Assembly: GCA_949948745.1 (NCBI GenBank)
Contig: CATLHA010000006.1
Location: 1-64,000 of the forward strand
Length of the DNA: 64,000 nt
Source: an uncultured Caryophanales bacterium
GTDB taxonomy: Bacteria; Bacillota_I; Bacilli_A; RF39; UBA660
Reading direction: 5' to 3'
The position numbers were made by a program, and so were the translations under genes. The notes below the pieces were generated by a model. That model was not told where the DNA came from. It made no database searches and saw nothing but the letters and a program-made list of their open reading frames with translations. Positions 1-64,000 of the stretch are shown piece by piece; the first letter of the stretch is position 1; each line of letters begins with the position of its first letter.

Positions 1-57
1 TATGCAGGCGTAAATCGTAAAGCGCTGGGAAGCGCTGCCAGAAAGAGAGCCTTATAG
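1..57 (+). CDS. C-terminal end of an unidentified upstream ORF (partial; ...YAGVNRKALGSAARKRAL*)
   Basis: Frame 1 open to TAG at 55-57, followed by a terminator hairpin; too short to identify and could be non-coding. Confidence 0.25.
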   Translation, partial: YAGVNRKALGSAARKRAL

Positions 58-71
58 GCGATAGAGAAAAA

Positions 72-103
72 CCACTAGCTTAGCTAGTGGATATTTTTTG
101 CTT
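72..103 (+). terminator. Rho-independent terminator
   Basis: ccactagct/agctagtgg stem followed by a T-rich run. Confidence 0.8.
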
Positions 104-139
104 TTTTGATTTTATATTTCCATTTTGAAATAAGATTTC

Positions 140-168
140 TTGACTTATTTTCGTATTAAATTTACAAT
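140..168 (+). promoter_or_regulatory. Sigma70-type promoter for rny
   Basis: TTGACT (140-145) - 17 nt - TACAAT (163-168). Confidence 0.65.
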
Positions 169-224
169 AGAAATAGATGTAAATGATTTAAATGATTATA
201 TACATAGATAAATGGAGGTAGGAT

Positions 225-1778
225 ATGAATCAAATTATACTCTCCATTTTACTAGTCGTTATTGGATTAATTTCAGGATTTGGATTATCTATACTTTTTA
301 ATTATTATAGAGAAAATGGAACTTCTAAGAAAATTGAGGCTATGCTTGAAAAAGCAAAAAAAGATGCTGAAAAAACAAAAAGAGAGTCTATTTTAGAAAC
401 AAAAGAAGAGATACATAAATTAAAGTTAGAAAATGAAAAAGATTTGAAAGAGAAAAAAAATGAGGTAAAGCTTTCTGAGGAACGCTTGATTCAGCGTGAG
501 AAAAACATGGATAAACGTGATGAACTTTACCAAAAAAGAGAATCTATTTTAGATGATAGAGAAAACAAACTATTTGAAAAACAAAAAGAAATCCAAGACG
601 AACAGGTGAAAGTGGAGGAAATTAAACAACAACAATTAGATTTACTACATGAAATCTCAGGGATTGGGATTGATAAAGCTAAAGAAATGGTTATGAGCAA
701 AGTAAAAGAGGCAATGTCTAAGGAAATTACTGCTTATATCAGAGAGTCAGAAAATGAAGCAAAATTGGAAGTGGATAGAAAAGCAAAGGAATTATTAGTT
801 AGTTCTATGCAAAAATTTGCATCTGATGTTGCGAATGAACAAACTGTTACAGTATTAAATCTTGCGAATGATGATATGAAGGGTAGAATCATTGGTCGTG
901 AAGGAAGAAATATTCGTACCATTGAAGCAATTACGGGAGTCGATTTAATTATTGATGATACTCCTGAAGCTGTTGTATTATCAAGTTTTGATCCATTGCG
1001 TCGTGAAATCGCTAGAGTTACACTTGAGACTTTACTAAAAGATGGAAGAATTCATCCAACTAGAATTGAAGAATTGTATGATAAAGTTACAAAGGATATG
1101 CGAGGAAAAATTATCGAATACGGTAATGATGCCTTGTTTGAACTTGGTTTAACGAAAGTAGATCCTGAACTTGTAGAATTAATTGGTAAATTACATTTCC
1201 GTACAAGTTATGGACAAAATGCTCTACAACATTCTATTGAAGTGGCACATTTGGCTGGAGTTTTGGCTGGAGAACTTGGAGAGAATGTTGCTTTGGCAAA
1301 ACGTGCAGGGCTTTTACATGACATTGGAAAAGCAATAGATCATGAAGTAGAAGGAAGTCATGTTGCAATTGGTGTTGATTTGGTTAAAAAATATCATGAA
1401 CATGATGTTGTAATTGACTCGATTGCATCTCATCATGGGGATGCTGCACCTAAAAGTGTTATTGCAGTTATTATAGCAATTGCAGATGCACTTAGTGCTT
1501 CACGTCCAGGGGCTAGAAATGATTCTTTAGAAAACTATATTAAACGTTTGGAACAATTAGAGTCTATCGGTAATGATATTCCAGGTGTTGAAAAAACATT
1601 CGCAGTACAAGCTGGTCGTGAATTACGTGTTATAGTAAAACCTGAGGAAGTAGATGATTTGGCTTCTCATCAGATAGCTCGTGATATTAAGGAGCAAATT
1701 GAAACTACAATGCAGTATCCTGGTACAATTAAGGTTACAGTAGTTCGAGAAACGAGAGCACAAGAAGAGGCAAAATAG
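225..1778 (+). CDS. rny: Ribonuclease Y
   Basis: N-terminal TM, long coiled coil, KH region ([31 protein letters not shown]), HD domain ([10 protein letters not shown]...[12 protein letters not shown]). Confidence 0.97.
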
Positions 1779-1849
1779 ACCTCTTTTTTTCTTGTAACTT
1801 TATTTTAAATTTGTTATATTTAATATAGAGTAGAAAGGAAGAATTTAAC

Positions 1850-2728
1850 ATGTATAATGAGGAACAAGTTTTACAAAAAGTTTCTAATAAAAAACAAAAA
1901 GAAATGCTAATACTGACAATTGCTGTTTGTGTATTCTTGATTATTGTTCTAGCAATCTGTATGTATTTTTATTCTGATAATTTACCACTAGTTGATTTGC
2001 CAACATATACGGTTTCTCCAGAAGATTGGACTACTGATAATGTTGTTGTTACAATTACAAATAATCCAAATCATATTCAATCTTATTCATTTGATGGGGG
2101 ACTAACATGGCAAGCTAATAGTAGTTATACCGTGACTGATAATAAAGAAATAACGATTCAAGTATTAGATACAAAAAATAAATATAGTAGACAACAAACT
2201 GTTACGATTTCCAATATTGATCGTACTGCACCAGAAATTAATTTTACAGATAATCCAACTACAATTCAAATGGGTCAAAATTGGACTGTTGGTATTGGTG
2301 CCCAAGTAACAGATAAAGAGTCTGGTTTAAGTAATAATTATACAACAATTCCAGCTACTATTGATACTAGTCGTGAAGGTGTATTTGAAATTACTTATTC
2401 TGCATTTGACAGGGCTGGGAATTTTGCAGAAAAGAAAAGAACTGTTATTGTGAAAGATACAAAAGGTAGGACTTATTATAGATATCGTGATGGAAGAATT
2501 GAATCCTATGAGTGTGAACCATATTTATGTAAATGTGTAACCTCTTCACAGGCTTCTTCTACTGGTACTTGTCCTACTGGATATACTTTAAATAGTGAGG
2601 GTCAATGTTGTAATACGTGTTATAAGATGTGTTCCCGTACAGTTTGGGGCGAATGGAGTGAGTGGAGTCAAAAAGAAGTAACTCCGACTGCAACAAGAGA
2701 AGTTGAAACAATGATTCGAGAGGATTAG
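1850..2728 (+). CDS. Membrane-anchored extracellular protein: beta-sandwich domains plus C-terminal 8-Cys/WxxW module
   Basis: N-terminal TM helix; bacterial Ig-like region (TAPEINFTDNPTTIQMGQNWTVGIGAQVTDKESGL); Cys-rich tail ending WGEWSEWS. Confidence 0.75.
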   Translation: MYNEEQVLQKVSNKKQKEMLILTIAVCVFLIIVLAICMYFYSDNLPLVDLPTYTVSPEDWTTDNVVVTITNNPNHIQSYSFDGGLTWQANSSYTVTDNKEITIQVLDTKNKYSRQQTVTISNIDRTAPEINFTDNPTTIQMGQNWTVGIGAQVTDKESGLSNNYTTIPATIDTSREGVFEITYSAFDRAGNFAEKKRTVIVKDTKGRTYYRYRDGRIESYECEPYLCKCVTSSQASSTGTCPTGYTLNSEGQCCNTCYKMCSRTVWGEWSEWSQKEVTPTATREVETMIRED

Positions 2729-3685
2729 GTGAAAAAAATGTTTGGAAAAAAAGAAGAATATACTGGTCCTGTAGATCAATATGGTCGTCCTTTAGATGTG
2801 GAGGAACCAAAAAGAAGTGCAGAGGATGATAGGCATTTACTTAAGGTGATTTTTACTTCATTAGCAGTTGTTACTATTGTTATTGTATTTATTATATTTG
2901 GTTTCAATTATTTTCATCAAAATAGTTTAAAAATTCCAACTGCTAAATTATCTACGACAGAGTGGACTAAGGATGATGTTATTGTTACTGTTGATACATC
3001 TAGAGGCAGTGCAGAAGAATTTTCCTTTGATGGTGGATTAACTTGGCAAGAAAGCAATCAATTTGTCGTTACGAAAAATCAGGAGTTGTCTATTCAAGTG
3101 AGAACTTCTTCTGGTAAGGTTAGCAAACCTGCTACTTTGGTTATTTCTAATATTGACAAGGAGAAACCAGATCTTTACTTTATTGATTCTTATATTGTGG
3201 CAGTAGGTAGTAATTTTGATCCTAGGGAAAATGTAACTGCTATTGATAATGGTTCTGGAATTGATGAATATAATATTGATACTTCTGTTTTGGATTTATC
3301 TACTCCTGGCGAATATGCTATTTCTTACTATATAAGTGATATGGTAGGAAATGAGGTGTTGAAAACTAGAAAAATCATTGTAGAACCGACATTAAGTGAA
3401 TATAGGTATCGTTCTAGAAGTGTTTCAGTTGTAGAATCAGAGTGTAGAGTTGCTTGTCGTTGTGATAATACAGATGCAGAGGGTAATTGTCCGGCTGGTA
3501 CGTATTTAGATAAGGAGAGTGGTGCTTGTTGTGCGTCTTGCTTAGAACCTTGTTTAGAAACTGAATATGGAGAATGGTCTAACTGGCAAGAAAAAAGAAT
3601 TCTTCCTACTAAAGAATTGGAAGTTCAAATGATTACAAAACAAGCTTTAGAACAATTGATTTTGGACGAACAACAGGCTAAATAA
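2729..3685 (+). CDS. Paralog of the preceding gene (TM, beta-sandwich, 8-Cys/WxxW module)
   Basis: GTG start directly after the previous stop; same architecture, including SFDGGLTWQ and the Cys-rich YGEWSNW tail. Confidence 0.75.
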   Translation: MKKMFGKKEEYTGPVDQYGRPLDVEEPKRSAEDDRHLLKVIFTSLAVVTIVIVFIIFGFNYFHQNSLKIPTAKLSTTEWTKDDVIVTVDTSRGSAEEFSFDGGLTWQESNQFVVTKNQELSIQVRTSSGKVSKPATLVISNIDKEKPDLYFIDSYIVAVGSNFDPRENVTAIDNGSGIDEYNIDTSVLDLSTPGEYAISYYISDMVGNEVLKTRKIIVEPTLSEYRYRSRSVSVVESECRVACRCDNTDAEGNCPAGTYLDKESGACCASCLEPCLETEYGEWSNWQEKRILPTKELEVQMITKQALEQLILDEQQAK

Positions 3686-3703
3686 AAGAAGAAAATCTAT
3701 TAG

Positions 3704-3994
3704 ATGGAATTAGAATCAAAGGAACTAGGAAATACTGAGTTTCTAAATTGTTTTTTAATAACACACTATTCAAAATACCAGATGTTTGAGGAATTAGAAG
3801 ATGATTCAAGAGTTTTATCATTGATGGATAATACAAAAAATATTTTAAAAAATAAGTGGTTAAAAACAGTAGATTAATTGTATAGTGAAATGTTAGAAGA
3901 AGTAAATCGTCGGGGATTAGAAGTTCAAAGTTTAGATATAGATTTAATATATAGTGATAACTTTTTTTTCTTTTCAAGATTTGATGAGAAATAA
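3704..3994 (+). pseudogene. Degraded ORF with in-frame TAA at 3875-3877
   Basis: Same frame reads MELESKELGNTEFLNCFLITHYSKYQMFEELEDDSRVLSLMDNTKNILKNKWLKTVD*LYSEMLEEVNRRGLEVQSLDIDLIYSDNFFFFSRFDEK*. Confidence 0.45.
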
Positions 3995-4020
3995 TTCGAC
4001 TTATATTAGAAAAAGATAAT

Positions 4021-4085
4021 ATAAAAAAATTTCAGATTTATGAACTATATTTTAAAGTGGAAAGTTCATTTCTGAAATTTTTATT
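4021..4085. terminator. Long imperfect inverted repeat, likely bidirectional terminator
   Basis: ataaaaaaatttcagatttatgaact ... agttcatttctgaaatttttat; arms about 22 nt. Confidence 0.5.
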
Positions 4086-4138
4086 TTGAGTAAATATTAG
4101 TTTTAATAGTTTATCATTTTTGTTTATTAAGATTTTAT

Positions 4139-4908
4139 TTAGTTTCGCTTGAAAAATTGCTTTATTTTTTGAATTCCAGTTTTTTTAGGTTCTTGTTTTT
4201 CCTCCTCAGGATTTTCAAAGGGATTAGAATATAAAAATTCTTGAATATAAGGAGGCAAATTTTTAAATTCTATCAATACGTTATCAATAAAGTTTGGATC
4301 AGTTGCAAATAAAGACTTTAATTTATATACATCTTCCCATTCCCAATTATGTATAGTATTACATTGTTCTGATATTGAGCATTTATCTAAATTCATAGAA
4401 TATTTAATTTGGTAATTGGTGTCACCTATAGCAATAGAACCTTGATTTAATCTTATTTTAGGAATTTTTGATAATCTTCCATCTTCTCCATATATGAGAT
4501 CTACTTCTGTAATAGTGGCATCAGGACTATGCCACCCTTTTAAATCATATTCTTCTGTGAAAAATTCATTTTCTATAATAGTATTATATAAATTAGTAAA
4601 GTCGATTCTATTTAAGATTTTTTGTTGTTCTTCTAAATTAAGTCGCTCTGATAAAATAAAGAATGTATTATTTTTTCTTCCAACTAATAATTCTTTTTGA
4701 TAACTGCCACTATATGACATTTTTATTAGTAAACATTCATTTTCTTTGATTTTTCTTTTAGAAACTTCTATTTTTGTACAATGGCATACAATTCCAAACC
4801 GATCTTTAAATTATTGTATAATTCTGATATTCCTTGATTCCATATATTATGTATATAATTCTTTTTTGTAAAATCAATTAATTCTTTTAATGAAACGTAT
4901 CCCGGCAT
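4139..4908 (-). pseudogene. Hypothetical protein gene with probable 1-nt frameshift (46-aa and 193-aa ORF pieces)
   Basis: ORF 4139-4720 (-) is open upstream of its first ATG; ORF 4768-4908 (-) has a good SD (aaaggagg). The two join into one protein if one A is restored at about 4800-4812. Confidence 0.5.
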
Positions 4909-4986
4909 AGGAACCTCCTTTAATTTAATGCTATAAATATTGTATCATTAAATATTCTTTTTTTTAATTATTTTATAAAAAAACCA

Positions 4987-6693
4987 CTAATTTTGATTAG
5001 CGATTTCTTTCTCTTTATTAATATCAATAATTACAGGTAATATAATTGGTCTTCTTCCAGTAAGTTCTTCAGTATAGGTAATTAATTCACCAATGATTTT
5101 TGCTTTTATTTCATTGATATTATCTTTACTATTTATCAATCGATCATTAATTACATTTTCACTTGTTACTTCTATTTGTTTAATTAGTTCTTCATTTTCA
5201 TTTACTAGAATAAATCCTCGAGTTGTAATATTTGGTTTAATTAGTAGTTTTCTTTTTGCCATATCAATATTTGCGATTACTACTAAGATTCCATCATTAG
5301 ACATCATTTTTCTGTCTCTAATTACAACTCCACCAACTTCACCAATTCTGTTTCCATCTACATAAACATCATCACCAGATACTTTTTCTTTAGCTTTTGT
5401 AATTACGTGATTTGTAAGATTTAAGATATCTCCATTTTCTAAAACAAAAGTGTTTTCTTTTGGAATACCACAATCAATTGCGATATTTGCATGGTGATTT
5501 AGCATTCTATATTCTCCATGGAATGGCATCATATATTTTGGCATAATCAATCGAATCATTAATTTTAATTCTTCTTCATTGGCATGTCCTGATGTATGTA
5601 GGTCTCCATCTGAATTTCCATTTGTGAATACTTGTACACCTTTTAGGTATAGTTTATTAATTGTTTTTGAAATAGCAAGTGCATTTCCTGGAATTGGAGA
5701 TGAAGAGAATATTACAATATCATCTGGTCTTAAGGATACATGTTTATGTGTTCCTTCTGCAATTCTTGAAAGTGCTGCGAGTGGCTCTCCTTGAGATCCA
5801 GTACATAGTACAGCTACTTCGCCAGGTTTTAATGTATTTGCTACTTCTGGAGTGATAAATAGTTCTTTATGATTAATATATCCTCCGTTAATTGATATTT
5901 GAATATTGTTTTCCATGCTTCGTCCAAAGACACATATTTTTCTATTATGTTTGTAGCATGTTTCTACGATATGTTTTAAGCGGTATATATTTGAAGCAAA
6001 TGTCGCAAGAATAATTCTTCTATTTGAATATTTAGTAAAAATGTCCATTAGAGTATCATCTACTTTGGATTCACTAATTGACATACCTTCGTTTAAGGCA
6101 TTTGTTGAATCACTGATTAATAAATCTACTCCACGTTTTCCTAATTCAGCCATTTTATGTAAATCAGCCATAGGACCAATCGGAGTCAAGTCAAATTTAA
6201 AGTCACCAGTTGTTACAATGCTCCCATTTGGTGTTTTTACATAAATTCCATGAGAATCTGGAATTGAGTGTGTTGTTCTAAAAAATTCAATTTCAATGTT
6301 TTTAAGTTTTATTTTTGTAGTATCATCATATGCATATAAATGATCATATCTAATATTTCTATCTTCTAATTTAATCGCAATTAATTCTTTTGCTTGATTA
6401 GGAGCATAGATTGCAGGAATATTTACTGTTTGTAGTAAAAAAGGAATTCCTCCGATATGGTCCTCATGCCCATGAGTTATTACTAAACATTTAATTTTTT
6501 CTTGATTCTCTTTTAAAAATGTGTAATCTGGAAGTACATAGTCAATTCCTAATAAGTCTCCCTCAGGAAAACGTATTCCAGCATCGATGATTACAATTTC
6601 ATCTTTGTACATTACACAGTACATATTCTTTCCGACTTCGCCTAAACCACCTAAAACAATAAGTTTTGTTTCATTTGGTTTGTTTCGTATCAC
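4987..6693 (-). CDS. rnj: Ribonuclease J (beta-CASP metallo-hydrolase)
   Basis: GGLGEVGKNMYCVMY, THGHEDHIGGIPFLL, SGHANEEELKLMIRLIMPKYMMPFHGEYRML. Confidence 0.95.
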   Translation of the reverse strand: MIRNKPNETKLIVLGGLGEVGKNMYCVMYKDEIVIIDAGIRFPEGDLLGIDYVLPDYTFLKENQEKIKCLVITHGHEDHIGGIPFLLQTVNIPAIYAPNQAKELIAIKLEDRNIRYDHLYAYDDTTKIKLKNIEIEFFRTTHSIPDSHGIYVKTPNGSIVTTGDFKFDLTPIGPMADLHKMAELGKRGVDLLISDSTNALNEGMSISESKVDDTLMDIFTKYSNRRIILATFASNIYRLKHIVETCYKHNRKICVFGRSMENNIQISINGGYINHKELFITPEVANTLKPGEVAVLCTGSQGEPLAALSRIAEGTHKHVSLRPDDIVIFSSSPIPGNALAISKTINKLYLKGVQVFTNGNSDGDLHTSGHANEEELKLMIRLIMPKYMMPFHGEYRMLNHHANIAIDCGIPKENTFVLENGDILNLTNHVITKAKEKVSGDDVYVDGNRIGEVGGVVIRDRKMMSNDGILVVIANIDMAKRKLLIKPNITTRGFILVNENEELIKQIEVTSENVINDRLINSKDNINEIKAKIIGELITYTEELTGRRPIILPVIIDINKEKEIANQN

Positions 6694-6935
6694 TTTTATA
6701 ATACTCCTTTCTTTAAGTTAATTTTTGATATAAAAGAACTAACCGATAAAATTATACTAAAAAATTGTCTTTTTGTCTATCTTTTTCGAATTTGTTGACA
6801 TCTCCATTTATTTTATTATTTTCTTAGGAAGAAAACTCGTCATTTAAAATACTTTTTCTTTATTTTATTTATAGTATTTTAAATAATAGTTTGTTATAAT
6901 GGTATTTGTAAAAGAGGGTATCGACAGGAGGATTT

Positions 6936-8120
6936 ATGGGATTATTTAATAAAATTAAAAATATGTTTAAAAATACATCTTCTTCTAACGAATTGGATGA
7001 AAGTGTAAAAGAAGAACAAAATATAGAAGTAAAAAATGATTATGAAGTTAAAAATAATGTCGAAGAGATAATAGATAATAATATTACAGATGATGTTGAT
7101 AATACAGTTGATTTGGAAGAAAAATACTTATCTAATGAATCTACTAAAGGTGTCAATAATGATGTCAATAGAGATGTTAATAATGATAGTCATAAAGATG
7201 TAAAAATTTATGAGAAAGGACTATCAAAGTCAAGAAAAGGATTTGTTTCTAATTTGATTGGGTTAACCAATCGATATCAAAAAATTACAGATGAATATTT
7301 TGATGAGTTAGAAGAAATTTTGATTATGGCAGATATTGGTGTTCATACAGTGATGGATTTTATGGATAGACTAAGGGATCGTGTTCGTAAAGAAAAAATT
7401 GAAAATCCTTCGGAGTTAAAAGAAATTATTGTAGATGAATTATTTATTATTTATGTAGATGATAATATTTTGACAAATAAAATCCATTATACAGAGGAAG
7501 GACCAACTGTACTTCTATTTGTTGGTGTTAATGGTGTGGGAAAAACAACTACTATTGGAAAACTTGCTTGGAAATTAAAAAATGAAGGTAAGAAAGTGCT
7601 TCTTGTAGCTGGTGACACATTTCGTGCAGGGGCTACAAAGCAATTAAAAGAGTGGAGTGAAAGGGTTTCTGTTTCCTTTGTTGGAAAAGAGGAGGGAGTT
7701 GATCCTGCTTCCGTTGTTTTTGATGGGCTTAAAAAGGCGAAAGAAGAAAACTTTGATGTAGTATTAATTGATACAGCTGGACGTTTACAAAATAGGGTTA
7801 ATTTAATGAATGAACTTGAAAAAGTAAACAGAATTATTGGTAGAGAAATTCCAGATGCACCTCATGAAACATTGCTAATTATTGACGCGACTACTGGGCA
7901 AAATGGGATTAGTCAAGCACAAAAATTTAAAGAAATTACCAATATCACAGGAATCGTTTTAACAAAGTTGGATGGTACAGCTAAAGGTGGTATTGTACTT
8001 GCAATAAAAGAAGAAGTAAATCTGCCAGTGAAATATATTGGTTTGGGAGAAGCTAAAGAAGACTTACAGTCGTTTGATATTGAAAAATATATTTATGGAT
8101 TATTTAAAGATATAATGTAG
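6936..8120 (+). CDS. ftsY: Signal recognition particle receptor FtsY
   Basis: SRP GTPase motifs GVNGVGKTTTIGKLA, DTFRAGA, DTAGR, TKLDGTAKGG; acidic N-terminal region. Confidence 0.96.
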   Translation: MGLFNKIKNMFKNTSSSNELDESVKEEQNIEVKNDYEVKNNVEEIIDNNITDDVDNTVDLEEKYLSNESTKGVNNDVNRDVNNDSHKDVKIYEKGLSKSRKGFVSNLIGLTNRYQKITDEYFDELEEILIMADIGVHTVMDFMDRLRDRVRKEKIENPSELKEIIVDELFIIYVDDNILTNKIHYTEEGPTVLLFVGVNGVGKTTTIGKLAWKLKNEGKKVLLVAGDTFRAGATKQLKEWSERVSVSFVGKEEGVDPASVVFDGLKKAKEENFDVVLIDTAGRLQNRVNLMNELEKVNRIIGREIPDAPHETLLIIDATTGQNGISQAQKFKEITNITGIVLTKLDGTAKGGIVLAIKEEVNLPVKYIGLGEAKEDLQSFDIEKYIYGLFKDIM

Positions 8121-8128
8121 GTGAAAAT

Positions 8129-8419
8129 ATGGATAAAAAAATATATTTGAATAGTTTATATGATTACTATTCTCTCCTTTTTACTGAAAAGCAAAGAGAA
8201 TATTTTGAAGAATACTATTTTAATGATTTATCTTTAAGTGAAATTGCAGAAAATAGTGGGGTTAGTAGGAATGCAGTTCATGGACAAATCAAGATTGTAG
8301 AAGAAAAGCTAGAATTTTATGAAAAAACTTTAAAATTATACGAAAAAGCTAATAAAATTCGACAACTAATAAAGAACCTTGATGATGATTTAAAAGAAAA
8401 AATAGAAGAATTAATATAA
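8129..8419 (+). CDS. ylxM: YlxM/UPF0122 family DNA-binding protein
   Basis: YDYYSLLFTEKQREYFEEYYFNDLSLSEIAENSGVSRNAVHGQIK; adjacent to ftsY. Confidence 0.9.
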   Translation: MDKKIYLNSLYDYYSLLFTEKQREYFEEYYFNDLSLSEIAENSGVSRNAVHGQIKIVEEKLEFYEKTLKLYEKANKIRQLIKNLDDDLKEKIEELI

Positions 8420-8449
8420 AAAGAATAAAAAAGGAAAAGGGGCAAAATC

Positions 8450-10294
8450 ATGTTTGATAGAATTACTTATATCACGGATAGTGGAGCAAATGTCCGTATA
8501 AAAAATGAGGGGGAAATTGTAGAAGATTTAATGAATCTACATGTCCTTTTTGAAGATAGTGAAAAAAAGGTAGTAGCGGAAATTGAAAATGTTAATGATA
8601 ATGTTATTGGTACTAAATTTTTAGGAGAAGTAGTAAATGGAAAGTTTGTGACTGGTATCATTCGTAAACCTGGATTGAATTCAAAGGTTAGAATTATTAA
8701 TAGGGATGAATTCGCAATGCTTGTTATGCAAGATAGTAATGATGCTATTATGCTTGGTTATAGTCCTCTTTATAATGATTATCCAATTCGTGTTAATGTA
8801 AATGATATTTTTAGTGCACATTTGGCTATTTTTGGAAATACTGGTAGTGGTAAAAGTTGTGGAGTTGCTAGTATTTTACAAAACTTGTTTAATTGCCCTG
8901 GTTTTTTACCTTATAATGCAAACTTTATTATTTTTGATTCCACTGGTGAATATAAAAATGCCTTTTCAAAAATTAATACAATTGATCCAAATTACAGATA
9001 TAATTTATATTCTACTTCGGATGAAATTACGGATAAAGCAGAGAAATTAAGAATTCCTTTATGGTTATTAACAGTAGATGATTTTGCTTTGTTATTATCA
9101 GCTACGAGCCCTACACAAATTCCTATTATTGAGAGAATGATTCAATTAGTAAATATTTTTCAGTCTCCAGATATTAACGTAGAAGCATATAAAGATCATT
9201 TGATTGCCAAAGCAATTATGAGTATTTTATATTCTAATGAGACATCAGCTAAGAAAAGAGATGATATTTTCTCTATTTTAACCTCTTGTTCTACACATAA
9301 TTTTAGCTTAGAAACAGAGGTTATGGGTGTTGGATATAGTAGGAAATTTCGTGAATGTTTTATTATCGATTCTCTTGGTCAATTTGCAGAAAGTGTTTTG
9401 ATTACAAAATATGTTGCAGATTTTATTAATGATGATTTTGATCGTATGGTTATGACTAAGACTAATTATTTTACTCTAGAAGATTTAGAGACTGCTTTAA
9501 ACTTTACATTAATTAGTGAAGGTTGGTTAAAAAATGATAAGACATATGGAGATGCGGTTACTTTAAAAGTAAGACTACATACTTTAATTATTGGTGGATA
9601 TTCAAGATTCTTTAAACTTGATAAGTTCATTGATAAGACCACTTATTTGCATGATTTATTGTTTGATAATAATGGTAGAAAATATCAAGTAGTTAACTTT
9701 AACTTAGAAGATGTTGATGATTCTTTTGCTAAAGTACTTGCGAAGATTTTTTCAAGGATTGTTTTTGATTTTGCGAAAAAGTTGGATCAAAGAGCTTCTG
9801 TTCCATTCAATATTATTTTGGAAGAGGCTCACCGTTATATTCAAAATGATAATGATCAATTTTTACTTGGGTATAATATTTTCGATAGGATTTCTAAAGA
9901 AGGAAGAAAATATGGGGTTATGTTGACATTAATTTCACAACGTCCTGTTGAAATTAGTGATACAGTTATTTCTCAATGTAGTAATTTCTTGATTTTTAAG
10001 ATGAACCATCCAAGAGATGTGGAATATATTAAGAAAATGGTACCTAATATTAATTCTGAGATTGTGGATAAACAAAAAGTTTTACAAGTTGGACATTGTG
10101 TTGGATTTGGACAAGCCTTTAAGGTTCCAACAATTATACGTATGAAGTTGCCTGATCCTATGCCACAAAGTAATAGTGCAGATGTTTATGCTAGATGGAC
10201 ATATTCTCATCAACAAGCTCAACAACAGCAACCTGTACAACAACAGCAGCCATCAATTCAACAACAACAATTTGATAACAATACAATTTATTAA
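8450..10294 (+). CDS. HerA-like (DUF87) ATPase, Q-rich C-terminus
   Basis: Walker A GNTGSGKS, IILEEAHRYI, LISQRPVEISDTVISQCSNFLIFKM; C-terminal poly-Q. Confidence 0.85.
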   Translation: MFDRITYITDSGANVRIKNEGEIVEDLMNLHVLFEDSEKKVVAEIENVNDNVIGTKFLGEVVNGKFVTGIIRKPGLNSKVRIINRDEFAMLVMQDSNDAIMLGYSPLYNDYPIRVNVNDIFSAHLAIFGNTGSGKSCGVASILQNLFNCPGFLPYNANFIIFDSTGEYKNAFSKINTIDPNYRYNLYSTSDEITDKAEKLRIPLWLLTVDDFALLLSATSPTQIPIIERMIQLVNIFQSPDINVEAYKDHLIAKAIMSILYSNETSAKKRDDIFSILTSCSTHNFSLETEVMGVGYSRKFRECFIIDSLGQFAESVLITKYVADFINDDFDRMVMTKTNYFTLEDLETALNFTLISEGWLKNDKTYGDAVTLKVRLHTLIIGGYSRFFKLDKFIDKTTYLHDLLFDNNGRKYQVVNFNLEDVDDSFAKVLAKIFSRIVFDFAKKLDQRASVPFNIILEEAHRYIQNDNDQFLLGYNIFDRISKEGRKYGVMLTLISQRPVEISDTVISQCSNFLIFKMNHPRDVEYIKKMVPNINSEIVDKQKVLQVGHCVGFGQAFKVPTIIRMKLPDPMPQSNSADVYARWTYSHQQAQQQQPVQQQQPSIQQQQFDNNTIY

Positions 10295-10335
10295 TGGATA
10301 GAAAATAATATTTGACTAATTTTAGGAGGATTACT

Positions 10336-12090
10336 ATGTTTGAAAAGATTATGTTTATAGGAGATCAAGATGTTCAGATAAAGCTAAAGGATACATCAGC
10401 TTTAGAGTCTGATATTATGAATATGCCTTTAATTTTACAAGATAATGAAAAAACGATTTTAGGAGAAGTAAAGGAATTATTAGATGGTTCAGTTAAAGTT
10501 AAATTATTAGGGGAAATAGAAAGTGGAAAGTTTATTGGTGGTGTTCTTAGAAAACCGAGTTTAAATGCCTCTATCCGTGCTTTAACTGTGGATGAACTTT
10601 CTTTAATTGTAGGAAATCCTGGATTCGGATATATGGAGCTTGGAATTAGTCCATTTTATTCTTCCAAAAAGGTTTATGCAGATATCAATGAAATGTTTAG
10701 TACACATACTTGTTACTTTGGAAATACAGGTAGTGGAAAAAGTTGTGGTGTTGCTAGAATTATACAAAATGTATTTTATAATCCTCAATTTGTTCCTTTT
10801 AAATCTAATTTTTTAATTTTTGATTCTTCTGGGGAATATTACACAGCATTTTCTAAAATTAATGAAATAAATCCAAATTATCATTATCGCTTTTTTACAA
10901 CAAATGTGAACAGTTCTCATAGTGGGGAATTACTTAGTATACCGATTTGGCTATTAAGTGTTGAAGATATTGCATTACTATTATCAGCAACGACACATAC
11001 ACAATTATCGATTATTGAAAAAATGATGAAATTAGTAAAAATATTTTCACAATCTGATGCAGAAGCTACAAGATATAAAAATCATTTAATTGCTAATGCA
11101 ATTATGACAATTATGTATTCTAATCAAGGTTCAGCAAGCAAACGTGATGAAATTTTTTCTATCTTTAATACATGTCCTACAAATGAATTTAATTTGAATT
11201 CTACTGTACAGGGTGTTGGTTATACTAGAAAATTGCAAGAATGTTTCTTAATTGATTCTTCTGATCAATTTTCTGAAAGAGTTTTGTTAACTGAGTATGT
11301 AAATAAATTTATTGATCCTGCTCTAAATCAGTATGAGCCTGATAAAACACATTATTTTACTTTAAATGATATGGAAAATGCTTTAAACTTTGCTTTAATT
11401 AGTGAAGGTTGGTTAAGAAATGAAAATGTGTACGCAGATGCTATTACTTTAAAAGTTAAGCTTCATGATTTGGTTATTGGACCTAATGCAAAATTTTTCG
11501 ATTATAAAGAATTTGTTAGATTAGATCAATATTTAAGTAGTTTAATTATTAAGGATAATCAGAAGTTTCAAATTATTAATATCAATTTAGAAGATGTAGA
11601 TGATGCTTTTGCGAAATCTATTGTAAAAATTTTTACACGTTTAATTTTTGAATTTTCTAGAAAAGTTCAAAGAGGTAGTATTCCATTTAATATTATGTTA
11701 GAGGAGGCTCACCGTTATGTTCAAAGAGATCAGGATGATTTCTTATTTGGATATAATATTTTTGATCGTGTTGCAAAAGAGGGTAGAAAATATGGAGTTG
11801 TTATGGCTCTTATTTCTCAAAGACCTGTTGATTTAAGTGAAACAGTAATTTCACAATGTAGCAATTTTGTAATTTTTAAGATGAGTCATCCACGTGATAT
11901 TGAGTATATTACAAAAATGATTCCTAATATTACTGAAGATACGATTGAAAAACAGAAGTCATTACAAGTAGGTAATTGCCTTGCTTTCGGTAGTGCATTT
12001 AAAATACCTATGATTGTAAAACTAGAAATGCCAAATCCTATGCCACAAAGTAGTAGTTGTAATGTGGTTACGAATTGGACAAGTAGATAG
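10336..12090 (+). CDS. HerA-like (DUF87) ATPase, paralog
   Basis: Walker A GNTGSGKS, IMLEEAHRYV, LISQRPVDLSETVISQCSNFVIFKM; ATG at 10336 after aggagg. Confidence 0.85.
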   Translation: MFEKIMFIGDQDVQIKLKDTSALESDIMNMPLILQDNEKTILGEVKELLDGSVKVKLLGEIESGKFIGGVLRKPSLNASIRALTVDELSLIVGNPGFGYMELGISPFYSSKKVYADINEMFSTHTCYFGNTGSGKSCGVARIIQNVFYNPQFVPFKSNFLIFDSSGEYYTAFSKINEINPNYHYRFFTTNVNSSHSGELLSIPIWLLSVEDIALLLSATTHTQLSIIEKMMKLVKIFSQSDAEATRYKNHLIANAIMTIMYSNQGSASKRDEIFSIFNTCPTNEFNLNSTVQGVGYTRKLQECFLIDSSDQFSERVLLTEYVNKFIDPALNQYEPDKTHYFTLNDMENALNFALISEGWLRNENVYADAITLKVKLHDLVIGPNAKFFDYKEFVRLDQYLSSLIIKDNQKFQIININLEDVDDAFAKSIVKIFTRLIFEFSRKVQRGSIPFNIMLEEAHRYVQRDQDDFLFGYNIFDRVAKEGRKYGVVMALISQRPVDLSETVISQCSNFVIFKMSHPRDIEYITKMIPNITEDTIEKQKSLQVGNCLAFGSAFKIPMIVKLEMPNPMPQSSSCNVVTNWTSR

Positions 12091-12102
12091 GAGATGTTTT
12101 TT

Positions 12103-13554
12103 ATGCCTTTCAAATGGTCGATTAATTATTATTTTTCTGCAACTGATATTACAAAGTTTTTGGTTGTTTCATTAGTTTTACTAGTTATTTATATGATGGG
12201 ATTATGCAAAATTTATAAAAAGGCTGGAAAGCCTGCGTGGGGTGTTTTTATTCCATTCTATAATTTTTACTTATTGTTTGATATTCTTTATAAAAAAGGT
12301 TGGAAATTTTTATTGTTATTTGTTCCATTTTACAATGTTTATTTACTAATAAAACTTCCTTTCCGTTTGGCAGGTATGTTTGGTAGAGGTGTACTTTTTG
12401 GATTTGGTTTATTATTTCTTCCTTTTTTGTTTTATCCAATATTAGGATTTGGAAAGTTTGAATACATTTATCATACAGTTCCTGTTGATATGATGAATTC
12501 TATCAATTCAGGCGATTTTAATAATAATGACATAAATCCAAACGAGAAGAAGGATGAATATGTGAATCCTATGTTAGATACTTTGTTAAAAACGTCACAT
12601 ACAAAAGAGGAAATTAGTACTGTAAATTCAGAAATAACTCCAGTGGATGATGAGAAAAAGGAATCTGCGATACAGACTTCTTTTATGACTATTTCAGGTG
12701 TAGATGAGGAGGAAGATGTTCCAGTAAAAAATACTCCTCAAATGGTGGGAGGAAATCCTATTAATTCTGAACTTTCTAATGCGGTTAATTTTGTAGAATT
12801 TCTTCCTAATTCGAGTGATAAAGAAAATCAATTTAAAACAAATGACTTATTAGCTGTAGCGACTAATGTTCCAGTTATGGAAAACGTACAACCAGTAGGT
12901 GTTTCTATGCCAGAAGTAGTACCAACGGTTGAAGCAACACCACAAAACTTCAGTACAAATGTAATTCAAACACCAGTATCTGTGGAAAACGTACAACCAG
13001 TAAGCGTTTCTACTCAAGAAGTAGTACCAACAGTTGAAGCAACACCACAAAACTTCAGTGCAAATGTAGTTCAAACACCGGTATCTGTGGAAAACGTACA
13101 ACCAGTAAGTGTTTCTACGCCAGAAGTAGTACCAACGGTTGAAGCAACGCCACAAAACTTCAGTGCAAATGTAGTTCAAACACCAGTATCTGTGGAAAAC
13201 GTACAACCAGTAGGCGTTTCTACGCCAGAAGTAGGATTCAATTCAGCTTCTGTACCTGTCCAAAGTATAAATCCAGTAAACATTGTTGGATTAGAACAGA
13301 CAACCTCTTCTTTTACTGGTGTAAATGAATCTTCTCAACAATTTGATTTTGCGATTCCTGTTCTACCGCCTATGGTAGACACCATTCCCAATTCAAATAC
13401 TATGAATCAAGAATTTCCTTCTTCTACTGAAAATTTTGTTACCGATTCTTCTATGCAAACTGGAGTATCTAATCTTGGAACTTCTACACCTATTGATATT
13501 CCTAGTTTAAATTCTATGAATTCTACACCAATAGATAATGTTAATAATCAATAA
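12103..13554 (+). CDS. Multi-pass membrane protein (DUF5684-like N-terminus) with long repetitive C-terminal region
   Basis: Hydrophobic N-terminus (AGKPAWGVFIPFYNFYLLFDI...), then low-complexity 35-aa repeats. Confidence 0.7.
   Translation: MPFKWSINYYFSATDITKFLVVSLVLLVIYMMGLCKIYKKAGKPAWGVFIPFYNFYLLFDILYKKGWKFLLLFVPFYNVYLLIKLPFRLAGMFGRGVLFGFGLLFLPFLFYPILGFGKFEYIYHTVPVDMMNSINSGDFNNNDINPNEKKDEYVNPMLDTLLKTSHTKEEISTVNSEITPVDDEKKESAIQTSFMTISGVDEEEDVPVKNTPQMVGGNPINSELSNAVNFVEFLPNSSDKENQFKTNDLLAVATNVPVMENVQPVGVSMPEVVPTVEATPQNFSTNVIQTPVSVENVQPVSVSTQEVVPTVEATPQNFSANVVQTPVSVENVQPVSVSTPEVVPTVEATPQNFSANVVQTPVSVENVQPVGVSTPEVGFNSASVPVQSINPVNIVGLEQTTSSFTGVNESSQQFDFAIPVLPPMVDTIPNSNTMNQEFPSSTENFVTDSSMQTGVSNLGTSTPIDIPSLNSMNSTPIDNVNNQ
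12880..13233 (+). repeat. Tandem 105-bp (35-aa) repeat, about 3.4 copies
   Basis: 'gaaaacgtacaaccagta' recurs at 12880, 12985, 13090 and 13195, exactly 105 nt apart; unit VENVQPV(S/G)VST(P/Q)EVVPTVEATPQNFSANVVQTPVS. Confidence 0.95.
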
Positions 13555-13560
13555 ATACAT

Positions 13561-13595
13561 ATATAGTATGAGAATTTTTCTTATACTATTTTTCT
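13561..13595 (+). terminator. Rho-independent terminator
   Basis: atagtatgagaa/ttcttatactat stem followed by T-rich run. Confidence 0.7.
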
Positions 13596-13666
13596 TTTCT
13601 AACTAAAAATGTTTTCTTCTATTTCGTATTTATAGTATAATGTTAAATATACAAGGAGGGACTAAG

Positions 13667-14974
13667 ATGTTTGAATCACTAGGAGATCGATTGCAAAATG
13701 CAATGCATAAGATTAAGGGTTATGGAAAAATTACAGAAGATAATATTAGTGAAATGATGAGAGAAATTCGTCTTGCTTTATTGGAGGCGGATGTTAATTA
13801 TAAAGTTGTAAAGGAATTTACAAATACGGTTAAGGAAAAGGCTCTTGGAGAAGAAGTGCAAAAGAGTATTAAACCAGGAGACTTATTTGTAAAAATTGTA
13901 AAGGATGAGCTTACTGAACTACTTGGTGGAGAAAGTGTGCCATTAAATACGAATGGTAATCCAGCAATATTAATGTTGGTTGGGCTACAAGGTTCAGGAA
14001 AAACAACAACGATTGGAAAATTATCTAACTTTTTAAGAAAAAAACATGCCAAAAAGCCATTACTTGTTGCTTGCGATGTTTATCGTCCAGCAGCGATTGA
14101 TCAGTTGAAACAAATTGGAAAGCAATTAGGTATTGAAGTTTATGAAGAGGGTAAAAAAGATCCAGTAGAAATTTCAAAAAATGCATGTTTATATGCAAAA
14201 GAAAATCATTTTGATTATGTTTTGATTGATACAGCTGGTCGTCTTCATATTGATGAAGAATTGATGGAAGAATTGCAAAATATTAATAAAGAAGTTCATC
14301 CACAAGAAGTGCTATTAGTAATCGATTCTATGATGGGGCAAGATGCAATTAATGTTATTGAAGGATTTAATGATGCTTTGCAATTGACAGGTGTAATATT
14401 AACTAAACTTGATGGAGATACTAGGGGTGGAGTTGCCTTGTCAGTTCGTCATTTAACACATGTCCCTATTAAATTTGTTGGTGTTAGTGAAAAATTAGAT
14501 GGCCTAGATCAATTTGATCCAGAACGCATGGCAGGACGTATTCTTGGTATGGGTGATATTATTTCTTTGGTTGAAAAAGCGACTGAGACGATTGATGAAA
14601 AAGAAGCTATGAATGCTGCTAAGAAGATGCAATCTGGTAAATTTGATTTGGATGATTTTTTAAAACAAATGAAGCAAATTAAAAAGTTAGGTCCTTTAGA
14701 GAATTTGTTAAAATTATTGCCTGGTGCTAAAAAAATGAATTTAGATCAAGTGAAAATAGATCCTAAACAAATGGCACATGTGGAGGCTATTGTATTATCT
14801 ATGACGCCAAAAGAAAGAAAGAATCCAGAAATTATTAAAGCTAGTCGTAAAACTAGAATTGCTAAAGGATGTGGACTTTCTGTTCAAGAGGTAAATAAAT
14901 TATTATCTCAATTTGATCAGATGAAAAAAATGATGAAGCAAATGATGAATGGGAATATGAAATTACCATTTTAA
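13667..14974 (+). CDS. ffh: Signal recognition particle protein Ffh/SRP54
   Basis: GLQGSGKTTTIGKL, DVYRPAAIDQLK, DTAGRLH, TKLDGDTRGG, Met-rich C-terminus; ATG after aaggaggg. Confidence 0.97.
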   Translation: MFESLGDRLQNAMHKIKGYGKITEDNISEMMREIRLALLEADVNYKVVKEFTNTVKEKALGEEVQKSIKPGDLFVKIVKDELTELLGGESVPLNTNGNPAILMLVGLQGSGKTTTIGKLSNFLRKKHAKKPLLVACDVYRPAAIDQLKQIGKQLGIEVYEEGKKDPVEISKNACLYAKENHFDYVLIDTAGRLHIDEELMEELQNINKEVHPQEVLLVIDSMMGQDAINVIEGFNDALQLTGVILTKLDGDTRGGVALSVRHLTHVPIKFVGVSEKLDGLDQFDPERMAGRILGMGDIISLVEKATETIDEKEAMNAAKKMQSGKFDLDDFLKQMKQIKKLGPLENLLKLLPGAKKMNLDQVKIDPKQMAHVEAIVLSMTPKERKNPEIIKASRKTRIAKGCGLSVQEVNKLLSQFDQMKKMMKQMMNGNMKLPF

Positions 14975-15063
14975 AAAAAATAAAAAAATTTCATTTTTCT
15001 GGGCGAATGCACCGGTTCATATTTTTCTTCCTGAATATTATAAAGTAGATAGGAGGAAAAAAT

Positions 15064-15396
15064 ATGTTTAGAAATTCTTGTTATGATAGGCAAAATCAAA
15101 TGAATAATGAATTTAATGCAGAAAATATGAACGTTGATATTGATGTTGAAATGAACAATAATAACATGATGGGTAATATGGCTTCACCTGCTACTACACA
15201 AGGACCTGTTATGGAACCAATGAGAGAACGTCAAGTACACCGTACAATTATGCATGATGTTCAACACGTTTGCCCAATTCGTACTAGAGTAATTAATCAC
15301 CATGTATTCCGTCATACATATCGTCCAGCATATTCTTGTTGTGAAGAAAATGTATGTAGCGAAATTCAATGTGGTTCTTGCTGTAATTTTAGATAA
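15064..15396 (+). CDS. CotD-like spore coat family protein
   Basis: HRTIMHDVQHVCPIRTRVINHHVFRHTYRPAYSCC resembles the His/Cys-rich CotD core; N/M-rich N-terminus. Confidence 0.6.
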   Translation: MFRNSCYDRQNQMNNEFNAENMNVDIDVEMNNNNMMGNMASPATTQGPVMEPMRERQVHRTIMHDVQHVCPIRTRVINHHVFRHTYRPAYSCCEENVCSEIQCGSCCNFR

Positions 15397-15418
15397 AAGT
15401 CGAAAGACTTTTTTCTTT
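15392..15418 (+). terminator. Rho-independent terminator
   Basis: aaaagtc-gaaa-gacttttttc. Confidence 0.8.
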
Positions 15419-15484
15419 TTGATTAAAGTGGTGTTAATTTTATTTTCTCTATGATAAAATAATTTTACATTTTGAAGGTTTTTT

Positions 15485-16255
15485 ATGAAGATTATTAAAG
15501 TGGACAACGAAAATAATGAGTCAAAGTATGAAGTTTATAACATGTTTTTGGATGATAAAAAAATAAAAATATATAGAGAAGAGCAAGCAAGAAGAATAAA
15601 ATTTTATAGATTAAGTATTACATCTCAACAAGAATTAACAGATTTTGTAAAGTTAATTAATTCTTTCCAAAAGGGGAAAACGATTTTTGAAACTGTCGAA
15701 TTACCAGTCGGTGTAGCAAGAGTAATCTGTGGGGATGAATTTAATCCTTATCCTTTTTCCTCTTCTACTATTGAGTTATCGCCATATAGTGATGAAAAGC
15801 CCAATCCTTTGACAGAATCTATTATAAAAGGATATGATTAGCAAGAAAAATTTTTAGAACGATTTATAGATTATGGTTTAAAAGATTATATTTTTGAACC
15901 AAGTCAAAGATGGGATATTAGTTCTTATATTTTTTTAAATCCTTATGTAGAGTGTGGTACTTTTGGAACTTATGGTTATTTAGATAATGTGGTTTCATTG
16001 CCATATGAAATTATGGCATTACATCTATTGGAATGTTTAGAGGAGGGAAAACCATTTGATGAATCTATATGGTATTATACAGATTATGTTTAACCTGATA
16101 GTCAAAAACTTCTTTTTGATAATTTTCAGTTTTCTAAAGATAGAGTCATATCTAGTGAGGAAATGGAAAAATTCATAAAAGATGGATTAGTAGAGGAAAA
16201 ATCTTTGATAAAGAGGATTTCTTTAAGTAGTATAGTTATGCCATATCTAAAGTAA
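15485..16255 (+). pseudogene. Hypothetical protein gene interrupted by two in-frame stops (TAG 15839-15841, TAA 16091-16093)
   Basis: One frame remains coding-like through both stops: ...IIKGYD*QEKFLERFIDYGLKDYIFEPSQRW...ESIWYYTDYV*PDSQKLLFDNFQF...MPYLK*. Confidence 0.7.
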
Positions 16256-16458
16256 TATAATTAATATTTTAGTAAAATAATAGATTATTAGTAATTTAAA
16301 TTTTAGGTTTTAAAAATCATATTTTTTTCATAAAAATGATATTTAAATTGTAAAATTTTTGATTCTTGTGTAAATTTGTAAACTTTTGTATAATTTCGCG
16401 TAAATTTCTTGTATTATTTCTTATTTGTTTTTATTATTAAGATAGGGAAGGTGATACA

Positions 16459-16659
16459 GTGATTTATCCATCAATCGATAAAATTTTAAACGTTATTGAT
16501 TCAAAGTATGAATTGGTTCATATTATTAGTAAACGTAGTAAACAAATGACTGCAACGAAGCATTACCAAATGCCTGAATATAAGTATGTTTCGAAGAAAA
16601 ATTTGGGGAGAGCTTTAGAGGAAATTTCTGAAGATTTAATTACTGTAAAAAAGGATTGA
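16459..16659 (+). CDS. rpoZ: DNA-directed RNA polymerase omega subunit
   Basis: MIYPSIDKILNVIDSKYELVHIISKRSKQM...KNLGRALEEISEDLI. Confidence 0.85.
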   Translation: MIYPSIDKILNVIDSKYELVHIISKRSKQMTATKHYQMPEYKYVSKKNLGRALEEISEDLITVKKD

Positions 16660-16764
16660 CATTCAATTCTTTTTTTTGTGTAAAATTTAAAAATTCTCTT
16701 ATAATGTGTAACAAATACACATATAATATAATTGTAAAGAAAATATTATTATATGGAGGTTTTT

Positions 16765-17331
16765 ATGGAGTGGAAGAATAGTTTAGAGTATAATGATTTG
16801 ATTCCCATGGCTTTAGCGCATGGGTTTATTACTGATATATCTGAAATTCATTATATTGACAATTTAAAACTTTATCAGAGTTTGGGTAATATGTCTGGCA
16901 GTTTTTTTCTATACAGTTCACCAAATGCTATTTTGAATAGGTATTTTAATGTTGGAGCATTAGAATTTGGTTTGAATCAGCTTTGTTATTTACGACAAGG
17001 ATTAAGAGAAGAAATGGATCATTATGTTAAAAGACATAGTCAATATTTTAATCATGGTTATCGTGTTTTTGATGAGGATAGTGGTCCACTTTATCTGGTT
17101 TCTTTTCCTGATAATTGCTCTAATAATTGTCAATATTTGTTAGATGTGATTCATGAATTAGCAAGTAAAATGAGATGGAATAGGCCGAGTGATTTTTTAG
17201 ATATTAGTGGAATTTATTCTTTATGTCAATATGATAAAATTTATTATGATGAAGAACAAATGGCAATTGTCTTAAAATCGCCTACGAAGACAAAAATATA
17301 TCAACAGAAAAAGATGCCAGAAAAAAGTTAA
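16765..17331 (+). CDS. Hypothetical protein
   Basis: Intact ORF with SD (tatggaggtttttatg). Confidence 0.6.
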   Translation: MEWKNSLEYNDLIPMALAHGFITDISEIHYIDNLKLYQSLGNMSGSFFLYSSPNAILNRYFNVGALEFGLNQLCYLRQGLREEMDHYVKRHSQYFNHGYRVFDEDSGPLYLVSFPDNCSNNCQYLLDVIHELASKMRWNRPSDFLDISGIYSLCQYDKIYYDEEQMAIVLKSPTKTKIYQQKKMPEKS

Positions 17332-17340
17332 GATTGACTT

Positions 17341-17377
17341 GAGTAAAGAAGAAAATCTTTTTTACTCTTTTTTTAAT
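17341..17377 (+). terminator. Rho-independent terminator
   Basis: gagtaaa...tttactc stem followed by T-run. Confidence 0.6.
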
Positions 17378-17441
17378 TTCTTTTGCCGAACAAATGTACA
17401 CTGTTGTATAATATAATTAGTAAAGAGTATGGAGGATAAGT

Positions 17442-18191
17442 ATGAAAATTATAAAGTATCAAAAGAAAAAACAAGGAAAATATTTAATTAAGCTTGAAGA
17501 TGGAACGGAAATAGAAACTTATGAAGATATTATTTTAAAGTATAATCTTTTAATAAAAAAGAGAATAACATCTGATTTACTTCAATCTATTGAAGAAGAA
17601 AATGTTATTTATGAGATTTATTTTGATGCTTTAAAATATTTGAAAATTCGTATGAGGAGTACACAGCAATTAAAGAAATATCTTTTGAAAAAGGGATATT
17701 CTAATGATTTTGTTTATTCTACAATATCTCGTTTAAAAGAACAAGGATATTTAAATGATGAAGTTTATGGTCGTGCTTTGGTTCATGATGCGATTTTCCT
17801 TGGTACTAATGGTCCATTGAAACTAAAGGAAGAACTTAGTAATTTAGATGTAACATCAGAACAGGTCAATCAGATTATGCTAGAGTACACAGAAGAAATT
17901 GAACTTTCTAAGATTGAAAAATTAATTTTAAAACAGGTTCGTTCTAATCACTCTAAAAGTAATTATTTATTAAAACAAAAAATTAAAAATTACTTAACTT
18001 CACTTGGATATCATTCCTATTTAATTGATCAAGGACTGCTGGGTATGAAACAGGATGAGTCAAAGAATGAAGAAATCTATCAAAAAGAATATCAAAAATT
18101 ATATAGGAAATTAAGTCGCAAATATGATGGGAAAGAATTAGAGTATCAAATTAAACAAAGATTATATAGACAAGGATTTCCTATTAATTAA
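17442..18191 (+). CDS. recX: Recombination regulator RecX
   Basis: ALKYLKIRMRSTQQLKKYLLKKGYSNDFVYSTISRLKEQGYLNDEVYGRALVHD. Confidence 0.85.
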   Translation: MKIIKYQKKKQGKYLIKLEDGTEIETYEDIILKYNLLIKKRITSDLLQSIEEENVIYEIYFDALKYLKIRMRSTQQLKKYLLKKGYSNDFVYSTISRLKEQGYLNDEVYGRALVHDAIFLGTNGPLKLKEELSNLDVTSEQVNQIMLEYTEEIELSKIEKLILKQVRSNHSKSNYLLKQKIKNYLTSLGYHSYLIDQGLLGMKQDESKNEEIYQKEYQKLYRKLSRKYDGKELEYQIKQRLYRQGFPIN

Positions 18192-18502
18192 TGTTAGATC
18201 AAACAAAACTTTTTCAATTGCTTAGTGCAAAAAAAATTGATACAGTTAGTAAACTAGCTTCTTTGCTAGGTGTAAATTATTATGCACTTAGGAATCAATT
18301 GAATAGTGGAAATTTACGTTTAGATTTGGCAGTGAAAATATCTAATTTTTTGGATGTTCCTGTCAATTCTTTTTGTTCCTATCATAGCTTTAGATATATA
18401 AAATGTGTTTCTCGTGGAAAAAAAGATGTCTTTTTTGATGTTTCTGACCTTCAGACAATTTCCTACATCATGTTTTGTATTTTATCTCAAGAAGAACTTT
18501 AA
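18191..18502 (+). CDS. Small helix-turn-helix (XRE-like) protein
   Basis: SAKKIDTVSKLASLLGVNYYALRNQLNSGNLRLDLAVKISNFLDVPV; stop/start overlap with recX. Confidence 0.65.
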   Translation: MLDQTKLFQLLSAKKIDTVSKLASLLGVNYYALRNQLNSGNLRLDLAVKISNFLDVPVNSFCSYHSFRYIKCVSRGKKDVFFDVSDLQTISYIMFCILSQEEL

Positions 18503-18573
18503 GAAAATTTGTCAATTTCGTTGGAGTATATAGTTTATTATAGTATAATTGTTATAGGAAGTAGGTAGAAATA

Positions 18574-20667
18574 ATGAATATAGATAACTTAAATGAACAA
18601 CAAAAGGAAGCAGTGGTATCAACAGAGGGACCTCTACTTATTTTAGCAGGAGCAGGAAGTGGAAAAACTAAAGTATTAACAACTAGAATTGCTTATTTAA
18701 TTGAGGAAAAAAAGGTGAATCCTTTTCATATTTTAGCGATAACATTTACAAATAAAGCTGCCAAGGAGATGCAGTCTAGATTAATTAAATTAATAGGGGA
18801 TGTGGCAAATGGAATTCAAGTATCTACATTCCATTCTTTTGGATTAAAAATCTTAAGAGAGAATTACGAGTTATTAGGATATGATCGTAATTTTGTAATT
18901 ATGGATAGTGATGATTCCTTAACTGTCATTAAAAGAATTTTAAAAAGTATGGATTTGGATCCAAAACAATATAATCCAACTGCCATAAAAAATAAAATTA
19001 GTGGTTGTAAAAATGAACTTATGACCCCAGAAATGTATGAAAGATATGCAACTACTGAGTTTGAAAAAATTGTGTTACAGGTTTTTGAGGCATATGAAAG
19101 AAAATTACGTGAAAATAATTCTATTGATTTTGATGATTTACTAATATTACCAATTCGTTTATTTCAAAAATATCCATATATACTAGAAAAGTATCAAGAT
19201 CGTTTTCGTTATGTTTTAATCGATGAGTATCAAGATACAAATGAAGCACAATATATTTTAACTAAGATGTTAAGTGCGAAGTATAGGAATATTTGTGTGG
19301 TTGGTGATGAAAATCAAAGTATTTATGCATTCCGTGGAGCAAATTACAGGAATATTTTAAATTTTGAGAAGGATTATAAAGAAACAAAGACAATTAAACT
19401 AGAGCAAAATTATCGTTCTACACAAAATATTTTGAATGCAGCAAATCAGGTCATTCGAAATAATCAAAGTAGAAAAGATAAAAATCTTTGGAGTAATCAG
19501 GGGGACGGAGAAAAAATCACTTATTATCGTTCTTATGATGAAAAAGATGAATCTCACTTTGTTGCATCAAGTATAAAAAAACTTCTTGATCAAGGAGTAG
19601 AGGCTGATGAAGTAGCTGTTTTATATCGTACCAATGCTCAATCACGTACTTTAGAAGAAGAAATGTTAAAAGAAAATATTCCTTATCGTGTTGTTGGAAG
19701 TTTTTACTTTTATTCTAGAAAAGAAATTAAAGATTTAATGGCATACCTAAGATTAATTCACAATGAAAAGGATAATGTTTCTTTGCTTAGAGTAATTAAT
19801 ACTCCAAAAAGAGGAATTGGATTAAAGACAATTCAAAATTTATCTACTCTTTCAGAGATTGAGGGAAAAAGTATCTATGAAGTGATTCAATCTGGAAAGG
19901 AATTAGAATTTAAAAAGATTATCGAAGATTTAAAAAGAGTTTCTGAAGATTTAACTTTAACAGAACTTGTAGATAAAATTTTAGATACTACTGGAATGCG
20001 TCGTGAACTAGAGGGAGAAAAAACTTTAGAAGCAGATATTCGATTAGAAAACTTAGAAGAATTTAAATCTATTACAAAAGCATTTGAAGAACGAGATGGA
20101 CTAATTTCTTTAGAGGACTTTTTATTCGAGGTTAGTTTAGTTAGTGATCGTGAAGACTATAAAGATAGTAGTAATAAGGTTAGCCTAATGACAGTTCATT
20201 CTGTTAAAGGTCTAGAATTCAAACAGGTTTTTGTTGTTGGTATGGAAGAAGGTATTTTTCCACATATGAATAGTTTGATGGATAATCAAGAACTTGAGGA
20301 AGAAAGAAGACTTGCTTATGTAGCAATAACACGAGCAAAGGAAAAGTTATATCTAATTAATGCTAGAAGAAGGATGCTTTTTGGAAGGGATCAGATTAAT
20401 CCACCAAGCAGATTCATTTCTGAAATAGAGGATGATTTATTAGAAAAAACACATGTAGAAAAAGAAGAGGTAAAAGTTCCAATACAAAAAGAAGAGAAAT
20501 TCTATTCTGAAGATGTCGAATGGAATGTAGGAGATTATGTTTATCATGATGTGTTTGGTGCTGGAAGAATTGTAGAAGTTTCTAATACACTAGTTAGTAT
20601 TGCATTTAAGAGTCCGCATGGAATTAGGAAATTAATGAAAAATCATAAGAGTTTAAAGAAGGTATAG
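18574..20667 (+). CDS. pcrA: ATP-dependent DNA helicase PcrA/UvrD
   Basis: LAGAGSGKTKVLTTRIAYL, ITFTNKAAKEM, DEYQDTN, VGDENQSIYAFRGA, TVHSVKGLEF, YVAITRAKEKLYL. Confidence 0.97.
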   Translation: MNIDNLNEQQKEAVVSTEGPLLILAGAGSGKTKVLTTRIAYLIEEKKVNPFHILAITFTNKAAKEMQSRLIKLIGDVANGIQVSTFHSFGLKILRENYELLGYDRNFVIMDSDDSLTVIKRILKSMDLDPKQYNPTAIKNKISGCKNELMTPEMYERYATTEFEKIVLQVFEAYERKLRENNSIDFDDLLILPIRLFQKYPYILEKYQDRFRYVLIDEYQDTNEAQYILTKMLSAKYRNICVVGDENQSIYAFRGANYRNILNFEKDYKETKTIKLEQNYRSTQNILNAANQVIRNNQSRKDKNLWSNQGDGEKITYYRSYDEKDESHFVASSIKKLLDQGVEADEVAVLYRTNAQSRTLEEEMLKENIPYRVVGSFYFYSRKEIKDLMAYLRLIHNEKDNVSLLRVINTPKRGIGLKTIQNLSTLSEIEGKSIYEVIQSGKELEFKKIIEDLKRVSEDLTLTELVDKILDTTGMRRELEGEKTLEADIRLENLEEFKSITKAFEERDGLISLEDFLFEVSLVSDREDYKDSSNKVSLMTVHSVKGLEFKQVFVVGMEEGIFPHMNSLMDNQELEEERRLAYVAITRAKEKLYLINARRRMLFGRDQINPPSRFISEIEDDLLEKTHVEKEEVKVPIQKEEKFYSEDVEWNVGDYVYHDVFGAGRIVEVSNTLVSIAFKSPHGIRKLMKNHKSLKKV

Positions 20668-20671
20668 TAGT

Positions 20672-21094
20672 ATGATTAGTTTTGATGAAATAGAAAAACA
20701 GATAGAAAATGGTTTTATTTTCAGATTGAATCAGTTTAACCGTCAAGATTTTTATGGGATTTGTTATAGTGTTCAACTTTTTAAAGATGAAAAGTCTGTT
20801 TTTATTCAAACTTTAGATTCTACATTTGGAGAAAGATTAGGTTCTATTTTTCCAAATACGAAAGATTGTATAGGGTTTCATGCTTTTTATTTTCAATCAA
20901 TGTATGATTCTAATAATAAAACTTTTTCTAGTTCAGTTATGAGAAAAAATTTTGATGATGAAGATTCTGTTTTTGCATCTCTTACGGGAAATTCATCTTC
21001 CTTTATAGGAAGTCTTTTTGAATTAGAAAGAAAAGCAGCAGATTATAGGCATATTCAAAGAGAAAAGTTATTTGAGAAGAGAAAGGCTTGTTAA
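20672..21094 (+). CDS. Hypothetical protein
   Basis: Intact ORF immediately after pcrA. Confidence 0.5.
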   Translation: MISFDEIEKQIENGFIFRLNQFNRQDFYGICYSVQLFKDEKSVFIQTLDSTFGERLGSIFPNTKDCIGFHAFYFQSMYDSNNKTFSSSVMRKNFDDEDSVFASLTGNSSSFIGSLFELERKAADYRHIQREKLFEKRKAC

Positions 21095-21249
21095 AATAGT
21101 AAAATTGTGAGATATTTAGCTTAGTAGTATGAATAAAAAAAGTAAAATAATTAGTTACAAAATTGTAAAATATGAATTTCATATTAGTAAGTTGTGATAA
21201 TTTTATCTTATTTCTTTATATAAATAAATTTTAAATTAAAGGAGATTTT

Positions 21250-22176
21250 ATGGAAAAAGAAAATTTAACATTATTGATTATGGCAGCAGGCATGGGAAGT
21301 CGTTTTGGAGGTCTTAAACAAATTGAACCTTTTGGTCCAAATGGGGAATTTTTAACAGATTATTCTATTCATGATGCGATTGATGCTGGGGTTACGAAAA
21401 TTGTCTTTATTATTAAAGAGGAAAATTTACAAGATTTTAAGGATACGATTGGTAAGAGAATAGAACCATTTATTAAAGTAGAATATGTATTCCAAAAAAT
21501 GGATTTTATACCTGAAGGTGTAGTGATGCCTGAAGATAGGAAAAAACCTTGGGGAACTGCTCATGCTATTTATTGTGCCAAAGATGTTATTCATGAAAAC
21601 TTTATTGTAATTAATGCGGATGACTTCTATGGGAGAGATGCCTATTTTCAAATTGCTGAGTTTTTAAAGAATGTTAAGAAGGAATCCAATAAAGAAAAAT
21701 TTGGAATGGTCGGTTATTATGTAAAAAACACTTTAACAGAGCATGGTTCTGTTAAACGTGGTGTATGTAGAGTAGATGGAGAGAATTTAGACTTATTGAT
21801 TGAAAGTAATATTGAACGAAAAGAAAATGGAGAGATTATTGCTTCTCCATTAGACGGATCAGCTAATTTTGAAGTTTTAGAAAATGAAATGGTCGCTATG
21901 AACTTATTTGGATTCACACCAGCAATATTTTCTTATATTGAAGAAAAAATGGTAGAATTTTTTAAAAATCATAGTGAGTCTTTGGCTACCTGTGAATTTT
22001 TAATTCCAGATGTATTAACAGATATGATTCATGAAAATAGAGCAGATGTTTTAGTAATCCCAACAAGTTCTAAATGGATGGGAGTTACTTATAAAGAGGA
22101 TAAGGATTATGTTGTTTCTAGCCTTGAAAAACTGATTGATGAAGGAGTATATAATAGAGAATTATGGAAAAAATAA
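21250..22176 (+). CDS. Nucleotidyltransferase (NTP_transferase family)
   Basis: LLIMAAGMGSRFGGLKQIEPFGPNGEFLTDYSIHDAIDAG; INADDFYGRDAY. Confidence 0.85.
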   Translation: MEKENLTLLIMAAGMGSRFGGLKQIEPFGPNGEFLTDYSIHDAIDAGVTKIVFIIKEENLQDFKDTIGKRIEPFIKVEYVFQKMDFIPEGVVMPEDRKKPWGTAHAIYCAKDVIHENFIVINADDFYGRDAYFQIAEFLKNVKKESNKEKFGMVGYYVKNTLTEHGSVKRGVCRVDGENLDLLIESNIERKENGEIIASPLDGSANFEVLENEMVAMNLFGFTPAIFSYIEEKMVEFFKNHSESLATCEFLIPDVLTDMIHENRADVLVIPTSSKWMGVTYKEDKDYVVSSLEKLIDEGVYNRELWKK

Positions 22177-22586
22177 AGAAAGTTTTTGTAGTAATTTTAT
22201 TTCTTTTTGTTATCACTGGGTGTAGTTTATTTACAGACACTTGGACTTATGATGATCTTCCTCACGAGTATGCTATTCAAAAGACTGGGGAAACGACGAT
22301 GGTCGTTGGTAAATATATAGATGATTTGTTTGAAATTAAAAACGGAAAAAAGCAAATTGGATTTGAGGCATATGTTACAGAGTTTCAAAGTGGCGAACGT
22401 TATGTAGGGTTTAAATGTGCAAAATCAGCGAATGAAAGTGTAGAGCTTTTCTTTTATATTATCGATACTGAAAAGGAAGACTTATATGGTCCCTATGATA
22501 TGGAATCAACCTATGAAGCAGTAAAATCAAGAATTGTAGATGAGGATTTAGGAGAATGGATTAAGACTTCTACAATTAATGAATAA
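22164..22586 (+). CDS. Putative lipoprotein
   Basis: Signal peptide with lipobox-like FVITGC. Confidence 0.6.
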   Translation: MEKIKKVFVVILFLFVITGCSLFTDTWTYDDLPHEYAIQKTGETTMVVGKYIDDLFEIKNGKKQIGFEAYVTEFQSGERYVGFKCAKSANESVELFFYIIDTEKEDLYGPYDMESTYEAVKSRIVDEDLGEWIKTSTINE

Positions 22587-22600
22587 TTGGAGAAATTATT

Positions 22601-23539
22601 ATGACTAGAATAGATGGATTTATAGATATCAATCAGATGTTAGAAGAAATTGGGGTTGATACTAGTAGTTGGAAAAGTATTATTCAAGATCCCAATGTAC
22701 ATAAAGTAGAACATAGTAATTCTGACAGATCAATTTCTTTTATTTATCAAAGTAAAAAATATTTTTATAAAGGAAATGTTAGGAGTTGGTACAATCCATA
22801 TAATGAACTCATAGTTTCTGAACTAGCTAAAGATTTTGGGATTCCTTGTGTAGATTATGATCTTGCGATTTTAGACACTGTTCCTGGAACAATTTCTTTA
22901 AATTATAAAGAGGATGATAAAAGTTATATTTCAGGGGAAGACATTTTTAAAGAAACCTGGGGAATTGGAACTCGGGATACAGAACAGTTTAATAATTTAG
23001 AAAATATTTGGGATGTTTTAGAGTGTAAATATCAAGATTATCCCAATAAAAGAAGTATAATTCGTTCTTTGATGAGTCAAATTATTTCTATTTACTTTTT
23101 TGATATTCTTACTTATCAATTGGATAGACAATCTTTTAATTGGGAAATTGTAGAGTCAAGTAAGGGGATTTCTGTTGCTCCTTTATTTGATAATGAAAGA
23201 ATTTATCCTGATTCTTCTCGTTTAGTTTCTTTAAGAGTAGATAGTGATGTTGCACCTACTTATTTAGATTCTTGGGATACTTTAGATGATGACTTAGAAA
23301 ATGCGTATCAATCAATTCTTAGATTTTTATTTACCAGTAGTGAAGAGTTTTCTAATCTTATTTTTGATAAATTGTGGATAATAGGAGAAGAAAATTTAAA
23401 TAAAGTATTTGATCGAATTGAGACAAAAACAGGATATCCTATGCCAGAAGAAAAGAAAAAATATTATTTAGATGGATACCAGAAACATCGGAAAAAATTA
23501 GAACAAATATTAAATAACGAAAATATAAAAAGGATATGA
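22601..23539 (+). CDS. HipA/CtkA-like kinase-fold protein with altered catalytic motif
   Basis: YFYKG, NELIVSELAKDFGIPCVDYDLAIL, DILTYQLDRQSFNW, SVAPLFDNERIYP. Confidence 0.6.
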   Translation: MTRIDGFIDINQMLEEIGVDTSSWKSIIQDPNVHKVEHSNSDRSISFIYQSKKYFYKGNVRSWYNPYNELIVSELAKDFGIPCVDYDLAILDTVPGTISLNYKEDDKSYISGEDIFKETWGIGTRDTEQFNNLENIWDVLECKYQDYPNKRSIIRSLMSQIISIYFFDILTYQLDRQSFNWEIVESSKGISVAPLFDNERIYPDSSRLVSLRVDSDVAPTYLDSWDTLDDDLENAYQSILRFLFTSSEEFSNLIFDKLWIIGEENLNKVFDRIETKTGYPMPEEKKKYYLDGYQKHRKKLEQILNNENIKRI

Positions 23540-23543
23540 TATC

Positions 23544-26463
<2,920 letters not shown>

Positions 26464-26467
26464 TAAT

Positions 26468-26980
26468 ATGGATTCCTATAAGATAGCTTTTATTTATGGA
26501 AGAGATGATGAAAAGAATAATTTTGAAGATGGACAAGTTCATTTTTATGGTGAAGTAGAGGAAGGGTTTTTGCATAGTAAAATATTATTAGACTATGCAA
26601 AAGAACATTATCCAGATATGCCAATCTTTCAACAACTAAATCCGAGACATCAACCAGAAGTCATTGCGTACTTTTTGGTGAGAATGGGGCATATTGTATT
26701 TTTTAATACTACAAAATATGATGAAGAGAACATAAACAAATATGGACGTCTTGGATTTTTCATGATGCCAGATGAAATTACTAAAAAGCAAGCATCTGCT
26801 TTAGTTCGTTTTTCAAAGAGTATTGAAGACTTTAATGTTTTTATTACACATCATATTGTAATGCAAGATGGACTTCTTGATTCTATGACTTGTCATAGTC
26901 CTGAAAAGGTAGAACCAAAGGAACTAGTTCGACAATATTTGGATTCCTATGCAACAATTATAGAAGAAAAAGAAAAATGA
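26468..26980 (+). CDS. Hypothetical protein (ATG at 26468; ORF track starts at 26456)
   Basis: Intact ORF between ligA and gatC. Confidence 0.55.
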   Translation: MDSYKIAFIYGRDDEKNNFEDGQVHFYGEVEEGFLHSKILLDYAKEHYPDMPIFQQLNPRHQPEVIAYFLVRMGHIVFFNTTKYDEENINKYGRLGFFMMPDEITKKQASALVRFSKSIEDFNVFITHHIVMQDGLLDSMTCHSPEKVEPKELVRQYLDSYATIIEEKEK

Positions 26981-27063
26981 TAAATTTGTTTCAAAATGTG
27001 ATATAATTATACGTAGTTATTTGTTATAATACTATGTATAATTTTTTTATTCTGGAGGTTATT

Positions 27064-27357
27064 ATGGATAAGTTAACGAAAGAAGAAGTATTGCATGTTG
27101 CACATCTAGCTCGTATTGAAGTTACAGATGATGAAATAGAAACATATCAGATAAACTTAAAGAAGCTTTTATCTGATGTAGAAAAGATTAAAGATATTGA
27201 AGTAGAATCTTCTAGTCTTTTGGTTACTCCTGTAGAACATGAATCTGTTTTAAGGGATGATCAAGATACAAGAGAAGTAGAATTTACAGAGATTAAGAAA
27301 AATGTTCCAGTAACTACTGGTAATTTTGTAGAGGTTCCGGTGATGGTAAATGAATAA
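27064..27357 (+). CDS. gatC: Asp-tRNA(Asn)/Glu-tRNA(Gln) amidotransferase subunit C
   Basis: MDKLTKEEVLHVAHLARIEVTDDEIETYQINLKKLLSDVEKI. Confidence 0.92.
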   Translation: MDKLTKEEVLHVAHLARIEVTDDEIETYQINLKKLLSDVEKIKDIEVESSSLLVTPVEHESVLRDDQDTREVEFTEIKKNVPVTTGNFVEVPVMVNE

Positions 27358-28777
27358 ATATTTAGATTTAAGTATAGAAGAAATTCATGCATTATTAGTT
27401 GATAGGAAGATTACTCCTGTTGATTTAGTAGAAGAATGTTATGTAAGAATAGAAGAAAATAAGGATTTAAATAGTTTTATTACTTTGTGTCGTGAAGAGG
27501 CATTAGAAGAAGCTAAAAAATTAGTGGAACAGGGAGTAGAAGAAGATAATTTATTATGGGGGATTCCTATTGCGATAAAAGATAATATTTCTACAAAAGG
27601 AATTCGAACTACTTGTGCATCAAAGATGTTAGAAAACTATATTCCTATTTACGATGCTACTGTAATTGAAAAAGTAAAAAGTGCTAAAATGATTATCATT
27701 GGAAAGACTAATATGGATGAGTTTGCGATGGGGTCTACTAGTAGAACTAGTTATTTTGGAGCTCCTAAGAATCCTATAGATAAAACTAAGATTACAGGGG
27801 GATCTTCTGGTGGTAGTGCTAGTGCAGTTGCAGGTAATTTAGTTTTCTTTGCTTTAGGTAGTGATACTGGTGGTTCTATTCGTCAGCCTGCTAGTTATAC
27901 TGGAATTGTTGGAATGAAGCCTACGTATGGCAGAATTTCTAGATATGGACTTATTGCATTTGGATCAAGTTTGGATCAAATTGGACCTATGACTAGAAGT
28001 GTTTATGAGAATGCAGTATTATTAAATTCTTTGGTGGGAAAAGATAATAAAGATTTAACTAGTGCAGATAGAGAAACAGAAGATTTTACAAGATATATTG
28101 GTCAGGATATTGCTGGTATGAAGATTGCTATTCCGAATTACTTTGTTAGTGATATTGTATCGCCAGTTATATTAGAAAAACTAAATCGTGTAGTAGATAT
28201 CTTAAAAGAAAATGGTGCAATTGTTGACTATGTTGATATGAAATATCTAGATCAAGCAGTTACCTTATATCAGATTATTGCCATGGGTGAAGCTAGTAGC
28301 AATTTAGCTCGATTTGATGGAGTAAAATTTGGTTATAGAACAAGTAATCCAGAATCAGTTGAAGATATGTATGCTAGAACTAGAAAAGAAGGATTTGGTA
28401 ATGAGGTAAAACGTAGAATTATGGTTGGTAGTTATTTGTTAAGTGGAGATAATGCGAAAACTTATTATGATAAAGCACTCATGATTCGAAATGCAATGAA
28501 AGAAGAATTTGATAAAGTATTTAAGGATTATGATTTTGTATTTGGTCCAACTACTACAACAGTAGCTTATGGATTGGATGAAAATCTTGATGATCCAATA
28601 AAGTCATTTATGGATGACGTATTAGTAATTCCTGTCAATATGGCGGGACTTCCAGGATTAAATATTAAAATGGGAGAAGACAATCGTATGCCAATTGGGC
28701 TTCATATTATTGGAAATCGTTTTGAAGAAGCGAAGATGTATGGTGTTGCTTCTTTCTTAGAAGAGAAATTAAAGTAG
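27350..28777 (+). CDS. gatA: Asp-tRNA(Asn)/Glu-tRNA(Gln) amidotransferase subunit A
   Basis: Amidase signature ITGGSSGGSASAVAGNLVFFALGSDTGGSIRQPA. Confidence 0.97.
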   Translation: MNKYLDLSIEEIHALLVDRKITPVDLVEECYVRIEENKDLNSFITLCREEALEEAKKLVEQGVEEDNLLWGIPIAIKDNISTKGIRTTCASKMLENYIPIYDATVIEKVKSAKMIIIGKTNMDEFAMGSTSRTSYFGAPKNPIDKTKITGGSSGGSASAVAGNLVFFALGSDTGGSIRQPASYTGIVGMKPTYGRISRYGLIAFGSSLDQIGPMTRSVYENAVLLNSLVGKDNKDLTSADRETEDFTRYIGQDIAGMKIAIPNYFVSDIVSPVILEKLNRVVDILKENGAIVDYVDMKYLDQAVTLYQIIAMGEASSNLARFDGVKFGYRTSNPESVEDMYARTRKEGFGNEVKRRIMVGSYLLSGDNAKTYYDKALMIRNAMKEEFDKVFKDYDFVFGPTTTTVAYGLDENLDDPIKSFMDDVLVIPVNMAGLPGLNIKMGEDNRMPIGLHIIGNRFEEAKMYGVASFLEEKLK

Positions 28778-29103
28778 TGATATTTATGTTAAGAAGAGAA
28801 GAAAGTAATAAAATATTAAAATATACAAAGGCTATTTTCTTTGCAAGTGCGCTTTTCTTATTAAATCCACTTTCTGTTTCAGCAAATGAGAATATTTCAA
28901 ATGAACAGGAAACTTTGGATATCAATAAAGAAAATATGGATGACTGTATCGTTCTATGTGGAGCTGTACTTATGATTAGAGGATGGATGTATTTATCTGA
29001 TAGAGAAAAAAAGCAAAAAGAAGAAGAAACTTGTGAACGTATTTCTTCTAAAAAATATGTAAAGAAAATAGAAAAAAACGGAGGTAGTTATGAGCGAATA
29101 TAA
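28777..29103 (+). CDS. Small membrane/secreted protein inserted in gat operon
   Basis: ORF overlapping gatA stop and gatB start; two hydrophobic segments. Confidence 0.6.
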   Translation: MIFMLRREESNKILKYTKAIFFASALFLLNPLSVSANENISNEQETLDINKENMDDCIVLCGAVLMIRGWMYLSDREKKQKEEETCERISSKKYVKKIEKNGGSYERI

Positions 29104-30505
29104 AACAACTGCTGGAGTTGAGGTTCACTGTGAATTAAAAACAAATTCGAAGATGTTTTCAGATTCTATCAACAATTATGGTGGAATGGCTAATGTAAAT
29201 ATTAGTGAAATTGATTTTGCATTACCCGGAATTTTACCTTGTGTGAACGAATATGGAATTCGTTTAGGATTAAAAGCTGCTATGGTTTTAAATTGTACGA
29301 TAAACAAAACTGTTGTTTTTGATAGAAAAAATTATTTTTATCCAGATTTACCAAAAGGGTACCAAATTACTCAAGCTAGAAATCCAATTGGTATCAATGG
29401 ATATGTAGAAATTGAAGTAGATGGGAAAACGAAAAAAATTGGAATTCATGATATTCATATTGAAGAAGATACTTGTAAGAGTTCTCATTATAAAGATACT
29501 TCTTATTTAGATTTTAATCGTAATGGGGTTCCATTAATTGAAATTGTTTCAGAGCCAGACTTAAATTCCGCAGAAGAAACAAGATTATATCTTGAAAAAT
29601 TAAGAGAAATACTTCTTTATGCTAATATTTCAGATTGTAAGATTGAAGAAGGTAGTATGAGATGTGATGTCAATGTTTCTGTGTCTAAAACGGAAGAGCT
29701 TGGAACACGTACAGAGACTAAAAACGTTGGTTCTATTAGTAATGCAGGTACTGTTGTTGAGGTAGAAGCAAAAAGACAAATTGAAGAGTTAGAAAAAGGA
29801 AATAAAATTCAAGAAGAAACAAGAAGATATGATGAAAAAGAAAATAAAACTGTCTTGATGCGTGTCAAGGAAACTGGAAATGATTATCGCTATTTTCCAG
29901 AACCAGATATTCCTTCTTTTGAACTTGATGATGAATTACTTGAAGAAGTACGTCATAGTATTGAAGTGTTACCAGATGATAGAAGAAAAATTTATATAGA
30001 AAAGGGAATTTCTAAAATTAATGCAGATAAATTGATTCAAAACAAACAATTAAGTGATTATTTGCTTGGTTTAGAAGATATTGATTTGGTAATTGCTAGT
30101 AATTTGTTACTTGGGGATATTTCTGCATATTTAAATAAAAAGGAAATCTTATTAAAAGAGACAAGATTAACTCATGATAAATTCAGAGAATTAGTTGAAA
30201 AATTATCAAAACAGGAGATTACAAATAAAGTATTTAAAGATATTCTTGCTGATTTAATGGAAACTGAAAAAAATGTTTCTGAGATTATTTCTTCTAAAGG
30301 AATTGAAACAATTAGTGATGAGAATGCCCTTTTAGAAATTGTGAATAAAATAATTGAAGAAAATGAAGAAAGTGTTCATGATTATAAATCAGGCCATGAT
30401 CGCGCTATTAAATATTTGATGGGTCAGATTATGAAAGAAACAAAAGGAAAAGCAAATCCTGCTTTGGTAAATCAATTGTTGATTTCTAAGTTACAAAATA
30501 GATAA
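29090..30505 (+). CDS. gatB: Asp-tRNA(Asn)/Glu-tRNA(Gln) amidotransferase subunit B
   Basis: TTAGVEVHCELKTNSKMFS, FDRKNYFYPDLPKGYQITQ, RCDVNVSV. Confidence 0.97.
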   Translation: MSEYKTTAGVEVHCELKTNSKMFSDSINNYGGMANVNISEIDFALPGILPCVNEYGIRLGLKAAMVLNCTINKTVVFDRKNYFYPDLPKGYQITQARNPIGINGYVEIEVDGKTKKIGIHDIHIEEDTCKSSHYKDTSYLDFNRNGVPLIEIVSEPDLNSAEETRLYLEKLREILLYANISDCKIEEGSMRCDVNVSVSKTEELGTRTETKNVGSISNAGTVVEVEAKRQIEELEKGNKIQEETRRYDEKENKTVLMRVKETGNDYRYFPEPDIPSFELDDELLEEVRHSIEVLPDDRRKIYIEKGISKINADKLIQNKQLSDYLLGLEDIDLVIASNLLLGDISAYLNKKEILLKETRLTHDKFRELVEKLSKQEITNKVFKDILADLMETEKNVSEIISSKGIETISDENALLEIVNKIIEENEESVHDYKSGHDRAIKYLMGQIMKETKGKANPALVNQLLISKLQNR

Positions 30506-30569
30506 TTCATTTGCGTAAGTAAAAAACTTATTGTATAATTTTACTATAATCAAAGGAGTTGGATGGAAT

Positions 30570-31043
30570 ATGATAAAACTATTAAAAAAGAATAAGTTTA
30601 CAATTATTGTCGTTGTTCTTTTTGTAGGTTGTATGTTTGGTGTTTCTGTTTTAAAAGACTTGTTTTTTCCAAATGAAGGAAAGGCAATTTATGGGGAACG
30701 TTTGGTTGGAAAAGTCGAAGTAAAAAAGGAAACTTATGATCAGTTAAAAGAAAAAGTACAAAGTAATGAAAAAGTCGAAAGTGTTGATGTTAGAGAAAGT
30801 GGTAGACTTATTAATATTACAGTTACTGTTTTGAATGATACCTCATTAGAAGATGCAAAAGCAGTGACTAATGGAATAACCGATTTATTTACAGATAGTC
30901 AAAAAGGATATTATGACTTTCAAGTATTTGTAAAGAAAACAGATGCAAATGAAAATAATTTTCCGATTATTGGATATAAGCATCATAATAATTCTGATTT
31001 TGTTTGGACTCATGATAGAGAAAAAACAGATATTAGTAGTTAG
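30570..31043 (+). CDS. Hypothetical membrane-anchored protein
   Basis: N-terminal TM; ATG at 30570. Confidence 0.6.
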   Translation: MIKLLKKNKFTIIVVVLFVGCMFGVSVLKDLFFPNEGKAIYGERLVGKVEVKKETYDQLKEKVQSNEKVESVDVRESGRLINITVTVLNDTSLEDAKAVTNGITDLFTDSQKGYYDFQVFVKKTDANENNFPIIGYKHHNNSDFVWTHDREKTDISS

Positions 31044-31055
31044 AAGGTGTACTTT

Positions 31056-33089
31056 GTGAAAAAAAAGTTAATTTTTATTTTACCTATAGTAATTGCAATT
31101 ATAGTTTTTGTTGGTGTTTATTATTATTTTAATTATAAAGATGACAAAACAAATCTTACTATTAGTGAAAAAAATTGGATTAATTCTCATAGTGAAATAA
31201 AATATGATTTAGATATTGTTAATGATATTCCAGTTTATTCTATGGATGGATCTGGAGTTGTATTTGAATTTATTAAGAGTTTTGAAGCGAATACTGAACT
31301 AAAATTTACAAAAATTCCATATCCTAAAAGTCAACAATCTACTGGAACAGGATTGCGTTTTAGAATCTTAGATAATGATACAAAGTTAACAAATAAAGAT
31401 TTACTTGTATTTGAGGATGGTTATGTTGCTCTTAGTACAGGCAAAGTTCGTTATAACAGTATTTTAGACTTTAAGGGAAAAGTAATTGGAGTTTTTTCAT
31501 CAGACGTTGGAGAACTTAGTTATTACTTAAAAACAGCTACTGGTACTACTTATAAAACATATGATAGTGTTGAAACTATGATGGCTGATTTGGATAATGG
31601 TACAGTAGAGCTAATTATTTTACCACAAATTATTTATTTAGATCAGACAGTTTTAAGTAATCAATATCATATTAATTATTATTTTACAGAAATATCTAAA
31701 AAATTAGTTTTAACATTATCTGATGATAATCAAGAATTAAATCGTATAGTTCGTAAATATTATGAAAAATGGAGAAAAGACAATTATATTATTTCTTATA
31801 ATAAGGAATATTTAGATTACTATGCTTCTAAGAATGGACTTAATGATAAAACAAAGGCAGATTTGGTATCTAAGTCTTATGTATATGGTTATGTAGAAAA
31901 TGCTCCATATGAAGTTAATATTGATAATGTTCCAAAAGGAATTGCTAGTGAATATGTTGCTAGGATGCAACGTCTAACTGGAATTGACTTTACATATAAA
32001 AAATATAAGACAGTAGAAGAATTAAAGAGAGCTATTGGTCTTGGCGAAGTAGATATTTACTTTAATTCATTCGGATATAATAGTAGTGAATATACAGCTA
32101 CAGTTTCTCCTATGATAGAAGAATATGTAGTTTTGGGTACAGTTAAAGATGGTACTATTATTAAAACTTTTGAAAGTTTGAAAAATAGAGATGTACGTAT
32201 GTTAAAAGATAGTTTACTTACGAAGTATTTCGTTGAAAACAGTAAAGCGAATATTAAGGAAGTTTCGTCTATTGATCAATTAACAAAAGATAATGAATTA
32301 ATTATTGTTGATAAAGAAATTTATAATTATTATAAAAATAATAAGTTTTCTAAATATGAGGTTTTATATTCAGATATGATGAATAATGATTATTCTTTTA
32401 TGATTAGTAATCAAGATTCCGAATTTTACGATTTATTTAATTATATTATTTCAACAAATTCATATTATAATTATAGAATTAATGGTTTAAATTCTTTAGA
32501 TTTATCCCTTGTTGAAAGAACAAGTTTTGAAGAATTATATTTAATAGTATTAGGTGTTGTATTATTACCAATTCTAATTATTTTTGCAGTGTGCATTTTC
32601 TTTAAACGTAAGAAAAAGATTACAGAAGTGAAAAAAGAAGATCGTCGTAAATATACTGATATGTTAACTTCTTTGAAGAATCGTAATTATTTGAATCATA
32701 ATATGGAATTATGGGAAGAAAGTCAGGTATATCCACAAACTGTGATTATTGTTGATTTGAATAATGTTAAATACGTTAATGATAATTATGGTCATGAGGC
32801 AGGAGATCAATTGATTATTTCTGCAGCATCTATTTTAGTAAATACTCAACTTGAAAATAGTGAAATCATTCGTACTGATGGAAATGAGTTTTTAATTTAT
32901 TTAGTTGGTTATAGTGAAAAACAAGTAGAGACTTATTGTAAGAAATTAACAAAGGAAATGAAAAATTTGCCACATGAATTTGGTGCGGCAGTTGGATATA
33001 GTATGATTGTTGATGATATTAAAACCATCGACGATGCGATTAATGAGGCAACACTTGATATGATGACAACAAAGGAAAAGACAAAATAG
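31056..33089 (+). CDS. Membrane protein with extracellular solute-binding (SBP_bac_3-like) regions and a degenerate GGDEF domain
   Basis: Two SBP-like segments, TM at about aa 500-525, LTSLKNRNYLN...VDLNNVKYVNDNYGHEAGDQLI...RTDGNEFLIYL. Confidence 0.8.
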   Translation: MKKKLIFILPIVIAIIVFVGVYYYFNYKDDKTNLTISEKNWINSHSEIKYDLDIVNDIPVYSMDGSGVVFEFIKSFEANTELKFTKIPYPKSQQSTGTGLRFRILDNDTKLTNKDLLVFEDGYVALSTGKVRYNSILDFKGKVIGVFSSDVGELSYYLKTATGTTYKTYDSVETMMADLDNGTVELIILPQIIYLDQTVLSNQYHINYYFTEISKKLVLTLSDDNQELNRIVRKYYEKWRKDNYIISYNKEYLDYYASKNGLNDKTKADLVSKSYVYGYVENAPYEVNIDNVPKGIASEYVARMQRLTGIDFTYKKYKTVEELKRAIGLGEVDIYFNSFGYNSSEYTATVSPMIEEYVVLGTVKDGTIIKTFESLKNRDVRMLKDSLLTKYFVENSKANIKEVSSIDQLTKDNELIIVDKEIYNYYKNNKFSKYEVLYSDMMNNDYSFMISNQDSEFYDLFNYIISTNSYYNYRINGLNSLDLSLVERTSFEELYLIVLGVVLLPILIIFAVCIFFKRKKKITEVKKEDRRKYTDMLTSLKNRNYLNHNMELWEESQVYPQTVIIVDLNNVKYVNDNYGHEAGDQLIISAASILVNTQLENSEIIRTDGNEFLIYLVGYSEKQVETYCKKLTKEMKNLPHEFGAAVGYSMIVDDIKTIDDAINEATLDMMTTKEKTK

Positions 33090-33103
33090 GAAATGTGATA
33101 TTC

Positions 33104-33976
33104 ATGAAAAAAAAGATAAAAAGATTTTTTCGAAAACTTATGAAAGTTGTTAAAAAGCCAGAAATGAGAATATTACCAGGTCAACTGGCTTTTTTTCTTG
33201 TTTTATCTATTATTCCATTGGCAGCTTTAATTGCGGTAATTGCTGCACAGTTTTCTATTTCAATTGATTCTTTAATTGAACTAGTAAATAAGACAGTGCC
33301 TAGTGATGCTGCAGAGATTATTTCACAGGCAATTGGTGGAAAAAATTTAAATTTTAACATTACAATTTTCTATATTTCAGCTTTTATTCTTGCATCTAAC
33401 GGTCCATATTCTATGATTATTGGTTCTAATATGTTATATAAGGTTGATGATGCGGAATATTTTGTTGGTAGAATTAAAGCATTATTTATGACTGTTATAT
33501 TAGTATTTTTGTTTTGCTTTATGCTACTCGTTCCAGTTTTTGGAGATAGTATTGTCGGTATTATTTCTCAATATATAGAAATAGGTTATATTAATAAGGT
33601 TGTTCGTATTTCATACTCTATTTTAAAATATCCAATTACTTTGTTTTTTATATTTTTTTGTATTAAAATTCTTTATACGATTGCTCCTGATAAGAAAATA
33701 TCTTCAAAATCTACGACATCAGGTGCTTTGTTTACGACAATCGTTTGGGTAATATCAACAGAAATATATTCCTTTTATGTAGAGGTTTTTGCACAATATA
33801 ACTTACTTTATGGAAGTATTGCTAATTTGATTATTTTATTACTATGGGTTTATTTGCTTTCTTATATATTTGTTCTTGGGATGGCAATAAATTCTAGTAG
33901 TGAAATAAAGCCTAATCGTATTGAAGATACTCTTACAGAGTTAGATAAAATTAGTGAAATCGCAGATAAAATTTAA
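33104..33976 (+). CDS. YihY/BrkB family membrane protein
   Basis: LPGQLAFFLVLSIIPLAALIA...LIILLLWVYLLSYIFVLGMAIN. Confidence 0.85.
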   Translation: MKKKIKRFFRKLMKVVKKPEMRILPGQLAFFLVLSIIPLAALIAVIAAQFSISIDSLIELVNKTVPSDAAEIISQAIGGKNLNFNITIFYISAFILASNGPYSMIIGSNMLYKVDDAEYFVGRIKALFMTVILVFLFCFMLLVPVFGDSIVGIISQYIEIGYINKVVRISYSILKYPITLFFIFFCIKILYTIAPDKKISSKSTTSGALFTTIVWVISTEIYSFYVEVFAQYNLLYGSIANLIILLLWVYLLSYIFVLGMAINSSSEIKPNRIEDTLTELDKISEIADKI

Positions 33977-34065
33977 AATAGGAACTAAAATGGGCTTGGA
34001 ATATAATTTATTTGTTGACTGGGTCTATTTTTATCTTTATAATAGGGAGACAAAGGAGAAGAAGT

Positions 34066-34959
34066 ATGAATAATAAACTAAATAATATGATTCAAAGGTT
34101 TTTATCAAATACAGATGCAAAAGATGAAGATGAATTAAATGAAAAACTACAGGAATTTTTGGAAAAGTATAATAATGGTGAAGTTGAGTATGAAAATACA
34201 GAATTAGATGATGCTTATGAACTATTAGAAAAGGCAGAAAATGCAAGAAGTAAAAAACAAGCAATTAAGTATGCAAAAGAAGCATATGAACTTTGTCCTG
34301 CTTGCTTTGAATCTATTTTATTTCAACAAAATCTGGAAGAGAATTCTTTAAAGAGAGATGAGCTTCTTGATGAGGGTTTAAAAATAGAAAAGGAAAGATT
34401 GGAAAAAGAAGGCTTTTTTAGTAAAAAGAATATTGGACAGTTTTATAGTATTTTTGAAACACGTCCTTATATTAGGGGGTTATATACCAAAGTTTGCAAT
34501 TTGGTAAATGCAGGTAAATTAACTCAAGCAAGAGATTTATGTAAGGAAATTTTGAGACTTAATGAACTTGATAATATTGGTTCTAGATATATGTTAATGG
34601 CAATTTATGCAATGCTTGAAGATGAACAAGAAACATTAAAATTATCTAGAAAATACCCAGAAAATAATCTAGAAATGTTATTCCCATTATTTGCTTTATA
34701 TTATAAATTGGGTAAAGAAGAAAAGGCTATTTTATATTTACATCGAATCAATGAGCAAAATCCATATTTTTTAAAGTTTTTCAATCATACGATAAAAGAA
34801 AAAGAATTGGAAGAGGCTTCTCGTGGTTATTATAGTCATGGGGATGTATCAGAAATTGTTATGTATGTTACAAATTATAATTTCTTATTATTTTCTATGA
34901 GAGATATTGAAGATTTTGTATTAGAACATAGTAAAAAAGTTAAAAAGGGGAAAAAATAA
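34066..34959 (+). CDS. TPR-like repeat protein
   Basis: Helical repeat character (YELLEKAENARSKKQAIKYAKEAYEL; ARDLCKEILRLNELD). Confidence 0.6.
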   Translation: MNNKLNNMIQRFLSNTDAKDEDELNEKLQEFLEKYNNGEVEYENTELDDAYELLEKAENARSKKQAIKYAKEAYELCPACFESILFQQNLEENSLKRDELLDEGLKIEKERLEKEGFFSKKNIGQFYSIFETRPYIRGLYTKVCNLVNAGKLTQARDLCKEILRLNELDNIGSRYMLMAIYAMLEDEQETLKLSRKYPENNLEMLFPLFALYYKLGKEEKAILYLHRINEQNPYFLKFFNHTIKEKELEEASRGYYSHGDVSEIVMYVTNYNFLLFSMRDIEDFVLEHSKKVKKGKK

Positions 34960-34986
34960 GATACGAGTAAAATTTTATCAGTACAT

Positions 34987-35016
34987 AGTACATGTTTTTA
35001 TAACATGTACTTTTTT
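34987..35016 (+). terminator. Rho-independent terminator
   Basis: gtacatgtt/aacatgtac stem followed by tttttt. Confidence 0.8.
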
Positions 35017-35036
35017 GAGTTTACAAGAAGTTAATA

Positions 35037-35067
35037 TTGCAAAATTCGCCTGGGGGGGGGGTATAAT
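35037..35067 (+). promoter_or_regulatory. Promoter with 10-G homopolymer in spacer (candidate phase-variable)
   Basis: TTGCAA (35037-35042), 19-nt spacer containing G10 (35052-35061), TATAAT (35062-35067). Confidence 0.8.
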
Positions 35068-35102
35068 ATTAATTATAAGGTAGGATGGGAGACTAGAAAA
35101 GG

Positions 35103-38100
35103 ATGGATAGTATTTTGAAAAACTCAAAAACAATACTAAAAGAACATCGTGAAATATTTTTAGTGTGTATTGGAATTTTAATGATAGGAACAGGACTATT
35201 ATTCTATCCATCAAGAGCAGATCCATCTTCTACATTAGCCTTAGGAAATATTAAAGAAACTTTAGAATCTGATGAAGCTTATATAGAACAAGCAAGTATG
35301 GTAGATGATCTTGAAACAGAATCTAAAACAAAGATTACTACAGGAAGTGCTCCATTTGATACAGAATATGGGGAGGAAATAGGAGTAGAATTAAATCCAG
35401 GTGATGATAACAGTCCTAAAAATAGTATTGTTCGTACTTTTGATATTGTAGATTATACAGTAAATTTTACGACAAAGACACAAAGTAATAGTGAAGCAGT
35501 AGCTTTCAAAAATGGGAAAATCTATTTTGAATTTGTTTTACCTTATAGTAGTGAAGAAGCTATTTTTGAAACAGATAAAATGGGATGGTTAGAGAGTAAA
35601 ACAGAAGTAACTTATAAAATACAGGAATTTGATCATGCAAATAGTGATGGAAGTATCTCTAAATGGCAAGTATTAAAGGGAAGTTTTAGAATTGTACCAA
35701 CCGTAGGAGAAGAGACATCAATAGGAAATCATTATAGAGAATTGAATGTATGTATTCGGGTATTAGCATTAAAGAATGGGGAAGAGGTACAACCATACTT
35801 TACTTTCTGGTTACAAGGAAATGATGTATTTCAAGGACAAGATTTTTCTTCTTCAGTAGAAACATGGTACAATGATACATCTTTAATTACATTTAGTAAT
35901 AATAAATGTCAGACACATAAAGATGAAAATGGAGAAGGAATCAAAGAATATAAAACAATTATTCCACCAGAAGTAACAGTAACAGGGGCTCCTAGGTATA
36001 ATATTGATGTGATTAACGGACATTCCTCAGTTAATCAAAAATTAGGAATCTTTGATTTCTCTACAGGAAATGAGGATGCAGCAAATAAAGATAAAGGACT
36101 AGTTACAGGAAGAATGGCAGCTTTTGGAATTCGAATTGAACTTATTGGCAAGACGAAAGAACATGGATTAAGAGGAGTAGAATTACCAAGTGGTGAAATT
36201 ACTTTTGATTTAGAACTATCGACTACCTATAATGGAAAGGATGTATCTAATGATTATAAGACTTTATTATATAGTTTAGATAGTAATAATAACAATAATA
36301 CAAAACAAGATGGTAGGCGTATCAGTACGCAGCATTTATCACTTCCTAATCTTCCACATAATAAAACAACTTCCTTATCATATGAGTATACGAAATGTTA
36401 TGATAGTGGAAATTGGAGTTATGCTATAGAAGAAAATGTTATTCATGTTCAAATTAAAGATTATAAAATAAATCTGAAGCAATTACCGTATGGATTAGCT
36501 GTGAATGGCTCTCCTAATATATATACTTATTATAATCCGAATGAAATATTTAATTATTGGGATATTCAACAAGCTGTATTTTCAACGGGACAGATGTGGA
36601 TAGTACAGGACTTTTTTAATTCAAATGTGAATTCTCAATACTATAATCAAAAAATAGATGAACAATATGGTGAATCAGGATTTAAAGTAACTCTAAAACA
36701 AAAGAATTTTAAATTTTCTAATTCTAATAAAGATATTATTTTTAATAATCAAGTAGTTCAAGATTTATCCTTAGAAAGAAAAGGAAAATTTGAATCAACT
36801 TTGAATTTTACTAAATATAACGCAAACAGTTATAAAGATTTGCTAATAGAAAATGCTGGTGATAACGGTAAAGATGTTCAAATTGCTGGAGAAAAGTTAG
36901 GATTCTATGTGTCATCTTCTCATAATCAAGCAGAAGGACTAAATACTGGTGTTGCCGTAGATTATTTGTCTAAGTGGGATGATATTTTTTTTGATCCAGA
37001 GCGTGTCGTTTCTAATAGTTATATTGTAAAATATTTGTGGGGTGCAAAATCTGATAAAACAGGATGGAATCATTATGGGTTGAAACCAGATGAAGATGGG
37101 TATGATCAGGAGATGAAAAATGCCACAGCTGATGATTTAATTTATTTTGAGTCGTTAGAACAATTAAAGAATGAAGGATATATTCCAGTAGCATTATTAG
37201 AAGAAAGACGTTTTTTGATGTCTACATCATTTAATCTTTTTACTAGTTATATTTATGGAACAGTAAAAAAAGATTGTCCTACTGGGTATACTTATATGAT
37301 CACTTATACAACTCGGGGATGGAATAAAGATAATGTTAAAGATTTAGTGGCTGAGGCAAATGGAATAGAAATTACTAGTCCAGCTGATTATGGAAAAATT
37401 ACTGATGTTATGTATGATACTTATGCTAAAAATAATATACCTTCTCGAAGTGATTCTAGTGTTACAAGTTATGATTCTTATCCTGACTCTTTTAGTGTCC
37501 GTGATGCTATTACATATTCTAGTATAAAAAATTATCAAAAGGCAAAATATAACGAAAGTGGATATGTTTCTGGTAGTACTGGAACAGATGGCGGTGACTC
37601 CTGTTATGTAGCTGATCACTTTATGAATGTTTCAATGTCTACTTCTCAATCAGGATCTAATTCAGATGGTTCTAAAAGAGTTTATGATATGGATGAAAGT
37701 CAAAGAATTGTTGACTATGTAATTCGCCCTTCCATTGTAACTGGATATACCAAGGATGAAAATAAGAAAGACATTACGACTGTAACTGTAGAAGCTACTT
37801 TAGTAAAAGGACTAACTTATATTGAAGGAAGTTCTTATCTAGGAGGAACTTATACAGAATCTAATCGTGGACAAGGTAATATTACTGGTGGAAAAAGTGT
37901 ACAGCCAATTCTTATTTCTAATAGTGATGGAACAACAACTTTAAGGTGGGTATTAGAAAATATAGAATATGTGATGGATAAAGAAGTATTGTTAGATAAT
38001 ATCTATTATTCATGTCAGATAGGAAACTTAAGTAGTGAAGAATTAGATGTTAAGAACGGACAGTTAATTGATACCGTTGTAAAAATTAAGAGTACTTCTG

Positions 38101-39770
38101 ATTATGTAAGAGAATATATTCCAAGTAATAAGAATATTTCAACAACTACAATCCAAATACAAAAGAGTAATTCTTTATCTTTATTTAATTCAGCAGATAA
38201 AGTCTCTAATGAAGTAGAAGATGGGATAGGATTTTTAACATCCTATAAGAATAATTCGAATAGTCCAACATCTACAATTTTAGTGAATGGACTTCCATAT
38301 CATGGAGATGGAGTATCTTCTTTTCATGGAGATTTGTATGTAACAGAACTTAGTGTAGGAAGTCCAAAGGAAGAAGAACATAGTTTGGTAGTTAATCAAT
38401 TTAACTTTTACTATACAACGAATACAGCTTATCGAGGAAAGACAAGTAGTGAATTAGAAAGTGAAAACTTTTTAGATACTAATCTATGGAAGAAATTAGA
38501 ATTAGAAGATATGAATGGAAATAGTAGTAATCCAAAGTTACCAAATGCAAAAGTAAAGATACCAGATAAATTTTCACCAGTATTAATTGTTGCGGTAGGA
38601 GATTTACCAGGACAAGGGACGATTGAAATGCATGTAACCTTAGGATTATCAGAAACTTCCCCAGGAGATTATTTAGCGAACTTTTCATCTCAAGGAAAAT
38701 TATCTTCTTATTCTTATGCTTACTTTATCAGTAGAATGTTAGAAGGAAAAGTATGGATAGATAGGAATCGAAACGGATTACAAGGAAGTAATGAAGAAGA
38801 ATTATCAGGAGTTAATGTTATTTTAATGAAATTAAAAGATGGTGGAGATAAGAGTAAGAAAAGTGACTATGAAGAATATTTACTTAACTCCAAGAAAGTA
38901 GTAGTAGAAACAGGAAAACAGATGGATGTGGCAAGTGGAAGTATTTCTAGTTATGAAAGAAGTTTTCCATCAACAGGAGAGGAAGTATTTTCTGATAGTG
39001 GATCTTATCGATTCTATAACTTACCAGTAGGAGTATATGGAGTAAGAATAGAAAGTAGTGATAGGATATCTTTATTAGATTATGAACTGTCTCCTAAGAA
39101 GCAAGGAAGTAATGAAGAAATAGATTCTGATGGAAATGGAACTTATGATACAAATAAAGAATTAGAACATATTTTTATTGAAGGGATTATTATTGATAGT
39201 ATAGAAAATTCCTCTGTTCGCTATTATGAATCAAGATATCATGATGTAGGAGTTTATCCAGTATATCGATTGAGTTTCCAAAAAGTAAAGAAAGAAAACT
39301 TAAAGAGAAGTGTATCAGGAGTAGAATTTTCTCTATACAAACTAAATTGTACCAATCCAAGTCATAATCATGATGAGACAATGATATCAACTAACAAAAA
39401 TCAAGAATGTTTTCAATTTATAAGTGCGGTAGTAAGTAATAAGAATGGAGAAGTGTTATTTAGAAAATTATTAGATGATAGTGAATATCGATTAGTAGAA
39501 ACAAAAGTTCCATTTGATAGAAAGAAACCAGAGGGAGAATGGAGAGTATCTATTAAGGAAGGAGAATATCAAATTCTTACTGTTGGAGATACTTCTACAC
39601 CAGATTTTATTTTAGAAGATGGAGTATGGTTATTACCAAATCAACCAATTACTTTACCAAGTACAGGAGGAATAGGAATTACTATTTTCTATACGATTGG
39701 AATTCTTTTAATACTTAGTTCTACTTTCTTTATTGGATATTTCCTTTATAAGAAAAGAAAAAAATATTGA
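35103..39770 (+). CDS. Large LPxTG cell-wall-anchored surface protein (adhesin-like, SdrD_B/Cna_B-type domains)
   Basis: C-terminal LPSTGG + TM + KKRKKY; GKVWIDRNRNGLQGSNEEELSGVNVILM (SdrD_B-like); VSGVEFSLYKL (SpaA/Cna_B-like). Confidence 0.88.
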   Translation: MDSILKNSKTILKEHREIFLVCIGILMIGTGLLFYPSRADPSSTLALGNIKETLESDEAYIEQASMVDDLETESKTKITTGSAPFDTEYGEEIGVELNPGDDNSPKNSIVRTFDIVDYTVNFTTKTQSNSEAVAFKNGKIYFEFVLPYSSEEAIFETDKMGWLESKTEVTYKIQEFDHANSDGSISKWQVLKGSFRIVPTVGEETSIGNHYRELNVCIRVLALKNGEEVQPYFTFWLQGNDVFQGQDFSSSVETWYNDTSLITFSNNKCQTHKDENGEGIKEYKTIIPPEVTVTGAPRYNIDVINGHSSVNQKLGIFDFSTGNEDAANKDKGLVTGRMAAFGIRIELIGKTKEHGLRGVELPSGEITFDLELSTTYNGKDVSNDYKTLLYSLDSNNNNNTKQDGRRISTQHLSLPNLPHNKTTSLSYEYTKCYDSGNWSYAIEENVIHVQIKDYKINLKQLPYGLAVNGSPNIYTYYNPNEIFNYWDIQQAVFSTGQMWIVQDFFNSNVNSQYYNQKIDEQYGESGFKVTLKQKNFKFSNSNKDIIFNNQVVQDLSLERKGKFESTLNFTKYNANSYKDLLIENAGDNGKDVQIAGEKLGFYVSSSHNQAEGLNTGVAVDYLSKWDDIFFDPERVVSNSYIVKYLWGAKSDKTGWNHYGLKPDEDGYDQEMKNATADDLIYFESLEQLKNEGYIPVALLEERRFLMSTSFNLFTSYIYGTVKKDCPTGYTYMITYTTRGWNKDNVKDLVAEANGIEITSPADYGKITDVMYDTYAKNNIPSRSDSSVTSYDSYPDSFSVRDAITYSSIKNYQKAKYNESGYVSGSTGTDGGDSCYVADHFMNVSMSTSQSGSNSDGSKRVYDMDESQRIVDYVIRPSIVTGYTKDENKKDITTVTVEATLVKGLTYIEGSSYLGGTYTESNRGQGNITGGKSVQPILISNSDGTTTLRWVLENIEYVMDKEVLLDNIYYSCQIGNLSSEELDVKNGQLIDTVVKIKSTSDYVREYIPSNKNISTTTIQIQKSNSLSLFNSADKVSNEVEDGIGFLTSYKNNSNSPTSTILVNGLPYHGDGVSSFHGDLYVTELSVGSPKEEEHSLVVNQFNFYYTTNTAYRGKTSSELESENFLDTNLWKKLELEDMNGNSSNPKLPNAKVKIPDKFSPVLIVAVGDLPGQGTIEMHVTLGLSETSPGDYLANFSSQGKLSSYSYAYFISRMLEGKVWIDRNRNGLQGSNEEELSGVNVILMKLKDGGDKSKKSDYEEYLLNSKKVVVETGKQMDVASGSISSYERSFPSTGEEVFSDSGSYRFYNLPVGVYGVRIESSDRISLLDYELSPKKQGSNEEIDSDGNGTYDTNKELEHIFIEGIIIDSIENSSVRYYESRYHDVGVYPVYRLSFQKVKKENLKRSVSGVEFSLYKLNCTNPSHNHDETMISTNKNQECFQFISAVVSNKNGEVLFRKLLDDSEYRLVETKVPFDRKKPEGEWRVSIKEGEYQILTVGDTSTPDFILEDGVWLLPNQPITLPSTGGIGITIFYTIGILLILSSTFFIGYFLYKKRKKY

Positions 39771-39775
39771 ATTAC

Positions 39776-39796
39776 GAGCTTTGGCTCTTTTTTTCT
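39776..39796 (+). terminator. Rho-independent terminator
   Basis: gagctttggctc followed by tttttttct. Confidence 0.55.
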
Positions 39797-39833
39797 ACAT
39801 TTTTTTACTTGACACTTTTTAAATTCATAGAAA

Positions 39834-39862
39834 TTGCCAATTTACTTTGATAGTGTTATAAT
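39834..39862 (+). promoter_or_regulatory. Sigma70-type promoter
   Basis: TTGCCA - 17 nt - TATAAT immediately upstream of the LtaS-like gene. Confidence 0.7.
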
Positions 39863-39878
39863 GTATTCGGAAAGGGTT

Positions 39879-42026
39879 ATGCCAATGAAAAAAATTAAAA
39901 AGAAAGTTGATCAAATTTGGAACCGAATTAAAAAAATTGCATTGCATATTATATTGAATCCTAAACGTTCACTTATATTTGCATTTAATAGTTGTATTGA
40001 GATTATAAGAAATAATATCTTATTTTTTATATTTCTACTTGTCAATTTATTTGCATCTACAATACTTCGTTATTTTACAATACATACTGTTGATAATATA
40101 TTAAATTTTAAACCAATGCTTGCTGATTTAGCAATTATTTTGGCATTGGGTAGCTTTAGCTTTTTTATGAAGAGAAAGAATCGATTTACTTATCTATTTA
40201 CAGTTACTATTATCTTAAGTATTCTTTGTATTATCAATTCATTATATTATACATTCTATACTTCTTATGTTTCTGTATCCTTAATTTCAACGGTACAATA
40301 TTTATTTCAAGTAAAAGATTCTGTAACTGAAAATGTATTTAAGATTCATGATTTTTCATATTTGTTTGCACCAATTGCATTATTACTCGTACATTTACGC
40401 TTAAAGAAAACTCGTAGAATAAAAGATGGAGAGAAAAGGGATAATTCAAAAGCTATTGTGTCTCTTTGTACTTCAGGAGTTTTAGCTATTATCTTTATTA
40501 TGACACTTACATCCTTAGAAATAGGACGTTTTGCGAAACAATGGAATCGTGAATATATTGTTATGCAGTTTGGAATTTATGCTTATCATTTAAATGATTT
40601 AGTAAAAAGTGTAGAACCGAAAGTAACTAGTTTGTTTGGATATGATAATGCATTAAAAAGATTTAATGAATATTATCAAGATGTTCCAAATACGCAAATG
40701 AAGACAAATGAATATACGAATATTTTTGAAGGAAAAAATATTATTTCTATTCACTGTGAAAGTATGCAGCAAGTAAATATGACTTTAAGTTTTAACGGGG
40801 AGGAATTAACTCCAAATTTAAATAAGTTAGCTAGTGATTCTTTGTATTTTAGTAATTTTTATTCACAAGTTAGTGTAGGTACTTCTAGTGATACTGAATT
40901 TACTTTGAATACATCATTAATGCCTACCAATAGTGGTACAGCATTCGTTAGTTATTTTAATAGGGAATATGTTTCTATTCCAAAACTTTTAAAGGAAAAG
41001 GGTTATTATACATTTAGCATGCATGCAAATAATGGTTCTTATTGGAATCGAAATGTTATGCATGAATCCCTTGGATATGATCATTTTTATAGTAAGAAAG
41101 AATATGACATTGATGAAGTAATTGGACTTGGATTATCTGATAAATCTTTTTTTAAACAATCTATTGAAAAAATAAAAGAAATCAATGCTAAAGGAAAACC
41201 ATATTATGGTACTGTAATTATGCTTACTAATCATACACCGTTTGCTGAAGTAGATAAATATGGAGAATTTGATGTTGATATTAAAGAAGATCTTCTTGAT
41301 GAAGAAGGAAATCCAGTAATCAATGAAGAGACTGGTGAGGTTGAAAAGATATCTTATCCATATATGGAAGGAACTAAATTAGGTAATTATTTCAAGTCTG
41401 TACATTATGCAGATGAGGCCTTAGGTGAGTTCTTACAAGGATTAGAAGAAGAAGGGTTAATGGAAAATACTGTTATTGTTCTATATGGAGATCATGATGC
41501 GAGACTTCCAAAAGCAGATTATAATCGTCTTTTCAATTATGATAAAGAAAATGATGCTACATTACCATCTGAAACCGAGGGATTTTATAAAGTAGATTCT
41601 AATCAATATGAATTATTGAGAAGAGTTCCATTCTTAATTTATAGTAAGGAAACAAAGGAGTCATTACATAAAGAAATTACTACTGTCATGGGTATGTATG
41701 ATGTTATGCCTACTTTGGGAAATATGTTTGGATTTTATAATAAATATCAATTAGGAAAAGATATTTTTAATACAACAGATGATAATATTGTCATTTTTCC
41801 AAATGGAAATTGGATGACCAATAAGGTTTATTATAATACTCAAAAAGGAAACTTCCTTTCTCTAAAGGAAGAACCTATCTCTGAAGAATATATTAAATCT
41901 TGTCAGGAGTATTCTGAGAAGTTATTAAATGTTTCAAATTCTTTAATTGTATTTGATTTAATAAAGAAAGATCGTCAAACAATGGAATCTGAATCAGATT
42001 ATATAGAGGAAAAGGTTGCGGAATAA
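39879..42026 (+). CDS. LtaS-like sulfatase-fold lipoteichoic acid synthase family protein
   Basis: N-terminal TM helices; NIISIHCESMQQ, SVGTSSDTEFTLNTSLMP, GDHDARLPK. Confidence 0.88.
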   Translation: MPMKKIKKKVDQIWNRIKKIALHIILNPKRSLIFAFNSCIEIIRNNILFFIFLLVNLFASTILRYFTIHTVDNILNFKPMLADLAIILALGSFSFFMKRKNRFTYLFTVTIILSILCIINSLYYTFYTSYVSVSLISTVQYLFQVKDSVTENVFKIHDFSYLFAPIALLLVHLRLKKTRRIKDGEKRDNSKAIVSLCTSGVLAIIFIMTLTSLEIGRFAKQWNREYIVMQFGIYAYHLNDLVKSVEPKVTSLFGYDNALKRFNEYYQDVPNTQMKTNEYTNIFEGKNIISIHCESMQQVNMTLSFNGEELTPNLNKLASDSLYFSNFYSQVSVGTSSDTEFTLNTSLMPTNSGTAFVSYFNREYVSIPKLLKEKGYYTFSMHANNGSYWNRNVMHESLGYDHFYSKKEYDIDEVIGLGLSDKSFFKQSIEKIKEINAKGKPYYGTVIMLTNHTPFAEVDKYGEFDVDIKEDLLDEEGNPVINEETGEVEKISYPYMEGTKLGNYFKSVHYADEALGEFLQGLEEEGLMENTVIVLYGDHDARLPKADYNRLFNYDKENDATLPSETEGFYKVDSNQYELLRRVPFLIYSKETKESLHKEITTVMGMYDVMPTLGNMFGFYNKYQLGKDIFNTTDDNIVIFPNGNWMTNKVYYNTQKGNFLSLKEEPISEEYIKSCQEYSEKLLNVSNSLIVFDLIKKDRQTMESESDYIEEKVAE

Positions 42027-42667
42027 TGAAAACGAAAACAAAACGAAATGAAAAAAATAGTAGTTTTAGTATTTTGGTTGTATTTCTCTTATTAGGATTA
42101 ATTATTGGTGGATGTTATTGCTTTTATCAAGAATTTTTTAATTCAGATACTGGTTCAGTTACAGTAGTTTCAAAGATGGATGATTATCCATATTATTTGA
42201 ATAGTAATGCAACTAGACTTTATAAAAAATATTATAAACTCTTAGAAGAAGAATTAAAGGATTCTAAGGTTGATGAAAAGGAATATGCAAAGTTAGTTGC
42301 TCAATTGTTTTCTATAGATTTTTATACATTAAGTAATAAATTAACAAATCAAGATATTGGAGGCATTCAGTTTATTTCTCCTTCACTTCAAGAAAAGTTT
42401 TCTAGTGAATCTAAAAATACTGTTTATAAATATATAGAAAATAATATTAGTGGTAAGAGAACTCAGGAACTTCCTGAAGTAAAGAAAGTGGAAGTTTCTA
42501 ATATTGAGACAGTTTCTTATAATAAGAATAATCTGTCTGATTCTAGTGCATTTAAGGTTCTTGTTGAATTAGAGTATGTAGTAGATTTAGGTTATCCAGA
42601 ATCATTAGAATTGTTTTTTATCCATGAGGATAATAAGCTAGTATTAGTAGAATTTGGTGAAAAATAA
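42026..42667 (+). CDS. Hypothetical membrane-anchored protein
   Basis: ATG overlaps preceding stop; N-terminal TM. Confidence 0.6.
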   Translation: MKTKTKRNEKNSSFSILVVFLLLGLIIGGCYCFYQEFFNSDTGSVTVVSKMDDYPYYLNSNATRLYKKYYKLLEEELKDSKVDEKEYAKLVAQLFSIDFYTLSNKLTNQDIGGIQFISPSLQEKFSSESKNTVYKYIENNISGKRTQELPEVKKVEVSNIETVSYNKNNLSDSSAFKVLVELEYVVDLGYPESLELFFIHEDNKLVLVEFGEK

Positions 42668-42670
42668 TAA

Positions 42671-42699
42671 AAAAGACTAAAAATTTTAGTCTTTTTTTA
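42671..42699. terminator. Bidirectional terminator between convergent genes
   Basis: aaaagactaaaaattttagtctttt. Confidence 0.8.
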
Positions 42700-42745
42700 C
42701 GTTTTCTTTTTGTTTTGTAAATAATAATAGTAGGGGAGTAATTAA

Positions 42746-44281
42746 TTATGGTTCAAAATGCATTGTTTTAATCATTTCTGGTCTTTCTAATTCAAGATTA
42801 TATTTCATAGTTTTACTTGCATCTTCAATGCTTTGATCATCTAAAATATAATTCCATAATTTTTTCTTTACATTTTTATAATAAATCATTTTTCCTTTAC
42901 CATTTAGTCTTATTTGGTTTATGTTTAATACGTCACCATTTTGATAACTGGTCGATGTTAGAATTTGTTTAAAAATATTATAGAATGATAATATTTCATT
43001 TGTTGTTAGGTTGGTATCTAAGTTATTTGAAACAGTATCTAATATATTTAAAATAGTCTTAATATCTCTTACTGTAGTTAATTTATTAATCATGGCTTTT
43101 ATAATAGTTTGTTGATTATATCCCCTGTCTATATCTCCTTGAGCTAAGTCATATCGATTTCTAGCAAATACTAAGGCATGTTCTCCATCTAGTGTTTGTA
43201 ATCCTTTTTCTATACATAAAGTTCCTTGTCTATTAGAATCATCTGTACATAGCCTTTTAGGAACTTCTACTTCAATACCATTTAATGCATTAACTAAGCC
43301 TACAACACCTTTGAAATTTACTTTTACATAATAATCAATTTTAATATCAAATGTGTTTTCAATTGTTTGCATCATACAATCTGTTCCATACCATCCAGCA
43401 TGAGTTAATTTATTTCTTTGATTATTCTTACAAGCAATAGGAAGGTAACTATCTCTTGGAATTGACATCATTGTTGTATTAAATGTATTAGGATTAAAGG
43501 TTACTAAAATTAAAGAATCTCCGTTTGCATAAGCATTTTTCTTTAAACCATCTTTTTCACTATCTACACCCATTAAAAGTACTGTAAATGGTTTGGTTAC
43601 TGTTGATTCATTATTGACTTGCTCGACTTGGTTTTTCTTTAATTCCTTATCTTTTGATTCAATTACTTTTACATCCGTTGCGATATTTTCATATCCTTCT
43701 GTAGTAGAAAACATCTCTTTATAATTACTTGATATTAGTACAGCATCGAGTTTATTATCGTATAGGTCATGCATCATTACCATAATGTCATCGTAATCTT
43801 CAATTTCATTATCACTATCTAATTTGTTTTCTTCTATTAACTCTTTTGCTAGTATGTAGTTGTCTATAGATAGTGTATCATTTAAAATTCCAATCTTTAA
43901 TTCAGTAACATCATCAATCGTATTTATATTACTGTCATTTTTAACAATTAAGCTGGAAGAATAGGTCATCTTTTCCTTATTTATAGAACTAATAGATCCA
44001 TATGTTTCACTAATTAGATTACTAGCGAATAAGTTAATTCCTATAAAAAGAGTCATTCCTAAAAGGGCAGGAATCTTTTTTAGGTTTTTCTTGTAATAGA
44101 AGAATAAAAAGTCAATGATTAAAAGTACTAATACGATAATTCCTCTTATGATTGGTTCAATTGGTCCTAATTTTCCAATCTGATATATTAGCATCAAGCT
44201 AGTAATAATTGAGAGTAATACAAATATATTATTAAATTTTAATTTTACTTTTTTCTTTTTTTTCATTTTTGTTTTTGTCAT
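42746..44281 (-). CDS. LytR-CpsA-Psr (LCP) family protein with extra N-terminal periplasmic-binding-like region
   Basis: FTVLLMGVDS, NTTMMSIPRDSYL, LTHAGWYG, LDGEHALVFARNRYDLAQGDIDRGYNQQ. Confidence 0.88.
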   Translation of the reverse strand: MTKTKMKKKKKVKLKFNNIFVLLSIITSLMLIYQIGKLGPIEPIIRGIIVLVLLIIDFLFFYYKKNLKKIPALLGMTLFIGINLFASNLISETYGSISSINKEKMTYSSSLIVKNDSNINTIDDVTELKIGILNDTLSIDNYILAKELIEENKLDSDNEIEDYDDIMVMMHDLYDNKLDAVLISSNYKEMFSTTEGYENIATDVKVIESKDKELKKNQVEQVNNESTVTKPFTVLLMGVDSEKDGLKKNAYANGDSLILVTFNPNTFNTTMMSIPRDSYLPIACKNNQRNKLTHAGWYGTDCMMQTIENTFDIKIDYYVKVNFKGVVGLVNALNGIEVEVPKRLCTDDSNRQGTLCIEKGLQTLDGEHALVFARNRYDLAQGDIDRGYNQQTIIKAMINKLTTVRDIKTILNILDTVSNNLDTNLTTNEILSFYNIFKQILTSTSYQNGDVLNINQIRLNGKGKMIYYKNVKKKLWNYILDDQSIEDASKTMKYNLELERPEMIKTMHFEP

Positions 44282-44470
44282 TCACATCATCCCTATTCTT
44301 ATTATAACCAAAAAAATTTATTTCTAATACAAAAGTGAAAAAATGAAAATAAACTTTACAAAAAATAGAAGGAAAAAATGTCAATTATTCAAAATATATT
44401 ATCATATTATGTCTTATTACATTTTATTTGGTATAATATAGTTGAATAATTAGAGAGTAGGAGGGATTCA

Positions 44471-46543
44471 ATGAAAAAAATATTAAAAACTTTTATCTTT
44501 TTATTTGTTGTTTTCTCTTTTACAGAAGTAAATGCTTTATCGCCTTCAGAGATTAGAACTCGTCAAACGTCTTGTCCAGCTTTTGAACTTGCGAATGCTA
44601 AAGAGGATGGCTCTTTGGATACTGTTGGGTGCTATGATTCATATGAAGCGACAAAACAAGCAATGGATGCTACTCCTGGGGATGGATTATGTATTGTTCA
44701 GGGTGGTATGATTATTGATGCAAAATATGCACTTATTGATTATGATCAAACTACTAGTCTTAAATATATTAATGTTTATGATAGTGTCCTTTTAAATAAA
44801 AGAATAACTTATATTGCGCCAGCTGGAACATATTCTGATGATGCTGCTTATTTAGGAGTAGATCCTAATACACTTAGGATTAAGATTAAAGTAAGTGGTG
44901 TTACAGGATATATTGGAAAATATGAAAATGAGGTAACTAAAACTAATATCTTATATGATATTATTCCAATTTCATGGGTTAAAACTCCAACTTATTATCA
45001 GATTACGAATGATTCTATTATTCATCATTTTCCAGCGAACATGTCTGGAACGAATGGTGAGGCTGCCATTACAATTGGAAGAAAACCGGATATGGTTAAT
45101 CCAGGAAATTATTATAGTTATGATGGAAATTATTTTTATACAGATATGAAATTGCTTCTTGATGATTATAGGAATGGAGTTACATCTCATGCGGTAAATG
45201 CTAATAATCCGTATTATAATTATTATCAATATTTATCTTTTCGTACAAAAACCAATTATAGTGCAGCAAACCTTAATGCTTTTATTAGTAGTAGAACTTC
45301 TTCAGGTATTATGCTAAATACAGGAGATTCTTTTATTGATGCACAAAACAAATATGGTGTAAATGCAGCATTGATGTTTTCTATTGGGATTAATGAATCA
45401 GCTTTTGGAAATAGTCCTATTGCTTTAGCCAAAAATAATCTTTTTGGGTTGAATGCAACAGATAAAAATCCTTCTGAAAATGCTTCTGTCTTTGCTTCTG
45501 CTGCCGATTGTATTTATAATTATGCTTATGGATGGTTGTCATATAGATTTTTACAACCAGGAGATGCAATGGATCGTTTTCATGGAGCGATGGTTGGAAA
45601 TAAATTAAGTGGTCTTAATATAAAATATGCTTCTGATCCATATTGGGGTGAGAAAGCTGCCGCTTACTATTACCAATTAGATAGATATTTTGGATTTCAG
45701 GATTATAATTCTTATACGATTGCCTTATTAAATAATCAATATCAAAATACTGTTTATGCAAAGAAAACGCCTGGGGGATTAAATGTTTCTACGCAATTTT
45801 ATCAATATTGTGATAAAGACTCTGCAGTTGTAGTAATTGGAGAAACAACTGGACCAGCAGTTAATGGAAATACAACTTGGTATCAGATTATGAGTGATCC
45901 TGATTTAAGAGCTAGTGACCTTGAATATACTGATGCTAGTTCTAAAACGTTCCCACGTCCTGAATATGCATGGGATAAAATGAAAGTGTATGTACCAGCG
46001 GCATATTTTACTAAAATAAATAAAGCAAATACTGATATTCCAGTTGTAGATCCTACTCCAGATAATCCTGTAAAACCAGATCCAACTCCAACTCCGAGTC
46101 CTAGTCCAACGCCAGTTCCGACTCCACCTCCTGCAAAAGCAATCTCTACAATTGTTAGTGAATCTGGTTATAGAGTAGAGAATGGTTATTTCTTTGGTGT
46201 TCAGCCTGGAACTAATGTTTCTTCCTTAAGTGCGAAAATTGTCGCTAATGGAGGTTCTGTTACTTCTAGTTCTTCTACAATTGGAACGGGAGTAGTACTT
46301 ACTATTACATCTGGGGAGTTAAAGCAGACATTTACTGTTGTAATTTATGGTGATGTTGATGGAGATGGTTCTATTTCTGCAGTTGACTATGTTCAAGTTA
46401 AAAATCATATTATGGGAAATGGAAGTTTAAATGGTGCTAAAGCAATTGCTGCTGATGTAAATAAAGATGGTTCAGTTTCAGCTGTTGATTATGTAAATAT
46501 AAAGAATTATATTATGGGAAATGGAAATGTAATCCATAATTAA
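44471..46543 (+). CDS. Secreted glucosaminidase-domain protein with C-terminal dockerin
   Basis: Signal peptide; YGVNAALMFSIGINESAFGNSPIALAKNNLFGLNA; P-rich linker; duplicated Ca-loop GDVDGDGSISAVDYVQVKNHIM / ADVNKDGSVSAVDYVNIKNYIM. Confidence 0.88.
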   Translation: MKKILKTFIFLFVVFSFTEVNALSPSEIRTRQTSCPAFELANAKEDGSLDTVGCYDSYEATKQAMDATPGDGLCIVQGGMIIDAKYALIDYDQTTSLKYINVYDSVLLNKRITYIAPAGTYSDDAAYLGVDPNTLRIKIKVSGVTGYIGKYENEVTKTNILYDIIPISWVKTPTYYQITNDSIIHHFPANMSGTNGEAAITIGRKPDMVNPGNYYSYDGNYFYTDMKLLLDDYRNGVTSHAVNANNPYYNYYQYLSFRTKTNYSAANLNAFISSRTSSGIMLNTGDSFIDAQNKYGVNAALMFSIGINESAFGNSPIALAKNNLFGLNATDKNPSENASVFASAADCIYNYAYGWLSYRFLQPGDAMDRFHGAMVGNKLSGLNIKYASDPYWGEKAAAYYYQLDRYFGFQDYNSYTIALLNNQYQNTVYAKKTPGGLNVSTQFYQYCDKDSAVVVIGETTGPAVNGNTTWYQIMSDPDLRASDLEYTDASSKTFPRPEYAWDKMKVYVPAAYFTKINKANTDIPVVDPTPDNPVKPDPTPTPSPSPTPVPTPPPAKAISTIVSESGYRVENGYFFGVQPGTNVSSLSAKIVANGGSVTSSSSTIGTGVVLTITSGELKQTFTVVIYGDVDGDGSISAVDYVQVKNHIMGNGSLNGAKAIAADVNKDGSVSAVDYVNIKNYIMGNGNVIHN

Positions 46544-46554
46544 GGGGTGTAGTG

Positions 46555-48069
46555 ATGAAAAAAAGAATTAGTTTAATATTAATAGCATTATTCTTAATGC
46601 TTTTTTCTCCTAAGGTATATGCTGGAAGTTTAAATGTTTGGTCATCTTCCTCTTCTGTTGTAGAAGGTGGAAGTGTGACTGTTACAGTAAAGGCAAATGG
46701 TCTTGCTGGTAAATTCTCTATTACTAGTTCTAATGGTAACGTATTATCTGGTGGTACTTCTAGTGTTTGGATAGAAAACGGTTCTGTAAGTTATAAATTT
46801 CAGGCTAAGTCAACAGGAAGTGCTACTATTACAGTAAATCCAATTGATGTTGGAGATCTTTCAACCAATGGAAAATATACTGGAAGTAAATCAGTTACTA
46901 TTAAAGTTGTAAAACCAAGAGAAAAATCTAATAATAATGATTTATCAAGTTTATCTGTAGAAGGTTTTTCCCTTACACCTGATTTTTCCAAAAATCAATT
47001 AGAATATAGTGTAGAGGTACCTGCAGAAACTGAGAAAGTCAAGATTAATGCTTCTAAAGCTGATGGTTATTCTTCTATGGATGGGATAGGAGAAAAAGAG
47101 GTTAGTGAAGGGGATAATCGTTTTGAGATTAAGGTTACTTCTGAAACAGGTAAAGAAAAGATTTACGTTGTTAATGTAAATGTAAAGGATAATAATCCAA
47201 TCGAGGTAAAAATTAATGATAAGCAATATACGGTTGTGAAAAAAGCAAGTTCTTTAACAAAGCCAGAATTATTTGAAGAAAAGAAATCCACTATTGGAGA
47301 TGTTGAGGTTCCTAGTTTTTATAATGAATCCTCTAACTTAACTTTAGTTGGTCTTCGGGATGAAGATGGTAAGATTTCTTTATATATTTACGATTCTAAA
47401 AATAATTCTTATACGAAGTATCAACCTTTAACTTCTTCTAGTATTTCAATTATTTCTCTTCCAAATCAGGAAGAATTTAAAAAATATTCAAAAATCTCTG
47501 TGAAGATTGATAATGAGACTTATGAAGGATATCAAATTAATTCAAAAAGTAATTATATTTATTTATATGGTCAAAGGTTAGATAATGGAAAAAAATCTTG
47601 GTATGTTTATGATAAAGAAGAAAATACAATTCAACTTTATCAGGATGAAGAGGCAAAAAAGGTTCAAGAAGAATATGAAGAAAAATTAGAAGAAAGTAAG
47701 TTTGTTATTTTCTGTTTAGGCGGAATCTCAATTACATTACTGCTAATTATATTGATTTTGGTGCTTACTAGAAAAAGTAGTAAGAAAAAAATTAAATCTG
47801 GAAGGAAAAACAGTGAAAGAATCAAAGAGGAGATTCATAATCAAAGTACCGAAGTTAGTTCTAAAGTTCCTGAAGAAAAATTAGAATTAGAAGAAGCAAA
47901 AAAAATTGAAGATACTTTATCTGAAATTGAGGGATTACTAAATGAGGGTAAACTAGAGGTTAAGGAGGAGGATACTTCCTTTTTAGATAATACTCGAGAA
48001 AATGTAAAAAAATCTACAAAGAATAAAAAAACTAATACTTCTACAAATGAAAAAAAGAAGAAAAAATAG
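46555..48069 (+). CDS. Membrane-anchored surface protein with beta-sandwich and cadherin-like domains
   Basis: Signal peptide; LSSLSVEGFSLTPDFSKNQLEYSVEVPAETEKVKINA (cadherin-like beta-sandwich family pattern); C-terminal TM and charged tail. Confidence 0.78.
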   Translation: MKKRISLILIALFLMLFSPKVYAGSLNVWSSSSSVVEGGSVTVTVKANGLAGKFSITSSNGNVLSGGTSSVWIENGSVSYKFQAKSTGSATITVNPIDVGDLSTNGKYTGSKSVTIKVVKPREKSNNNDLSSLSVEGFSLTPDFSKNQLEYSVEVPAETEKVKINASKADGYSSMDGIGEKEVSEGDNRFEIKVTSETGKEKIYVVNVNVKDNNPIEVKINDKQYTVVKKASSLTKPELFEEKKSTIGDVEVPSFYNESSNLTLVGLRDEDGKISLYIYDSKNNSYTKYQPLTSSSISIISLPNQEEFKKYSKISVKIDNETYEGYQINSKSNYIYLYGQRLDNGKKSWYVYDKEENTIQLYQDEEAKKVQEEYEEKLEESKFVIFCLGGISITLLLIILILVLTRKSSKKKIKSGRKNSERIKEEIHNQSTEVSSKVPEEKLELEEAKKIEDTLSEIEGLLNEGKLEVKEEDTSFLDNTRENVKKSTKNKKTNTSTNEKKKKK

Positions 48070-48073
48070 AAAA

Positions 48074-48118
48074 ATGAAAAAGACTTATAGGATTTTATCA
48101 TTCCTATGAGTCTTTTTT
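48074..48118. terminator. Bidirectional terminator
   Basis: aaaaagacttatagg ... cctatgagtcttttt. Confidence 0.8.
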
Positions 48119-48489
48119 TCGTTAAAATATTCTTTAATATTTTTATCTGTAATTTCTTTTAATCTTTCTCTTTTTGACTTAAATATCCATAAGCTTACTG
48201 TTGTTGTGATATTTAATATAAGCCAGGAAATCATATCAAGGTGAATGAAAATACGTATTCCAGTATTGATTATAATTGTTGTTATTATGAGTGGTAGCTT
48301 TACTTTTTTATATTCTATTTCTTTCTTTGTTTCTATTTGATGTAGTATTCCATATCGTATGGCTAAAAATCCAAAAGGGATTAGTACAATTTTTGGGAGA
48401 CTATAAATACTTGGAATGCCTATTATTCTGATATATTCTCCAATCATCATAATTAATATATATTTTATAATATAGGGTAGTAATTTCAT
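48085..48489 (-). CDS. Hypothetical membrane protein
   Basis: Multiple hydrophobic segments; intact ORF. Confidence 0.6.
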   Translation of the reverse strand: MKLLPYIIKYILIMMIGEYIRIIGIPSIYSLPKIVLIPFGFLAIRYGILHQIETKKEIEYKKVKLPLIITTIIINTGIRIFIHLDMISWLILNITTTVSLWIFKSKRERLKEITDKNIKEYFNEKKTHRNDKIL

Positions 48490-48503
48490 ACATTTTTCCC
48501 CCT

Positions 48504-49289
48504 CTAATTTATATTAATTATACTTTTTACTTTATTTTTCTCTTTATTACTTTGTTTACTTAATAAATTTTCTTCTAATAATAAAGTAACTGCAGTATTA
48601 ATATCATCTATTGAGGATTCTCTTGTTAACATTTCTTGAAGTAATTGTGCATTTTCATTATCTTTAAAATGGAATAAAAAGTTTTTAAGTAAAATAAGAG
48701 TTGCATAATCACAGGCATTGTTAGTTGGAAGTTGCTTATTTTCTACTAGTTTTAGTTTTCCATCTTGCACTTCTTCAATATATTTTAGGTAACGAGGAAA
48801 CATTTTAGAATAATTCTTAAATTTTACTGTTTTTCCAATAAACAATGGTGGTTCTTCACTAAATGCTAGTATAGCAAATATTTCCCATACTTCGAAGTTT
48901 GAAGTGCACGTCTCAAAATTTTCATAGATAAAAGTTGATGTAGAATATGGATCTTCATTTAGTAAAAGTATTTTTAGTAATGCTTTGTTTATTGGGGTCC
49001 ATTTTGCTTTTTTTAAAAGTTTTCTTCTATTTTTTAATTTTTTCTTTTCTCTACATTCATTAATTATCGATTCGTCCATTTTTGTGATGTCTTCATTTTT
49101 CTCGTTACAATGATTATAGAATCGGTAATCACATTTTTTGCATTTTGAAGGGTAGTGTGGTTTTTCAATTTTTTCCTCGTTTTCATCTTTTAATATGGCT
49201 CTGTTTTTCTGTTTTTTCATTTTTTCTTCATCATTTTCCTGTCTACGAAGTGGTAGAGTCATCAAATATGGTGATGGGATAAATGGCAT
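48504..49289 (-). CDS. Hypothetical protein with Cys motif (CKKCDYRFYNHC)
   Basis: Intact ORF with clustered Cys residues. Confidence 0.6.
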   Translation of the reverse strand: MPFIPSPYLMTLPLRRQENDEEKMKKQKNRAILKDENEEKIEKPHYPSKCKKCDYRFYNHCNEKNEDITKMDESIINECREKKKLKNRRKLLKKAKWTPINKALLKILLLNEDPYSTSTFIYENFETCTSNFEVWEIFAILAFSEEPPLFIGKTVKFKNYSKMFPRYLKYIEEVQDGKLKLVENKQLPTNNACDYATLILLKNFLFHFKDNENAQLLQEMLTRESSIDDINTAVTLLLEENLLSKQSNKEKNKVKSIININ

Positions 49290-49366
49290 AATATCATCTC
49301 CTTCTTATTTTTATTTTATCACTTTTTGAATATAAAAAGAATAAAACTCCGAATTGGAGAATTATT

Positions 49367-50977
49367 CTATTTTCCACTACTAAGAGTAATTGTTACAGTT
49401 GTATTTTCTGGTACAGTACTGTTAGGACGCATAGATTGTCTGATTATAATATCTTTTTTTATTGTATTGCTTGCTTCATATTTATATTCACAAATTAAAT
49501 TTGCAGATTTACATTTTCTATCAATCTCTGCTTTACTCATATCCGAAAAATCTGGAACTTTAGTTGTACTTCCTTCTGAAATCGTTAGTTTTATTGTATC
49601 TGTGTTTTTAATTAATTGGTTTTCTTGATGAGAGTAAGAAATTAGTTCACCAGCCTTAAATTCAGCACTAAACTCATAATCTATCGTATATGATATTTCA
49701 TTTTCATCCGCCCATTTTCTAAAATTATCTACCGTTGTAAATTTTGGCATATAAATAGGACCTTTAGAAAGTATTACTTTTATACTATCTCCAACTTCAA
49801 TTGTATCTCCATATTTTCTTGAAGATTCAATTAATTTTCCTTTTTTTATCGTATCATCATATTGTTCAATTAAATTTAATTTAATTTTATTTTCTGATGC
49901 CCAACTATTTATTTCTTTAATTGTCATTTCATTAAAATTGGGAATTGATATTTTTTGATTTCTCGCTAATGTTAATGTTGTTACTGGATTTTTTGTTACA
50001 TCAAATACTTTTCCTTTTTTGTCTTTTTGTTTGATTACAGTTCCTTGTTCAAATTCTTCGCTATATCCATATAAAAATTCATAAGAAATTCTATTTCTTT
50101 TTAACCAAGTTGTTGCATGGAACTCATCCATTCCAACTAAATCAATCATTGTTGCGTATTTAAATTCATTTTCTTTTCCTAGAGAAGCTTTTACTTTTAG
50201 TGGTTCTGTTCTTTTAATTGTACTTTCAATATTTTGTGAGAATACAACATCTCTTTTTACTTCATTATGAAATTCAAAATCAATACTAACATTTAATAAA
50301 CGATTTTCGTCTACATACTCGATAACTTTATCTATATTCCAACCTATCATATTTGGTATACTCATTTCTTTGTTTGGATTAGGACCATCAGATATTGTTA
50401 TGGTGATTTTTTCTACTTTTTTTAACTTAGTTCCAGGTTCTACATCTTGTTTAATTACTTTATATTGTTCTATTGTTTCACTGTTTTCATATACCTGATT
50501 GATTGTTATATCATTATCATTTGCCCAACTCATTACTTCTGAGATATCCTTCTTTGTAAAATCTAACACAACTTCTTCTTTTCCAAAATGTATAATATCA
50601 GCACCTACTAATAAATTCAAACTACTATAAATTGAAAGCAAGATAGATGCGATAATTACAAAAATGCGACTTTTTTTACTATTTGCGAATAGATTCGTGA
50701 AAACAAAGAAGATGGTAAATATAGCGAGGATAAATGTACTAACAATATTTATTAATTGTGTCATTATATTTTCACTATTTAATACCGTTTGAATAGAGTA
50801 TGCTACCATCAGTACTAAGGATAGTGATAAGAAGACATAAGTTACAATTTTTAAAAGATTATTTTTCTTATTGTTTTCTTCCTGTTCTAATTCCTTTAAT
50901 TTTTCTTGTTTCTTTTGTTCAATTTCATCTAGCATCCATTTTTTTTCTTGTTCTTTCAAACCATTTCTATTATCCAC
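49367..50977 (-). CDS. Membrane protein with about six PASTA-like repeats, no kinase domain
   Basis: Short charged N-terminus, TM helices, then repeats such as VPDFSDMSKAEIDRKCKSANLICEYKYEASNTIKKDIIIRQSMRPNSTVPENTTVTITLSSG. Confidence 0.82.
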   Translation of the reverse strand: MDNRNGLKEQEKKWMLDEIEQKKQEKLKELEQEENNKKNNLLKIVTYVFLSLSLVLMVAYSIQTVLNSENIMTQLINIVSTFILAIFTIFFVFTNLFANSKKSRIFVIIASILLSIYSSLNLLVGADIIHFGKEEVVLDFTKKDISEVMSWANDNDITINQVYENSETIEQYKVIKQDVEPGTKLKKVEKITITISDGPNPNKEMSIPNMIGWNIDKVIEYVDENRLLNVSIDFEFHNEVKRDVVFSQNIESTIKRTEPLKVKASLGKENEFKYATMIDLVGMDEFHATTWLKRNRISYEFLYGYSEEFEQGTVIKQKDKKGKVFDVTKNPVTTLTLARNQKISIPNFNEMTIKEINSWASENKIKLNLIEQYDDTIKKGKLIESSRKYGDTIEVGDSIKVILSKGPIYMPKFTTVDNFRKWADENEISYTIDYEFSAEFKAGELISYSHQENQLIKNTDTIKLTISEGSTTKVPDFSDMSKAEIDRKCKSANLICEYKYEASNTIKKDIIIRQSMRPNSTVPENTTVTITLSSGK

Positions 50978-51113
50978 AATATCACCTCTATTTTCATTAT
51001 ATAATAAAATAAGAAATAAAAATATGAAGATTTATAATTTATTTATAAAAAGTGTCGAATTCTTAAAAAAAGTTTTCAAATATGGTATACTTATATTATC
51101 GGGGGAAATCATT

Positions 51114-51833
51114 ATGAAACAAAAATCTACTAGAAAAACATTTCAAATGTCTAAAGAAACTCTACAAAAAATTATTTCTTTGATTACTATGTTTTTATCT
51201 TTTTTTGTTTTGAATTCATATTTACAATATATAGCAGGAGTTTCATTGTTTAAGATTCCAAAGCTTTGGATTATAAATACATTTTTTACTATTAGTTGGA
51301 TTTTTCTAATTATTGGGATTATTTATGTTTTTCAAGGAATATTTCAAAGGGTTCTATACATTACTATATTTGTTATATTTTCTATTATTTCTTATTTAGA
51401 ATCTGTATCTTTTTCCATTGCTGGAGAGTTTTTGCCATTTTCTGAAATGAATTTTACATTAAAAGAGATGTTTCAAGTTACAAATGAAAACTTTATATTG
51501 GTAATACTTATTAGTATTTTTCTTTCTTTTGTTACTTGTTATTTATTGAAAAAAGCTGTAGTTAAAAAAAGAAATTTTTATGAGCTTTCATTTTTTCTTT
51601 TATTAATTTTCTTTTATTTTGGAGTATGTCGTTTTGTTGCTTATTATTCTATGGGTCCTAGAATTGTTTATTCTAGTGGGAAAACTTCTGATGATTGGAA
51701 GAGTATTTATCTAAAGAGGAAAGATTTAAATCAAGATTTTAAAATTTCAGGATTGTATGATTTTACTATGAAGGAATGGACTTTTACTATTTTAAAACAA
51801 GTGAATCAAACGATTGACTATTTGAAGGATTAG
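51114..51833 (+). CDS. Membrane protein, possibly LtaS-like N-terminal half
   Basis: ATG at 51114 after gggggaaatcatt; five or so TM helices and a short C-terminus (FKISGLYDFTMKEWTFTIL). Confidence 0.55.
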   Translation: MKQKSTRKTFQMSKETLQKIISLITMFLSFFVLNSYLQYIAGVSLFKIPKLWIINTFFTISWIFLIIGIIYVFQGIFQRVLYITIFVIFSIISYLESVSFSIAGEFLPFSEMNFTLKEMFQVTNENFILVILISIFLSFVTCYLLKKAVVKKRNFYELSFFLLLIFFYFGVCRFVAYYSMGPRIVYSSGKTSDDWKSIYLKRKDLNQDFKISGLYDFTMKEWTFTILKQVNQTIDYLKD

Positions 51834-51843
51834 GAGGATTATT

Positions 51844-53511
51844 ATGAATTTAAAGAATGTAAAAGAAAGTGGAATATTAATTTTTATATTTTTAGTTTTC
51901 TTGTTTGTTGGACCTAGTATTTTATTTTTCTTAAAAGTGCCTATCTTAAGTATCAATGTACTTATCTATTTTACTTTGGCATGTCTTTCTTATTATTTTA
52001 TTTGTACTTGTATTAAAAAGGAAAAGGTGGCTTTATTTCATTTTTCTAAATCTATTTGTCTTGCATCCATTGTGATTGTTTTTTCTTTATTTCTATCCTG
52101 TTTTTTGTTTGATAGATCAAGTGATGGAGATACCTATCATAAAGATGCGATTGGTGTATTAAAAGAAGGATTTAATCCAGTTTATTCTTCTAGCTTAGAT
52201 TTTATTAAAGATAGAAAAGATGATAGTAAAAATTTAACAACGTATAGTATTTGGACTGATCATTATGCGAAGGCTAACTGGGTAATTGCCGCTAATTTAT
52301 ATAGTTTTACAGGAAATATTGAATCAGCAAAGGCTATGAATTTTTTAAGCTTATATGTTTTATTTATGTTTATATATTTCGCTTTTTCGGAAAAATGGGG
52401 ATGGAAAAAGGCTTTTGTCTTTGCTTTTATTGTTACGTTTAATCCAATTACTGCTAGTCAGCTATACACTTTTTATAATGACTTTCTAGTTTGTGTATAT
52501 TTATTCCTTACGATATTCTTTTTACTACAACTGGATAAAAAAGAAACAAAGGAATTATGGATATATTATGGACTTTGTTTCTTATTACTTTCAAATTTAA
52601 AATTTAATGGATTAGGATATTTGCTCGTATTTAGTTTCTTCTTTATGTGTAGAAAATTATATTTTGCTTGGAAAGATAAACAATTTCTCTTAGTTTTTCG
52701 TAAACTTGTATGTATTTTTATTCCATTATTTATAACTTCTTTATTAGTTGTAGGATATCCAACTTATGTAAAAAATACAATTGATCATAAGACTCCATTC
52801 TTTCCATTATATGGAGAAGGAAAGCAAGATATTATGACACAACAACAACCTAAGAAATTTAGTAAGATGTTGCCTGTTCAGAAATTATTTTATTCAACGT
52901 TTTCTAAAGTAAATAATCTTAGGGAAAATGATAATTTAGATTTAAAAGTACCATTTAGTATTTCAAAATCGGAAATTGTTCCAGCTACATCTTATGATTT
53001 AAGAATTAGTGGATTTGGTGTATGGTTTAGTGGAATTTTGTGTATCAGTATTTTATTACTTGGATTCTTCTATTCGAAATATAAAAAAGATAGTCGCTTG
53101 ATATTTACCTTAGGTATTACTATTCTACTGCTTCTTTTGATGAATGAAAGCTGGTGGGCTAGATATACTCCACATTTTTACTTATTTATTTTAGCTTCTG
53201 TATATATATTATTTGAATATGGGAACCATAAAAATAAGAAAATTCATTCTGTTTATGTTTTGCTTATTATTTTTAATATGTTGTTACCATTCTTAGGAAA
53301 TAGTTATTATGTTCTTACAAATAGTTTAAAAATCCATAATCAAATGCGCTCTTTAAGAGATAAAGAAATTATGCTTGACGTTCATGGATATCATGGAATT
53401 GTTTACAATTTTAAAGATTATCATATTTCTTATCAATTAAAAGAAGGAATTTCTTCCGATAAAGTTTTTTATGATATGGTAGATTATCAGGTGATTTCTA
53501 ATGACAAATAA
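51844..53511 (+). CDS. Multi-pass membrane protein (GT-C-like/glycan-related)
   Basis: Many TM helices; DRSSDGDTYHKDAI loop; adjacent to polysaccharide-type genes. Confidence 0.6.
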   Translation: MNLKNVKESGILIFIFLVFLFVGPSILFFLKVPILSINVLIYFTLACLSYYFICTCIKKEKVALFHFSKSICLASIVIVFSLFLSCFLFDRSSDGDTYHKDAIGVLKEGFNPVYSSSLDFIKDRKDDSKNLTTYSIWTDHYAKANWVIAANLYSFTGNIESAKAMNFLSLYVLFMFIYFAFSEKWGWKKAFVFAFIVTFNPITASQLYTFYNDFLVCVYLFLTIFFLLQLDKKETKELWIYYGLCFLLLSNLKFNGLGYLLVFSFFFMCRKLYFAWKDKQFLLVFRKLVCIFIPLFITSLLVVGYPTYVKNTIDHKTPFFPLYGEGKQDIMTQQQPKKFSKMLPVQKLFYSTFSKVNNLRENDNLDLKVPFSISKSEIVPATSYDLRISGFGVWFSGILCISILLLGFFYSKYKKDSRLIFTLGITILLLLLMNESWWARYTPHFYLFILASVYILFEYGNHKNKKIHSVYVLLIIFNMLLPFLGNSYYVLTNSLKIHNQMRSLRDKEIMLDVHGYHGIVYNFKDYHISYQLKEGISSDKVFYDMVDYQVISNDK

Positions 53512-54691
53512 AAAAATAAAGAATATTGATTTTTTTAGTATTTTCTTACTACTTGGACCTATTCTTGATGTAATGAGTTTTTTAGAAGTAGGTGGGAAGT
53601 TTTCTGTTAGTATTATTGTTAGGACCTTATTTTTAGGTTTTCTTATCCTTTTATTATTAAGAAAAAAAGAAAGTTATTTAGAACTTGGACTTGTTCTCCT
53701 TGTTAGTGCTTTCCTATTTGGATTTTCTTATTTTATATTAAAACAAGGATTTGTTGTGTGTCTTTCTTCTATCTTAAAACTTATTTATTTACCAATTGTA
53801 CTTCTTTATTTTAAGAATTATACTTGGGATTCTGATAAGATGAAAACGCTTGAAATAGTTTTATTTATGTATTTATCTATATTTTTACTTTCCTATGTTA
53901 CAGGTGTTGGTAGTAATGCTTATTTAGAAACAGATGGAAAAAGTGGTTTTAAGGGATTGTTTTCTTCTATCAATGAATTTAGTGCGATTGTTGTATCTTT
54001 ATTGTTTTTAGTAGGAACTTTTCTTAAGAAAAACAAAAATTATATTCGTTTGAGTATTCTAATATTATTTAGTCTTATTACTAGCTTACTCATCGGTACT
54101 AAGGTATTATTGGGTGGAATTTTATTTACATTGCTTTATTTTATATATTTGGATAGAAAAAAAATGTTTTTTAATCAAAAGGTTCAGGTTAAAGTACTTA
54201 TTTGTATTATCAGTCTTGTTTTCTTAATAGGTGGTGGTTTTTTATTTACTAAGACTAGGACCTATCAAAATATGAAAATTCAACAGAACTTTTTTCATGC
54301 CGATCGTGTGTTTTCTTATGAATTTTTAAATCGAGTAGTATTTAATGATCGTTTGACATTTTTAGAAGAAAATTTTGAGTTTTATAAAGAACAGAATATT
54401 TCCAAGAAACTTTTAGGGATTGGAATAGGAGAATATGAAGTAAAGATGGTAGAAATTGATATTTTTGACTTATTGTTTCGATATGGTATGATAGGAGTAT
54501 CACTTTTTATGTTTATTTTTATATTTAGAATGGGATTTCAGTCTATGAATATTGAAGCACTTATTTCTTCTATATTATTGATTCTTATTTCTTGTACTAG
54601 TGGACATGTGTTATTTTATCCAGCAGTGACTATTTATTTTGGTTGCTTTTCTACAATGAAAAGGGGAGCAAAAGAACAAAGGTTAAAATAA
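53501..54691 (+). CDS. O-antigen ligase/polymerase-like membrane protein
   Basis: About 10 TM helices; FKGLFSSINEFSAIVVSLLFLVGTF...LLGIGIGEYEVKMVEIDIFDLLFRYGMIG. Confidence 0.65.
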   Translation: MTNKKIKNIDFFSIFLLLGPILDVMSFLEVGGKFSVSIIVRTLFLGFLILLLLRKKESYLELGLVLLVSAFLFGFSYFILKQGFVVCLSSILKLIYLPIVLLYFKNYTWDSDKMKTLEIVLFMYLSIFLLSYVTGVGSNAYLETDGKSGFKGLFSSINEFSAIVVSLLFLVGTFLKKNKNYIRLSILILFSLITSLLIGTKVLLGGILFTLLYFIYLDRKKMFFNQKVQVKVLICIISLVFLIGGGFLFTKTRTYQNMKIQQNFFHADRVFSYEFLNRVVFNDRLTFLEENFEFYKEQNISKKLLGIGIGEYEVKMVEIDIFDLLFRYGMIGVSLFMFIFIFRMGFQSMNIEALISSILLILISCTSGHVLFYPAVTIYFGCFSTMKRGAKEQRLK

Positions 54692-54718
54692 AGAAAATGA
54701 TAAGAGTTGGAGGTTTTT

Positions 54719-55582
54719 ATGAAAACAGGAATGTTAATTGTCAATTATAATGATTATTCATCAACGAAGAAGTTATTAGATAATATACGTTCATTTCGAG
54801 TTTTTGATATGGTTGTAGTTGTAGATAATCGTTCTACTGATGATTCCTTGAAAAAACTAAAAAAATTGAAGATTTCTAATTTCTCTGTTTTAGAAATGAA
54901 AGATAATTTAGGATATTCAGCCGCAATTAATTTTGGTAGTAAGTATCTAATTCAAGAACTTGGAGAATGTAATATTGTCGTATCCAACCCAGACGTTTTA
55001 ATCACAAAAGAAAAAGATATTAAGGAACTTCTATCAGTTTTAAGAAATGAAAAAGTGGGAGCTGTTGGTCCTACAATTTTAGAGCATGGAAACTTAAATC
55101 GTGGATGGAAGAATCCCTCTCCATTATTAGATTCCGTACTTAATCTTCCATATCTTCATCGTTTTATTAGAAATAAAAAAATGATGTATTCTCCTACATA
55201 CTATAGTGGAGATATTTCTCAGGTAGATGTTATTTCAGGGTGCTTCTTTTGTATTTCTTCTAAGGTTTTAGAACAAATAGGTTTTCTTGACGAAAATGTT
55301 TTCTTATATTATGAAGAAAATATTCTATCAAAAAAACTAGAAGAGATTGGGCTTTCTTGTTATGTCAATAATCAGACACTAATTGCGCATAATCATTCTG
55401 TGACAATCGATAAAAGTATGAAGAAAATCAAAAAATATAAAGCACAAAAGAAAAGCCAATACTACTTTCACGTTAATTATCAACATGCCAATTCTTTTGA
55501 AAAATTTTGTTTAAAAGGGTCTAGATATATTTCAGAAGTTATTCTATCTATTTATTACTTTGTAATTGATTTATTTAGGTAA
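54719..55582 (+). CDS. Family 2 glycosyltransferase (rhamnosyltransferase-like)
   Basis: MLIVNYNDYSSTKKLL, VVVVDNRSTDDSLKKL, VVSNPDVLITKE, GCFFCISSKVLEQIGFLDENVFLYYEE. Confidence 0.88.
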   Translation: MKTGMLIVNYNDYSSTKKLLDNIRSFRVFDMVVVVDNRSTDDSLKKLKKLKISNFSVLEMKDNLGYSAAINFGSKYLIQELGECNIVVSNPDVLITKEKDIKELLSVLRNEKVGAVGPTILEHGNLNRGWKNPSPLLDSVLNLPYLHRFIRNKKMMYSPTYYSGDISQVDVISGCFFCISSKVLEQIGFLDENVFLYYEENILSKKLEEIGLSCYVNNQTLIAHNHSVTIDKSMKKIKKYKAQKKSQYYFHVNYQHANSFEKFCLKGSRYISEVILSIYYFVIDLFR

Positions 55583-55666
55583 ATTATATTTTCATTATTT
55601 ACGGTATTTTTTCTACAATTCTCCCATATTATTTTTATATAATTATAAATAGGAGGAGGTGGAAAT

Positions 55667-55912
55667 ATCGAAATTAAACTAATAGGTTCTAATTGTAGTA
55701 ACGGAATGAAGTTAAAAAAAGAATTAGATCGCGTAAAAAAGAACAGTGAATTCAAAATTAATATTGTAGAGATGAATGATGATAATTTTAAGAAAAGATA
55801 TCGTATTCAAAATATTCCAGCATTAGTAATTGATGGTAAGGTTGTTAGTGAAGGAAAAATTTTGTGTGAACGTGAGTTAAAAAGAATGATTTCTTTATAT
55901 AGCATTTCTTAA
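55667..55912 (+). CDS. Small thioredoxin-fold protein, probable non-AUG (ATC) start
   Basis: Frame open 5' of ATG 55706: (I)EIKLIGSNCSNGMKLKKELDRV...IQNIPALVIDGKVVSEG; strong SD aggaggagg at 55651-55659. Confidence 0.6.
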   Translation: MEIKLIGSNCSNGMKLKKELDRVKKNSEFKINIVEMNDDNFKKRYRIQNIPALVIDGKVVSEGKILCERELKRMISLYSIS

Positions 55913-55935
55913 ATTATATAAGATACAAATTTTAT

Positions 55936-55972
55936 AGAAACAGTTTTATTTTAAATCTGTTTCTTTTTTTGG
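55936..55972 (+). terminator. Rho-independent terminator
   Basis: agaaacag...ctgtttct followed by tttttt. Confidence 0.75.
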
Positions 55973-55998
55973 TATAATTAGTATAGAGGTGTTAGAAT

Positions 55999-56628
55999 AT
56001 GATAACTATCAATGAACAAAGTAGTGTTCGTCTATCTTTTCATAAAAATATTTATATTGACCCCTTTCATTTAGAAGAGGAATTACACGATGCAGATATT
56101 ATTTTTATTACACATTCTCATTATGATCATTTTAGTTTAGAAGATATAGAAAAATGTAGAAATAAAAATACAGTTATTGTGAGTGTTGGCGATACTTATG
56201 GAAAATTATCACAAATTTTTGACTCTAGTCATATTATACTTGTAAAACCAGAGGAAGAATTTAATGTTTTAGGAATTCCTGTTAAGACAACTCCTGCATA
56301 TAATTTAGATAAACAATATCATTTAAAAGAATATGAATGGGTTGGGTATATTTTAATCATCGAAGATCAAACTTATTATTTTATGGGAGATACAGATAGC
56401 TTAGATTTTATGAAAGAAATTCATCCAGATTATCTATTTATTCCAATAGGTGGAAAATTTACTATGACAATGGAAGAGGCAGTTATTCTTGTAAATGAAA
56501 TGAAACCTAAAGTAGTAATACCAATTCATTATGGGACAATTATTGGAGAACCCTCTTTAGGTAGTGACTTTTCTAAAAGAATTGATTCTAATATTGATTG
56601 TCGACTTTTATTAAGATTTTCAAAATAA
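55999..56628 (+). CDS. MBL-fold metallohydrolase
   Basis: FITHSHYDHFSLEDI, FMGDTDS, PIHYGT. Confidence 0.88.
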   Translation: MITINEQSSVRLSFHKNIYIDPFHLEEELHDADIIFITHSHYDHFSLEDIEKCRNKNTVIVSVGDTYGKLSQIFDSSHIILVKPEEEFNVLGIPVKTTPAYNLDKQYHLKEYEWVGYILIIEDQTYYFMGDTDSLDFMKEIHPDYLFIPIGGKFTMTMEEAVILVNEMKPKVVIPIHYGTIIGEPSLGSDFSKRIDSNIDCRLLLRFSK

Positions 56629-56731
56629 CTGTAAAATATTTTGTCTAATTGTGTCGATATCTTGTCAATTGATATAATTAGACATATTCAAAGCATTTTT
56701 AATATGATACTATGTTATAGTAGGTGATAGC

Positions 56732-57298
56732 ATGAGCGATGTAATGGATGAATTAATTGATATTTTAAATGAAGATGGTACTAGTACTGGAAAATCTGCA
56801 ACTAAAGCAGAGATTTATCAAAATGGGTATTGGCATAAGTCTGTTCATATTTGGATTATTAACGATAATCAAGAGTTATTGGTTCAAAAGAGAAATCCAT
56901 ATAAGAAAACTTTTGCGAATTTGTGGGCCATTTCTTCGGCTGGTCATGTGTTAACTGGCGAGTCTAGTTTGGAAGCTGGTATCCGTGAATTGAAAGAGGA
57001 ATTAAATGTTGATGCGACCGAGGGAGATTTAGAGTATTTATTTTCCATTCGTAGAGAACAACCATATAAGGACCATTTCTTACGTGTAATAGATGATGTC
57101 TATCTTTTACATTGTAATTTAGATGTTGACCATACAAAATTGCAAGTGGAAGAATTAACGGATATTAAATATGTCTATTATCAATATTTAGAGACTATTT
57201 TTAAGAGTGGGGATTCTAGTTATGTTCCATATACAGAAGAACATGAAAAACTATTTAAATTATTACAAGAACGTTATGACCCAATTGATATTATATAG
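56732..57298 (+). CDS. NUDIX hydrolase (IDI-like subgroup)
   Basis: GHVLTGESSLEAGIRELKEELNV (Nudix box), WHKSVHIWIIN, LLVQKRNPYKKTFANLWAIS. Confidence 0.88.
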   Translation: MSDVMDELIDILNEDGTSTGKSATKAEIYQNGYWHKSVHIWIINDNQELLVQKRNPYKKTFANLWAISSAGHVLTGESSLEAGIRELKEELNVDATEGDLEYLFSIRREQPYKDHFLRVIDDVYLLHCNLDVDHTKLQVEELTDIKYVYYQYLETIFKSGDSSYVPYTEEHEKLFKLLQERYDPIDII

Positions 57299-57304
57299 AT
57301 TATA

Positions 57305-57336
57305 AATCATCCTTATTTGGGTGATTTTTCTTTTAA
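57305..57336 (+). terminator. Rho-independent terminator
   Basis: aaatcatcc/gggtgattt stem followed by T-rich run. Confidence 0.65.
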
Positions 57337-57346
57337 AATTCTAATA

Positions 57347-57375
57347 TTGAAAAACAATTATGAATATATTATAAT
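57347..57375 (+). promoter_or_regulatory. Sigma70-type promoter for structured RNA
   Basis: TTGAAA (57347-57352) - 17 nt - TATAAT (57370-57375). Confidence 0.75.
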
Positions 57376-57381
57376 GATAAA

Positions 57382-57925
57382 TAAGAAGTGGTGCATTATT
57401 CTAGTCGATTGCAATTATTATGAGGACGAGGGTAAAATATCGTTAAAGAGCATATCTGTGAAACTTTTGGTGCTTGCTTAGTACGCCCAGTATTGGGTGG
57501 GTGCTGGAAGGGAAGAATCTATGGGCGCCCATAATGGCATATGGACCCGACCCATAAATTCGTGGAGACCTATACTTGTGGAATCGAAAAGATTTTACGA
57601 CTTAGGCTAGAACCTATTTTGTGGCGAATAGCTATGAATAGCGTAGCTTGACTTGAGTGATTGTTGGGGATAGAGACAGCTTATCCTTAGGTGTACATCT
57701 AAAGATAAGTATTGCTACTTGAAACATCAGTTGCAAAAAAGTATAGTAATATTTATGGTCGTTCGAGGAAAACTCCTAGGGTGTAATCGATATAGGATTG
57801 CAGTGTATACTAAGTGGCAATCAAGTCATAGAATTGGTGACAATCTATTGCTTTCTTTCAAGGGGAACCGCTTACTGGTAACGGTAAGTAGGAAGTAGGG
57901 AAATCCAACTTGACCTAAGATACAA
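57382..57925 (+). ncRNA. Large structured RNA, probable OLE RNA
   Basis: No long ORF; visibly GC-richer than surroundings; own promoter; hairpins e.g. cgccca/tgggtg (57484-57499) and cttatccttag/ctaaagataag (57680-57709); directly upstream of an OapA-like membrane protein gene. Confidence 0.75.
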
Positions 57926-57972
57926 AGTTTACTATATTGATGACCATTTCTTTTTTTATTGAGGTTTTGTTT

Positions 57973-58560
57973 ATGAAAATAAAAAAATATAAAGAAAAAT
58001 ATTCTAAAAAGGCAAAGAAGAGAAAAAGTTTTCCAGAAAAATTAAATGATTATTCATGGATTATTACAGTTACTATTTTGGCATTCTTTATTTCATTGTT
58101 GTTTTCCTTTGTATCGGAGTTAACAATTCCTAATGCAAGCAGTATTGTAGCTACATTCATTATTATTTTATTTATAGGAATTGGTATTATTTTTGATATG
58201 ATTGGAATTAGTGTTACAGTTGCTGATATAAAAACGTTTAACTCTATGGCAACGAAAAGAATAAAAGGTGCTAGTTTAGCAGTAAAACTAATTCATAATG
58301 CATCTAGAACTTCTAGTTTTTGTAATGATGTTATAGGAGATATTTGTGGAATTATTAGTGGTTCTGCTGGAGTTGCTTTGGCTAATATTTTATCAAATGC
58401 ATTTCACCTTAATCTGTTTATTACAACCTTATTCATTACTGCTATAATCGCAGCTTTTACAATTGGTGGAAAGGCTTTAGGAAAGACTACTGCGATGAAT
58501 CGAAGCACTTATATCTTGTATCAATTTTGTAAAGTTTTGTCATTTTTTTACAAAAAATAA
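57973..58560 (+). CDS. oapA: Small multipass membrane protein, probable OLE-associated protein OapA (DUF21-like)
   Basis: GISVTVADIKTFNSMATKRIKGASLAVKLIHNASRTSSFCNDVIGDICGIISGSAGVAL with about 4 TM helices; immediately downstream of the structured RNA. Confidence 0.7.
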   Translation: MKIKKYKEKYSKKAKKRKSFPEKLNDYSWIITVTILAFFISLLFSFVSELTIPNASSIVATFIIILFIGIGIIFDMIGISVTVADIKTFNSMATKRIKGASLAVKLIHNASRTSSFCNDVIGDICGIISGSAGVALANILSNAFHLNLFITTLFITAIIAAFTIGGKALGKTTAMNRSTYILYQFCKVLSFFYKK

Positions 58561-58690
58561 GAAAATGTTTACGTAAATTTCTTTATTTTAATTGTAAAAA
58601 CTAGTAATTTTGATGGTTTTCTTCAAGATGCTTTCTACTTTACTTCTTTCTTTTTTTTTGCTATAATTTTTGATAGTTAGGAGAATAGAT

Positions 58691-59263
58691 ATGGGTAAAA
58701 ATAAAAAAATAGCAGTATTTCTTGTGATTATTGGTATTGTTCTTCTTGTTGCTGGTGGTACATATACTATAGTTACCAAGATGAATAAAGAGAAAAAAGA
58801 AATAGAAGATGCACAAAATAATGTTGTGGATAAATATAAAAAATTTAAAGAAGAGGCAGATAAGTTTTTGGATGCTAGAAAAGAATATCAGAATATTGTA
58901 GTTGAAGATTTATTTGTAGAATCTGTAGAAGAAGATTATGAAGAATGGATGAAATCATTTGATAAATATCAAAAAGTAGTAGATGCTGTAATAGAAAAAG
59001 CAAAGGATTTAAGTAAACTTTGTATTGATAAGACTTATCCTGATAAAGCTGTGATGACTAATTGTCAATCTTATATGATTAATTATGAGACAGTTATGAA
59101 TTATTTTGTAAAAGACGTGGAAGAATTTAATGAATTTATGAATGAATATTATGAAGACTATAAAGGAAATAAGACTCTTTATCCACAATATAGATTAGAT
59201 GAAAATGTGTATCATTATGTAGATATTAATGATGATGGCGAATATATTGGAAAAGATAAATAG
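58691..59263 (+). CDS. Hypothetical membrane-anchored protein
   Basis: N-terminal TM, coiled-coil-like ectodomain; ATG at 58691. Confidence 0.6.
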   Translation: MGKNKKIAVFLVIIGIVLLVAGGTYTIVTKMNKEKKEIEDAQNNVVDKYKKFKEEADKFLDARKEYQNIVVEDLFVESVEEDYEEWMKSFDKYQKVVDAVIEKAKDLSKLCIDKTYPDKAVMTNCQSYMINYETVMNYFVKDVEEFNEFMNEYYEDYKGNKTLYPQYRLDENVYHYVDINDDGEYIGKDK

Positions 59264-59274
59264 AGGAGAATGCT

Positions 59275-60339
59275 ATGGAAGAGAGTACAAAAAAAGTAAA
59301 GAAAAAAATGAAAGTTAGTATACAAGTAAAAAGAGTTTTTTTGCTTCTTTTTTCACTTGGAGTTATGGGACTTTCTGTATCTGCTTTTATTTTATATGGT
59401 CCTTGGTCTTGGGTACGTGAGAGATTAATTACGACTGCAATGACTACCATGTCACATCAATATTTAGCACAAATTTTCTTTGATGAGGATACAATTAATG
59501 AAGTTTTAGCAAATAATCATGTGATTGAAATTGATGAAGATACTAATCCAGATTTGATTAAGATTGATGATGATAATAATGATAAAAAATATAGTTCTAA
59601 ATATGAAAAAGATATTCTTGAAAAAGAAGATGGTAATGATTTATATAAAGTAATTCGTATTAATGAACTTAGTTATAAAGGTTATTTAGTGGCCATTTAT
59701 AAACCAGAAAATGTTAAGATTGGAACAACTACAAGGCTTGGAACAACAGGACAATCTGTTCGTGTTATTGCTAGAAATACGAATGCACGTATTGCGATGA
59801 ATGCTAGTGGTTTCTTTGATCCAGATTGGAATAGTAATGGTGCAATTCCACACGGTACTGTTATTAAGGATGGTAAAGTTGTTTGGGATTATGAAGACGC
59901 TAGAGTAGGTGGAGGATTCGTTGGTTTCAATGAGGACAATGTTTTAGTACTTGCCCGTACCGATAAATACTCAGCAATTAATAAGTATCATTTACGTGAT
60001 GCTATTGAATTTGGTCCATTCTTAATTGTTAATGGAAAGGCATCTTTTGTTAAAGGTGACGGTGGTTGGGGTATTGCTCCTCGTACTGCCATTGGACAAA
60101 GAGCAGATGGTATTGTATTATTCTTAGTTATTGATGGACGTGGACACGGTGGAAGTGTTGGTTGTGGAATGGTTGAGTTAACTGAAATTATGCAACGTTA
60201 TGGAGCTGTCAATGCTGCTAATATGGATGGTGGTTCTTCTAGTGGCTTAGTTATCAATGATGAAATTATTAATCATCCAACGGCTGGGGGAGATAATGGG
60301 CTTAGAAATATTCCAACAGCATGGATTGTAACAGATTAG
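59275..60339 (+). CDS. Phosphodiester glycosidase (NAGPA-domain) family protein
   Basis: IAMNASGFFDPDWNSNGAIPHGTVIKDGKVV...NMDGGSSSGLVIND...NIPTAWIV. Confidence 0.88.
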   Translation: MEESTKKVKKKMKVSIQVKRVFLLLFSLGVMGLSVSAFILYGPWSWVRERLITTAMTTMSHQYLAQIFFDEDTINEVLANNHVIEIDEDTNPDLIKIDDDNNDKKYSSKYEKDILEKEDGNDLYKVIRINELSYKGYLVAIYKPENVKIGTTTRLGTTGQSVRVIARNTNARIAMNASGFFDPDWNSNGAIPHGTVIKDGKVVWDYEDARVGGGFVGFNEDNVLVLARTDKYSAINKYHLRDAIEFGPFLIVNGKASFVKGDGGWGIAPRTAIGQRADGIVLFLVIDGRGHGGSVGCGMVELTEIMQRYGAVNAANMDGGSSSGLVINDEIINHPTAGGDNGLRNIPTAWIVTD

Positions 60340-60352
60340 TCGAAATTTATTT

Positions 60353-60383
60353 AGAAAAAGGGTATCCTTTTTCTTTTTTTTTG
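60353..60383 (+). terminator. Rho-independent terminator
   Basis: agaaaaagg-gtat-cctttttct followed by tttttttt. Confidence 0.8.
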
Positions 60384-60424
60384 ATGTTAACTAGGATATA
60401 ATGGATTTAGAGGATAGTGATATT

Positions 60425-63400
60425 ATGACATATAAAATTATGGATGGAAATGAGGCATGTGCTACAGTTTCTTATCAATTTACTGAAGTAGCTGGAATTT
60501 ACCCAATTACCCCTGCATCTCCTATGGCTGAATTGACTGATACTTGGAGTGGAGAGGGAAGAGTTAATTATTTTGGTAGTCCAGTTAAAGTAGTAGAGAT
60601 GCAGTCAGAAGCAGGTGCTGCTGGAATGGTTCATGGTTCTTTGCAGGCTGGATGTTTAACAACAACCTATACAGCAAGTCAGGGACTTCTACTAATGATT
60701 CCTAATATGTATAAAATTGCAGGTGAGTTACTACCCGCTGTTATTCATGTGGCTGCAAGAAGTTTAGCAAGTCATGCATTGTCTATTTTAGGAGATCATC
60801 AGGATATCTATGCAACTAGAATGACTGGTTTTGCCATGCTTGCTACTAGTTCTGTTCAACAGATTATGGATTTAACTGCAGTTGCCCATTTGTCTGCGAT
60901 TAAAGGAAGAGTTCCTTTTCTTCACTTTTTTGATGGCTTTCGTACAAGTCATGAATTACAAAAGATTCGTGTAATTGATACAGATAAACTAAAAGATTTA
61001 ATTGATTATAAAGCATTAGACGAATTTAGAAAGCGTAGCTTGAATCCAAATCATCCTGTGACTCGTGGAACTACTCAGAATGATGATATTTATTTTCAAT
61101 CTGTAGAAGTTCGTAATAAGTATTATGACTCTTTACCAGATATTGTCAATTCTTATATGCAGGAGATTAATCAAATTACAGGTGAAGATTATCATCCATT
61201 CAATTACTATGGCGATGAAAATGCTGATCGTGTGATTGTTGCGATGGGGTCAGTTTGTGAAACAATTAAAGAAACGATTGATGCACTTATAGAAGAAGGA
61301 GAAAGAGTTGGATTAATTGAAGTTCATCTTTATCGCCCATTTTCTATGAAATATTTTGTAGATGTTCTCCCAGAATCAGTGAAAAAAATTGCAGTATTAG
61401 ATCGTACAAAAGAATCTGGTAGTGCAGGGGAACCATTATATTTAGATGTTGTTGGTGTTTTGAATCAAGCTTCTAGAAATATTGAAGTTATTGGTGGAAG
61501 ATATGGTTTATCTAGTAAAAATACAACACCTCAGGATATTGCAGGTGTCTATGACTTTTTGAATAGTAAAGACAACTTTCATAACTTTACTATTGGTATT
61601 TTAGATGATGTTACTAATCGTAGTATTCCACCTAAGGATATTCGAGTTAATGGAGTGAGCGCTGAATTTTTAATTTATGGATATGGTTCTGATGGGATGG
61701 TTAGTGCTTGTAAAGATTTAATGAAAATTACTGGTAGTTCAAGTAATGCTTATGTTCAAGGATATTTTCAATATGATTCTAAGAAAAGTGGTGGGGTTAC
61801 AAAATCACATTTACGTTTTTCTAAAGAGCCCATTCGAAGTACTTATTATGTAGAATATCCTAGTTTGGTTATGTGTACAAAAGAATCTTATTTATCTAAG
61901 TTCCGAATGTTAGATGGAATTCGTAAAAATGGTACTTTTGTACTAGTTACTTCAAAACCTAAAGAAGAAGTGGCTTCTATCTTGTCTAGTCATGATAAAA
62001 AAATATTAGTTGAAAAAAATATTAAATTTTATATTATTGATGCACTTCAAATTGCAGAATCTGTTGGATTAAAAAATAAAATTAGTGCAATTATGGAAAC
62101 GATTTTATTTAAAGTAGGAAGAATTATTGATTTTGATTTTGCGGTTAAGAATATTAAGAAGTCTATTGAAAAGAAATTTTCTAATAAAGGAGGAGATATT
62201 GTATCTAAAAATTTAGAAGCTTTAGATCAAGCAGTTTCTAATTTAGTAGAGGTTACATTAGATGAGGATATCACTTCAGAAGAACAAAAAGATTTTGATT
62301 ATTCTATTTTTGAAATTATTTCTTCTGGTAGGGGAGATTCATTGAAAGTAAGTGATTTTGAGAAATTTGCTGATGGTACTTATACTCCAGGGTTATCAAG
62401 ACTAGAGAAACGTAGTATTTCTGATCATGGCCCACTTCATATAAAGGAAAATTGTATTCAGTGTAATATGTGTTCTTTTGTTTGTCCACATGCGGTCATT
62501 CGACCATTCTTATTAGATGAAGAGGAAGTAGAAAATGCTCCAGAGTCTTTAAAGGAAGAATTAATGGATGCCAATATTAAAGGATATAATTATAAATATG
62601 CGATAGGTATTTCTTTACCAGATTGTACTGGTTGTAAATTATGTGTTAATATTTGTCCGGGAAAAAAGGGAAAGAAAGCACTTGTTATGGAAGATATTAC
62701 TGAGCTTAAGAAGACAAAAGGAGAAGCTTATCAGTATTTGTTTAACCATGTTAGTGAAAAGAAAGTATTACCACTTACTACAATCAAGGGTAGTCAGTTT
62801 GCACGACCTAGATTTGAATTTTCTGGTGCTTGTGCTGGATGTGGTGAAACTCCATATCTTCGCTTATTAACACAATTATTTGGTGAAGAGTTAATGATTG
62901 CAAATGCTACAGGATGTTCTTCTATTTATAGTGCATCTTTACCTACAACAGCCTATTCTGTTCCTTGGGCCAATTCTTTATTTGAAGATAATGCCGAGTT
63001 TGGATATGGTATGGCAATCGCTGATAAAGCTGTGAAATCAAAAATTGTTTCGTTAATTGAAGAAAATATTTCAAAACTTTCTGATGATGAAATTGAAGTT
63101 TATACTTCTTATTTAGATGATTTTAATTATGAAAATTCAAAATCATTATATGATATTATTGATTCTTCTCCAATTGAGGAATTAAAAGAATTAAAGGATT
63201 CTATTTTGAAAAAGTCTATTTGGTGTGTTGGAGGAGATGGATGGGCTTATGACATTGGATTTAGTGGTATCGACCATGTTTTAGCAAGTCGTGAAAATAT
63301 TAATATTTTAGTTCTTGATACGGAAGTTTATTCTAATACTGGTGGTCAATCTTCTAAATCATCTAAAATTGGAAGTGTTGCGAAGTTTACTTCAAAAGGA

Positions 63401-63868
63401 AAAGAAGTTGCTAAAAAAGACTTGGCTAGAATTGCTTTGACATATCCACATGTTTATGTTGGAAGTATTTCTTTGGGCGGAAATATGCAGCAGGCGATTA
63501 CTGTATTAAATGAAGCGGAGAAGTATGATGGTCCATCAATTGTTTTTGCCTATGCTCCTTGTATTGCACAAGGTATTTTAACAGGAATGGAATCTACGAT
63601 TGATGAAGAGAAAAAGGCAGTACAGACTGGATATTATCCATTATTCCATTATCACCCCGAAACAGGAATATTTAAATTGGATGCAAAACCTGATTTTAGC
63701 CGTTATTTTGAATTTGTAGCGGGGGAAGATCGTTATCGTATGCTAAAGAAAATTAATCCAGAACGCTATCGTGAGCTTTTGGAACAAAACAAAATTAATG
63801 CAGAAGAGAGATATCATTATTACGAATCTTTAGAAGAACAATCCTTGAAAAATTCTAATAAGGAATAA
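60425..63868 (+). CDS. nifJ: Pyruvate:ferredoxin (flavodoxin) oxidoreductase
   Basis: YPITPASPMAE, 4Fe-4S CIQCNMCSFVCPHAV and CTGCKLCVNICPG, GCAGCGETPYL TPP region. Confidence 0.97.
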   Translation: MTYKIMDGNEACATVSYQFTEVAGIYPITPASPMAELTDTWSGEGRVNYFGSPVKVVEMQSEAGAAGMVHGSLQAGCLTTTYTASQGLLLMIPNMYKIAGELLPAVIHVAARSLASHALSILGDHQDIYATRMTGFAMLATSSVQQIMDLTAVAHLSAIKGRVPFLHFFDGFRTSHELQKIRVIDTDKLKDLIDYKALDEFRKRSLNPNHPVTRGTTQNDDIYFQSVEVRNKYYDSLPDIVNSYMQEINQITGEDYHPFNYYGDENADRVIVAMGSVCETIKETIDALIEEGERVGLIEVHLYRPFSMKYFVDVLPESVKKIAVLDRTKESGSAGEPLYLDVVGVLNQASRNIEVIGGRYGLSSKNTTPQDIAGVYDFLNSKDNFHNFTIGILDDVTNRSIPPKDIRVNGVSAEFLIYGYGSDGMVSACKDLMKITGSSSNAYVQGYFQYDSKKSGGVTKSHLRFSKEPIRSTYYVEYPSLVMCTKESYLSKFRMLDGIRKNGTFVLVTSKPKEEVASILSSHDKKILVEKNIKFYIIDALQIAESVGLKNKISAIMETILFKVGRIIDFDFAVKNIKKSIEKKFSNKGGDIVSKNLEALDQAVSNLVEVTLDEDITSEEQKDFDYSIFEIISSGRGDSLKVSDFEKFADGTYTPGLSRLEKRSISDHGPLHIKENCIQCNMCSFVCPHAVIRPFLLDEEEVENAPESLKEELMDANIKGYNYKYAIGISLPDCTGCKLCVNICPGKKGKKALVMEDITELKKTKGEAYQYLFNHVSEKKVLPLTTIKGSQFARPRFEFSGACAGCGETPYLRLLTQLFGEELMIANATGCSSIYSASLPTTAYSVPWANSLFEDNAEFGYGMAIADKAVKSKIVSLIEENISKLSDDEIEVYTSYLDDFNYENSKSLYDIIDSSPIEELKELKDSILKKSIWCVGGDGWAYDIGFSGIDHVLASRENINILVLDTEVYSNTGGQSSKSSKIGSVAKFTSKGKEVAKKDLARIALTYPHVYVGSISLGGNMQQAITVLNEAEKYDGPSIVFAYAPCIAQGILTGMESTIDEEKKAVQTGYYPLFHYHPETGIFKLDAKPDFSRYFEFVAGEDRYRMLKKINPERYRELLEQNKINAEERYHYYESLEEQSLKNSNKE

Positions 63869-63891
63869 TATAATCAATGAAAAAAGAAATG

Positions 63892-64000
63892 TTATTTAAA
63901 CATCTCTTTTTGTTTTTGGAATGGTTCTTCTATATTATATACAGGCAGTTCCATTGTATTTAAATTACTATATTTTATTAACCATGTTTGAAATAATCTT
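63892..64000 (-). CDS. Hypothetical protein, C-terminal part (truncated by window end)
   Basis: Minus-strand frame reads ...RLFQTWLIKYSNLNTMELPVYNIEEPFQKQKEMFK*. Confidence 0.4.
   Translation of the reverse strand, partial: RLFQTWLIKYSNLNTMELPVYNIEEPFQKQKEMFK

Follow-up and report, generated by a model that had tools for sequence, protein, structure and literature searches.

Poly-G promoter spacers as a probable length-based expression switch for surface proteins in uncultured Bacilli

The promoter region of a large surface protein gene was analysed in a window of 64,000 nucleotides from an uncultured, gut-type Caryophanales bacterium, and the features read there are summarized in Table 1. 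The 1555-aa protein contains SdrD_B, SpaA and Gram_pos_anchor domains and has an LPSTGG sorting signal at its end, and its ATG lies 35 nt after the TATAAT hexamer. A sequence-only reading had placed at this locus a TTGCAA hexamer, a 19-nt spacer with ten consecutive Gs, a TATAAT hexamer and the LPSTGG reading frame, and all of these positions were confirmed by direct reading. It had also remarked that the G10 run stands out in a low-GC genome. The counts bear this out, as the GC content of the window is 29%, the tract is the only run of G or C longer than five in the 64 kb and the first-order Markov expectation for runs of this length is about 0.008. For the 1.80-Mb genome the first-order Markov expectation for runs of G9 or longer is about 1.1, against 16 observed. 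The terminator upstream of the promoter closes the unit of a TPR protein, and a sigma-70 promoter with 16-18-nt spacing was not found in 34900-35130. Due to these two results, the tract promoter is taken as the sole visible promoter of the 1555-aa gene.

Table 1. Features of the tract promoter and of its gene in the window
Feature	Position	Strand	Basis or remark
Intrinsic terminator, 10-bp stem then T run	34987-35011	+	one found against a mean of 0.0 in shuffles
GTTTAC-N5-GTTAAT, half-sites 11 bp apart	35019-35035	+	directly upstream of the -35
-35 hexamer TTGCAA	35037-35042	+	direct reading; TTG invariant in 16 aligned cassette copies
Non-G part of spacer, aattcgcct	35043-35051	+	cassette copies carry AAA close to its 5' end and finish in CCT
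G10 tract, candidate slippage site	35052-35061	+	3' part of the 19-nt spacer 35043-35061
-10 hexamer TATAAT	35062-35067	+	direct reading and alignment of copies
Transcription start (predicted)	near 35074	+	downstream of the -10
Likely ribosome-binding site GGGAG	35087-35091	+	direct reading
Surface protein ORF, 1555 aa, ATG at 35103	35103-39770	+	secreted and LPXTG-anchored by domains

The source genome of the window (G000, a draft of 96 contigs) was searched by pattern for further tracts. It holds 17 runs of at least eight Gs, of which 16 belong to one cassette, in each case with the Gs on the coding strand. The consensus of the copies is TTGnnAAA, 3-4 nt, CCT, G8-G12 and a TATAAT-like hexamer, with the start codon usually 35-44 nt beyond the -10 and with GGAG or GGGAG at a position comparable to that of the window in most of the other copies. 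Besides the window copy the layout is repeated at least 16 more times. The genes following the cassettes usually encode secreted, wall-anchored or pilin proteins, including VWA/DUF285/InlB-repeat, prepilin-like and LPXTG-type proteins according to domain and sorting-signal matches. The copies are not all intact. At C79 the contig stops just past the tract, at C16:18 a further copy is truncated inside the tract by the contig end, and at C9:10544 and C16:12210 the -10 is displaced by 2-5 nt. The tract is broken in one decayed copy (C47:1101, GGAGGGAGGGGA) and lost in another (C47:11964), while C48:11974 reads G10-A-G4 and has 24-nt spacing. No -35 could be recognised at the 17th G run (C32:6587), although a VWA gene begins 114 nt downstream of it. 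The LPXTG gene of the window also has a decayed copy, downstream of an FtsK-like ORF (C68:2670-3236); it keeps only residues 1141-1270 and 1494-1554, with 91-94% nucleotide identity to the window gene.

The half-site element next to the -35 is also part of this repeated context, as GTTTAC-N5-GTTA(A/C) lies upstream of most cassette copies in G000. The pattern GTTTACNNNNNGTTAM gave 15 matches in this genome against 6 for its reversed control, and 14 of the 15 were at tract promoters or decayed copies. The repeat was not seen in the tract-promoter copies read from other species. The half-site pair is a possible regulator site, and its 11-bp spacing would suit a regulator of the OmpR family, which is offered as a lead rather than a finding.

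The layout was also searched for in related genomes. In the genus, G8 followed within 5 nt by TAnAnT was present in 13 of the 17 species, mostly before genes of secreted proteins. The flanks vary by species (for example ggctt, tcct, acgct, ttcaagg, cgacac, ccgtt) and the TTGnnn-Gn-TAnnnT layout is preserved; the CCT before the tract, constant in the G000 cassette, was thus rejected as a universal mark. At the family level, G8-TAnAmT gave 384 matches in 62 of the 291 genomes, distributed over 43 genera, while the reversed pattern gave 2 matches and C8-TAnAmT gave 7 in the same 291 genomes. Among relatives bearing a name, the layout was seen in uncultured Bacilli and in MAGs that carry the label Clostridia, Tenericutes or Bacillota. 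G000 itself may be placed in order RF39 or close to it.

Comparison of near-identical copies revealed differences in the number of Gs. The tracts were G8 and G9 in G003 (59/60 identity downstream), G10 and G11 in G013 (59/60 downstream), and G8 and G11 in G011 (47/47 downstream). The nearest homologue found of the window protein (in another species, G015; 57.7% identity over 1540 aa) has G12 with TATAAT. The neighbouring genes of the window were not found beside it, due to which it is termed a homologue and not a positional orthologue. Strain variants of the window locus were searched for in viral contigs and none was found; a single looser viral match was rejected as no -10 follows its tract. 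A cultured case was observed in another phylum, where Gordonibacter pamelaeae (NC_021021.1) and Gordonibacter sp. 28C (NZ_PPTR01000019.1) carry TTGAAA-N9-Gn-TATCAT before a secreted protein, with G10 against G11 and flanks identical at 60/60 positions upstream and 59/60 downstream.

The spacing of the tract promoters was analysed for 149 promoters of 42 genomes, grouped into 56 genome classes; an earlier spacing count using the window only with loose hexamers had been too noisy. Tract length decreased with the length of the non-G spacer (slope -0.72 +/- 0.15, p = 2e-5 over the 56 classes; Spearman -0.43, p = 0.0009), where the p-values, as all those for spacing, are optimistic since the genomes are related. 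The tract and ordinary sets compared below also use different hexamer rules. As the tract shortens when the rest of the spacer lengthens, it is the total spacing that is held. In six genomes, the TTGACA/TATAAT pairs of ordinary promoters lacking a tract were spaced by 17 nt in 67 of 148 cases and by 19 nt in 4, and in G000 alone by 17 nt in 16 of 27. Tract promoters outside G213 (n = 114) were spaced by 19 nt in 50 cases, 18 nt in 28 and 17 nt in 10, and the two distributions differ with a likewise optimistic Mann-Whitney p = 4e-14. Tract promoters form a large natural data set on the evolution of promoter spacing, lying 2 nt off the usual value and compensating for their flanks.

These results were compared with the poly-G switches described earlier. 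In Neisseria meningitidis porA, 11G gives high surface expression, with about 2-fold lower expression for 10G and about 13-fold lower for 9G (PMC3639595). Here too a G tract between -35 and -10 sets the spacing and the controlled product is a surface protein, but one stereotyped cassette recurs before many genes, the most frequent spacing exceeds the optimum by 2 nt instead of matching it, and the host, which has LPXTG proteins, belongs to an uncultured lineage of Bacilli. Treponema pallidum tp0126 shares the poly-G position between -35 and -10, and its transcription, like that of porA, is best at a total of 17 nt; for T. pallidum, unlike here, a single promoter of this layout is described in that paper, and the tract of tprL occupies another part of its promoter (PMC7864442). 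The present case agrees with this class in that the tract lies between -35 and -10, ordinary host promoters are near 17 nt by sequence, and downstream domains and sorting signals indicate surface products with predicted exposure. A further case is PPA1880 of Propionibacterium (Cutibacterium) acnes, a putative adhesin of a Gram-positive organism whose putative promoter spacer holds G11, G13 or G15, corresponding to 18, 20 or 23 nt, and which was secreted by the 18-nt strain only and not by the 20- or 23-nt strains (PMC3224659). P. acnes differs in being a high-GC actinobacterium described locus by locus, and its homopolymer variation was judged slow and clade-linked (PMC4746626). Homopolymer length also sets transcription of the surface protein opc of N. 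meningitidis, whose tract unlike the present one is poly-C and encompasses the -35 sequence (PMC7864442). Since the ordinary promoters of the host are at 17 nt, and considering the porA, tp0126 and PPA1880 data, 19 nt is most likely a weak or off setting whose expression would be raised by loss of one or two Gs.

The largest number of copies was found in G213, a genome of 1.3 Mb with 76 poly-G promoters, many of them in tandem arrays repeating about every 1.0-1.1 kb (for example C39:1-11408 and C13:29500-37910). Where copies were read, the genes behind them encode paralogous proteins that begin with a signal or anchor segment and in many cases are about 330 aa long; a Pfam search of one array protein gave no match. 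The tract was exactly G9 in 53 of 54 distinct copies despite 11 flank variants in the spacers, and G173 had G9 in 7 of 7 counted copies. This near-invariance counts against simple free slippage, which should spread the lengths. If variants arose with the frequency estimated for porA, about 2e-5 (PMC3639595), the uniformity would require that selection acts, that gene conversion often spans the tract or that slippage is rare, and 19 nt in G213 and G173 is either a selected poised off-state or a working setting. It is conceivable, and put forward tentatively, that dozens of paralogous surface genes would each have a poly-G promoter poised at 19 nt with one or a few expressed per cell, slippage of 1-2 Gs selecting which, and that stabilising selection rather than free drift would set the tract, giving surface variation throughout the family.

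Overall, the poly-G tract is probably a length-based expression switch for the surface protein. The tract would be the adjustable portion of a sigma-70-type promoter, in which slipped-strand mispairing would add or remove Gs and so change the distance between -35 and -10. Under such a model G10 (19 nt) is probably the weak or off setting, G9 (18 nt) would be intermediate and G8 (17 nt) probably the strong one, so that strong production of the LPXTG protein would be confined to a minority of cells. The same cassette would give an independent switch to each of at least 16 further genes, most of which encode surface proteins, and the surface make-up could vary in a combinatorial manner; the benefit would probably lie in evading antibodies or phages, or in choosing between adhesins. 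The anatomy, the repetition of the cassette, its association with surface genes, the differing tract lengths of near-identical copies and the 2-nt shift from ordinary promoters were observed in the sequences. The occurrence of slippage in living cells, the identity of the on and off states and any benefit are the parts of the model that we infer. MutS, which lowers slippage rates and in this respect counts against the model, is present in G000 and in 16 of 17 genomes of the genus; loss of mismatch repair was rejected as a cause of unstable tracts on this basis. The earlier proposal of phase variation is strongly supported by the comparison, through the recurrence of the cassette at surface genes, the differences in G number and the G12 homologue. 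Its framing as a single locus missed a system extending over the genome and the family, and the G9 uniformity in G213 speaks against simple free slippage. The assignment of 19 nt to low expression and 17 nt to ON made in that proposal fits the 17-nt promoters of the genome and the published porA and tp0126 data (PMC7864442).

The main competing explanation is a fixed structural spacer, in which a 19-nt, partly A-like G:C helix would be the working geometry, possibly together with an activator bound immediately upstream; its length would be held constant by selection and no switch would exist. The mode of 19 nt, the near-invariant G9 in G213 and G173 despite changes in the flanks, the compensation of flank length by tract length, the conserved GTTTAC-N5-GTTA upstream in G000 and the marked bias of the coding strand to G rather than C all agree with it. 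Total spacing nevertheless scatters over 17-21 nt in G000, 18-22 nt in the CAOJDX MAG and 17-20 nt in G011, near-identical copies differ by 1-3 Gs, the poly-G promoters studied elsewhere obey a 17-nt rule (PMC7864442) and the upstream repeat is confined to G000 among the copies read, which together make this explanation unlikely.

The remaining alternatives are weaker. The conserved promoter and 5' region, G tract included, may instead serve recombination or gene conversion among paralogous surface genes, comparable to the G-quadruplex next to Neisseria pilE, without any role in spacing; promoter, 5' UTR and signal-peptide region are indeed repeated across copies, a number of contigs stop at the tract or close to it, and decayed copies exist. 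This is considered highly improbable, as the tract sits between -35 and -10 with a length compensating the remaining spacer, a lone G10 run would not be expected to fold into an intramolecular quadruplex that is stable, any long repeat is expected to give contig ends, and other species keep the layout while the flanks differ. An invertible promoter switched by site-specific inversion, with an incidental G tract, was suggested by the perfect 11-bp inverted repeat around the promoter (35012-35022 / 35120-35130). Around random positions of the window a comparable pair occurs in 3.2% of cases, and of 13 other cassette copies tested a single one has such a pair; as the repeat is not kept in the copies, inversion was rejected. 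An artefact of sequencing or assembly (poly-G from two-colour chemistry) or chance has next to no probability either: the assembly is a draft of 96 contigs and a few tracts lie at contig ends, against which stand one exact context over many genomes and genera (384 matches versus 2 reversed) and several tracts deep within contigs, including the 210- and 518-kb contigs of G298.

Poly-G promoter switches have been described mainly at scattered loci of pathogens. The present uncultured Bacilli, of commensal type, have a copied cassette over many surface genes, up to 76 in one small genome. Searches outside most subscription journals found no papers linking RF39 to phase variation, describing phase-variable poly-G promoters in MAGs of Bacillota or treating homopolymeric repeats in uncultured gut commensals; host group, cassette form and scale appear new, while the mechanism is already known from porA and tp0126. 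If the switch is real, large heritable cell-to-cell variety of the surface is predicted in organisms never cultured, and it should be readable from existing metagenome reads.

Tracts were also observed before genes of other kinds. G13 and G12 between TTGACA and TATAAT are conserved in two species (G007 and G014) before an ORF of 390 aa that gives weak coiled-coil matches and has no obvious surface protein character. In G011 (C14), G9 and G8 tract promoters precede genes for a GT99-type glycosyltransferase and a KdsB-like cytidylyltransferase, and glycans may also be switched in this species.
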